This document shows, piece by piece, positions 1 to 64,000 of a stretch of DNA of 64,000 nt. The position numbers and the translations under genes were made by a program. Source of the DNA: Bugula neritina (lineage: Eukaryota; Bryozoa; Gymnolaemata; Cheilostomatida; Bugulidae); the NCBI GenBank assembly GCA_964035545.1, contig OZ037766.1:14559222-14623221 (forward strand), in the 5' to 3' direction. Within the stretch, counting starts at the first letter, position 1. Each line of letters begins with the position of its first letter. The notes below the pieces were generated by a model. It ran no database searches and was not told where the DNA came from. It saw only the letters and a program-made list of their open reading frames with translations.

Positions 1-2250
1 TACATCAGTTTCGAAAGTGGTTAACTACAGTGCAACTTTTTATGAGTTCTTTATCTTCTAGTATTTGCTACAATTTTAGATACACGCATCCCTAGAGCTG
101 CTAGGAATAACTATTCTCACAATAGATCTCATTGTTAAAGTAAGATGGCAGGGAATTCAAACGTTTCTCACTCACAAGCGTACTCTTCTGAAAGTAAGAA
201 GATTTCAGTAATATTTTCTTTCAAATTTTAAAACATGCCTCCCAAACTAGTCTATTAGTCTTTTGTATTTCTAATATAAAGTCAGCTTTTGTGTTGTGCA
301 ATTATTAGACAATCATTTAGTCATCACGTCATTTAAAATGTGGTCAAAGTATTTTTATACATTTGTTCTAGTTTTCATGCTTTTTTAGAGAAATGCTTTT
401 ATGATAAATTCAGGACTTTTATAGAAAACTTTAAAATGAGTTTCTTTAACATCTCATTGTTTATTATACCTGTGGAGAACTATTTGTTGTCTCTTCTACA
501 TGGTTTTAGTTATTTTTGATATAAAAATACTTTAATTATATTAATCCAATGGATTTAGTAGATATAAGAATGAAACTTATTTTCAACTAGTTTGCATTCA
601 ATGTTGAATTAATTTTATTACAAACACAAGTTGTTAAATTTGAAAAATCTTTACCAAAATTATTTTCAATTAGCACGAAAGTGGTTCAAAGGTCACTTGC
701 TGTCATAAAGTTTGTCGAATGTGCAACTCCTGTAGCTTACATTTTATAAGACATTGAGATTTTTTTTTCCAATTGCTTAAAATTATACTTTATATCGATT
801 TAGAGATATTTGGGATAACTGTAGACATCACTTCAGCGATTTTCAACTGATAGAATCAGTTTCATATCCCCTGGCCATACCTTGTGAGATGGCTGACACA
901 TGTTATCAACTATTTAAGATTATTCTTGTCTTTGTTTCTAGGGAACTATGATTGATAGCAGATATATGTAGTTCACCATAACATTTTCCCTTCTAATTAA
1001 AGCCCTGACTGAGCGAAATGTTCAAAGATTGATGGGGTCTAAGCTTGCTATTAGCTTTGTTGTTGTGTCATATTTGATCATAAAGCTAAGCGTTATCTTG
1101 CTAGCAGGATTTTGACGATACTACTTGCTGATAACTTATGTTATATATTATATCGTATCAGCTCATTTGGTAGGCTACAGGTAAAACTGAAGATACCATT
1201 TTTCGTAACTGGATATTAAGCTCTGCATTAAACTATAATCTGCACAGTATCATTTGTCTCAATTCAATGATTGGGTTTATTTGTGGCTAATTTTAACATC
1301 TGGCATCCGGCAACATGCTATACTTAGCCAAATTTATAACAGGATGCTGGTCGGCAAAGGCACACGTTTAATAGTTAATTGTTACTTTTTCAATAACTCA
1401 TGTGGGTATATAACTTTGCCATTTCTCTAAGAACCCATGCTGGAAAAGTTTTTTTTAAATTGGGTCAAGGACTTGTTTTCTGTTGTGACAAAGGAACAAT
1501 TATGACTGAATGCCCTTCCTAACACCACCGATGGCCTTTACTGGGATTTAAATCACTGATCTGGTGTTGGCCAAGCCAGTGCTTTAACCACTACACCATG
1601 GCTGCCCCATCAAAACTTTGACATATACAGAATGTATTACACCTCTGTTGCTGTGTTTCTAGTGTCTTTTGCTATTGGTGATGGTGTCTGAAGCCATAAC
1701 TGTGATTTTAAGAGAGAGGAACCATTTCAGGGTGACCCGAGCTCTGCGCCCCTTGTTCCTTCTCGACACTTACTACTGTCGTGGAATACGGAGGTTGGCA
1801 AATAATTTTATTATTATATGCACCATTTAGACTTTCATTATTACGAAAGATGAGTCTTTGCAGCTTTTTTATTTTCAGTTGTTTTATCTAGCTCTTGTAT
1901 CATATACTCGGTTAAAAAGCTGTTCATTAAACCAAGGAAATGCAATTGAAATCTTCTAACTCACCAAATTTTGAAATCTACTTCAAACAAAAATTTAACT
2001 CATGTACCCTATAGTATGACAGTATGGTCAGTGTGGAGATAATTGAGTTTGTAGCAATAAGTTGTCAATAAGCCCAGCAATTTACTCTAGATCATAGAAT
2101 ATAAGTATGGCTGTTGAGAATACATGTATTAGTTAACTATTTGCTGTGAAACTGGCCTCTATACCCACTAAGCTCATATTAGGCATATTTTCAACAAAAA
2201 ACCCATTAGCTGCTAAATGTATACTAATCTACAGTTTGAATGTTTTATAG
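1..2250. other. Region upstream of first recognised channel exon
   Basis: No convincing coding exon was found here on either strand. It holds a SINE-like element (about 1500-1608) and AT-rich sequence. Because the first recognised channel exon (2251) already encodes helix S5 of domain I, exons for the cytoplasmic N terminus and S1-S4 (roughly 200 residues) should lie upstream on the + strand. I could not see them, so they are either before the window or missing from this assembly. Confidence 0.6.
1500..1608 (-). repeat. tRNA-derived SINE
   Basis: Read on the minus strand, this begins GGGGCAGCCATGG, then has an A-box-like TGGTGTAGTGG (plus 1589-1599) followed by TTAAAGCACTGG, and a B-box-like GATTTAAATCCC (plus about 1543-1554), followed by a tail with AGGAAGGGCAT. 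That is the layout of a tRNA-derived SINE head with an internal RNA polymerase III promoter. It is not a working tRNA gene, since a cloverleaf is not apparent. The 3' limit is uncertain. Confidence 0.7.
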
Positions 2251-5200
2251 ATTCTGTCGTCAGGTATTTCAGTCTCTGCCGCCCATTCTTGAACTGCTCT
2301 TTCTTCTTCTCTTTGTGATGTTTCTGTTCTCTATACTAGGTAAGTAATTCTGTCTTTTATTATACCAGGTAGTCCGTAACTCTGTTATTTATTATACCAG
2401 GTACTAGGTAACTCTGTTATTTATTATACCAGGTACTAGGTAACTCTGTTATTTATTATACCAGGTACTAGGTAACTCTGTTATTTATTATACCAGGTAC
2501 TAGGTAACTGTTATTTATTATACCAGGTACTAGGTAACTCTGTTATTTATTATACCAGGTAGTAGGTAGCTCTGTCCTTTATTATACCAGGTAGTAGATA
2601 GCTCTGTCCTCTGTTATACCAGGCACTAGGTAAGTAACTCTGATAATAAAGAAACCAGCTCAAAATTGTTATAAAAGTACTGCTACTAGTTTTATTACTA
2701 CTAAACCAATTTCCAGCAAGTTTGTTGAGTCTCTGTTACTCTATAGACTTTATAGTCTATCAGTAGTATAATTTTGTGAATTGAGTTGCTGGAGTTTTGC
2801 TGGACAGGCACTTTGTGTATGTAAGCTTGCTAGTAGGTTGTTCAGCCACTAACACACTTGGTAGGCCTATATCTATTCTATGCTGATAGTTATCAGTGAT
2901 TACTCTCTGTGCGGTTGGCTTGGTTTAGATGTCATGTAATTAGACTATTGTGTTGAAGCATACTAGTCCCTATATCACCTTGTCATCTTACAATATACAA
3001 TAACATATCAAGTACAATTCGAAACAATTGCTGGGTCAAGGGTTGATTACAAGGGATCCAGCTATACTCTAATTACTATAATTAAAAGCTCTTCATTCAA
3101 AGCTCAGTTATAATACCCTGTGCTAGTTTGGTTAGTTTAACTGTGCTAGTTTAACATTGAAAGGCAATTTATGTAAAATACATTATCTGGTCTCCATATA
3201 TAAGTGGTTGTACTCATCATTTCCTATGTGAAAAATTTAAATATCCTTTGACAGGTTTTCCCTACTAAATGAGATATGAATTACTTTAGCTTGGTTCTTC
3301 AGGGGTGCACATACTGAAATGTCTATGGTATAATTTGTATGATCATCCCATAGTTGATCTACTGTGTAATTATTTATGTATATATGACTTGTTGGAATAA
3401 ATTATTTTATTTTTTGCAGGGTTTTATTTGTTCTCTTCCAATGACAACAGCATAGTGAGTATATGTAATATAATACAATCTTTCCCTTTTATTTCTAGTA
3501 CCTTTTTTTGTTACCAGTCTTCATGTAAGGCAGGGGTGGGCAATTTTTTGTTTTTCACTACACCTCTTTTAGATTGCTAGCTATTTTGCCAAAATAGACT
3601 CTTTTTAATGATATAAACTAACAATACATGTACTTATAGTCCAAGCACAGAAACCTCTTAAGTTGTGTAGACGAATCAGTAGTCACTCTCATTCAGTTCT
3701 ATGGCAAATTTGTCATTAAATATAAGGAGGATCTGTCTAGAGCAATCTTACTCTGGAGTCACAAATTATGCCTTTCACATCCTGTTTAAAACTAAAATTT
3801 TGAATAAATTTATTCTACTGCAATATGATGCAAACAAACTTGGCATTGGTCAGACCTGTATTGCACCTTATAAAGAAGACAGTATATTTATTTCATGGGT
3901 GCAATATACTCACTTAATAACTAATTCAGTGTTTTATCACCATTTTAATTTGATTGTTACAACTGTTTTGGCCCATCCATATTTAGTAGTAGATGTTTAC
4001 TTTATAGTACTTTGAGACACTTCCCAAGAGCTTCCTCAGTTTATTTGTGCTGCTAACGACAGCCAACTACCCGGATGTTATGATGCCAGCCTATGCTACG
4101 TCACACATCTCTGCTCTGTTCTTTATTGTCTACATCAGTATTGAACTCTACTTTTTTATGAATCTGGTGAGTAGATTATAATATAGAACTGAAGGCAAAT
4201 GGTTACTCAGTAATTAAAGGTTCGTTCAAGCTGCTGGTTATAAGCCAGTCTGAGAAACCAAAAGAAAGTTGAAGCAACATAGACAATATGCAAATGGAAA
4301 CTAAACATACTAATATGAACAGACAACTCTTGGTTTAGAAAAATAAATTTGAAGATTGGTTGAAATATGATAACAATATATGCATATGTCAACAAGGAGC
4401 ATAGAGATAAGAAGTATTTTTGACCTGATGAAAATATACTGTATAATTTTGTTTATTTAAACAAAATTTTTTAGGCATTTATGTTTTGTAAGCAGTCTGT
4501 AGTAGTGAGATGAACCAGTAATTTTCAAACCCTATTTGCCCGTTACCTTGTGGGACTTGTTATAGAGAGGGTCAAAATTTGATTGTTGACCCTGCCATTC
4601 AGATGTGTAAATACACACAACTGCCAACATGATGTTTCATAATATTGTTCTCACTTGAATGTTACTTTGCAGTTTCTAGCTGTGGTATACAATACATTCA
4701 CCTCACTAGAGAAGAGTAAGGTGAAGAAGCTGATGTTACATAGACGACATGCGTGTGAACATGCCTTTAGATTGTTGGTGAGCAAGAGGCACAGAAACTC
4801 AATCTCTCTCTGTAACTTTGCTGGTCTTATGAAGTTCTACCGCCCTAGAGCCAGTGAGTTATATCAGGTTATCACTACGGTGAAGTAAATACTGGTTATT
4901 TGTAGGAGTATACAATGTAGATGGCCATTATAGATACAGATAACTGATAAAACTGTACATATCAGCACAGCATGCAAGTAAACAGTCATATGACTACACA
5001 CGTTTGGTTTAGATAACCTGAACCCATAATGTAAACTAAACTACTGCAGTTTCATGTTGAGAAGTATGTATAGTTGTTATAGTAGACTTAGTGCCACCAT
5101 TCTGTCAATAGTTCTGTAGGTTAGGCTGGTAATTTGTGATGGTTTTACCGTATCTTAATATAAACTCAGACTACACTGGAGAAATAATTGTTACAGTTGT

Positions 5201-8200
5201 TCATAAATACTAAAATTATGTTTGCTAATTTCAACCAATTACTTCTGATAGCTTTTTTCAGCAATGTAATTTGTTATGTACATGCGTGTACATGGTGCAA
5301 ATAGAAACTCTTATTTGGTTGATGTACTCTGTTCATGTTGTCTTCTTACAGAAAAAATTGAAATCTACTTGACCTTCAAAGCACTGAACAGCAGTTGTAG
5401 TGGTAGTCTCAGCTTAGAAGAATTTTATAACATTTACTCCTTGACTGGCCTCAATTGGAAGGTGAGCCCATCATACTTTCAAGCTAGAAATCTCTGTAGA
5501 TTCAACAATTCTGTAATTGAGAGTGTATACTGCTGCTTTGCTCTAAAAATGTTTGCTGAGAATGAATTTTTGCTTGGTTACAGGAAACTAGCAAGAGTGA
5601 CTTCTGGTTTCAAAAGTTGCCGGGCTGTTTGAGAAAGATGATGGCTAGCTTGAATTGGCTTGTCAACTGGAAGTGGTTTGATTACTTTGTGTGTAAGTCA
5701 TGTTTCTGTATTCCACGCTCTAGTAGGATACAGAAAAACATTTATCAGTTTATGTAATATAATTTTACTTTCTACAAAAAGGGAATGTAAGTTTGGGAAA
5801 TCAAATGTCAAACAATGAAATATTTACTATAAGGAAACTATTTACTGCGGTACTGTACAAGTTTGAACTTGTACCAAGAATCCTCCCATGCGAAAAATAT
5901 GGAAGCTGTGGGTGTAACTCACTCAATTGAGCAACTTTTAACATTAAATGTAGTTTTTCAGTTTTATGTTTTGGTGAGAATAAAGTTTTAGTAAATTTGT
6001 GCGATTTACATGTATTACTATTGATTTTTTATTTGACTAATTATTTTATTTATTTTAAATATTTTGCGTCATTGTGTATTTAGATTTAGTGATATGTGGA
6101 AACTTCATAGTTATACTGTATGAAGCTATCGTTGCGTCTACCAGTGAAAAAAGTGCATTTATCCCTGGATACACTCATGGTGAACAACTCTCCTGGCATT
6201 CTATTATGTTTACAGGATGTAAGTACTAATACCTGTAGTGCAAAACCAACACACCATTTCTATTGTCAGGAAGTTGTGTTCCCTTGATATAAGAGCTACT
6301 TCTTATTTTAACTATTATATTATGATATCTTTTAAAAACAATTTTGGTTGTATCTTTTAAATTATTTTATTTGGTCGATTCCCGAAAAAAGCTTCTGAGT
6401 TGAAACTAATTGTTGAAACTTATATTTTTAGTTTATATCCTGGAAGCCCTATTGAAGATCCTAGGTCTAGGTCCTACCAAATACTTTACAGATGGCTGGA
6501 ACCTGTAAGTTGGTTTGATTCTTTTATTATTATTATAAACATTTGAGATTTTTTTAAGCTTAGCCAAAAGTCGTGGTTTGTTTTAGTAAAGCATGAACTA
6601 GAAATTGTGAGCTGGCATAAATGTATAGCTGTTATATAGTAATTGAGTTTCATATATATTTGAATTTATTCTATAAATTGTTTATATAAACAAATAATAT
6701 TTGGAAATAATATTTGGATTAGTATAAGCATGCTGTAACTGCTCATCAGTGTGATATTGCTGTTATCTTGTAGGTTTGACCTGGGTGTGACTGTTGTGAG
6801 TCTGGTTGGCCTGTTTGGTGACCTCGACAAGGACAGGCTCTTCTTCTTTATAATACTCAGGCCATTCCGTCTCATTCGGTGAGTTCTGCTTACAGTGCAT
6901 TAGCAGTTGTCTGCTCCTTCCTATTAGGGATCCTGTACTTGCTTTGATATTCCATCACATTGCAGTCAGTTTTTGTACCACCACATAGATGTTGGTATCA
7001 CTGATAATAACAATAGCTATTAAATGTGTTGTTATCTCTCAATTGAATTATAATATTATATTATAATGATATAATAATAATGATTTTTAATATTTAAATG
7101 ATAAAAATTCTATTAATGGTGATTGTGGTGATGATGGAAATGTCACCATTCTTAATTAATATCTATTGTGGATAAAAATAACATTTTTTTGTTACCGTTA
7201 CGAAAACTTTTTTTCTACTATTAGGAAGGATATTATTAGTTTTGTCACCACTTGAGATCGTATTGTCTCTTACCTATTTTCTAAGCTGTAATGAATAAAA
7301 ATACTAGATAGTTGATAATTCAATTAATGTCTTGGTCTAAACCCATTGAACTTTCCTTTATCTGTGATTTTCAATTATTCTCCTAATATGTACAGAAAGT
7401 CCCGCAAAGTTGAGATTCTCCAAAATTGCCTCAGCTTGTAGTCTTAGGAGTTTTTATTTCTTCTCAACTCATGATGTGCACACAACTCCCTGTGTTGATT
7501 ATCATTTTTTATTATTGGTATTATTTTATAACATTGTTTTATTTTATATCATCATAGTTTAATTTTGATAGCTATTGCATTTATAATGGTCAAAATTGCT
7601 GGCAGTTTATTAGCTCAATTCAGTACCATTACTACAAGCAATGCCCACTCAGCTTTAGTTGGCTCAATTTTATTTTGTTTTTCAACAGTAGGTACTTAAA
7701 ATACCAGAGTTGTTTGACAGTTTCAAAATTGAAATCTCATTTGCATGCATTACAATATCCAATGTCTAAGTGTCAGTACCCAGTAGCTATACCTACGTGT
7801 TGACTCTTACCTATTTGTAGGATATTTAAGGCGAGGAAGAGATACCGTGACGTGCTGGGTACTCTGTTTATACTGGCAGACCAGCTGTGGAGTCTAGTAG
7901 TCACTCTCATGCTGCTCTATTACTTCTACGCTGTCATTGGCATGGAGTGCTTCTCCTACATCGATATGCTCAACTGCTGCAAGTAAGTCAGCTGTTTCCT
8001 GTTGCGCGCTGCTGCACTATTATCAAATCGGTCATTCACCACTTTTTGTCACTGGAAACTCAAAAATATATATTGTTATATATAGAAGTTTTATTGGGAT
8101 TTTTGCCTGAACTCCCTTTCTTAAGCCATTTTACCATTTTTTTTATCGCTGGAAGCCAAAAGATATATAGGTTATTGTATGTAAAAGTTTTTATTGAAGA

Positions 8201-11200
8201 TCTTTGCATAAACTTTCTTTTTATGTAATTCTTTTTAAATAGATATTGTTTATTTGGCAGGAATAACAGTGCAATAGCTTCTTATTATTCCAATATGACT
8301 GACACAGGTTATTATTACCTCAACAACTTTGATGACATCTTTATCAGTGGAGGTGAGATGATATTCTGCATCTGGTGTGTGTTGGTCTGATATGTTTGCA
8401 ATATCACTATAACATTCTCACAATCATATATATGGCTTGTACGTATCCACAATATACATGTATAAGTCTGTAAATGAATTCACCTAGTCATCTACCTGCA
8501 ATATATGATTTGTTGGAAGCTTATTGGTAAATGATTTTATCTTTCAAACGTAAATACCTTGTACAGTTTTATCCGAATATTATGCATGTTTGAAGAGTTT
8601 TGTGTAATATATTTGTAGTGACGCTGTTTGAGTTGACAGTTGTTAATAACTGGTTCATAATAATGGAGGGCTATGCAATCACCGCTACAGAGTTCAGTCG
8701 TATTTACTTCATGACTTTCTACATAGTCACTATGGTAAGTCTCCATATTATAGCAACAGCTTAACACTTCTGTTAAAGTGTAGATGTGTTCATCTCTAAG
8801 CATACACTGCTGTGATGTTACTTGAGGAAACCTATAAAGTATCATTTGATACTTTACAGTACATGTGAAAACAGCCTGAGATGTAAGCTACTGTGGCAAC
8901 CAGGTGTTGTTCCCTGTGCATTGTATGTTGTAACGCATACTATTGTTTGTTTGTGATAATCAGGTGGTTATGACAGTGGTGGTGGCATTCATCTTAGAAG
9001 CATTCATGTTCAAGATAGGTTATCGTCATCAGACCAATGAAAACTCCAGCATAGACTATCTGATTCACACTCAAACCCTCTCAGTTGATGAGACGCACAT
9101 GATTAATAACACCAAGATGAGCTGCTGGTCGGGTGACCTAATCCGTAACCAATCACCAGCTGCTATTGTAAGTATTGGATTGCTTGTCAAAGAAAAAACA
9201 TTGTAAACATTTTTATATTGAATTTTGAAGTTTAGAGAACAAATTTGTTGCAACATCATATTCTTGACATTGTTCTCACTCTTATACAAATTTTTGATCT
9301 AATTTTCATTATGATGTTTGTGCTAAATGTACCTATATTGTTAAATAAGGGTCATTTTACTTTATTTGATACACACTCTATATCTAGTTTGTAGCTATTT
9401 TTCATAGTTTAGCCCCTAATGTATATCGTTTCTTACATAAAACTGATAAAATATCGACCAATACAACTGATTAAGCAAGATTGTTTCCTAATTTTGCTTG
9501 GTTTTCTATGTTTATTCTAAATAAAGTAAAATGACCCATAATGGTTTTTGTTAATCTCTTGCCATTACTTGTACAAACGGGGTTTGAGCATCTAATTTGT
9601 GTTGAGTATAGTCTTCTATTTGGTGTTTCTATAGACTGATTTCCACTTCCTCGGAAAGAAGAAGAGAGGAAAGATAGAACTGAGTCTACAGATGTACAAG
9701 GATGAAATTCAGGTACCCTCTCTATTATAGTTAAATATTCTCTTCAGTTCTTAGGCAGTGAATTAGATTCAAATAATTGTTATTTAAACCCATAATGTAG
9801 CTGTTGGCTTTAAATTGTAATATACATCTATTGAATGTAATGAGCAACAACTAAACACTGAATTTTATAATGAAAGATATGAGATTTATCAAATGGTTAA
9901 GTTGAGTAGAATGTGAAGTTGTAAATTATGCCTCATCTAAACATAAAGATCTTCAGATAAACCAGTTAAGCTTTTGTAGTTACTAGACTATATTATTCAT
10001 AATCAGTATATTAAATAATATATCTGCAGTATCCATAAGGTGGGAGTGTTTCTCCACCAACACATTGATCTTGAAGCTGTTTTCAGACACACCTTGTTAG
10101 TCTAGAAGTAACCTCCAATTATCTTTCACTCATTACACTTCGAGGGGTGGCCACGCAATTTTTTTAGAAAAAGAGTTTGAAGGGTCCTTATTAATCTGTG
10201 AAAACTCTAGACTGTTCTGTGCACCCAGTTAGCCACAAAAGCGCTTCAAACTTTTAAAATTATTCAGGAGTTGTTTTCCCTTAACGTTTTTTGTGAATCA
10301 GCTAAATATTTTGGAATTATTCAAGCTAATTTATTTTATACAAGCAAAATAATTTTGTTGGTAATCATAGATACTCTTTTCACTTTTCTGTTATAAAAAC
10401 TCTAAATTTTTCTGTCCACCCAGTTAGTCACAAAAACTCTTTAAAATGTTACAGGAGTTGTTTCCCCACAACTTTGTCCAAATCTATTAAATATTATCTT
10501 GAAATTATTGAAGCTAGTTTATTATATATACAAGCAAAAACTTTTGCAGATAATCATAGATGTGTTTTTCACTTCTCTGAGTTTAATTCTAGTGATTTTC
10601 TTGTGAAAAAATCTGAAAAAAAGTGGATTATATGGACGAAAACAAGAAAAGGAATGGGTTTATTAGTTATAAGGCAAACATTATTATTGATCGGCTATAA
10701 AAAAGCGAATTATAAGTAAATCTGTGCCTGATAATGATTTTCTTCACCATTTTTATTATAATAACTACTTTTACAAAAAAAGTAATGAGAAGCATGAGCA
10801 GGTTGATCTGGACTCCAGAAGATAATATTTTAAATGTGTACAATTGAGCTTTGCCAACAAATTTAGGCTGAACTATATATAAATAAGCAATTTGGTTTTT
10901 AAAAGATAATATTTTAAATGTGTACAATTGAGCTTTGCCAACAAATTTAGGCTGAACTATTTATAAATAAGCAATTTGGTTTTTAAAACAATGCTATTGG
11001 TTAAAATGCATATTTTTATACTATCTTGATATAATGACTCTAGAGTCAATTTATCTCAGTTATAGTTACAGAAGAAATACCCCAAAGCTTCCCTATAATT
11101 TAAAATATATATGGTTATATTTAGGCAGCCCAAGATCATTTTTCAAAGACATAGGCATCTACTTTTTCATGTGTGCTATTTGTCACAAAAATAATAATTT

Positions 11201-13772
11201 CTTATCAGCAAATAAAACAAGCTGAGTTTGAGACTGGCGCATTTTTGTATGAAACATGGAGTAAAAATATTTTAAAGAAAAATATTGTTATTATAGTTGA
11301 TGCATACCAAAAAAAATTGCGTTTAGCTACAATTTTTCAAAGATGGTGGAATTTTTAACAAAGCACAACTCAAATGCTTACAATTTGATCATGAGGAAGC
11401 AGATACACAAACTTTGTTACATGCAAAATATCTAATGAACATCATAATCCCACGTGTAATAATCAAATCTCAAGACACTGATGTTTTCATCCTAAGTCTC
11501 GCTATTTGCAAAACATTACCTTCTTACCAATTATATTTTTTCACAGGTGTGGTAATCATGGTGCCATGCCAGATAGAGGCTAGGCTAAATTTCCTACTTA
11601 GCCACTAGTTATTTATTTTGGTAAAATGTATTTTCATGTGCAACTTATTTTAATATTATTGAAATATATGTATATTTAAATAAACTTGGATCAATTGCTT
11701 GTTATTTAGCACATAAATAAATTCCTTTGATTTGCATTAACTTATTAATTTTGTATATTTTATACATCCTGCCTGTTGTTTGAAAAGATATTTTGTTAAT
11801 AAGTATCCATTAAAGATAGTATCTATTATTAATGTATTACTACTTTTTGTCCCACATAACTTCGTAAAAATAATAGAATATTATTCTAGATAATTCATGT
11901 TAGCTACTATAGCTATTAGCATATTAGCTATTTAGCAATCAATTAAACAGTTATATAGGTAATATTAATATATATGGTAACAAAATAAAAACAGCGTCTA
12001 TCTGGGAGGAAACCAAAATCATATTAGGTATTTGGATGTCAACGTTGCAGCAAATAAATCCAAACCGCAGTTGTGTGCAGCACTTACTAGATTTCATGCT
12101 TTAACAGGTTTTTATTCAACTATAGTGCTTTTTATAAAAAAGGATAGCGCAAGGCCTACTCTCTTTTGAGAAAATATCCATAATATATGGGAAGCTTTGA
12201 ACACCTTGGGAAGTATTTCAAGCTGTAAGCCATTACAGAGGCTGAAGTAGAACAATTTGTCTATAAACTTTATGGAGCAGAAAATTCAAATATAGATGAT
12301 GTCTGATACACTGTATTTTGTTCACCGTCTAAAATAACTTAATAGAGTTTGCCTCCAACAAAAGATGAATGAAATTTGCACGTAAAAAGAGCAAATTATC
12401 AGGCAGCCATTATTTGGAGAAGGGTGACAACAGCCTATATTGATGCACCACCCTCAGAACATCATGAAAAGATTGTTGAGAATCATGGCAGCATAAATAT
12501 AAAGTAGATGATTCAAGCTTCCGCACCTGAACATATATATTGCAAAGTTTAAGCTGCTTCTGTAAAACCAGCTGCAACATATCAAAATGTGGATGTCAGA
12601 AGTCTCAAATGCGGTGCATGCACTGATGTTTGTCAATGTAAGGATTGTCTGAAAAGAAGCTCTATATTGGGGAAGAAGCTGATGAGACTGACGGCAGTGA
12701 CAATGATGGCGAGAATACTTTTTTATAATAAAGCACTATTTTTAGACATTTGTTATATATTTTGCTGCAACCAATTTGATTTTGATAATCTCTCATGCTT
12801 CTGTTTCTCTAAATAATTTTGTTTAACGGCTACCGGCAGACTAGCAAATGATTCACTTGGTCATACATGATTATTCTGCATGCTTATGCCTCATGCAATG
12901 TGTCGATTCATAACAAACATATATGTTTATATGAACAACTTGGTTTTAATTTGAGATAGCGTCTTGCAGTCTTTAAATTCAGTATCAGCATAGAATTTAA
13001 AGTAAGAGGCAATTATTTTTAGTATTTCAGCAAATATTTTTTCTTCAAGATAGCTTGATAAAATTGGATACTATTTTGCACAATCCACATTTCTTTTTAT
13101 CACCCATCTAAAATGTCGATTTGTTTTTTGCAATAACTTGAGTTTGGGTAGAGATAGAATTCTAGAGTTTGTAGATTCAGAATCAGCACAAAATTCTGAT
13201 CTAGAAACAACTGTTTTTGAGTGGCCACCTAGTAAAGTGTAATAAGCCAATTTTTTGAGCACTTTTTGGGAGGTTACTTCTAGACTATGTGTTAGCAAAA
13301 GAGAATAGATATCCAAATATCTTTCTAAACATCGCTATAATTCACTTCAATAGACATTTTGTTACATTATAACATGCTTGATTTTGAAGAAAGTCAATAT
13401 TCTTTAGCATTGAATATTTCTATAGCATACCTATATTTTTATACTTTGAAAGAGTTGCTTGAAGCCTTCCTTATCACCACCCATGAAGGGGTGTGATATA
13501 ATAAGTTGCACACACCTCTATGATTTCAGATGGATGTTGATTTCGACATTTGATACGAATATATACTTGTTTTTTATCAGGATTGGATTGAGGAGGAGAA
13601 AGTGCCAACCCCTGAAATAGGCACCTCGTCAGCACAGCCTGACATTGTGCCCCGCCAACCTCCTGTATTCAACCGCCTAGACTCTTATGTCTCTATCTCT
13701 TCTGACACACCCTGTATTAGCGAAAGGGAAAATAATGTCCAAGTGTCTCGCCAAACCTCTTCTATTGTATGA
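2251..13772 (+). CDS. TPCN1: Two-pore cation channel (TPC1-like), 5' partial
   Basis: Endolysosomal two-pore channel: two six-helix voltage-gated repeats forming a dimeric Na+/Ca2+ channel in acidic organelles. Fifteen exons seen: 2251-2339, 3420-3454, 4008-4166, 4673-4853, 5352-5461, 5584-5692, 6084-6218, 6432-6504, 6774-6878, 7821-7982, 8261-8352, 8619-8734, 8964-9167, 9635-9712, 13581-13772 (stop TGA). Frames join without a break, giving about 613 residues. Visible: domain I S5 ([14 protein letters not shown]), filter [14 protein letters not shown], an EF-hand-like linker ([13 protein letters not shown]), domain II S4 with spaced arginines ([15 protein letters not shown]), filter [13 protein letters not shown], and S6 [14 protein letters not shown]. 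Vertebrate TPC1 is about 816 residues, so only the N terminus and domain I S1-S4 are missing. The arginine-rich second S4 suggests a voltage-gated TPC1-type rather than TPC2-type channel (inference). The 9713-13580 intron hosts a transposon. Confidence 0.93.
2333..2641. repeat. 32-bp minisatellite at a splice donor
   Basis: About nine tandem copies of a 32-bp unit of the form taccaggtactaggtaac + tctgttatttatta, starting at the donor of the first visible channel exon. Each unit has an acceptor-like tattataccag and a donor-like ctaggtaa. The first unit and the last (about 2625) both read ctaggtaagtaa. One unit is shortened (taactgttattt) and the final copies have diverged. Confidence 0.9.
3532..3560. 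repeat. Possible hAT-type terminal repeat, single end
   Basis: The sequence caggggtgggcaatttttt resembles the terminal inverted repeat of many hAT elements. No matching inverted end was seen nearby, so this is at most a solo or decayed end inside a channel intron. Confidence 0.3.
9349..9537. mobile_element. 189-bp MITE with 19-bp terminal inverted repeats
   Basis: Left end gggtcattttactttattt at 9349 is matched exactly in inverse orientation by the right end at 9519-9537. Flanking 4-bp direct repeats 'ataa' (9345-9348 and 9538-9541) look like a target-site duplication. Non-coding and AT-rich inside. It lies in the channel intron between the 8964-9167 and 9635-9712 exons. Confidence 0.8.
10201..10585. 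repeat. 195-bp tandem duplication inside transposon
   Basis: Two diverged copies with a period of about 195 bp. Both begin aaaactcta, share cccagttag.cacaaaa and ggagttgtttccc-like blocks, and end near ttcacttttctg/ttcacttctctg. Subterminal position within the element. Confidence 0.8.
10821..10988. repeat. 84-bp near-perfect tandem duplication
   Basis: The 84-bp unit beginning gataatattttaaatgtgta occurs at 10821-10904 and again at 10905-10988 with only one or two differences, so it duplicated much later than the decay of the surrounding element. Confidence 0.9.
11215..12660 (+). pseudogene. Broken transposon-encoded protein
   Basis: Fragments in shifting + frames resemble a protein common in invertebrate DNA elements. 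In order: a segment around [13 protein letters not shown] (11220), an [12 protein letters not shown] block (11390), a [13 protein letters not shown] block (11465), a [15 protein letters not shown]-like block (12070), a [10 protein letters not shown] block (12260), an RANYQAAIW-like block (12400), and a cysteine cluster of the [12 protein letters not shown] type (12560) near the end. In-frame stops and frameshifts break it at several points, so it cannot make a full product. I recognise the family pattern but do not know its catalytic class. Not restored here. Confidence 0.6.
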
Positions 13773-15814
13773 GCTCTACCAAGATGAGAAGTCTGTTTTC
13801 TCTTTTAACTATATATACTACTTACTACTCTATGCACAGATTAGCAAGTGCTGGATTTATTTCAGAACAGACAGTTGCATAATTTAGTCTTGGTACAAGC
13901 AATTTATTATCAATTTTTGATAGTTTTCTTATCCTATTGCAGTGTTAAACTCCATGCTTTATGATAATTAATATGGTAATTGGCGTCATGCAATCATGTT
14001 AAATAGGAGGCTCAACAACCTTGCTCTTCTAATTCTTTGCAATATTCTATGGTGCAGGCTTAGCAATATATTCTACTCATTTGATAGACTTACTAGCCAG
14101 CACATGTACATAACATTTATGCCAGTGATTGGTTGTTATTGACGAGATGGTGCTACTTACCTATATACAATATGTGTCTTACACTTCTCGATCTCTGTAG
14201 CTTCACATCCTTCCACTATGTATTATAATATACTAGTCCTGTTCAAGTAGACATGACTACTGATAATTCACTTCGCTGCAAATAATGTAAATTTGGTACT
14301 CTTTTGAAATATTATCATTTATCAAAATATTACTTGATATTGCTAGTCTGGGCAAGTTTTCATGTAGTAGTTTTTCACCAATAATTGCTTGTGAAAGAAT
14401 TATGTATCAACATTTTTTATACTCAGTATTGTGAATTTGTTTTAAATTTACAATGTAGAACAACGCAAACTTTACATAACCTCTGCAATTATAATTTGAT
14501 TTAATTTTAATTTATACTATTTTGTTAATTTTATGCATAATATGCATTAATACTCGTCAATCAACAAAAGATTATGTTGGAAGCATTCCAATGATACCAT
14601 GTAGCTCTCAAACTATTTGATTTAGTAATCTATTATTATTTAAATTATCTATTTGTAAATGTTTGATTAGTTTTTTGAAGGGTGTTTGAAAGACTTGTTT
14701 TTATTGTAAAGCAGGTCAACACTGTCTATTAGCATAATGTACTGTTCTATTTTATTGTCAGAGTGTAACTTTAAGAACAATTTTATGGCTTGTTCTAGCA
14801 TTCTGCTTGTATTTTTTTGATGCAACTTTTAAATAACATATGTGTATGCAAGTTCAAATATACTATTTTACTTAATACACATGTTTTATTGCTTCGGGGA
14901 ACCTTAATTTTCAATAATTTGCTATTAGTTCTCAAAACTTTATCTCACTTGAAATCCCTGACTCTATCAGTGTTACAGTTATTACTTAACATCTTTATCA
15001 CAGTTTAAACTTTAAGACAGCTCAGTGGTTATGCTGTGTGTTGTAGCAGCTAAAAATGACAGCAGTGAAAGTCAGCAATAATCACTATTAGTGTTATAAT
15101 AGCCTAACACAGTCTTCAGAGCTGAATGAAAAATGTCAACAGCATGTACAGAAAATTTATTATACAACAAAATTGTTAGGGCATGCAGTCTGTAGCTAAT
15201 AGCCAAGATGTGTATTATGTATAATATATGAGTATTTTGATATTACCTAAATGAAATGTGTGGAGCTTGTCTTTCGGCTAACTTGCAAGTTATTATTTTC
15301 GAAAGAGGAGGCAACTCATAAAGTTAGAAGTGTTTTTATTGTATGAAATTCAATAGCTTAGTTATGCCATCTTACATAAGCATACGTTTTTCTGTTGCTG
15401 TTGATTTATTTAAAACCAGAAATTTGGATGCTGGCTTATATAACCCAGCGTTGTATAACAGCATTGCACATTTCCTCCTGGCACATCTCTGGTTATCTAA
15501 TAAAGATCTGCGTTAAGTAACTTAGTGAGGTTGGTGAACCATGAATGATTTCAGTCAACCATAACTTGCGCCAATTACATTCCTGGCTACATGAGTTGCA
15601 AGTTATTTATAGTTGTTGTTACTTTGGTAGTTGCATTCACCAATAAGATCTATTTGGCAATCATTAGCAATTCAGGTGACCTAGCTTTTTAGTTAACAGT
15701 TATACTTATACTCAGTAAGTTTGTAGGAGAGCTATTTCCAATACAAGTTCATGTAATTGTCAATTAGAGGTGGTTTGTAATTCTGAGAGAGAATAACAGC
15801 AGGAAGAATAGATT
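13773..15814. other. Intergenic, channel 3' side to receptor kinase
   Basis: AT-rich, no supported exon. It should contain the 3' UTR of the channel gene and the promoter and 5' UTR of the receptor kinase, but I saw no diagnostic element for either. Confidence 0.5.
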
Positions 15815-30532
<14,718 letters not shown>

Positions 30533-32363
30533 ATTTACGGCAGCTTTCAGTCTAATAATGTTGTGCTGGTTGCATATACAGATTAGCATATTCACATTAT
30601 ATTACTCTGGTGGCTTGGAAACTAAAGTAAATCTAACGCTAAATAAAATGATTAAAAGGCATCATTAAAATGTGCCATTCTTTTTTATTACTGTATTTTC
30701 TTATAAATTATATTTGGTTAATTTTTTTACCAACCAGGGCTTTTCAACTGCTGTTTATAATTGGTCTCCAATAACCCTAAACACTGAAGTATAAGTTTGA
30801 GGTCTGGACTTCAAATCTTGGCTTTGACTGGTTATAATAATTATCTAAACTTATGCAATTGAAAGAAATATATTAGCTATAAGTATAGTGAAGAAGTATC
30901 AATAGCTTAAATTCTATAATTTTGTCATTTACTTTTATTATGGAATGTAGGTTAAAAATCCTTAAATAACTTTTTTTTGTAAGAATTTTCTTATCTAAAA
31001 CACAGGCTTTTTCAAAATTGCTCAACCCTGCACCCTCTCAATAGCATAGCAGGTATATACACTATATGAATATGTTGCTTCTACACTGTATGTAATATAA
31101 AAAAATTATTTAGCTTTGTTTTTAAGCATTTCATTACAATTTTTGAAACATTAATTATTAGATTATTATATTTTTTTAATATATAAACGGAATCATACTA
31201 AGCAAATTACTAACTATCACTGACACCAGTCAATTAACCGAAATGGTTTGCAACCATAATAAAAAAATATGTTAAAAAGCTGTTTTAAATCACCATATGT
31301 AGGTCACGAAACCCAGTCCTAACCTCCCCCACCTGATTGTAGTGCTAATAATTATATTGTTATATTGCCATTCCCATGAATTCTCCCAAAACTGCATATC
31401 TGTCACCAGTTGTACGGTTTGCACCCTTCATGCTGTTCTTCTCTAAGTCACTCACATATCTACAAAGTATTGTAAAAAATGTGCATGTAGATAGCAATAA
31501 AACAGCAAGCTTATCTGACACAATTAAGGCCAACAACTTCTACTTTTAGAATATGCATGGCTTTTGTTGTGATGTTATGTTCTTTTAGCTTAAAAGTTAT
31601 GATGTAAATTTTTGTTATAATTATAATAATATAAGAATAGATATAAGATAGTACAGTGATGAATTGTGTATATTTGTAAAGGATAAATATAATATAAAAA
31701 AATGATAGTAGAAAAAATAAACAGCATACACTGTAGAAGAAGCAAATTCAAATAATATAATGAAATAATACATTACAGCCCAGTGTACAGAGTTTAATTG
31801 CTTTAATTAGATTTTTTTATATTTATTTTATAATCTGCAAAAAAGCAGACACAGAGTTATTTTCTCTTGTAAAGATGTTGATGTGTCTGAAATTACAGCA
31901 GTTGTGAAAACAAGTTGTTTACAAATTTCTAGATAAAAAAATAATACTCTTTGAGTTGCTAAAACTTTCCAAAAACCTAAAAAAAATCTTATATAACTGT
32001 CAACCATTCATGGCTCGGTGCCTCGACTAGCTACAGTGCTATTGCGCCATAGGCCCTGTCATTTTGTTTATTTTTTCTCAATTAATTTTTTTCCCCGACT
32101 GCGACAAAATAAAAACAAACAAACAAACAAACAAGCACTATGCTAAAAATAGCTATAGAAGATAATTGCAAAATATTAAATTATTTTTTACTCCTTGACT
32201 TCAGTCTACGTAAACTACAACCGTTTACCCTTGATGAGTGCAGTATAAACAAACTCAAGTAATATTTGAGAAGACCTGTTAGTCTAAATTGCTTTATAAT
32301 TTATAAGAAATTCAACAATGGAAAAGTTGGTTTCAAGACAATCTTGTTTTCTCAGGAAGACAT
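30533..32363. other. Convergent intergenic region
   Basis: Lies between the 3' end of the receptor kinase (+) and the 3' end of the BHMT gene (-). AT-rich, no exon seen. Contains a second AATAAA near 30642 that could serve the kinase transcript, and an interspersed repeat copy at 32008-32135. Confidence 0.6.
32008..32135 (+). repeat. Interspersed repeat copy A, (CAAA)n tail
   Basis: Begins tcatggctcggtgcctcgac, has a short C run (cccc) before gactgcgacaaaat, and ends in (CAAA)n. The same sequence in inverse orientation lies at 35844-35984. A SINE-like retroelement is the most likely identity; I cannot assign its head to a particular RNA. Confidence 0.75.
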
Positions 32364-35300
32364 TTAGATCATACAAGTGTAGACATACTTAGCTGCAGGT
32401 GGAGTACGTCCAAACTCCATAGCTATAGTTCTAGTGTATGTAGGGCAATTGCCACAACACATGCCAACGTAATTTACTCCAATGTCTTTAAGTTCTTTTG
32501 CATACCATTCAAGATCCGAACTACCTGAGAGTAATATAAAAGCATTAAAATATCATATTGTGGTCATTTTCCCTTCATTATATATTTCACATAATGCTCA
32601 AATATTAATTGCCTGGCCCAGGACCATAATATATATTAAGCTAAATAACTTAAGTAAGCCAGTACCTATTCTTAAAGCTATTTTGTTTTACAATTAGATA
32701 ACTTTGGTAACCAGCATCATAGTCATTTGATTAAAATTTCAGCACTTTTACAGCTATTGTAGGTATCATATAAGAGGTGATTTTTATTGAATTAACTTAT
32801 AAGAATGACACATGTCCTCGGTCAAACTTTAATCAACAAATGCTGGAATTGTAGTTTTGGTTTAAAACTATTATATTTTCTTGTACTATTATACAGAAAT
32901 ACTAGATTGAATAATATAGAGTCTTATACTGTACCTAAGCAGTGTGCCAACAAGTTCATTGGAAATGACTTGACTCCAGTCCTTGGATGTTTGAGCATGT
33001 ACCAAGTACATTCTTCTTCCGTAGTTTTATATCCCAGGCATACACAAGCCAAAGGTCCCTAAAACAAACACATGCTTATCTGCTTTCTCAAGTGCCTTGT
33101 AGCAAAAGAAGTCAAAATAATAGCTGTTGAAAATGAATTATTGCAAAAAACAGTTTCTTTTTATCAGAAAATACTTTAATATGAAAGTGTTGCAAACTTA
33201 TTTTACTCTTATTTATATAAAAAACAAAATCGGATTATGTTTTACTTTGATTTGTTTCCTGATGTCTCTGATCAGAGGAATAATAGTCTCTGGACCTCTG
33301 GCACAGTTCAGGCCGACACACGCTGCGCCCTCATCCTCCAACAGTTTTAGCGCATCGCCAAGTTTGTACCCGTCAAATGTTTTCATCTCTCCACTGAAGT
33401 CTACAGGTGCTAGTGTTATCACCGCTGGTATATCTGTTGTAACAAGTACCAGATACATCATTGTATATAAACCTTCTGTAGACATGCCTTTAACAAACAT
33501 CTAACAAATTTAATGTTCTCATGCATGTAGAATACAGAAAGAAATCTGACTACCAAAATTAGGCTAGAGCTCAAGCAACTGCAATTAAATTTAGTATATA
33601 GCTAAAATACAAAATTATATAGATTTTGCAAAACCAAACTAGTCAGAAAAATTTATACAAATGGCATTACTTTACCAAACTATTTCAGAGTAATACTTTA
33701 AAAAACGTTGTGGTGTATAAAATAGTTTTATGCCAAATTAAATTTTGTACATTTTTAAATGTTTCCGGCTGTTGTTGAAGAGTGTTTTGGGATTTTTGTC
33801 TTGAATTATTTTTATTTACTAAGTGGGAAGAAAACAATGAACCCAGCAAAAGTGGCATTACTAGCTTCAGATTATATATAAATTTTAGGCTAGTAAAGAT
33901 GGTGTAACACAATTAGACTACCTAAAGTCTATAATATAAACAATTAGTAGGTAAATAGTTGACTTACTAAACTCTTTGCAAACTTTGAGAGCGATGGAGG
34001 CCTCACCATAGTCCCAGAGCGTCTCAATACAAATATAGTCTACATCATATTTAGCACTGAATGCAATCTGCTCCTACAGTGTCCACATATCCATGTACAG
34101 TTATATATGTGTACTCAACATAATGCTTTTACTTTATATCATATACTGATAATATATACATATACATGAGTAACATACACATATACATTGGTAAAATTAA
34201 AATAATTATAAATGTTTTATTAGCTTCCTAGAAAGTGAAGAGAAAATGCATGAATATGATGTTGCTAATATTTCAAAACTACAAAATTTTAAGCAATCAT
34301 TGCAAGTGATTTACTTTACTTGTTAAAAAATAGAAGGAGTTGCAAAAAGCTACAAGAAATTTTTAACATTTTTTATTCTCAAACTTCCATTGATTACAAG
34401 TCTTAGTTAAAATATAAAAAACTTGTCATTTTTATAATTTTGTTTTCAAAACAAAGTCATGTGTGCACACCCCCAGCACTTTCCTCCCGTGTTATGCAAA
34501 GTTTTTTCCACATTGTAGTTTCTGCAAAAAGTGCGGAAAGCTGCTTTATGTAAAGAATGTAACTTTAGGTGCAATCCTTAAAATAAGTAATCAACCATTA
34601 TTTTTAAAGTACACTGCATGTAAAATACTAGTATGCAATTATATTGTATTAAATCCCTAAATCTTTTGAGTTGCTTAGGGATGGGAAAGTCTAGTGAGAC
34701 TTTTATCTCTAAGTTCAAACATGTCGTGTATAGTGTGCACATAGAAAGGTTTACCAAGAAGATAATAGAATAATGTAAAGATAAGTTATCACTGTTCGTA
34801 AGTAAGAGTTCAAATAAAAAACTGTTACAGAATCAGTTAAGCTGAAACTAAAGCTAATGGAAGTTCACTGCAGTTTTGCATCCTTAAAATTAACCATATA
34901 GCAAGTTATAGATAGCAAAAATAATGTCGGTTCAGAATTGCTCCTCTGTCACTTTGAAGCTCCCACACCATATTATTAGCAAAATTGGAGACAAAGTTTA
35001 TAGCTTACATGAAAACTTGTCCAATGAGAGCTTTTTTAAAAATTGTGTATTTTATATTTACAGTGTCAAGACTAAGAACAGCTCCATATCAAAGATAGTT
35101 TACCCTGAGGAGTTCTTCACATTTCTGCATTTTCTCAGGGCTGTTTGGATCGTAGACATTAGTAGTGCCAACTCCACTGCAGAATAACACTCCTGTCTCC
35201 TCTGCTACCTACAAGGTTGATAGAATATGTTGATGGTGTCTCACAATATGATCGTATAAGTGAGCTGCAGGCTCACCATTACAAACACTCTCTGATCTTA

Positions 35301-36487
35301 GCTGGCATTGCAGCTGAGATGAAGCTAATGTTGATAGTTGGTTGAGAATGATGAGTCGATAATAAAGTCAAAGTATTCATAGCAAAATATAACAATAAAC
35401 TGACATTACAGAGATAAATATTATAATAATAAATAGCAATAAATATTGTAAACATAATATCATAAAATAGTAATATAAAGTAAAAGGAAGAAAATTTTTT
35501 AGCTCTTCTACAAAACTCTCACTTGACATTATGGACATAACATTACCTTTTTAGCAATTTCGTGTGCTCGCTGGTTAAGCGTCTCAAACTCAGTTTCTCT
35601 TCCAATATCTTTCATCTTCTCTCTGTGGCTATAATACTGCAACAAACAATGAATAGTTATATAGCTCATGAAATCCTTTCTGCAGAAATCTTGTTACTGG
35701 AATTAATGAACTTGGCACTCTTACAGTGAAGGCTTGACACATATCAGCACCAGCATATACAAGCTCTCTAGCTAGCTCTTCTACCTTCTCTGGCTTGTCT
35801 AACACCACCTGTAAACACAGCATAATAATTTAGTATGATGCATTGTTTGTTTGTTTGTTTGTTTTTATTTTGTCGCAGTCGGGGGGGGGGGGGGGGGGGG
35901 GGGAAATTAATTGAGAAAAAATAAACAAAATGACAGGGCCTATGGCGCAATAGCACTGTAGCTAGTCGAGGCACCGAGCCATGAAAATGCATGCATGCAT
36001 ATTGCTAATAAATTAGAAGTGCCGTACAGTAATAACTATAAAATAACACATTTCCTACCATTTCTTAGGTTACACAGTCAACTGCTATGAAACACAAGTA
36101 CAAATAGTATAAAGCATTAAAAACATGCAATAGAATGCAATGAGATTCACCTCTGGTACAAAGCTGCCGAATTTGCAATAGCCTCTTCTCTCCAGCTCCA
36201 TAATGTAGCCTTCTGCTGCTATCACTACCTCCCCATCTTTGAATCGATCTAGGAGTCCTATAAAAGTTTCACCAACAATTATTTTGTCATTCGAAATATA
36301 TTGTTTTGTCATATGAAATGCAACAACCGGATAAAGTTGCAGTATATAACCTCATAATAATATAATTAGAGATTCACACTCAAGTCATGTCTTTAAAAAG
36401 GCTCTGAACTACAACTGATAGAAACACACGAACGGCCGGCCTTTTTACTTTTAAAAAGACAAGTTTACCTTTCTTTTGTGATGACAT
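32364..36487 (-). CDS. BHMT: Betaine-homocysteine S-methyltransferase-like enzyme
   Basis: Zinc-dependent methyltransferase expected to convert homocysteine to methionine using betaine or a similar donor; cytosolic (no signal peptide). Nine exons on the minus strand: 36487-36469, 36257-36151, 35808-35725, 35636-35547, 35208-35104, 34073-33968, 33433-33246, 33058-32935, 32524-32364. The frames join to give 327 aa. Visible: N-terminal [30 protein letters not shown], and the three zinc cysteines: Cys214 in VGLNCARG and Cys297-Cys298 in VGMCCGN, close to the human ligands 217, 299 and 300. Vertebrate BHMT is about 80 residues longer and has a C-terminal oligomerisation arm that is lacking here, so this is the shorter form. 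The start MSSQKK sits in a 19-nt first coding exon and is the least certain part. The methyl donor is inferred from the family only; S-methylmethionine-type donors are an alternative. Confidence 0.9.
35844..35984 (-). repeat. Interspersed repeat copy B with 23-bp poly-G
   Basis: Inverse copy of the repeat at 32008-32135, lying in the intron between BHMT exons 36257-36151 and 35808-35725. It starts with (TTTG)n, and the short C run of copy A is here a run of 23 G (35881-35903) on the + strand. It ends at gcaccgagccatga. The homopolymer length may be a sequencing artefact. Confidence 0.75.
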
Positions 36488-36624
36488 GTTGTAGGGAGTG
36501 CTTCGTCCTGTCAACAATTTAGTCAAGATAGGTAAGATGTGCTACACCAGTCACTTAACTCACAATTTTCTATAGTACAGCAGAATGATATGAACCTTTC
36601 ATACTGGCTAAAACTGGATACAAA

Positions 36625-36826
36625 CTAGGGCTGAGCCGATCAGTGAATAATTACTTGAATGCAATTTTATCTTTCGTTATGTTGAATGTGAACTAATTAT
36701 TGATGAGTGAACAAGAAAAAAGCAAGGAAAACTGATTAGGATTGGTTTTAATATCCGTGAAAAACTTAAACAACTCAAGTATCCAATACAAACATTGCGG
36801 CTAGTTCTCAATCGGCCCAGCTCTAG
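36625..36826. mobile_element. About 200-bp hAT-like MITE
   Basis: Left end ctagggctgagccgatca and the complement of the right end ctagagctgggccgattga form imperfect terminal inverted repeats of about 18 bp. Termini with TAGGGCTGRGCCGAT are typical of hAT-derived non-autonomous elements. The 8-bp flanks (tacaaact/tacatgat) match only partly, so the target duplication is decayed or misplaced. Confidence 0.65.
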
Positions 36827-37479
36827 TACATGATTATGCTTATCTACAATATAATATGTATACAGCTAATGCCAACAAAACAACAGTGATATGCTTGCTC
36901 TTTATTGTGCCAATATTTTTGTTTTTAGTTAATAAAAAAACTTTTCTTTAGAGTTTGGCATAATGATGGAGTTTAATTAATTTGTTCTACCCCTTTCAAC
37001 ATCACCACAACCATTTAGTTCATATGTACATATTTGCTTACTGTCGAGTATATTGAATGCACATCATCCCCTTGTACAAATTTAAAATAATTTTAAAGAA
37101 AATTGGCTTATAATTGTCAAAAATATTCCCATATGTGTTTACTAGTGTTTTTATTTTATGTGCAGATTTTGGTTTAAACAGCAAAACTTATTATATGACT
37201 GCGTGTCCATAAATACATTTACATTATAAAGTTTTGAATGTAAGTTATTTGAAAAGTATGTTATTGCTATAAAATATTAGTTGCATTAGTTTATAGCTGG
37301 CTCATGTATTTTATAGTCAACTCAAAAATATAGTATAATATCCTGTACCTGAAATTTATTTTTAAAATGGTATAGCTTTACGGTAATGCAATAGGTTGAA
37401 GCTTTACTGGATGTGCGACCATATATATGATTATGCTCTGTATAGATGCGGTTACTATTACTTCTGATGCTCCCCTGCT

Positions 37480-37575
37480 ACTAATACTAGTAATACTTTT
37501 AGTATTACTAGTAATAATAGGGTTAATAGTGCTACTAGCACTACTATTATTGCTATTAGAACTACTACTAGTATT
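37480..37575. repeat. AT-rich trinucleotide-type palindromic tract
   Basis: Run of ACT/AGT/ATT-type triplets (ctactaatactagtaatac... gctactagcactactatta) containing several small palindromes around ctag. Open frames across it are a by-product of the low complexity. Confidence 0.7.
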
Positions 37576-39804
37576 AATAGTGGTTTGACTAAAATGCATA
37601 GTTTTAAAATATGTAGACATATTATGATAATAATTCGTCTACGAGTTGTGACTAGAATATTATCAAAAGCTGTTGTCAAACATTGATAAGCCTTGATAGT
37701 TTATCAAAGGTTTTCACTGGTTTTACTGCATATTGCTACATATGCAAAGACTATGAGCACATCTCTAGGTGTTTATAGCTAGCTCTTTATCAATACATAC
37801 ATTGCTTGCTAACAAAATAAGTGTAGACTTTGCATATTATGTGCCCTTGAGTTAAACTTCATAATGAAAAACTTTTGCTAAAAGATTTTAACTCTATTTT
37901 GTTCCAAATTGAAACTAAGCCATAGAAATACAAAGTTTAATGAGAACAATTTCCATTGAGATTCCTGGTTAAAAAGCTTTTTTAAAAGTCAGCTTGCATG
38001 TATATGATTAATGTAGGCGGTAATTTTTTTTTATGAACCATTTTTGAAAAACAAGACATATATTTTGCTCAAATTAACTAAACCAATACTTTTTATTTAT
38101 ATATGGAGATTATAATTTTTTTTAAGTGTGTCATCATTAGCTGCAATTTATGTTATTTTAGTTTTGATTTTATAACTGCTTTAGACTAAACAATTGTGCT
38201 GGTGCTATATTATAACGATATTTCAAACTTTGTGCACTCTACCTTAGATTTTTCAGAAGCCTATTTTTTTGTTTAATTCAAGCAAAATTGAAATGATTTA
38301 ACCGGGTTTTAATATGTAAAATAATCTTAGCGTTGGCTATTTAGTTTTAAGAACTTAGTCAAATCAGTTTCACAGCTAGATCTGTTTTCCAAAACTTCCT
38401 AAGTTACACATAGTTCCCTTTCAATGATAATCAAGCCACATTATAACTAAATTATCTAATATTGGAGTTGTCACCCTATGACTCCGTAAAATTTTATTAC
38501 AACTCTTACTACATATTATCATGTTCACTGTCAACAACCAACAACTCTGTAATTGCATGGTTTAAGAATATTTTTCTAACAAGCTATCATATACAACGTA
38601 CAGTGATTATGCAATAATAGTAGTATCTTGGCAGATAGCTCCAATACAAAAAATACACAGGAATAGACTATTTTATGTACAGTGCGCAGTAGTTATAAAT
38701 ATCAGCATTATATGAGTTACATATTTTTTATTCAATATTTCAATTTTTTTAAGTTATCAAATTTTAGGCTAGTAATAATGCAAGGTGTAAACTGGTGAAA
38801 ACAGATATGTTCACACAAGGAGTTGTCTTATTTCTGTTAGGATCTGTTTAGCTTTACCTCCATATCCAAAGAACACTATTTATAATTTACTGAGAAATAC
38901 TACTGATCATTCCATTCAACTCTTTTAAAGACTGTAGACTCCAAAAATCTGATCCTATCTATAACATAGTTACAGCTTGTACATCCTTGTTGAACTACGG
39001 TAATTGATTACTTTTCATTTGCTAAGCTGCAAACTTGTTCCAGCTTAACACTTATACTCACTAATGATTACATGGAACAAGAACTAATTCATCATATGCA
39101 AGTTGTATAATTTACAAATTCTTCAGATGTGTCATTTTTGTTAGCCTAAACCATAAACCTAAATACAGGTTGGTTACTAAATAACTATATCTCTCATCAA
39201 AAGTATGTATGTGCGGTGAACTTTGCTGAAGATCACCTGAGTAATCACAAGAGCATATGAAAAGTTTTTTCTCAAAAAGTATAGTAGTGATAATGTGGCT
39301 ATGCATTTAGATGCCAGGCTCTAAATTTTAATGACTAAACTATGGTAAAATAAATTACATAATGTAATTAATTCTACTTTGATAAATTTGAGCATTTATC
39401 AAAGGTTAATTACTTTTGCAGCCATAAATAATATTATAGGATTACATGAATATGTTGCAAATCTTTACTGTAAAATGTATATTTACACCAGTTGATTTAT
39501 GTTTAGTTTTAGTGTATGCAGTATTATGCAATCAAACGATAAATAATTATGAATTAATAATAAAGCAAAAGTACACAGTTTTATAAGATAATATACATAT
39601 CTACATAACAGCTACAATGTCTGCAACTGATATTCTACAAACATTGAAGAAAAAAAATTTAGGAAAAAAAATTATATGCATAATAATATGTAATAATAAT
39701 TTTACAATAATATAATGACTGCATGAGTATGTAATGCTGTATATCAGCGTCTGAGTAGTTGTACCATCAGTAAGTGAAGGCATACAGAATTGTCAGCACA
39801 TAGA

Positions 39805-42800
39805 CTAATAAGAAAGCCAAGAGCGCTGAGAAGCAGTCTGATTGGTCCGCAATCCATGGTAACGCTGCCAATATTTAGTCAGCACCGATCTGAGATCTTG
39901 TTGATCTTTCGATTCGGGCTCTTCTACTTCTCTGTAACAACACAATCGTGTTAAGAAGGACTTGAACCAACTAGGTATTAAAATTTTTTTATTAAAGTTT
40001 TTTAAGAACTATCTGTTAAGCGTTTCACCAACTGCTGATGAAGTCTCATTATCTATTAGTTTTGGTTACAACATATTGACCGCATATTAATTTAACTTTT
40101 GAAGCCAGTAATTGCTGGCATCACCATACTAAGAACTAAGCCTATGCACTTAAATATGAAAATAGTTATTACTAGTTTTGCTTCCATGTCATAATTTTAA
40201 GAGCTGGGCTTTTAAAAATTTATAAAAATTTTCTGGACTCTAGAAACTTGTTATTTGCTGAAATATTATATGCACTGCGATGCAGAGTAATTATTACTTA
40301 TATGTCATACACCCTTAATGAAATTATTTGGTTTTCAACAGAGTGGCCGTAGGTAGTACGTATGGTTTGACTGATATTTAGATTTTATACCAAATTACTT
40401 ACTTAGCAAGAAGTGTAATCTCTCTGATTATATAATAGTTTGTAGAATAAGGTCCAAAAGTAGTGATTCCATTTAGTGTTATATGCAGGCGATCTCCTGT
40501 TATTTCCTGTTCACTCTCGAAGTTCCAGGAAATGGAGAGATTATTTCTAAAGTTAAGACATAATTTATCATTATAAATAGCGCTAGTACGTAAAACTGCA
40601 TGGCTTATTAATTTCTTCCCTGCATTGTAATGATTATGAGATAGCAATATTACAAGTGCAGAATGAAACATCAAATACTTGTTAGAACAAGTCATGGCTT
40701 GTTAAGATATTTATATGAAAGAAGAATTTTTGCCATGTTATAAATCTGTAATAAACTTACTTATTCATTCCCAGATACTGCTGACAAACATCCGATTCTG
40801 AGCCACACTTTTCTTGCTGAACTGTAACAAGGGTTCTCATTGGACCATTTTTACTTGACAAACCAATAGAAAATCCTAATGGTACTGTTTCGAGTTGGAG
40901 GCTCAAAGCAGCTACCTGCAAACGATGATGATGGAATGAATTTTTACATTAAGTCATATATTTATATAGATTTATATAATACATTCATATTATATCCATA
41001 TATTACAAGCTAAGATACGTTTCGTATAATTTAGAGATTTAGCTTCCCTTTTAATAGAGAGGGTAACTCTCATCAGGGCAGTCTGCTGTAATTATTGTTT
41101 GTGAGTTTCCACAACAAATTCAAAACTATATAAAATAATGCTATCATGAGCATTAAACATAAATCAGCCCACACTAAATATAGCTTTTGCCCATTTTGAT
41201 CCATGTAGTTAAAAACCGAAGAGTTGGACAATCTATTAAGTGCATATATTGCAACACATCAAAGTGACTTTGACACAAAAAACATGATTTTCACCCCAAA
41301 ACTTGACTTTTTAGTATTACACTAAAACAGCCTAAATCACTTTGGAATTAATCTTAAATGCTTTGGCCTTTTTGGTAAATTTTAATTTTTATCAAGTGCA
41401 CTCAAACAACTACTGCTCTAACTAATAATGTGAAGATTATCACCTGGTACCATAGGCAAGCCATTACAACTTACAGATTTCGCAACAAAAGACAAATAAC
41501 TAGGATTACCTGTTTCAAAGCCCTATAAGTACCAATTAAACTATGAGCAGCTAATGATAATGACTCATACATATAAGGAAACTATTTTATATCTAAAACC
41601 CATCCTCTGTAATCTCTGTGCATGTCTTACTTACAGCATATGTGTTATGCAGGTCTATGTCAATATGAATATTCTTGCCCTCAATAATAGGGAAGGCCCA
41701 CACAGAGCTCAAATTACCATCAACTAATGCATGAGGACTCATTGTCACAATCAGGTCTTGTTCAAGTTCTTCTATAAAGGAAAGTTTGAAACATTCATTA
41801 TAAACATATTACGCTCTTTTTTCTTTTCGAAAAAGGAAAATAAACATAATTATATTTTTCTATTATAAGTCCGCAAAATATAAAAAGCTGCTATACGCAG
41901 TGAATAATTTGAAAGTAGACTGATTTTTATAAATATGCATCTTTTGTTAATTGTATACAAAAATATTTCTCATTTTGGCTTAATAAAATACTCAAACTAA
42001 AATATAAATAATTCACAATAATAAACTCCTTTATGTTAAAATGCAATATACTTATTAAAATAGTGCAAGTTATTGTAGTTTTATAAAGAAATATTGGTTT
42101 GATAGGAATATAAGTTTAGGTGCATTTGAAGCATTGATATTTGGGTCAGTAAAGCATATATATGAGTTGTGCAATAGGTGAATATTATTAGAACACTGAC
42201 CTTTTATTGGACATGAGTTAAATGTAATAGAATAGTCACATTCTGATCTCTGGCTTTTTGGATCAATCCACTTTTCATAGGTCAACTAAATATCGGAACA
42301 TACATTAGGGCACAGTTAGGGAGACAAACGAATGTTATATAAATAAAGTAATTAACTCTAAAAATAAATAGCAATAAAATATAATACTCAACCATTTGAT
42401 GTTTCATCTCCTAGTGGAGATGCCAATTACAATCCCTTCTAGTAGCATTTGTAATTTTCCTAGTAACTATGTCATTCTATTTTAGGAGAAATGACAATCG
42501 CGATCCCACCTAGAGGAGATGCCAAATGCAATCTTCCCTAGTAGAGATGTCAATTGGAAATTTCTACTGATTTTATGTGCTTGTTCTATATACCATGGAG
42601 ACTACACCTGGCCTGTCTGGGAGGAGACAACTTTAAAATACAAATGCTCTTAGAAGCTGTTTTAGCTTCACTTACGGTTGGTATGGTCTCAGCAAACTTC
42701 CAGAACTCTGCTAGACAGTTGAGACTTCCAGGTACAGATATCTCCTGCATCTTGGATTGCTTGGAGTTTCTGTATAACTGACTTGCTTTTCCAACTGTTG

Positions 42801-45800
42801 ACAAAATGTGTTAGTTAGATTATTATAAATAACAAAAAAATATTAAAGTGCTTTCCAGGTTTTACAATATTATGCATACAACAGCCACACAAGTTTATAC
42901 TTAAGTTGATTTGATTTAAAATTGTTGTAGAACTTTTTTTCTGCAAATCTGAAAATCCATATAAAAAAATGTTAAATTTATGAGTGGTTAAGCACTGAAT
43001 TTTTTAGGATTACTATAATTCTAGCTATATATTAAAAATTATTATCATGATCAGAATTTACCTTTTCAATGCACACACTATTCAATTTATAGTAGCCTAC
43101 TATCCTTATAACACACGTCAGCGATTCTTTACTCAGAGTTTTGTCTTGTAAATATGTACATCAAGTTTACAAATGTATAGCGAGTTTTAACCTGGTTTAA
43201 ACTATTATCATATGTTATTATATAATAATAATTTCCAAACGTCTGTTCGAAAGCACAAAGTTTACAGTGAACCCTTGAAGAATTGGAACTATATTAAGAA
43301 AAATAATACTGAATAGTTTAGAATATTAAAAGCAAAAAACTAGCTTTAGAGCTGTCCAATCATTTATTCATCATTATTATAAACATAAATACTATCATTG
43401 CATTATCTGTTACATCATTTCTAATATTAACTATGTTATTACTACCAGCATGCTATAGACTGAACATAATAATATGAGACTCGTGTCAACTCAACTACCA
43501 GAGGGGATGTACAAAATATACTTCTAACCATAGCTTAATGTTTTAGTAGATATCATAGACTCAGTGACGAGTAAATAAATAGCAAGCTAATTCTTATAGA
43601 TTATCATCAATGAGATAAATTCTTAATTAGAAATATATATAATCGAATCTAGAAATTAGAAATTGTTATAAATATGCACTGTACAAGTTTTGGCAGATAA
43701 CTACCCTTCAATAAGTCCCAAAAACCTGCTTTCATTGTAGTAAAATAAACCAACATTTTCATTGAGCAACAACTTAAGCAATCCATAGATAACTAGCTTA
43801 TAGTGAACTGTATTGTTGTGATAAAACATACATGCACTGTTCATACTGCTATATTAGGCTGAAGCTTCAACTATACTTCTTTCTAATACTTCTCTGCTTT
43901 ACCATTTCACGCTCTGACGAGCAAATAATTCAACAAGTCTTATAACTATTTTTCTTATTAATACATTCATATAAAAGTGCTAACTATATACGCCAAGTTT
44001 CTTCTAAAAATTCAATTTATAATTAACACTGAGTAGTAAAGCAACGAGAGGATTTGCAAATGGCTGTTTACTTAATATTGCAAGATATATTATGTTATAC
44101 TATGCTCTATTATATTAAACTATATTAATGTGCCTTTTAGCTTACAAGATCCAAAATAAAAAAGGAAATGCTTCTATTTTTATTTTGTAACTAGTCTTCA
44201 AAAATTTATGTGACGAGCCTCTTTGTTCAATTTGTGATTATCTTCAATAATTGTAGCTATATATATTATATAATTCCAGAGCAACTCTGTAAATACAGTA
44301 AAAGAGTGCCCATGCGGTGTGAATAGCTTACCTAGCTTTGCTGACATCTGCTCAACAGCACCAGTGGTGAAACCTTGCCCAGGATAATCTAAGGTAGCAA
44401 AGTCTTCTACAAAAATATCATTTGAGTTGTAACTTCTAAATACAAGTTTATGTTATAAGTCTGTATCAAAAGCCTTGAAGCAAAAGATAATGATTTGCTA
44501 CAATATTTTAGTTTATGGTTGAATATTAAGCAACACACTAGTCGAACAATAAAGTTAAATCTTTATTATCATATTATTATAGTAAGCAATATTCTAGTCT
44601 TAACTAAAGAGAACCTTTCCAGAGGGGTTCTTGAGATATTATATGCTTGTACTATTTGCATGCTACAGTAAATTCCTGCACCGTGCAGATAGTATACATA
44701 CATACCCCCTAGACACACTTTGCCGCACCATAGGCCGCAACGTAAAATGTTAGCCATTTTTAACGTGTCTGGGCTGAAGTTCTCAAAGTGTGCTATTGGG
44801 TATGATCTATGACATGTCATTGGACATTTATATCCCATTAATTGAACGGGAACGTCTTCCTATCCAATAGGTGCCCGTCGCAACTTTTTTAATCAAGTCG
44901 TGCAGTACAGGAAGCTTGAACATTTGTAAAAATGGCTGACAGTTTACGTTAAGACCTACTGTGCAGAACGGTTTGTTTAGGGGATATACCCAGCGGCTCT
45001 GCTTTTTTCATAATGATATGCGACTTGATTATATTGTTTCAGTACAGTTTCAATATGGGGGCTACTGTGGGATGAAATTTAACACTTATCTGTTGCAACA
45101 AAGAAGACGCTAGTTTAAAGCAAAAATAAAGCTTTTATATTTTGAAGATACCTTAGATCTGTATAATTCATAAAATTAACATATAGTTTCAAGTAACAAG
45201 GTTTTCAATTATTTCTCACTATAAGCTGAGACATTCTGTGCGACAGCTATAAGGAAAGCGATTCATTTTTAAAATATCAAAATATTATGCAAGTAGTTTG
45301 TTTACTGTGCAGGTATTAATATGAGTAATGCATGATATTACACGGCATTAATAAGAATATTATATTGTCATTGTACTTAGTTTAGTTTTGAATAACTGTT
45401 GTAGTAGTTATTTTAGTCTTTTGACTCTTTTCATGCAGCTGCAACAGTGCAACTTAAGTTAGTATGCTTTCAATTAAAATGGTACACATTTGGTACAAAA
45501 GTAGAAACTCAATATTTAAGATTTTAAAGAGCTTCTTGCCTATAATACTTGATGCATTTTTGTAGTATGGTAAATCATAAAATATTCCTTTTATATTTAC
45601 TCTTTTTACAAGGAAAATTATTTTAATTATGGAATTTGTGTTTAGTTAGTACAACACCTTCACAATTTCATACATCTTCCCAATGTCTTACTTTGAGCAT
45701 AACTATCACTAACTAAAACGACTCAAATTTAAAACTTACAAATAGCATTAGGAAATTTTTTTGTAAACTGTAAATGTAGCATCATATATTAAACTTACCA

Positions 45801-45922
45801 AGTTCATTGAACTCACTGTCGTAGACAAATGGTGGTGATGGCGCAAAAGTGACAGAAGTTACAGCTGTGACTAAATAATATAAGTACAAGACAGTCTTGG
45901 TATGTATCCATGCGAGAGCCAT
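39805..45922 (-). CDS. Secreted LamNT-like protein, paralog of receptor ectodomain
   Basis: Secreted protein of 321 aa with no membrane helix. Eight minus-strand exons: 45922-45799, 44406-44332, 42794-42676, 42285-42201, 41771-41635, 40915-40761, 40546-40403, 39931-39805 (stop TAG); frames join without a break. N-terminal signal peptide (MALAWIHTKTVLYLYYLVTA), then a domain related to the first 262 residues of the receptor kinase at 15815-30532: ALVDGNLSSVWAF against SLIDFNFSTVWAY, and LQLETVP against MAVETVP. Intron phases are 1,1,0,1,0,2,2 here and 1,1,0,0,2,2 in the receptor, differing by one extra intron. Where the receptor continues into its EGF module, this protein ends in a basic polar tail (LTKYWQRYHGLRTNQTASQR). 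Several N-x-S/T glycosylation sites. Likely role: soluble partner, decoy or matrix component related to the receptor (inference). Confidence 0.85.
42400..42560. repeat. Degenerate short tandem repeats
   Basis: Four or five diverged copies of a roughly 35-45 bp unit containing ctagtggagatgccaatt, ctagaggagatgccaaatg and ctagtagagatgtcaattg. In the intron between the 42794-42676 and 42285-42201 exons of the secreted gene. Confidence 0.65.
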
Positions 45923-48132
45923 GTTGCTGGCTAGGGAGCGACTTTATCACAGGGGTAATAAATTTCCAACTGCCTAAAACCATCTGATCTTATTTATAAG
46001 TAGTTAATCATTGTTAATAAGTTGGCATGAAGCCAGTTTCAGCTAGTAACTATTTGATGAAATGGTTGTTAATTGCTACACAGACTATTTAAACGATTGA
46101 GTATCAAATAAAGTGATTGGTTCTCACATTTTTACAATTTTATCCACTATTAGTTATATACTTTTTTATATGCAAGTTTGTAGCTACCTAACCGTAAAAA
46201 CTTTCTTCAGGTGATTTCCTGGTGACTGGGTCTAGAAATTCATCTGCCAATATTTGTATGCCCACTGAGCCACTGAATCAAAGACAAATTGACGTCAATA
46301 TGGGTGCTTACTGAGGCATGTCTGAGGCTCATATGTTGATATAAATAAATCCTCACTAATTTGCAATCAGCCAAATAATGTGACGGTATAGGAAGTTACT
46401 TAGTTCCTCTGTGCTTCACAGAGTCCTGGAGGTACAGTGCGTTGACATGCATGGAACCAAATTTAACTGCTCCTTGAACAAACTGGCAACAAGTTTATTA
46501 TTTCATACTTGAGAGCTGTTGCAAATAATTTTGTGAAATAATTAGTAAAGAATTCAGAATATTTATGCAGTTTGATGAAGCAACGATAAGGATTTTCTAG
46601 CCTCCAGTTTTCAATAAGGGGAAATCATCTAATAGAGAAATTTGGAAATATGAGAGAACTACGGTATGAAAGAGAGAATTGTAAAACTTTTTAAAAAAAG
46701 ATTTTTTAGGCCTGTTTGCATGCTTTTTAAGCTAGCACAGAATATGTTTGCGCATCCCCCAATTATTTTTTGATACTCCACAAGCACAAAAAACACATGT
46801 TGTTTATTACAGACCAATATTACAATATTATGAGATCAAATGATGAAAATGTTGGTGTTACAATATTTTAATGCTATCGTCCATCAATTGCATGTAGAAC
46901 TAACTATGAAAGTTTCAACAATTCTATAAGGCATCTGTATAAAATGCCTATAATTTAGTATATATTATGTAGCTGGTTAGGTGAATAGAAACCTTAATAT
47001 TAACTCAAATCATAAAATAGATTGGCTAATGCATAAATTGGCTAATGTAACAATCTTAGCAAGGAATTTAAATATATTAATAGGATTCGGAAAGGAGTAA
47101 TCATAATTTATTGCACCTCCCTTTTCTTTGATTGTCATGCGATACTCAATTCTAATGCACTCTAAATTAAGGTAAGCATAGCTCTTCAGTTTTCATGGGC
47201 ACATATTTTCCAGTCACACGTACCTATTCTCAGAACATGGTGGAAGCAGATTATACTACTGGTTTGTAAAATGTACATTTCCTCTTTGCACACGTTAATG
47301 AATGCAGTATATGTATTCTAATACTCATGTGATAACTTTGCCAGTGGCAGATCATACTCTTCTAAAGTCAATACTAAATTTTTCTTTTGATTCTCAAGAT
47401 TAATGATTTAAACTAAATGTGGTTAAATGAATATAAAATATTGATATGTTATAAATCAAATGCTACAGTGTTTAATGGACAGTTATATATTAGAATGATT
47501 TCGAAGCCATTGTGAAAAGTTAAGCAAGCTAAATTCCTCCTTTACTATTAGATATCACTGACTTGCAGATCGTAAATTTTCAATAGCTATAAACTAGACA
47601 ACTGTGTGACAACTTTACCATCACAGGCTGTAGCGTAGGTTGGTAATATCTATTCAAATACTTAGGGCAGATGTTAAGTATCTCAGCCGTAGGTAATATA
47701 TCATACTAGCTGTTGAAAACAGTTTACCATGTATTCTTACTACCTAATCTGTTTGAATGATTCAGACAATCCCACCTGGCACTATTGAGAAGATATAAAC
47801 ATCCTCTTTCTGAGGGCTGAAAATTGGCCACCATCCACAAACCTTGTGCAATGTTTATTAGAAATGTTGTTAGTTATGAAACAAGTTACTTGATTATGTA
47901 AGTAAGAGTAAAGCTAATCATACACAGATACTTGGAAAAACTTAATTTAATGTAATTTGACTTGTGGCAAACACATAGTGGATAGTTATATTATGTTCAA
48001 ACATTACCAATATGAATTAGTGCACTCTTATCTTTAACAACTGCACATCTGTGTATTCTCATACAAACAATGCAGTGCATATTTAGTAAAAGCATTTCCA
48101 AAAGAAAAGCATTAACACTATTGTAAAAGAAA
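45923..48132. other. Divergent intergenic region
   Basis: Shared 5' region between the minus-strand secreted LamNT-like gene and the plus-strand EGF-Hint gene. No exon seen on either strand, and I saw no recognisable core promoter, though both promoters must be here or within the first introns. Confidence 0.5.
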
Positions 48133-51100
48133 ATGTCAGGAATTCTGTATTTGGCTGTCGTGTGCTGGATAGCAGTCCTTTCTACAGGGGAGATCCTTAA
48201 TGAGGATCAGGTATGTAAACAGTTCATTTTCTCTCTATGTTCCAGTTGTTGAAGTACATTCTTTTATAATAAATCTTTTCGTAACTTTTTCTTTATAACG
48301 CAGCTGAAACTATTTTAATAAATAAATTTACACACGATAACATTTGTTCAAACTTCAAAGGTAATACAGAATAATGTTTATTATAAACTTGCTAGCCAGC
48401 TAGTTGCTACCTACGTTTCTATTCTGTTCAATATTGTCCATGATTCATTTGCATGTAAGCTTTGTAAATGTAAGCTCGAGTGGAAATTTTGCTCGCAGAT
48501 AGCAACTCAAAATTATTATAATACATACTATTAAGTTACACACTACATTACGCTTTGATGAGTGCATGGCATAAATTTTTCATGCTAAGAAATAGTTATG
48601 TAGGTGATTCATTTTAAGTAAACGTCATAGTCATTTTTAATTATAGCTTGATTCTTCACTTTTTAATGACCAGTCTTTCACAGTATCACAATTACATATT
48701 TACATGCAAAGTTGAATCTGTAATTTTAAGTATCAGTTGCAATCATAAAACAATAAACCAAGCTATTGTACCAACACTTGCAAACTTGTGTTATGTTTTA
48801 ATTTGTATTTTGTTAACGCAGCGCTATGAAAACTTTTGCGACTCAAATCCATGTGGAGATGGAAACACTTGTTTCAACACACCTGTGGGATATAAATGCT
48901 TTTGCAGGCCAGGAGATGGTCGTCATGACTGCATGAAAGGTAGGCCTAAAACATGGCAAAAAGTAAGATCTAAATTTGATTCTCCAAATTGTGATGATGT
49001 AGTTTTTGCTATGAAATGGCAGTGCCACACTTTTAAATTGCCGAGTTTAAATTTAAAAATTGAGTTATAGACTTATGGATGAATTTGATTTGTGATTTAT
49101 TGAAAGCCTATATATTTTTACAACATTATGTTAGAAGTATGCAAAAGTGTGACATTAAAGTGAAAAACAAAGGTGATCTCCTATAACAGATTTATTTTAA
49201 ACAGTATACTCTAAAAAATAATTTTATGTTGAATTTATAAAATATGTAAAAACTTTAGAATAATAAAGTTATTCATTTTGATTACAGAAGAAACATGCAT
49301 GCTATACAATCATACTGGAGTATGCCGTAAGGAATGCTTCCAAGAAGAGACTGGTTTTTTCATCCAGCATTTGGGTGGTAAATTTATGGATTTGAAAGTG
49401 TACAACAGTGATGGCAATGTCACGGTGAAAGACAGAGTACCTGTAGTAGACATCAAGGAACAAGACCCTTGTATGTGGCAGCTGTCGGGCAAGCCCAACT
49501 GCTGCTGTAAGTAAGACTGTCTCAAAATGCGATGTAGATTTGCTAATACACTAAAGGGAGGGTAAGATACTAGTTTGCAGCCATTGAGTGCTCAGTACTA
49601 TCACATGGACTCCAACAATTAATTTTAGAACACAACTAAATAACAACATGTTATGTATGCTGTAAGATGTCTGCAAATTTCAATTTAAAAGCAGTTGTGG
49701 CCTAATGTTGAGATGTGTCTGCCTAAAAGCATACTGTGTAGCAATACTTTTTATTGAGAAAATCGTTCTGCTGTTTTATTACCAAAAATTCTCAAAATTT
49801 TTGAAAGACATAATCGAAAGTACTAAACACAGCACAAGGTCAATGGTTTGGACACCAGTAAAAACTATTGGTGATGTTAGGTCATTAGCTAGGGCATTCC
49901 GTTCCAATTAATTTTTTGTCACAATGGAAAACAAGTTCCTGGCCGTTTTAAAAAAATAATCTTTTCATCAGGGGTTGTTACAGGAATGGTGACTATAAAC
50001 CCACGTGAGTCTTTTATCGTAAAATGAAAAAAATAAGTTATTTGACCTTGAAAATTCCAATTTGAATGCCATGAGTCAACCGGGAATAAGTCACAAGGGA
50101 AAGAGTTTTGGTGTGCTGCATCTCTCTGCAAACTTCTTTTTCAATATGTAAGTGGGCACAAAGCTCAACAGTGCCAAGACAGTTCAGACTTCTGCTTAGC
50201 TATTCAAAAAATGCGCAAATAATTATAACACTCTAAAGATAAACTTGTTGGCAGCTCTATTGGGCCAAGCAAAATGACGATGACGAGACCTTCTGTTGAA
50301 GGATTTTGCTAACGGGAAATGTTTGACGTTGATTTTAGTGCCTACTGAAGATGTTGATATTGGATGCTTTGCATACGGAAGTCTGGTACGCACCAAGAAC
50401 CGAGGGACACTAGCAATTGAAGATGTGAGAACTGGTGACCTTGTAGAGAGCATAACTCCAGAAGGAGAAGTTACATATTCTGATGTGGTTATGTTGATGC
50501 ATCAGGTATACTAACTAGCTGGAACAAACAATGAAATTACAGCATTTTTATATAAATTTATAAAATATTAGCTAGGAACTTTTAGTATAATAAGCTTATT
50601 TACTAGTTTTAAAAGTGATTTTAGCTGACCATGGTTTAAATTAATTAATATTACTTTTTAAAGCAAAATTAGCTATTTATTGATTTAAACAATTAGTGAA
50701 GCTTATCTGATAAAACTGATAGTATATTAAGCAGATTGAAAACTTGTCGGGGTTAAAACTTCAAACTGTTAGAATTTTGTTGACTGTAACATTTTTACTA
50801 GATTTTAATAATAATTAAGCATTGATTAACCAATGTATTATGCCAATAGGAGCCTGATAGAACCGAGAGCATGATAGCCATCACTACGGAGGGTAGCAGC
50901 AAGCAACCCCTCACATTAACACGGGACCACTTAGTCTATGTTAGCAACGGTGATGGTAAATGGAGTTATTTGTTTGCTGAGAAAACCAAACCTGGCATGC
51001 TTATTAAGAGGGTTTTGGGTTATCAGGACGTTTCCATTGAGGCCATTAAATCAGTAGAAAGGTAAATTTATATTTTAGGTTGATGCAATTGTATAACTGT

Positions 51101-51649
51101 TGATTTGTTATGCCTACTGTAATTGGGTAGTGTGTGGACATTTGATGTATATTATATACTCAGAAAGCCTGGCATGAGAAGACAAATCTGAACTAATGTC
51201 AAAATTAAATCTTTCCCCAGCGTTAATAACTGTACCATAACTATATTTTGGAATAATATTATGAATGCAATATTTTTAGAATTGTATACCAGTTATTGTA
51301 ACTATTAGGATAACTGTGTTCTTAGTTTGTTTTCATGCCATGTAAATATATTTTTAGTAAAACTGTGAAGGGGTTGTATGCTCCTGTGACCACCACAGGC
51401 AATATAGTGGTGGACTCAATTATGGCTAGTTGCTATGGAAACCATCCTGATCACTATTTGTCACACCAAGTGTTTGCTCCAATCAGATTGGCATACAAGT
51501 GGGCACCCTGGATCTATAATGGCGACTCTGTGGCTGAAGATGGGAGCCACCCGTATGTTTCCTTTCTGAACAAGTACATGAGAACTCTCACAGGCTACAC
51601 TCTTGTCTTGTCTCAGCATAGGCTAGATGGCATGACTGTCTACCCTTGA
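48133..51649 (+). CDS. Secreted EGF + Hint/Hog protein (Hedgehog-related)
   Basis: 361 aa from six exons: 48133-48210, 48822-48939, 49288-49506, 50339-50505, 50850-51061, 51358-51649 (stop TGA). Signal peptide 1-20; EGF domain about 31-66 with six cysteines in EGF spacing; a cysteine-containing linker of about 70 residues unlike the Hedge signalling domain; then a Hint/Hog autoprocessing domain from Cys148. Hog hallmarks: GCFAYGS with nucleophile Cys148 after Gly147, TRDH (Thr218, His221), GLYAPVT, IVVDSIMASCY (Cys290), and a C-terminal region with HQVFAPIRLAYKWAP and LDGMTV, as in the Hedgehog sterol-recognition region. Expected action: self-cleavage at Gly147-Cys148, releasing the EGF part, possibly with a lipid attached. 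The aspartate that activates sterol in Hedgehog (LDR motif) aligns with a histidine (MHQ). Poly(A) signal at 51712-51717. Confidence 0.9.
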
Positions 51650-52277
51650 GATATATAGTTATATACTTGCTTTAAAAGTTTATAAATCAACAATTATAAT
51701 GTTGAACATGAAATAAAGTGTAAAACACATTCGTAAATGCATATTATAGTATAATTGATATTATGCTGCAGCAATATATTATATACAGAGCTGGTGTTGG
51801 AAACATTTACCTAAATTAATGCAGTTGTAAATTGAGGTTTATTACTGAAAAGTTACAACCAAGAGGTTGAATAAGAGCATGAACCAACTTATAGCTTTTT
51901 AGCTAGAATTTTTAATTTATGTGAGTTTAAAAAAAATTAAACTGAAATGAAAAATAAGTTTAGTTTTCAAGTAGCTAAGAAAAACCTCCAGCTTCATTTT
52001 TCTTTTTTCATACATGTTTAGATCAAATTTTGCAAATGATTTTGGTTAGTTTGATTTTTTTCTTGAAGATCTCTTTAAAAAAATTTAAAGCGAATTGTTT
52101 ATAGTTTTAGCATCTTAGTAGATATTGGAATTTAGATAATGTTCGGATGATGGGCACATATAGGCCTACATGCAACTAGTTTATTAACCCCCACAACTTG
52201 CACCTAGCTCTTACCATATATCAATATCGGTGGCATGTAAAACTGTGGAAGCTACTATTTCAAAAACAATCTATAAA
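51650..52277. other. 3' UTR and AT-rich spacer before Polinton
   Basis: Starts with the 3' UTR of the EGF-Hint gene (AATAAA at 51712-51717), followed by AT-rich sequence without a supported gene, up to the Polinton-side palindrome. Confidence 0.6.
51712..51717 (+). terminator. Poly(A) signal of EGF-Hint gene
   Basis: Canonical AATAAA 63 bp after the stop codon of the gene ending at 51649. Confidence 0.75.
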
Positions 52278-52381
52278 AGTAGTAGGAGGTGGATGGTCCT
52301 GGCTCACTCTTCTTCTACCGTCGAGTCTTCGACTCGCCAGTGTCAGAAGAGTGAGCCAGGACGCATCCACCTCCTACTACT
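52278..52381. repeat. 104-bp near-perfect hairpin at element end
   Basis: Arms 52278-52313 and 52345-52381 are complementary over 36 bp with one extra base in the right arm. The 31-bp loop contains its own small hairpin (cgagtc-ttc-gactcg). Likely part of the Polinton terminal repeat. Confidence 0.85.
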
Positions 52382-52383
52382 CT

Positions 52384-52740
52384 ATTAGTAATATTATAAA
52401 AAAAATAGTGTAATATTATAAAAAAGTAGTGTAATATTATAAATTTTATTTAAAAAAATTTTTTTAGGGTGGATGGTCCTGGCTCACAATACGATACTAT
52501 TAGTAAGATAATAAGAGCTTCGACTCGCCAGTGTCAGAAGAGCGATCCAGGACGCATCCACCTGCTACTATTCTATTAGTAATATTATAAAAAAGTAGTG
52601 TAATATTATAAAAAAGTAGTGTAATATTATAAATTTTATTTAGAAAAATATTTTTTTAAAAATAAGAAAAAAATATTTTTAGGGTGGATGGTTCTAGCTC
52701 ACAATACGATACTAATAGTAAGATAATAAATTATTATACG
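52384..52740. repeat. Reiterated terminal modules
   Basis: Blocks of the terminal hairpin recur: ggtggatggtcctggctcac at 52469, a second right-arm-like block (gtgtcagaagagcgatccag) at about 52530, and a diverged ggtggatggttctagctcac at about 52683. They are separated by AT-rich tracts built of gtaatattataaaaaa-type repeats. No coding capacity. Confidence 0.8.
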
Positions 52741-52763
52741 CTAAGAATATAATAATTTTGTGT

Positions 52764-52958
52764 TTAAACGTTATAACTTGGAAATGTTGGTAAAGATTCA
52801 GTAGATTCGGTTATACCTCCATCATTCGTTGATAAAACTAATTTATTACCAACTGCTCCTTGTAATTTAGGAATAGCGTAATTATTTATATTATTTATTG
52901 TAATAAGATCTGAAATATTTATACCCGTTTCTACAATATTACCATCACTCGAAAGCAT
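52764..52958 (-). CDS. Small Polinton ORF, 64 aa, unknown
   Basis: Not recognised. Polar and Asn/Thr/Ser-rich (LVLSTNDGGITESTE), with no signal peptide or membrane helix. It follows the 173-aa gene by 14 bp in the same direction and is the last frame before the element's terminal repeats. Unlike most genes here it lacks the TATATAAATG motif, so it may be translated from the upstream message or may not be a real gene. Confidence 0.5.
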   Translation of the reverse strand: MLSSDGNIVETGINISDLITINNINNYAIPKLQGAVGNKLVLSTNDGGITESTESLPTFPSYNV

Positions 52959-52972
52959 TAATAATAATTTTT

Positions 52973-53494
52973 TTAATTAGTTAAACTATTATAATAAAGT
53001 TTTAAATATACGTAATCAAAAGGTAGTGCATCAGTAGCGAATTCACTCGGTGTATTAACAAGAATTACGTCATTAGGTTTATAACTCGGATAATTACTCG
53101 AAAGAGCTATTGTAAACGAAAAATTATTATTAGCGTTAACGGTTTTATTAATATTTATTTTATTATACGGAACATTATGTTCGGCACCGCTAATAGTATA
53201 AAATATATTTTCTTTAGACTCGTCAAATGGATTTACGCTATTACGAATATGTAAACCTAATTTTTTATCAGTCCAATATAATTCTTTCGTTTTATTATTA
53301 GGTGAACTTTCGTTATAAAATTGTATTAACGCGTGCGTTATTTCTATAGATTTATTGACTAAATAATCATTAATTAAATCTACCGTAAAGCTATTAATAT
53401 CTTCGTAATAATAAAATTCGTGTTTAGGTATAATACTCGTAATATACGCTTTATTAGTCGTTATATTGACTTTACTAAATTTATAGATATTCAT
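52973..53494 (-). CDS. Polinton protein of unknown function, paralog 1
   Basis: 173 aa, clearly homologous to the 172-aa product next to it (53491-54009). Both share KELYWTDK(K/R)(L/I)GLHVRNS-like and GGEHN/GAEHN segments, YPS(Y/H)KP.DVIL, a terminal YVYLKLYYN-like strand and similar length. Predominantly beta by composition, without signal peptide or membrane helix. Its ATG overlaps the stop of the upstream paralog by four bases (ATGA at 53494-53491) and is preceded by TTATAA. Function unknown; a virion-surface or host-interaction role is speculation based on duplication and position. Confidence 0.8.
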   Translation of the reverse strand: MNIYKFSKVNITTNKAYITSIIPKHEFYYYEDINSFTVDLINDYLVNKSIEITHALIQFYNESSPNNKTKELYWTDKKLGLHIRNSVNPFDESKENIFYTISGAEHNVPYNKININKTVNANNNFSFTIALSSNYPSYKPNDVILVNTPSEFATDALPFDYVYLKLYYNSLTN

Positions 53495-54009
53495 TTATAA
53501 TTATAATAAAGTTTTATTAATACGTAATGAAAAGGTAACGCCGCAGTGGTTATTTCACTAGCGGGAGTATCGGTTAAAATTACGTCGCTAGGTTTATGAC
53601 TAGGATAAGTTTTTGATAATACCATTGTTAATTTAAAATTTTTATTAGCTTCAATAATTTTATTAGCGTTTATTTCGCTAAACGGAAGATTATGTTCGCC
53701 ACCGCTTATATCATAAAAAGTATTTTCATTGGCTCCACTGAATATTTCAGCGCTATTTCTAACGTGTAAGCCTATTCGCTTATCAGTCCAATAAAGTTCT
53801 TTAGTATTATGAGCTTGTTCACCGTAAAATTGTACTAATATATTCGTTATTTCAATCGGTTCATCGATTAAAAAATCTTTAACTAACGTAGCAATAAATC
53901 CTTCGGGATGATACGTAAATTCTGATGGAATTATGATCTTTGTAATATATGGTTTTTCATTTATTATAGTGGCTTTAGCCGAATTTCCAAAAATATAAAC
54001 TGAAGTCAT
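53491..54009 (-). CDS. Polinton protein of unknown function, paralog 2
   Basis: 172 aa, the upstream member of a tandem duplicated pair (see 52973-53494). Identity is concentrated in the middle (KELYWTDKRIGLHVRNS) and near the C terminus (YPSHKPSDVIL). The start is preceded by the exact motif TATATAAATG, whose TAA is the stop codon of the protease gene just upstream, so there is no spacer at all. No recognised domain. Confidence 0.8.
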   Translation of the reverse strand: MTSVYIFGNSAKATIINEKPYITKIIIPSEFTYHPEGFIATLVKDFLIDEPIEITNILVQFYGEQAHNTKELYWTDKRIGLHVRNSAEIFSGANENTFYDISGGEHNLPFSEINANKIIEANKNFKLTMVLSKTYPSHKPSDVILTDTPASEITTAALPFHYVLIKLYYNYK

Positions 54010-54012
54010 TTA
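54000..54012 (-). promoter_or_regulatory. TATATAAATG start motif (representative)
   Basis: TATATAAATG fused to the start codon. Exact copies precede the genes starting at 54009, 54423, 58081, 58426 (+ strand), 59383, 59973, 60744 and 63216; variants TATAATAAATG precede those at 62019 and 62400, and TTATAAATG that at 53494. Resembles late-promoter/initiator motifs of large cytoplasmic DNA viruses (TAAATG). The promoter function is inferred. Confidence 0.7.
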
Positions 54013-54423
54013 TATAAGTAATTTATTTATAATTAATTGAGGTGACTCGTGTTTAGACATTTCTTTAAGCCAATATAAACACAAGTGTCCGCATATAACG
54101 GTACCGAATTTTTGTACTCGTTCCGTGTTATAAAATATAGGTGGTTTTAAATATTTCATTATTTCTAGCGGTGGGTGAAGTCCAAAACTATCAAAATAAT
54201 ATTTTTTATTTCCGTTTTTATACCAAGCTACCCAATGAGTACCGTTACCCATTAAATCGTCTAAATTTAATATACCGCATTCTTTTTTACGCGGTTTATC
54301 GGGTAAATCGTTTCTTGAAAATACTCCTCTAAAAAATGGTATTTTTAACTTTTTAATCGTAAACTCTAATTCAATATTTGATAGAGCTTTATTCGGTAAT
54401 TTTATATTTTTTATTTTAATCAT
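54010..54423 (-). CDS. PRO: Adenovirus-type cysteine protease
   Basis: 137-aa Ulp1/adenain-like cysteine protease expected to cleave virion precursor proteins during particle maturation. Catalytic landmarks in order: His in NGTHWVAWY (about 62), Asp in YYFDSFGLHPP (about 78), and Cys in VICGHLCLYW (about 111). Adenovirus protease is about 200 aa, and Polinton versions are commonly shorter like this. The gene overlaps the end of the polymerase gene by 8 bp and carries TATATAAATG at its own start. Intact. Confidence 0.92.
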   Translation of the reverse strand: MIKIKNIKLPNKALSNIELEFTIKKLKIPFFRGVFSRNDLPDKPRKKECGILNLDDLMGNGTHWVAWYKNGNKKYYFDSFGLHPPLEIMKYLKPPIFYNTERVQKFGTVICGHLCLYWLKEMSKHESPQLIINKLLI

Positions 54424-57400
54424 TTATATAACCGTAAGGGACTGTAGTTATACCGTCTTCGAGTATATTTCTTTTATCATCTTCGGCCGACAGAGCTACT
54501 TTATTTATAGTTTCAGCGTACATCGTATGCTTATGACTTCTTAACACGTTCATCGTTCTAAATTGATTTCGTCGCGTTAATAAACACTCTTTATAATCAT
54601 CAAATGTTATGCGATTATCACGAGTTGTTTTATTAATACCCTTACATTTTTTTTCTTCTATATCATCCATCTTGTAAGAATATAATTTAGCTCTTAGGCC
54701 TACAAATTCTGTAATTTGTTTACCGCCGGCTTCATCCTTGAATTTTCCTATTACTTTTTTATTTTTACCGGTTGGTATACCCGATTTATGATTTTTTGGA
54801 TAATTACTCGTGTCAAATTTATTTTCGATATCCGGTAATATATCTTTATAAAAATCTTCAGTTTGCACGTGATACATTAAACTATCCGTATCCGTAAATA
54901 ATAATTGCGCTTTATTATTATATTTATGTTTAATATACTCGTAATGAAAGTCGTACATTAGAGTTTTACTAATGTCTAAAATTGCGGCTCCCAAATATAC
55001 GGGTTTATCAAACTTTAATTTAGTTACGTTCATATGAACGGCTATTAAATTTTCGGAAAATATAGTGAAGCTTTTAAAGTTTGGTTGATTAGTAAACTTT
55101 TTAGCTTCGCTTTCGCTAGTAACCAATTTAACGTTAACTCTATTACGAATATCTTCCATCGTTTTACCGAACACGGAATTATTCATTAGCTTAAAGAAAT
55201 CTTTTTCAAAATCGCTTCGAGCTAAAGTTCTTAGTTCGGTATTTAATTTTATATATTTTTTTAGCTTATTCGATTCATTAAAGGTTATACCTCTATGAAT
55301 TTTCGTTAATTTTAAGCCGTACATAAGGCATTGTTTTAACGCCTCGTAATGTATAATATAATTTTTTTTATTATTTAAGTTTGGCACTAACTTTTCTACT
55401 TTGTTAATCGTTAACCTTTCGGGGCAAAATGGATAATCTTTATGCGAGTCGTGTAACTCTTTAGAATATTCTAAGTCTACTTCCAAGAAGCTAGGCGGAA
55501 AATTTAAACTTTTTTCCAAGTTTTTACATCGCTTTTCAGTCATCCACTTAAAATTACCCGTAGGTAAATTTTTGGACATAGCCCAACCGTATAAATTATT
55601 AGCGTCTAAATAAGTAATATAACTGCTAGGTTCGCTAGCGTTATAATTTTCCATATACTTATTATTGGCTTTAGCGTGTCTATGACTGATCATACTTACA
55701 CCACCCCTAATAGCCTTTTCAAAGAAAAGTAGTTGGTTAACGTCGGTAATTGGATCCAACTTTAATTCGGTAGTTTTAAGCATAGCGTCCCAACTTAAAC
55801 CCGGGGCCGTATAGTACCAAGCGGGATCTAATTTGTAATATTTTAAACACACGTTTCTAAAGTTTTCAAAAACGTCGGCTAAATGTAATACATCAACTTT
55901 CATATACAAGTCGTGATATTCTTTAAACGTTTTCATATTAAATTCTCGCCAAACGTTTTGAGCGTGTATATAATCTTCTTCCGAAATATTTTGCTCGGTT
56001 AAGCTCGAATAAAACTTTTCTTTAGGTGGTAAAGACGTTTCATTCAACACGCTTAGATTATTAAAATAGTCATACGGAAATACTCCTTTTCTTAATACCA
56101 AGTCTAATTGTTTTTCCTTATAATATTCACCTAAGTGTTTAAAGTCGTCGCGTTTTAAATTCGCCACTAAACTCGCTAAATTAGAACTCATAAATTTATA
56201 CGAGTCTAAAAAGCGAATTTCACGGCTAACTTTAATTTTTTCACCTTCTTTATTGGTAAATTCGTCTACTAATAATTTTTTACTAAAAGATATATATTTT
56301 TCTTCGGTATTAGGTATACACGAAGGTTCACCACCTAAATTTTTAATAAATAAGTGGGCGTCATAACCCGATAAGTTGTGTATAAACACCGGATAAAATT
56401 TTGGAATTTTATAATTTAAATTACAATTTTTATGAGCCGCTCCTCTATAGTCTCCAGTCAAGTGGCAGTGATCTCTCACTCTGTCATTACTCAATTTTTC
56501 TTCGCATATATAACAATTTTCGGCTAATTCGAAAGACTTTTGCTCGTCAATCGTAATTCGCATAGTTTTAGCGAATTTATGTTTTTTATAAATATTTTTA
56601 ATGTCGAGTTCTAATAGTCTTATAAATTGTTCGCCAATATCTTCGTCTTCAGTTTCTTTAGTATAACTTCTATAATTACACTCGCCGGTAACGCTTACTA
56701 TATAATATCTGAAACCCGACGGTTCGTGTTGCTGATATTGGTTAGTATAACTTTCTTTAAAATTAGGATTACAGCCTTGTATAGGCTTTGTAAAACATTC
56801 AAAATCCGCGTATACCACAAACGGTACTCTCATACTACGACAATAATGACTAGATTGAAATTTTATTTTATCTTCTAATTTTGGAAATGTCGTAGTCACG
56901 CTATCATTTTTTAAGCACCAATCTTGATGCTTTTTTAATGATTCGTTAGATCGAAACGAATTCATACAATTTACGCAAATATGTTTAGCGTTAACGCGTT
57001 TATTTATTTGCGAACCGAGTAATTTATTTAAATTTTTAATATACGTATAATGATTTTTTTCGCCATCGGTTATATAAAGTAAATTTATAATTTTATTCTG
57101 ACCGCTAGTTTTTCTCCATAAATTTATCGTATTGCCGTTCCACATAAATACATTAATTCCTATTGAGGAATTAACTTTTTCGAAAGCGTCAATGGATTCT
57201 TTCGTAGCCGGAAATTCCACTCCTTCCCACGATAATTTATTAACGTGCTCTTTATAATTACTAATTCTTTCAACATTTTTATTAACCGGATAAACTCCCA
57301 TTAAAATGGCCCACATAAAGCATTTATCGTCTTTATTTTTAGGATTTATTACGGCCTTTTTCGTTTTAATTTCTTTCGGAAGATCAATCCACGATGATCC

Positions 57401-58081
57401 GTTAAGAGGTTGATATTTATTAATATTAATTTCCATTTTTTTAATGGAATTAAACGTCCAACTACTTCCTTTAGCGTTTAACGAAGCAAAATTTTCTTTT
57501 ATACGTTCAATTATTTCATTGTATATTTCATCAACATTCGTAGAAGATAATATAATTTCAACGTTTGATGTAAATGGCATAGTTTCTATAATAATTTCTC
57601 CGGTACTTATATTATGCTTTTTTACTTTGCAATATAAAAATATTTTAGCTTTTATAGTAGGTTTTAATAATTCTAGTACGTTTAGTTTTACTAGTTTACA
57701 AAACGAATTTATATCGTATCCGGGTAAACCTTTAATTTCATAAGTTTGAAACCAACCATTAGCGGCTTGTTCTTTAAGCTTAGGCTGATTATATAAAGCC
57801 ATAATTTTATCCTTAATCGGATTTACAATTTTTGCAATCGGCTTTACAATACCCTTAACCCATTTTTTTATATTACGCGTAGTTTGCGTAAATATTTCTC
57901 GCATAATTTTTTTCGCGGGTATAGGTATTAACGGGGCTTGTCCTATATTTGGAACGGGTTCGTCCATAGGCGATAATAGCCGTATAAGTTCGGCTTTTCT
58001 TAATCGAGAATATCGTTTCAATCCTCTTTCTTTAGCTAAAGCTTTTAAAGCTTTTACGGTAATTTTTGTATTGAACTCCAT
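54416..58081 (-). CDS. POLB: Protein-primed family B DNA polymerase
   Basis: 1221 aa replicative polymerase that copies the element from its termini using a protein primer. Order of features: SAP-like N-terminal helices (about 8-38, VKALKALAKERGLKRYS); a domain with KCFMWAILMGVYPV, common in Polinton polymerases; a C2H2-like finger (CVNCMNSF, about 365); exonuclease motif YADFECF (about 423); a CYICEEKL...DHCHLTG zinc cluster resembling endonuclease VII/HNH (about 521-545); exonuclease region YDAHLFI; polymerase motif A LDANNLYGWAM (about 820); motif B NNSVFGKT (about 965); motif C FTDTDSL (about 1060). All catalytic motifs are present. Start chosen at the ATG with the TATATAAATG motif. No frame break over 3.7 kb. 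Confidence 0.95.
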   Translation of the reverse strand: MEFNTKITVKALKALAKERGLKRYSRLRKAELIRLLSPMDEPVPNIGQAPLIPIPAKKIMREIFTQTTRNIKKWVKGIVKPIAKIVNPIKDKIMALYNQPKLKEQAANGWFQTYEIKGLPGYDINSFCKLVKLNVLELLKPTIKAKIFLYCKVKKHNISTGEIIIETMPFTSNVEIILSSTNVDEIYNEIIERIKENFASLNAKGSSWTFNSIKKMEININKYQPLNGSSWIDLPKEIKTKKAVINPKNKDDKCFMWAILMGVYPVNKNVERISNYKEHVNKLSWEGVEFPATKESIDAFEKVNSSIGINVFMWNGNTINLWRKTSGQNKIINLLYITDGEKNHYTYIKNLNKLLGSQINKRVNAKHICVNCMNSFRSNESLKKHQDWCLKNDSVTTTFPKLEDKIKFQSSHYCRSMRVPFVVYADFECFTKPIQGCNPNFKESYTNQYQQHEPSGFRYYIVSVTGECNYRSYTKETEDEDIGEQFIRLLELDIKNIYKKHKFAKTMRITIDEQKSFELAENCYICEEKLSNDRVRDHCHLTGDYRGAAHKNCNLNYKIPKFYPVFIHNLSGYDAHLFIKNLGGEPSCIPNTEEKYISFSKKLLVDEFTNKEGEKIKVSREIRFLDSYKFMSSNLASLVANLKRDDFKHLGEYYKEKQLDLVLRKGVFPYDYFNNLSVLNETSLPPKEKFYSSLTEQNISEEDYIHAQNVWREFNMKTFKEYHDLYMKVDVLHLADVFENFRNVCLKYYKLDPAWYYTAPGLSWDAMLKTTELKLDPITDVNQLLFFEKAIRGGVSMISHRHAKANNKYMENYNASEPSSYITYLDANNLYGWAMSKNLPTGNFKWMTEKRCKNLEKSLNFPPSFLEVDLEYSKELHDSHKDYPFCPERLTINKVEKLVPNLNNKKNYIIHYEALKQCLMYGLKLTKIHRGITFNESNKLKKYIKLNTELRTLARSDFEKDFFKLMNNSVFGKTMEDIRNRVNVKLVTSESEAKKFTNQPNFKSFTIFSENLIAVHMNVTKLKFDKPVYLGAAILDISKTLMYDFHYEYIKHKYNNKAQLLFTDTDSLMYHVQTEDFYKDILPDIENKFDTSNYPKNHKSGIPTGKNKKVIGKFKDEAGGKQITEFVGLRAKLYSYKMDDIEEKKCKGINKTTRDNRITFDDYKECLLTRRNQFRTMNVLRSHKHTMYAETINKVALSAEDDKRNILEDGITTVPYGYIND

Positions 58082-58164
58082 TTATATAGTAAAAAAATCT
58101 TTAAACTATAAAATCAATTTTTTAATATTATTACTTATGTAAAATAAGTAATAATACTGAGAAA

Positions 58165-58383
58165 CTAACGTTCTTCTTTTAGTTTATAAGCTTCGCGTTT
58201 TAAAATACTTTTTATATAAAAATATCTATCAATGTTAGGAATTTGTTTTCTCGTTCTAAAATTAATTTCTTTAAGAGATATATTACTAATTACCGGCATA
58301 TATAAATATTCGAGTAACGGCGTATATTTTTTTTGTTCCGATTGCGCGATTAATTTATCGAGTAATTCAACGGTAAGATCCAT
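58165..58383 (-). CDS. Small Polinton ORF, about 72-82 aa, unknown
   Basis: Charged, helical small protein (MDLTVELLDKLIAQSEQ...) with no recognised domain. An in-frame ATG at 58413 would add ten hydrophobic residues, but that stretch reads like AT-rich leader, so I prefer the ATG at 58383 (preceded by TTATAA). Divergent from the + strand gene starting at 58426. Lies between the polymerase gene and the membrane-protein gene. Confidence 0.6.
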   Translation of the reverse strand: MDLTVELLDKLIAQSEQKKYTPLLEYLYMPVISNISLKEINFRTRKQIPNIDRYFYIKSILKREAYKLKEER

Positions 58384-58425
58384 ATTATAAAATAATAAAA
58401 TAATAAAAATCATTTTTTTATATAA

Positions 58426-58905
58426 ATGGACTTTCGACGAGAAAAATTAGAACTCTTAAACGATGAAATTATTAAATTAGAAAACGAATACGAACAAAAA
58501 CTTAATCATTTTAATTGGTTATCGAAATCGTTAAAAATAATTTCGGGATTATGCGGTACAACGAATTTAATATGCGGCGTTATTATTACGGCGTTATTAA
58601 ACGCTAACGTTACTAAACAAACGTTATTACCATTATCTATAATAGTAAGTATAATGAGTGTAATTACTACTTCTATTTCTTCTCAAGATACTAAATTAAT
58701 TAAATCTACGTTAATGTATTTAGATATATATACCTTTATAAAAGATTCTAAATTAGAAATTAATTCTATGTTGTCGAAATTTTTAAGCGACGCTCATATA
58801 GACGAAGAAGAATACGACGCTATAACCGAAAAATATAAAGATATTAATAGCGTAATATCGGATAAAAAAAGCGATATAATAATCGCTCGTAACAACATTT
58901 GTTAA
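58426..58905 (+). CDS. Polinton membrane protein with two helices
   Basis: 159 aa, the only gene of the element on the + strand. N-terminal coiled-coil-like segment (REKLELLNDEIIKLENEYEQ), two hydrophobic helices (about 50-62 around IICGVIITALL and 72-87 around LSIIVSIMSVITT), then a charged helical C-terminal half. The start carries the exact TATATAAATG motif in + orientation, 42 bp from the preferred start of the divergent small gene. Role unknown. A two-helix membrane protein beside virion genes could act in membrane remodelling or entry, but that is speculation. Confidence 0.75.
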   Translation: MDFRREKLELLNDEIIKLENEYEQKLNHFNWLSKSLKIISGLCGTTNLICGVIITALLNANVTKQTLLPLSIIVSIMSVITTSISSQDTKLIKSTLMYLDIYTFIKDSKLEINSMLSKFLSDAHIDEEEYDAITEKYKDINSVISDKKSDIIIARNNIC

Positions 58906-58978
58906 TTACTTGCAAAATGCAATTAATTAAAAAAGGGAGTTCAATACAAAAATATTCGTTTATTTATATACGTTTTCT

Positions 58979-59383
58979 TTAACTATAATATAAAGCGTCA
59001 TTTCGTCTTTTTTCTATTTCGTCTTCGGCGTATTTTAGTTTAGTAAAGAATGACGGTATTCTAGCCACCGCGTAATTCATTAAACCTACGTTAAGTTCTT
59101 GAATTATTTCTTTAGTCTTGTAAATAGTTTTTATTTTTAATTTTCCATCATTTTCTTTATAAATAATTTCTTTTTTATTAGTATAAACGCGTTCTTCGAA
59201 CACTCCTCGTTCGTTAGACGGATTAGTCATTTCGTCTAATATATTAAATTTTTTATATATAATTATTTCTTTTAAATCACCGCTTTCATACATTTGTTTT
59301 TCGTATTCGGAAGTTTTATATATCGTTTCGGTAATTGGGGTGCCGTCGAGGCTTTTATAAGTAATTACTGTTGGTTCAACCAT
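58979..59383 (-). CDS. Polinton protein of unknown function, 134 aa
   Basis: Not recognised. Lysine- and isoleucine-rich with repeated YK(S/T)-type strands (ITETIYKTSEYE; LKIKTIYKTKEI), ending in a charged helix (DEIEKRRNDALYYS). The two halves look weakly alike, suggesting an internal duplication. The start carries TATATAAATG. Located next to the pVI-like gene in the capsid gene block. Confidence 0.7.
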   Translation of the reverse strand: MVEPTVITYKSLDGTPITETIYKTSEYEKQMYESGDLKEIIIYKKFNILDEMTNPSNERGVFEERVYTNKKEIIYKENDGKLKIKTIYKTKEIIQELNVGLMNYAVARIPSFFTKLKYAEDEIEKRRNDALYYS

Positions 59384-59403
59384 TTATATACTTATTCTTT
59401 AAA

Positions 59404-59973
59404 CTATAATAGCATGCTTAAAAGAGGAATGTTTTTAAACGGACTATTCGGACCTAAAATTAAACCTTCGCCTTTTATATAGCTAGAACCCTGTTTTAAA
59501 TATAAACCGTTACCTTTCATTAGATTAGACGACGCGACTGGTTTTAAAGTAATAGAACCGTTTGAATTTGGTTCTACGGAACATACGCATCCGCCTCTTT
59601 TCAAATAAAGACCTTTACCTTTAATAGCTCTTTCGACTCCGGCACTAGCGGCTCCGGAAAGTACACCCGGTATAATAGTTTTTAATAGCGTAGGTATTAC
59701 TCTCGTAGCTATACCCAATAGAGCTCCTAAAAATCCTCCGCTCATTGACGCGTTAGTTTTTACTAACGACGGAGACATTTCGAGCGTTATATTTTTTTTA
59801 TTCGCGTTTAACGCTTTTAAAATATTATCATTTTGCGTTTTCGTAACGACTAGTTTATCGTTTCCGCTTTCGAGAGGTAATTTAATAACGCAACCCTTAC
59901 CGCTTCTATAAGCGTTCATTATTTTTTGTTTTTGCGCCTGCGGCACATTTCCTATAATTTCGCAATAACCCAT
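59404..59973 (-). CDS. Putative membrane-active minor virion protein (pVI-like)
   Basis: 189 aa. Residues about 78-117 form a Gly/Ala-rich hydrophobic amphipathic segment (SGGFLGALLGIATRV). Three repeats follow: GKGLYLKRGG, GNGLYLKQGS and GEGLILGPNS, and the protein ends in NIPLLSMLL. This layout resembles minor core/membrane-lytic proteins encoded beside the penton gene in Polintons and adenovirus-like elements. The likely role is inside the capsid next to the vertex, with processing by the element's protease possible at Gly-rich sites (inference). TATATAAATG at the start. Assignment is by pattern, not a confident family match. Confidence 0.6.
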   Translation of the reverse strand: MGYCEIIGNVPQAQKQKIMNAYRSGKGCVIKLPLESGNDKLVVTKTQNDNILKALNANKKNITLEMSPSLVKTNASMSGGFLGALLGIATRVIPTLLKTIIPGVLSGAASAGVERAIKGKGLYLKRGGCVCSVEPNSNGSITLKPVASSNLMKGNGLYLKQGSSYIKGEGLILGPNSPFKNIPLLSMLL

Positions 59974-59985
59974 TTATATAATACA

Positions 59986-60744
59986 TTAAACTTCTCTTAA
60001 ATGAAATCTTATTGAAAGTTGTTCGCCGCTAAGATCTAATAAATTACCTTTTTGATCCGTTACCGTAACGGTTAACGTCTTAATATATTTAACGTGAACG
60101 GGTAAGTATATTAAATTATGAGGTTTTTCTATTATTTTATATCCAGGACTAACGCTCGGAAAAAATGAATAGATAACGGGTTTATAAGTACCATCGATAT
60201 AACTTCCGTTGATACAATCAACTTGTACGTGTATAGCGTTTATATTTAAAATATTTACTATGTTCGTAGCTTCGATATATGGTTGATTATATATCGCCGC
60301 GTCAAAACCTAAAACGTCTCTTAAAGAATCTTCAACGTTAAAATCTATTCGATAATTTGGTTTTAATTTAAGTATAATTCTAAAAGTTACTTTATTAGCT
60401 TGCAAAGTAATACCGTTTCTATTACCCCCCTCTTTTACTATTTCGTCTTGAATAGCTTCTTCTAGTTGATCTAATTCGTACACTCCGACTGGTAACGAAA
60501 CTAAATGCCACGTAGTACCACCGTCTTTAGACCATCTATAGGAATTTCTATCGGTACTAATGTTTGGAAAAGAATAAAACGTATCCAAACTAATAAGACA
60601 CATTTCGTATTTTTTATTTTTATTTAACTCTATAGGCGGATTAAGTTGAGTAATTATTCTCGTTTTAGTATCGGTAACTCCTATAGTCATCGTTTGTTTA
60701 GAGGCCGTATTATCGGCAATTTCTCTTAAAATTCTATTATCCAT
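59986..60744 (-). CDS. mCP: Penton-like minor capsid protein (single jelly roll)
   Basis: 252 aa, beta-rich. Landmarks: NKKYEMCLISLDTFYSFPNI in the first quarter, a VGVYELDQLEEAIQ helix, and a C-terminal LIYLPV...LTVTVTDQKGNLLDLSGE...IRFHL block, which is characteristic of the Polinton minor capsid protein that forms capsid vertices. Starts at TATATAAATG; the TAA in that motif is the stop codon of the major capsid gene, so the two frames abut without spacer, which suggests joint expression. Confidence 0.85.
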   Translation of the reverse strand: MDNRILREIADNTASKQTMTIGVTDTKTRIITQLNPPIELNKNKKYEMCLISLDTFYSFPNISTDRNSYRWSKDGGTTWHLVSLPVGVYELDQLEEAIQDEIVKEGGNRNGITLQANKVTFRIILKLKPNYRIDFNVEDSLRDVLGFDAAIYNQPYIEATNIVNILNINAIHVQVDCINGSYIDGTYKPVIYSFFPSVSPGYKIIEKPHNLIYLPVHVKYIKTLTVTVTDQKGNLLDLSGEQLSIRFHLREV

Positions 60745-62019
60745 TTATATAACTTTTAAATTATTTCCATCGGAACCGAGAGACATGGTTTTATCGGATA
60801 GAATTAACGCGTAAGCTTGAGTATCAGCCGGCACGTTTTGACTAAACTGAACTCTCAATTGAATATCGGCTACGCTATTCTTAAGAGCTTCGCTTTGCTT
60901 ACTAACGTCTATTACGAACAAAGCGTAAAGATCTTTATATTCCGAAGGTAATACGTTCGAATAAGCGATTAGTTCGTTTATACCGTAATATTCTCCGCAA
61001 AATTTAGAAGCGTCTCCGTAAACTCTACTAAACTTCATTTTAGCGAAATCTATATCGTAATCAACTTCGGGATACCGCTCACTGTTTAGCATCGCGTATA
61101 CGCTTTTAACGTTAACGTGATCGAATACGGCTGGATTAGTCGTTTGACTTTCATTCTTACCCGTTTGAAAACCTACAATAATATATTTAGGTTTTTCCGT
61201 ATCACCTCTAGAACCCAAACGCCACGTAAAGTTTGTAGTTTGCGGCACCGCGATACTATCACACCACCTAGACCTATAAATTATGGGTAGCTGCGTCTTA
61301 CTCTCTATAATTTTATAGAGTTTATTTTTCATTTCAAAACTAGGCGTTACGTGAGGCATCCACCACGACACTTTATCCAACGTTATTTTTCCCGCGTCTA
61401 CACCGTTTGCTCTAAATATAGCGTTATCGTTAGTATCGCGTACGAGAGTGAGTTGATGTTTTATACCGTACAAAACTTTTTCGTAATCGTCGGCGAACCC
61501 AAACAAATGTCTGAGATCCACTTTAATACTAAAAGTACCTTTAGGATCGGGCTTTTGTATAATATAAATTTGACGCGCGTTAAAACCTAAATTAGCGGCG
61601 GCAGCGGCTGCGGTAGTATCTTTTGACCACAACTGATTAAGACCTCTCGACTTGCCGTAGTCGTCGGGATAAGTTAGTAAACCCATCATAGTCGAAGCGT
61701 GTCCGGGATTATTTATATATTCCAAGTCGTGTCCGTCGAGTTGATATCTAACGCTTTTAAACAAATAAGCCATACCGTTATTCGTCAACGTTACTAAGTC
61801 AGCGTCGGCGTATGCGGTTCCATCGGCTTTAGTTAGACGACCTTCGATAATCAAATAACTTTTACTAGGCTGAACGTACAAATCTTGTTGATTAATAACT
61901 ATTCTAATTTCACCGGGATTATCCAAATTCGTTCCCGTTACGGGTTCGTATTCGTGCACTTGATCGCGTTCTACGCTCGTATCGAGTACAATTTTTTGTG
62001 TAATGTTCAGAGAGTCCAT
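60745..62019 (-). CDS. MCP: Major capsid protein, putative double jelly roll
   Basis: 424 aa, beta-rich, intact. Landmarks: a conserved N-terminal region with YLIIEGRLTK, YQLDGHDLEYINNPG, an HLFGFADDYEKVLYGIKHQL segment in the middle, and KPKYIIVGFQTGKNE in the second half. This fits the capsid protein carried next to the penton gene in Polinton-type elements. It is somewhat shorter than many Polinton major capsid proteins, so loops may be reduced. Start motif is the variant TATAATAAATG. It is more GC- and CpG-rich than the other genes of the element, as often seen for highly expressed genes (inference). Confidence 0.8.
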   Translation of the reverse strand: MDSLNITQKIVLDTSVERDQVHEYEPVTGTNLDNPGEIRIVINQQDLYVQPSKSYLIIEGRLTKADGTAYADADLVTLTNNGMAYLFKSVRYQLDGHDLEYINNPGHASTMMGLLTYPDDYGKSRGLNQLWSKDTTAAAAAANLGFNARQIYIIQKPDPKGTFSIKVDLRHLFGFADDYEKVLYGIKHQLTLVRDTNDNAIFRANGVDAGKITLDKVSWWMPHVTPSFEMKNKLYKIIESKTQLPIIYRSRWCDSIAVPQTTNFTWRLGSRGDTEKPKYIIVGFQTGKNESQTTNPAVFDHVNVKSVYAMLNSERYPEVDYDIDFAKMKFSRVYGDASKFCGEYYGINELIAYSNVLPSEYKDLYALFVIDVSKQSEALKNSVADIQLRVQFSQNVPADTQAYALILSDKTMSLGSDGNNLKVI

Positions 62020-62040
62020 TTATTATAGTAAAATAATTTC

Positions 62041-62400
62041 TTAATAAGCTATAGCTTGCCCGCTTCCTTCTAAAATATTGGCAATAGCGTTTTCTCCCTC
62101 GCTAAGCGATCTTAATATATTTTGCCTTTGAATATCATTAAGAGGTTGACTAAGACTTTTTAATATTTTTTGTCGTTTAGTATCATTAAGAGGTACTCGA
62201 TTTAATCTTTTCTTTCGATTTTTTATCGCGTTAACAATTTTTTCACCGGCCGCGGTACCCGCTTTGGCTATAGCCTTTTTACCTAATTCTCTTACGCTGG
62301 AATTACTAGCTAATTTAGTTACTACATTTTTAATGGTGTCGAATATTCCACCACCGGCGTAGTGTCTTTGTAATCGTTGTCTTTTATCGTAAACGTACAT
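62041..62400 (-). CDS. Small basic virion-type protein
   Basis: 119 aa, strongly basic (KNRKKRLNR) with a glycine-led amphipathic helix GGGIFDTIKNVVTKLA and alanine-rich AKAGTAAGEKI. Contains an internal repeat: VPLNDTKRQKILKSLS is followed by QPLNDIQRQNILRSLS. Composition fits a DNA-condensing or membrane-interacting minor core protein like the small basic proteins of adenovirus-like elements, but no certain family match. Start motif TATAATAAATG, 3 bp after the upstream gene. Confidence 0.6.
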   Translation of the reverse strand: MYVYDKRQRLQRHYAGGGIFDTIKNVVTKLASNSSVRELGKKAIAKAGTAAGEKIVNAIKNRKKRLNRVPLNDTKRQKILKSLSQPLNDIQRQNILRSLSEGENAIANILEGSGQAIAY

Positions 62401-62403
62401 TTA

Positions 62404-63216
62404 TTATAGACGTAAAAGAATGTTTTCGTATTGGTTACGAGTAATTTCTTTCATTCTAAGTAATTCGTCTAATATAGCTACAATTTCGTTTCGTACTCCT
62501 GTATTTCCGGCTTTAGCGCTAGAAATTAAAAGTTGAAGTCGTTCTACTAAAGCGTCAGGATCCGACGATAAATATACTACTCCCTCACCCCTTTTAGCTT
62601 TTTTACTATCGGCGAGTTTCGCTCTCCGAGGATATAATTGCTCCCAAATAGGTCTAACAATACGTTTCCATTTATCACTATTTTTATCTACGGGACCGCG
62701 TTTACTTTGATATATAGCCCCGCTATTATCGAGTATACTTTTATAATTTTCATAATCATCGTCATTATATCCTACAGGCGTTTTACGCGTTAAAAGACTT
62801 AAAAGTCCTCTAGTTGCCAAATATTCTTTACCATCAAAAATTATTTTACCATCGTTAAAATTTATAGGCTTAGTACCTATAACGTGTCTATTACCATCCC
62901 ACTTTACGTTATAAGCTCCGGGTTCTAAGCCGGCTAAAGCGTTTTGAGTATATTCGTCTAAATTTATAACTCCATCCGTTATCGCTTGCAAAGGAGTATA
63001 GTTTTGTACGACTGAATTTTGCAGCTGTTTTAACGCTTCAGTCGTTTGAGCTTGAGAAGCGATTACGGGTTCAAAATATTTTTCTTGAGCTATTACGGCA
63101 TTTAATTCTCGCTCGCGTTCTCGTTTAAAATTCTCTTTTATTCTATTCTTTCGAGAAATAAAATCTTGTACGATTTTATCTCTTTTTATAGGATCGTGAA
63201 TCTTTAAGTAACTCAT
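62404..63216 (-). CDS. Conserved Polinton-type protein of unknown function
   Basis: 270 aa. N-terminal charged coiled-coil (RIKENFKRERERELNAV), central segment with WDGNRHVIGTKPINF, IIFDGKEYLATRGLLSLLTR and a KWKRIVRPIWEQLYPRR-type motif, then a helical C-terminal part. The central pattern (G-x-K-P/I...DGK-Y-GT-GL-LLT) recurs in proteins of invertebrate Polinton-like elements, but I know no function. It sits first in the capsid gene block, with TATATAAATG at its start. Could be a virion assembly or structural protein. Confidence 0.75.
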   Translation of the reverse strand: MSYLKIHDPIKRDKIVQDFISRKNRIKENFKRERERELNAVIAQEKYFEPVIASQAQTTEALKQLQNSVVQNYTPLQAITDGVINLDEYTQNALAGLEPGAYNVKWDGNRHVIGTKPINFNDGKIIFDGKEYLATRGLLSLLTRKTPVGYNDDDYENYKSILDNSGAIYQSKRGPVDKNSDKWKRIVRPIWEQLYPRRAKLADSKKAKRGEGVVYLSSDPDALVERLQLLISSAKAGNTGVRNEIVAILDELLRMKEITRNQYENILLRL

Positions 63217-63234
63217 TTATATAAACACAAATTT

Positions 63235-63325
63235 GTGTCTACATTTGTGTCCACTGGACACAATTTGTGTCTACTTTTGTGTCCACTGGACACAATTTGT
63301 GTCCACTTTTGTGTCTAGTGTCCAC
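63235..63325. repeat. 32-bp tandem repeats with palindromic core
   Basis: Two full 32-bp units (63235-63266 and 63267-63298) plus a partial third, each built of gtgtctac, ttttgtgtcc and the palindrome tgtccactggaca. Located in the only sizeable non-coding gap of the right half, between the integrase and the 270-aa gene. Candidate control or protein-binding region. Confidence 0.9.
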
Positions 63326-64000
63326 TATAATCGTTCTAAAACGTTTAAATTTACCCAAGAGTTTTGAGAATCGGGATAACCCAACCATTTTACTAAAGCC
63401 TTTTTACCTTTCTTTTTAATTACGCGCTCTATTCTATAAATTTCTTGACTCGTCTTTTGTAATTCCTGTTCGTAAAAGGTTCCTTGAATTTCTTCTCCTC
63501 CCGAGTCGGTTAATTTATAAGTAGTCGGATTAGTATATAATATTTTACTTATAGTAAACACTTCCTCCGTCCATCTAACGGTATAACCTTTTTCAAACGT
63601 TCGTTTTTTACGAGGTATACGCACTCTATCACCTATAGTAAATTTAGGTTTAGAAGGCGCTGGTAAGTTTGGATATAATTTTACGCGTACTTTATTTTCA
63701 TTAGAAGGATTACTAGCTTCAATCGGTGTCATTCCAATAGACGAATGTTTAGTCTCGTTATACCGTTTTACTAAATCTTTTAGTACGTCTATATATTTAT
63801 AAGTATTATTCGCCGAAAAATATTTAAACATTCGCTCTTTCATTGTTCTATTCCACCTCTCTACTACGCTAGACTTTTCTTCATTTTCCGTAGAATATAA
63901 TTCTATTAAGGACTTTACGTCTTTATTATAAAACTCTTTTCCCTTGTCAACCCATAAACGTTGCGGCTTACGATGAGTAAAAATAGTTTTTAAAGCTAAA
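63325..64000 (-). CDS. INT: Retroviral-type integrase with chromodomain, 5' cut off
   Basis: Coding continues without a stop from the window edge (64000) to the stop at 63325, about 224 residues visible. Integrase core motifs: second catalytic Asp in LWVDKGKEF and the catalytic Glu in STENEEKSSVVERWNRT; the first Asp and the zinc-binding N terminus lie beyond the window. After the core come an SH3-like segment (FTIGDRVRIPRKKRTFEKG) and a C-terminal chromodomain (YRIERVIKKKGKKALVKWL). The enzyme inserts the element's DNA, and the chromodomain may steer insertion to marked chromatin. An internal ATG at 63843 is not the true start. Confidence 0.93.
   Translation of the reverse strand, partial: LALKTIFTHRKPQRLWVDKGKEFYNKDVKSLIELYSTENEEKSSVVERWNRTMKERMFKYFSANNTYKYIDVLKDLVKRYNETKHSSIGMTPIEASNPSNENKVRVKLYPNLPAPSKPKFTIGDRVRIPRKKRTFEKGYTVRWTEEVFTISKILYTNPTTYKLTDSGGEEIQGTFYEQELQKTSQEIYRIERVIKKKGKKALVKWLGYPDSQNSWVNLNVLERL

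What the first reader, a model, noticed from the sequence alone, without database searches (positions are those of the whole stretch)
53490..63220. TATATAAATG motif fused to the ATG of nearly every Polinton gene
Eight gene starts have exactly TATATAAATG and three have close variants, including the only + strand gene, where the motif is on the + strand. A TATA box directly on the start codon cannot act as a normal box at -30 for that ATG. The pattern recalls TAAATG late promoters of poxviruses and the borrowed late promoters of virophages. This raises the idea that the element is, or was, transcribed by the machinery of a large cytoplasmic DNA virus.
Basis: partly seen in the sequence, partly recalled or inferred. 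Interest (0 to 1): 0.86.

Follow-up and report, generated by a model that had tools for sequence, protein, structure and literature searches.

The report
Poxvirus-style start signals in a Polinton
A recently active virus-like element in an animal-like genome carries the same short TATATAA-type signal fused to the start codon of almost every gene, an arrangement seen in late genes of poxviruses and their kin, which suggests that a large DNA virus may have supplied the enzyme that reads the element's genes.

Summary
All 8 TATATAAATG copies in the window are starts of one Polinton's ORFs. With three genes beyond the window edge, 14 of 15 ORF starts carry TAAATG preceded by TATA-, TTA- or TAA-type sequence; of 2362 other ATGs in the window none follows TATATAA. 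Other copies in the genome keep it at 47 of 52 mapped starts. In near-identical copies it changes about sevenfold less than its flanks. One palindrome serves both starts of the divergent integrase/ATPase pair: 32 genomic sites, 0 in the control. A second Polinton clade in the same genome has it at 0 of 17 ORF starts, so it is neither general to Polintons nor imposed by the host.

Best reading: a start-codon-fused transcription initiator, like poxvirus TAAATG and asfarvirus TATATA late promoters, read by a polymerase from outside the element, most likely that of a helper large DNA virus. Initiator function is likely; the helper is inferred and no candidate was found. RNA 5' ends were not testable. 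My literature searches showed no report of such a motif in Polintons.

The parts
52278..52965 (.). left terminal inverted repeat; begins AGTAGT, flanked by TATAAA target-site duplication (right copy in L039, ends at 3448)
   Evidence: 99.1% over 689 bp with the right TIR; 6-bp TSD TATAAA read from the flanks
53492..53500 (-). start element variant TTATAAATG of ORF 52973-53494
54007..54016 (-). TATATAAATG at start of ORF 53491-54009; its TAA is also the stop codon of the protease-like gene
54421..54430 (-). TATATAAATG at start of protease-like gene 54010-54423
   Evidence: weak Peptidase_C5 match below cut-off
58079..58088 (-). TATATAAATG at start of the pPolB-like gene 54416-58081
58098..58110 (-). 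upstream element TATAGTTTAAAGA, 16 bp before the ATG of the pPolB-like gene
   Evidence: box plus motif 13 sites in the genome vs 0 in the reversed control
58386..58413 (-). ORF 58165-58413: first ATG at 58413 lacks the motif; second in-frame ATG at 58386 is preceded by TATAAT
58419..58428 (+). TATATAAATG at start of the + strand gene 58426-58905; 12 bp from the divergent ATG at 58413
59381..59390 (-). TATATAAATG at start of ORF 58979-59383
59396..59408 (-). upstream element TATAGTTTAAAGA, 12 bp before the ATG of ORF 58979-59383
59971..59980 (-). TATATAAATG at start of ORF 59404-59973
60742..60751 (-). TATATAAATG at start of penton-like gene 59986-60744; its TAA is the MCP stop codon
   Evidence: the name penton is from position and recall, no convincing family match
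62017..62027 (-). variant TATAATAAATG at start of MCP gene 60745-62019
   Evidence: DJR-like domain 2.6e-57
62398..62408 (-). variant TATAATAAATG at start of ORF 62041-62400
63214..63223 (-). TATATAAATG at start of ORF 62404-63216
63325..64000 (-). 3' part of integrase gene (full gene L039:47-1411-, PLA2-like + rve + chromo); its start TATAATAAATG shares an 18-bp palindrome with the ATPase start outside the window

Best explanation
TATATAA/TATAATAA fused to the ATG is the transcription initiator of nearly every gene of this Polinton clade. It works like the TAAAT(G) late promoters of poxviruses and the TATATA initiation-site promoters of asfarviruses: RNA starts within or next to the motif, so mRNAs have almost no leader. 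A subset (pPolB-like gene, ORF 58979-59383, an accessory gene of other copies) has an extra upstream box, TATAGTTTAAAGA, 12-17 bp before the ATG, perhaps marking a different temporal class. No ORF of the element matches an RNA polymerase family, so the enzyme and its initiation factors come from elsewhere, most likely a co-infecting large DNA virus of the NCLDV type, which would make the element virophage-like. Shown: motif, position, conservation, clade restriction, upstream box. Inferred: that it is an initiator; that the enzyme is viral; timing.
For: 14 of 15 starts carry TAAATG and 8 of 15 TATATAAATG. In eight other copies 47 of 52 mapped starts keep it (motif-bearing rows 33-94% aa identity), including 6 where the ATG itself has decayed. 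Motif substitutions 4/595 vs 524/11576 in flanks, p=1e-7. Two divergent gene pairs have ATGs only 12 bp apart; the INT/ATPase pair shares the perfect palindrome CATTTATTATAATAAATG (pattern: 32 genomic sites, 0 for the reversed control). A different gene in the accessory slot of L047 has its own TTTTTTTATATATAAATG. Start authenticity: 118 of 120 ATPase homologues have no N-terminal offset, and 79 of 120 MCP homologues have none, 115 within 3 residues (best 120 listed of 1474 and 3385), so this TATA cannot sit 30 bp before the mRNA start. The -3 base is T in 14 of 15 starts, against the animal Kozak preference (recalled). A second Polinton clade in the same genome: 0 of 17 ORF starts, Fisher p=3e-8. 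Poxvirus late promoters have TAAAT followed by G overlapping the start codon, with AT-rich, T-preferring upstream sequence (PMC11980589, PMC3061580, passages); ASFV late promoters need TATATA at -1 to +5 (PMC5294985, passages), late 5' UTR median 9 nt (PMC7163114, passages).
Against: No transcript data. No NCLDV capsid or VLTF3 match in the genome, though neither search had a ringing control. The upstream T features of pox late promoters are only partly present. AATAAA in coding strands (53 in 12.7 kb) is not depleted, but neither clearly is it in the second clade: 9 observed against 14.9 (order-1) or 9.4 (maximal order) expected; the difference between clades gives p=0.10. Motif conservation across copies of one lineage is not independent evidence copy by copy. 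The element sits in a nuclear genome and its integrase has a chromodomain match, so some genes must act in a nucleus.
Confidence: 0.5

Rival explanations
1. Host RNA polymerase II reads the motif in an unusual way (a start-site TATA/Inr giving ultra-short leaders), perhaps with an element-encoded factor; no helper virus is needed.
For: Copies are numerous, nuclear and often open (penton gene: the window copy and 22 others full length without stops at 93-99% identity, among 46 matches). TATATAA resembles a TBP site (recalled). Seven of 15 ORFs have no Pfam match and could encode a factor.
Against: The other Polinton clade in the same nucleus does without the motif. Canonical TATA geometry does not fit, since the ATG appears to be the real start.
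Confidence: 0.25
2. A translational signal: compact stop-start junctions (TAAATG) for reinitiation, or a ribosome-context preference.
For: At four junctions the motif's TAA is, or directly follows, the stop codon of the preceding gene (54010, 60745, 62404, ATPase/fibre).
Against: The motif is equally present where no gene ends close upstream: the INT/ATPase and 58426 divergent starts, pPolB (83-nt gap), 63216 (108-nt gap). Stop-start coupling does not require the TATA part. T at -3 is unfavourable in animals (recalled). The second clade lacks the motif.
Confidence: 0.1
3. Polyadenylation signal of the preceding gene (AATAAA/TATAAA) that happens to abut the next ATG.
For: TATAATAAATG contains AATAAA and TATATAAATG contains TATAAA. 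Of the gene ends without a gene start right after, the convergent pair 58905/58979 does have ATTAAA or AATAAA within about 25 nt.
Against: Present at divergent starts, where nothing ends upstream. Spacing to the ATG is fixed at zero, which a poly(A) signal does not need. The ends of ORF 52973 and of the fibre gene have none within 70 and 90 nt. AATAAA is scattered through the genes at about the expected rate.
Confidence: 0.05
4. The RNA polymerase is supplied by another endogenous or cytoplasmic element of the host (as in linear cytoplasmic plasmids with their own polymerase) rather than by a giant virus.
For: Yeast linear plasmids, which share protein-primed PolB, encode their own RNA polymerase (recalled, not from a call).
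Against: No such element was looked for here; animals are not known to carry them (recalled).
Confidence: 0.1

Closest known systems
Poxvirus late promoters (TAAAT/G at the start codon; Rosel et al. 1986 seen only as cited in PMC3061580; PMC11980589 passages)
   Same: TAAATG fused to the start codon of most genes; AT-rich upstream sequence with T preference at some genes; works where ATGs abut neighbouring genes
   Different: Here a TATA-type block is part of the motif and the genome is a 14.4 kb Polinton with no recognised RNA polymerase; poly(A) leaders untested
Asfarvirus-group late promoters (TATATA at the initiation site; PMC5294985, PMC7163114, PMC11788076, passages)
   Same: TATATA at or next to the gene start, very short leader implied
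   Different: In the asfarvirus passages the motif is placed by the RNA start, not locked to the ATG; no asfarvirus is known to me from this host, which is unnamed
Virophages, EMALEs and transpovirons with promoters of their giant virus (mavirus TCTA, PMC8547959; PMC11464507, PMC11788076; passages)
   Same: Small element lacking its own RNA polymerase and carrying a uniform promoter-like motif at its genes
   Different: Different motif, animal-like host, no helper virus identified
Polinton/Maverick (PMC8097293, passages)
   Same: (AGT)2...(ACT)2 ends, 6-bp TSD, TIRs, integrase, DJR capsid, A32-type ATPase, pPolB-like and protease-like genes
   Different: No start-codon motif mentioned in the passages seen, and a second clade in this genome lacks it

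Membership tests
Polinton/Maverick | TIRs, (AGT)n ends, 6-bp target-site duplication | tested here: met
   TIR 99.1%, ends AGTAGT/ACTACT, TSD TATAAA
Polinton/Maverick | retroviral-type integrase, DJR major capsid protein, A32-type ATPase | tested here: met
   rve 6.2e-9, DJR-like 2.6e-57, Pox_A32 2.3e-8
Polinton/Maverick | protein-primed PolB and adenain-type protease | tested here: inconclusive
   Peptidase_C5 17.8 bits, below its cut-off. PolB named from DTDS-type motifs in the translation (recalled); Pfam, PHROGs and PDB searches gave no DNA polymerase match
Poxvirus-type late promoter | TAAATG at the translation start | tested here: met
   14 of 15 starts
Poxvirus-type late promoter | upstream T-run / T at the 10th nt before TAAAT | tested here: inconclusive
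   T in 8 of 14 at -13 and 10 of 14 at -11; T-run at some genes
Poxvirus-type late promoter | RNA 5' end in the motif, poly(A) leader, viral polymerase | not testable with these tools
   no RNA data
Asfarvirus-type late promoter | TATATA at the initiation site | tested here: inconclusive
   TATATAA next to 8 of 15 ATGs; initiation site unknown
Canonical Pol II TATA promoter | TATA about 30 bp before the RNA start of the gene | tested here: not met
   the motif abuts an ATG that homologues share as start; RNA start itself not measured
Virophage (giant-virus-dependent) | promoter motif shared with an identified giant virus | tested here: inconclusive
   none found in 120 IMG/VR stretches or by two family searches of the genome with empty controls

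The most novel reading that the evidence does not exclude
One clade of animal Polintons is a virophage-like satellite transcribed by the polymerase of a large DNA virus of that animal, while a second Polinton clade in the same nucleus uses host transcription: two kinds of Polinton, separated by their promoters, with the motif serving as a fingerprint of an unknown helper virus.
Probability: 0.4. Interest if true: 0.92.

Novelty: new variant of a known kind. Interest (0 to 1): 0.78.

Why it matters
How Polintons are expressed, and whether animal Polintons depend on giant viruses as virophages do, is to my knowledge open; a passage of PMC8097293 only suggests that giant viruses such as iridoviruses might activate them. 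A uniform, conserved initiator-like motif at almost every gene, absent from a second clade in the same nucleus, gives a sequence signature that can be searched for in animal-infecting large DNA viruses and a direct RNA 5'-end test.

Tried and rejected
AT-richness or chance: rejected by simulation and background ATGs. General Polinton feature: rejected by the second clade. Kozak context: -3 is T in 14 of 15. The second clade was purine at -3 in 8/9 (L067) and 9/11 (L068, a close sister) but only 3/8 in L189 and 2/4 in L190, so I do not rest on that contrast. Poly(A) signal and stop-start coupling: see rivals. SL trans-splicing: no AG acceptor just before the ATGs (read by eye; no separate test).

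Led nowhere: six viral contigs protein scans (MCP alone and as alignment, pPolB, ATPase alone and as alignment, integrase) and one genome-contig scan (MCP alignment) found no relatives. The palindrome matched 19 IMG/VR stretches; none matched the element's proteins by tblastn and in none did both ATGs open an ORF of 60 aa or more (one side, 192 aa, in one). NCLDV capsid and VLTF3 family searches were empty with empty controls. Host not identified. AATAAA: motif clade 53 observed vs 47 (order-1) or 55 (maximal order) expected; second clade 9 vs 15 or 9; not significant. T5NT: 4 on the sense strand, no calibrated test. L190 has only an ATPase match; its 4 ORF starts lack the motif and are not in the count of 17. 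The exact motif as a literature search string gave 33 papers, 20 listed, none on Polintons by title.
Full report
OBSERVATION. The window holds the left 11.7 kb of a 14.4 kb Polinton (window 52278 to L039:3448; TIR 99.1%, ends AGTAGT/ACTACT, TSD TATAAA). TATATAAATG occurs 8 times in 64 kb and all 8 are Polinton ORF starts. With the three genes beyond the window edge, 14 of 15 ORF starts have TAAATG: 8 the full 10-mer, 1 with TTATAA, 5 with TAATAA. The exception is the small ORF 58165-58413, whose second in-frame ATG is preceded by TATAAT. Of 2362 other ATGs in the window, 0 are preceded by TATATAA and 64 by TAA.

CONSERVATION. The genome (G000, 216 Mb, unnamed) has 46 penton matches; 23, the window copy included, are full length and open at 93-100% identity. 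I fetched eight further regions, L040-L047, divergent, partial or (L047) close copies, and mapped gene starts by tblastn. Of 52 starts whose alignment begins at residue 1-7, 33 have TAAATG exactly at the aligned start, 41 have it within -20..+6, and 47 have that or TAA before a decayed ATG. The 5 misses are the four g58165 rows and one integrase row extrapolated from residue 5; the palindrome at that integrase start is nevertheless intact in the genome (C1:32854518). L043 and L044 look like close relatives, so rows are not all independent. In L009-L038 (26-30 usable rows per site, three genes) the motif has 4 mismatches in 595 positions against 524 in 11576 flanking positions (-60..-11 and +4..+90; the three bases -10..-8, with 5 of 255, and the ATG itself were left out of that test). 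Among those rows L009 is the window copy, L037 and L038 are one copy, and L031 and L036 recur in L047 and L046. TATATAA and TATAATAA replace each other at the same gene between copies, so they look equivalent.

ARCHITECTURE. Genes in the window part are separated by -8 to 108 bp. Two divergent pairs have ATGs 12 bp apart. For INT/ATPase the whole spacer plus both ATGs is the palindrome CATTTATTATAATAAATG; the pattern CATTTAYTATARTAAATG has 32 genomic sites and none for the reversed control. At four junctions the motif's TAA is, or directly follows, the stop codon of the gene before. An upstream box TATAGTTTAAAGA lies 12-17 bp before the ATG of the pPolB-like gene, of ORF 58979-59383 or the gene in its place, and of an accessory gene in other copies; in the window's element the two hits with up to 2 mismatches are both perfect and both sit before the motif, while simulated sequences give 2.7 hits, 0.03 of them with TAAATG following. 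L041, L042, L045 and L046 show no such box before TAAATG. Box plus motif occurs 13 times in the genome against 0 in the reversed control; two are the window's own and the other 11 lie within about 3 kb of penton hits (my reading of the coordinates).

CONTROL CLADE. The ATPase search showed a second Polinton clade in the same genome at 25-33% ATPase identity. L067 has PolB-, INT-, ATPase- and MCP-related stretches; L189 PolB-, INT-, ATPase- and protease-related ones. L067 has 0 of 9 and L189 0 of 8 ORF starts (100 aa or more, first ATG, not otherwise verified) with TAA before ATG; L068, a close sister of L067, has 0 of 11. GC is 0.34-0.35. Its ATPase best matches adenovirus IVa2 (8.6e-5), that of the motif clade Pox_A32 (2.3e-8). 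So the motif belongs to one lineage and is not imposed by the host.

MECHANISM. The ATG looks authentic: among the best 120 homologues each, 118 ATPases and 79 MCPs align without N-terminal offset, and 115 MCPs lie within 3 residues. The TATA therefore does not fit a -30 box for its own mRNA. The geometry matches start-site promoters of NCLDV polymerases: vaccinia late TAAAT with G overlapping the start codon (PMC11980589, passages; TAAATG in an entomopoxvirus, PMC3061580, passages), and ASFV late TATATA at -1 to +5 with 9-nt median late leaders (PMC5294985 and PMC7163114, passages). None of the 15 ORFs matches an RNA polymerase in Pfam, so the enzyme presumably comes from outside. Virophages and transpovirons offer the precedent of using a giant virus's promoters (PMC8547959, PMC11788076, PMC11464507, passages). 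I give 0.5 to a helper large-DNA-virus polymerase, 0.25 to unconventional Pol II use, 0.1 to another polymerase and 0.15 to non-promoter readings.

LIMITS. No RNA data; no cross-species DNA (seven protein-guided scans empty); no helper found; host not identified (kinase- and EGF-like exons in the window suggest an animal, my reading). AATAAA density differs between the clades' genes, 53 in 12.7 kb against 9 in 9.0 kb, but not significantly once composition is allowed for.

LITERATURE. Nothing on start-codon motifs in Polintons showed in the listings of searches (20 of 145 papers listed; 20 of 33 listed). In PMC11071308 and PMC12220804 the word 'promoter' does not occur in the main text held. 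In PMC8097293 it occurs twice, and the passage shown concerns a host gene. The adintovirus paper (PMC8502044) and the ASFV late promoter paper (PMC112352) were not held, so print outside this library remains unchecked.

Noticed in passing
L039:47-1411 (-), 3' part in window 63325-64000: The integrase carries an N-terminal parvovirus-type phospholipase A2 domain (PF08398, 1.3e-8) before rve and chromo domains. By coordinates 33 of 34 such domains in the genome lie beside ATPase hits of the motif clade (exception C3:8848069) and none beside the second clade; an entry-type enzyme fused to an integrase hints at a real virion.
   Followed up: partly
window 58098-58110 and 59396-59408: Upstream box TATAGTTTAAAGA shared by the pPolB-like gene, ORF 58979-59383 and an accessory gene in other copies; perhaps a separate temporal class.
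   Followed up: partly
window 54416-58081: The pPolB-like gene product has an N-terminal Rho_N-like domain and an endonuclease VII-like stretch at about 503-555.
   Followed up: no
window 58165-58413; L040 3050-3420; L047 2930-3260: The accessory slot beside pPolB holds different small genes in different copies; in L047 and L040 a TATATAAATG stands at the slot gene's start, though the frame behind it in L040 is broken.
   Followed up: partly
window 52966-63999 and L039, coding strands: AATAAA is four times as dense (4.2 per kb) as in the second clade's genes (1.0 per kb) at similar base composition; the difference is not significant against expectation.
   Followed up: partly
flanks of 52278 and L039:3448: The target-site duplication itself is TATAAA; whether the integrase prefers TATA-like targets was not examined in other copies.
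   Followed up: no
window 52973-53494 and 53491-54009: Two adjacent, similar-looking ORFs of 173 and 172 aa without a Pfam match, perhaps paralogues.
   Followed up: no
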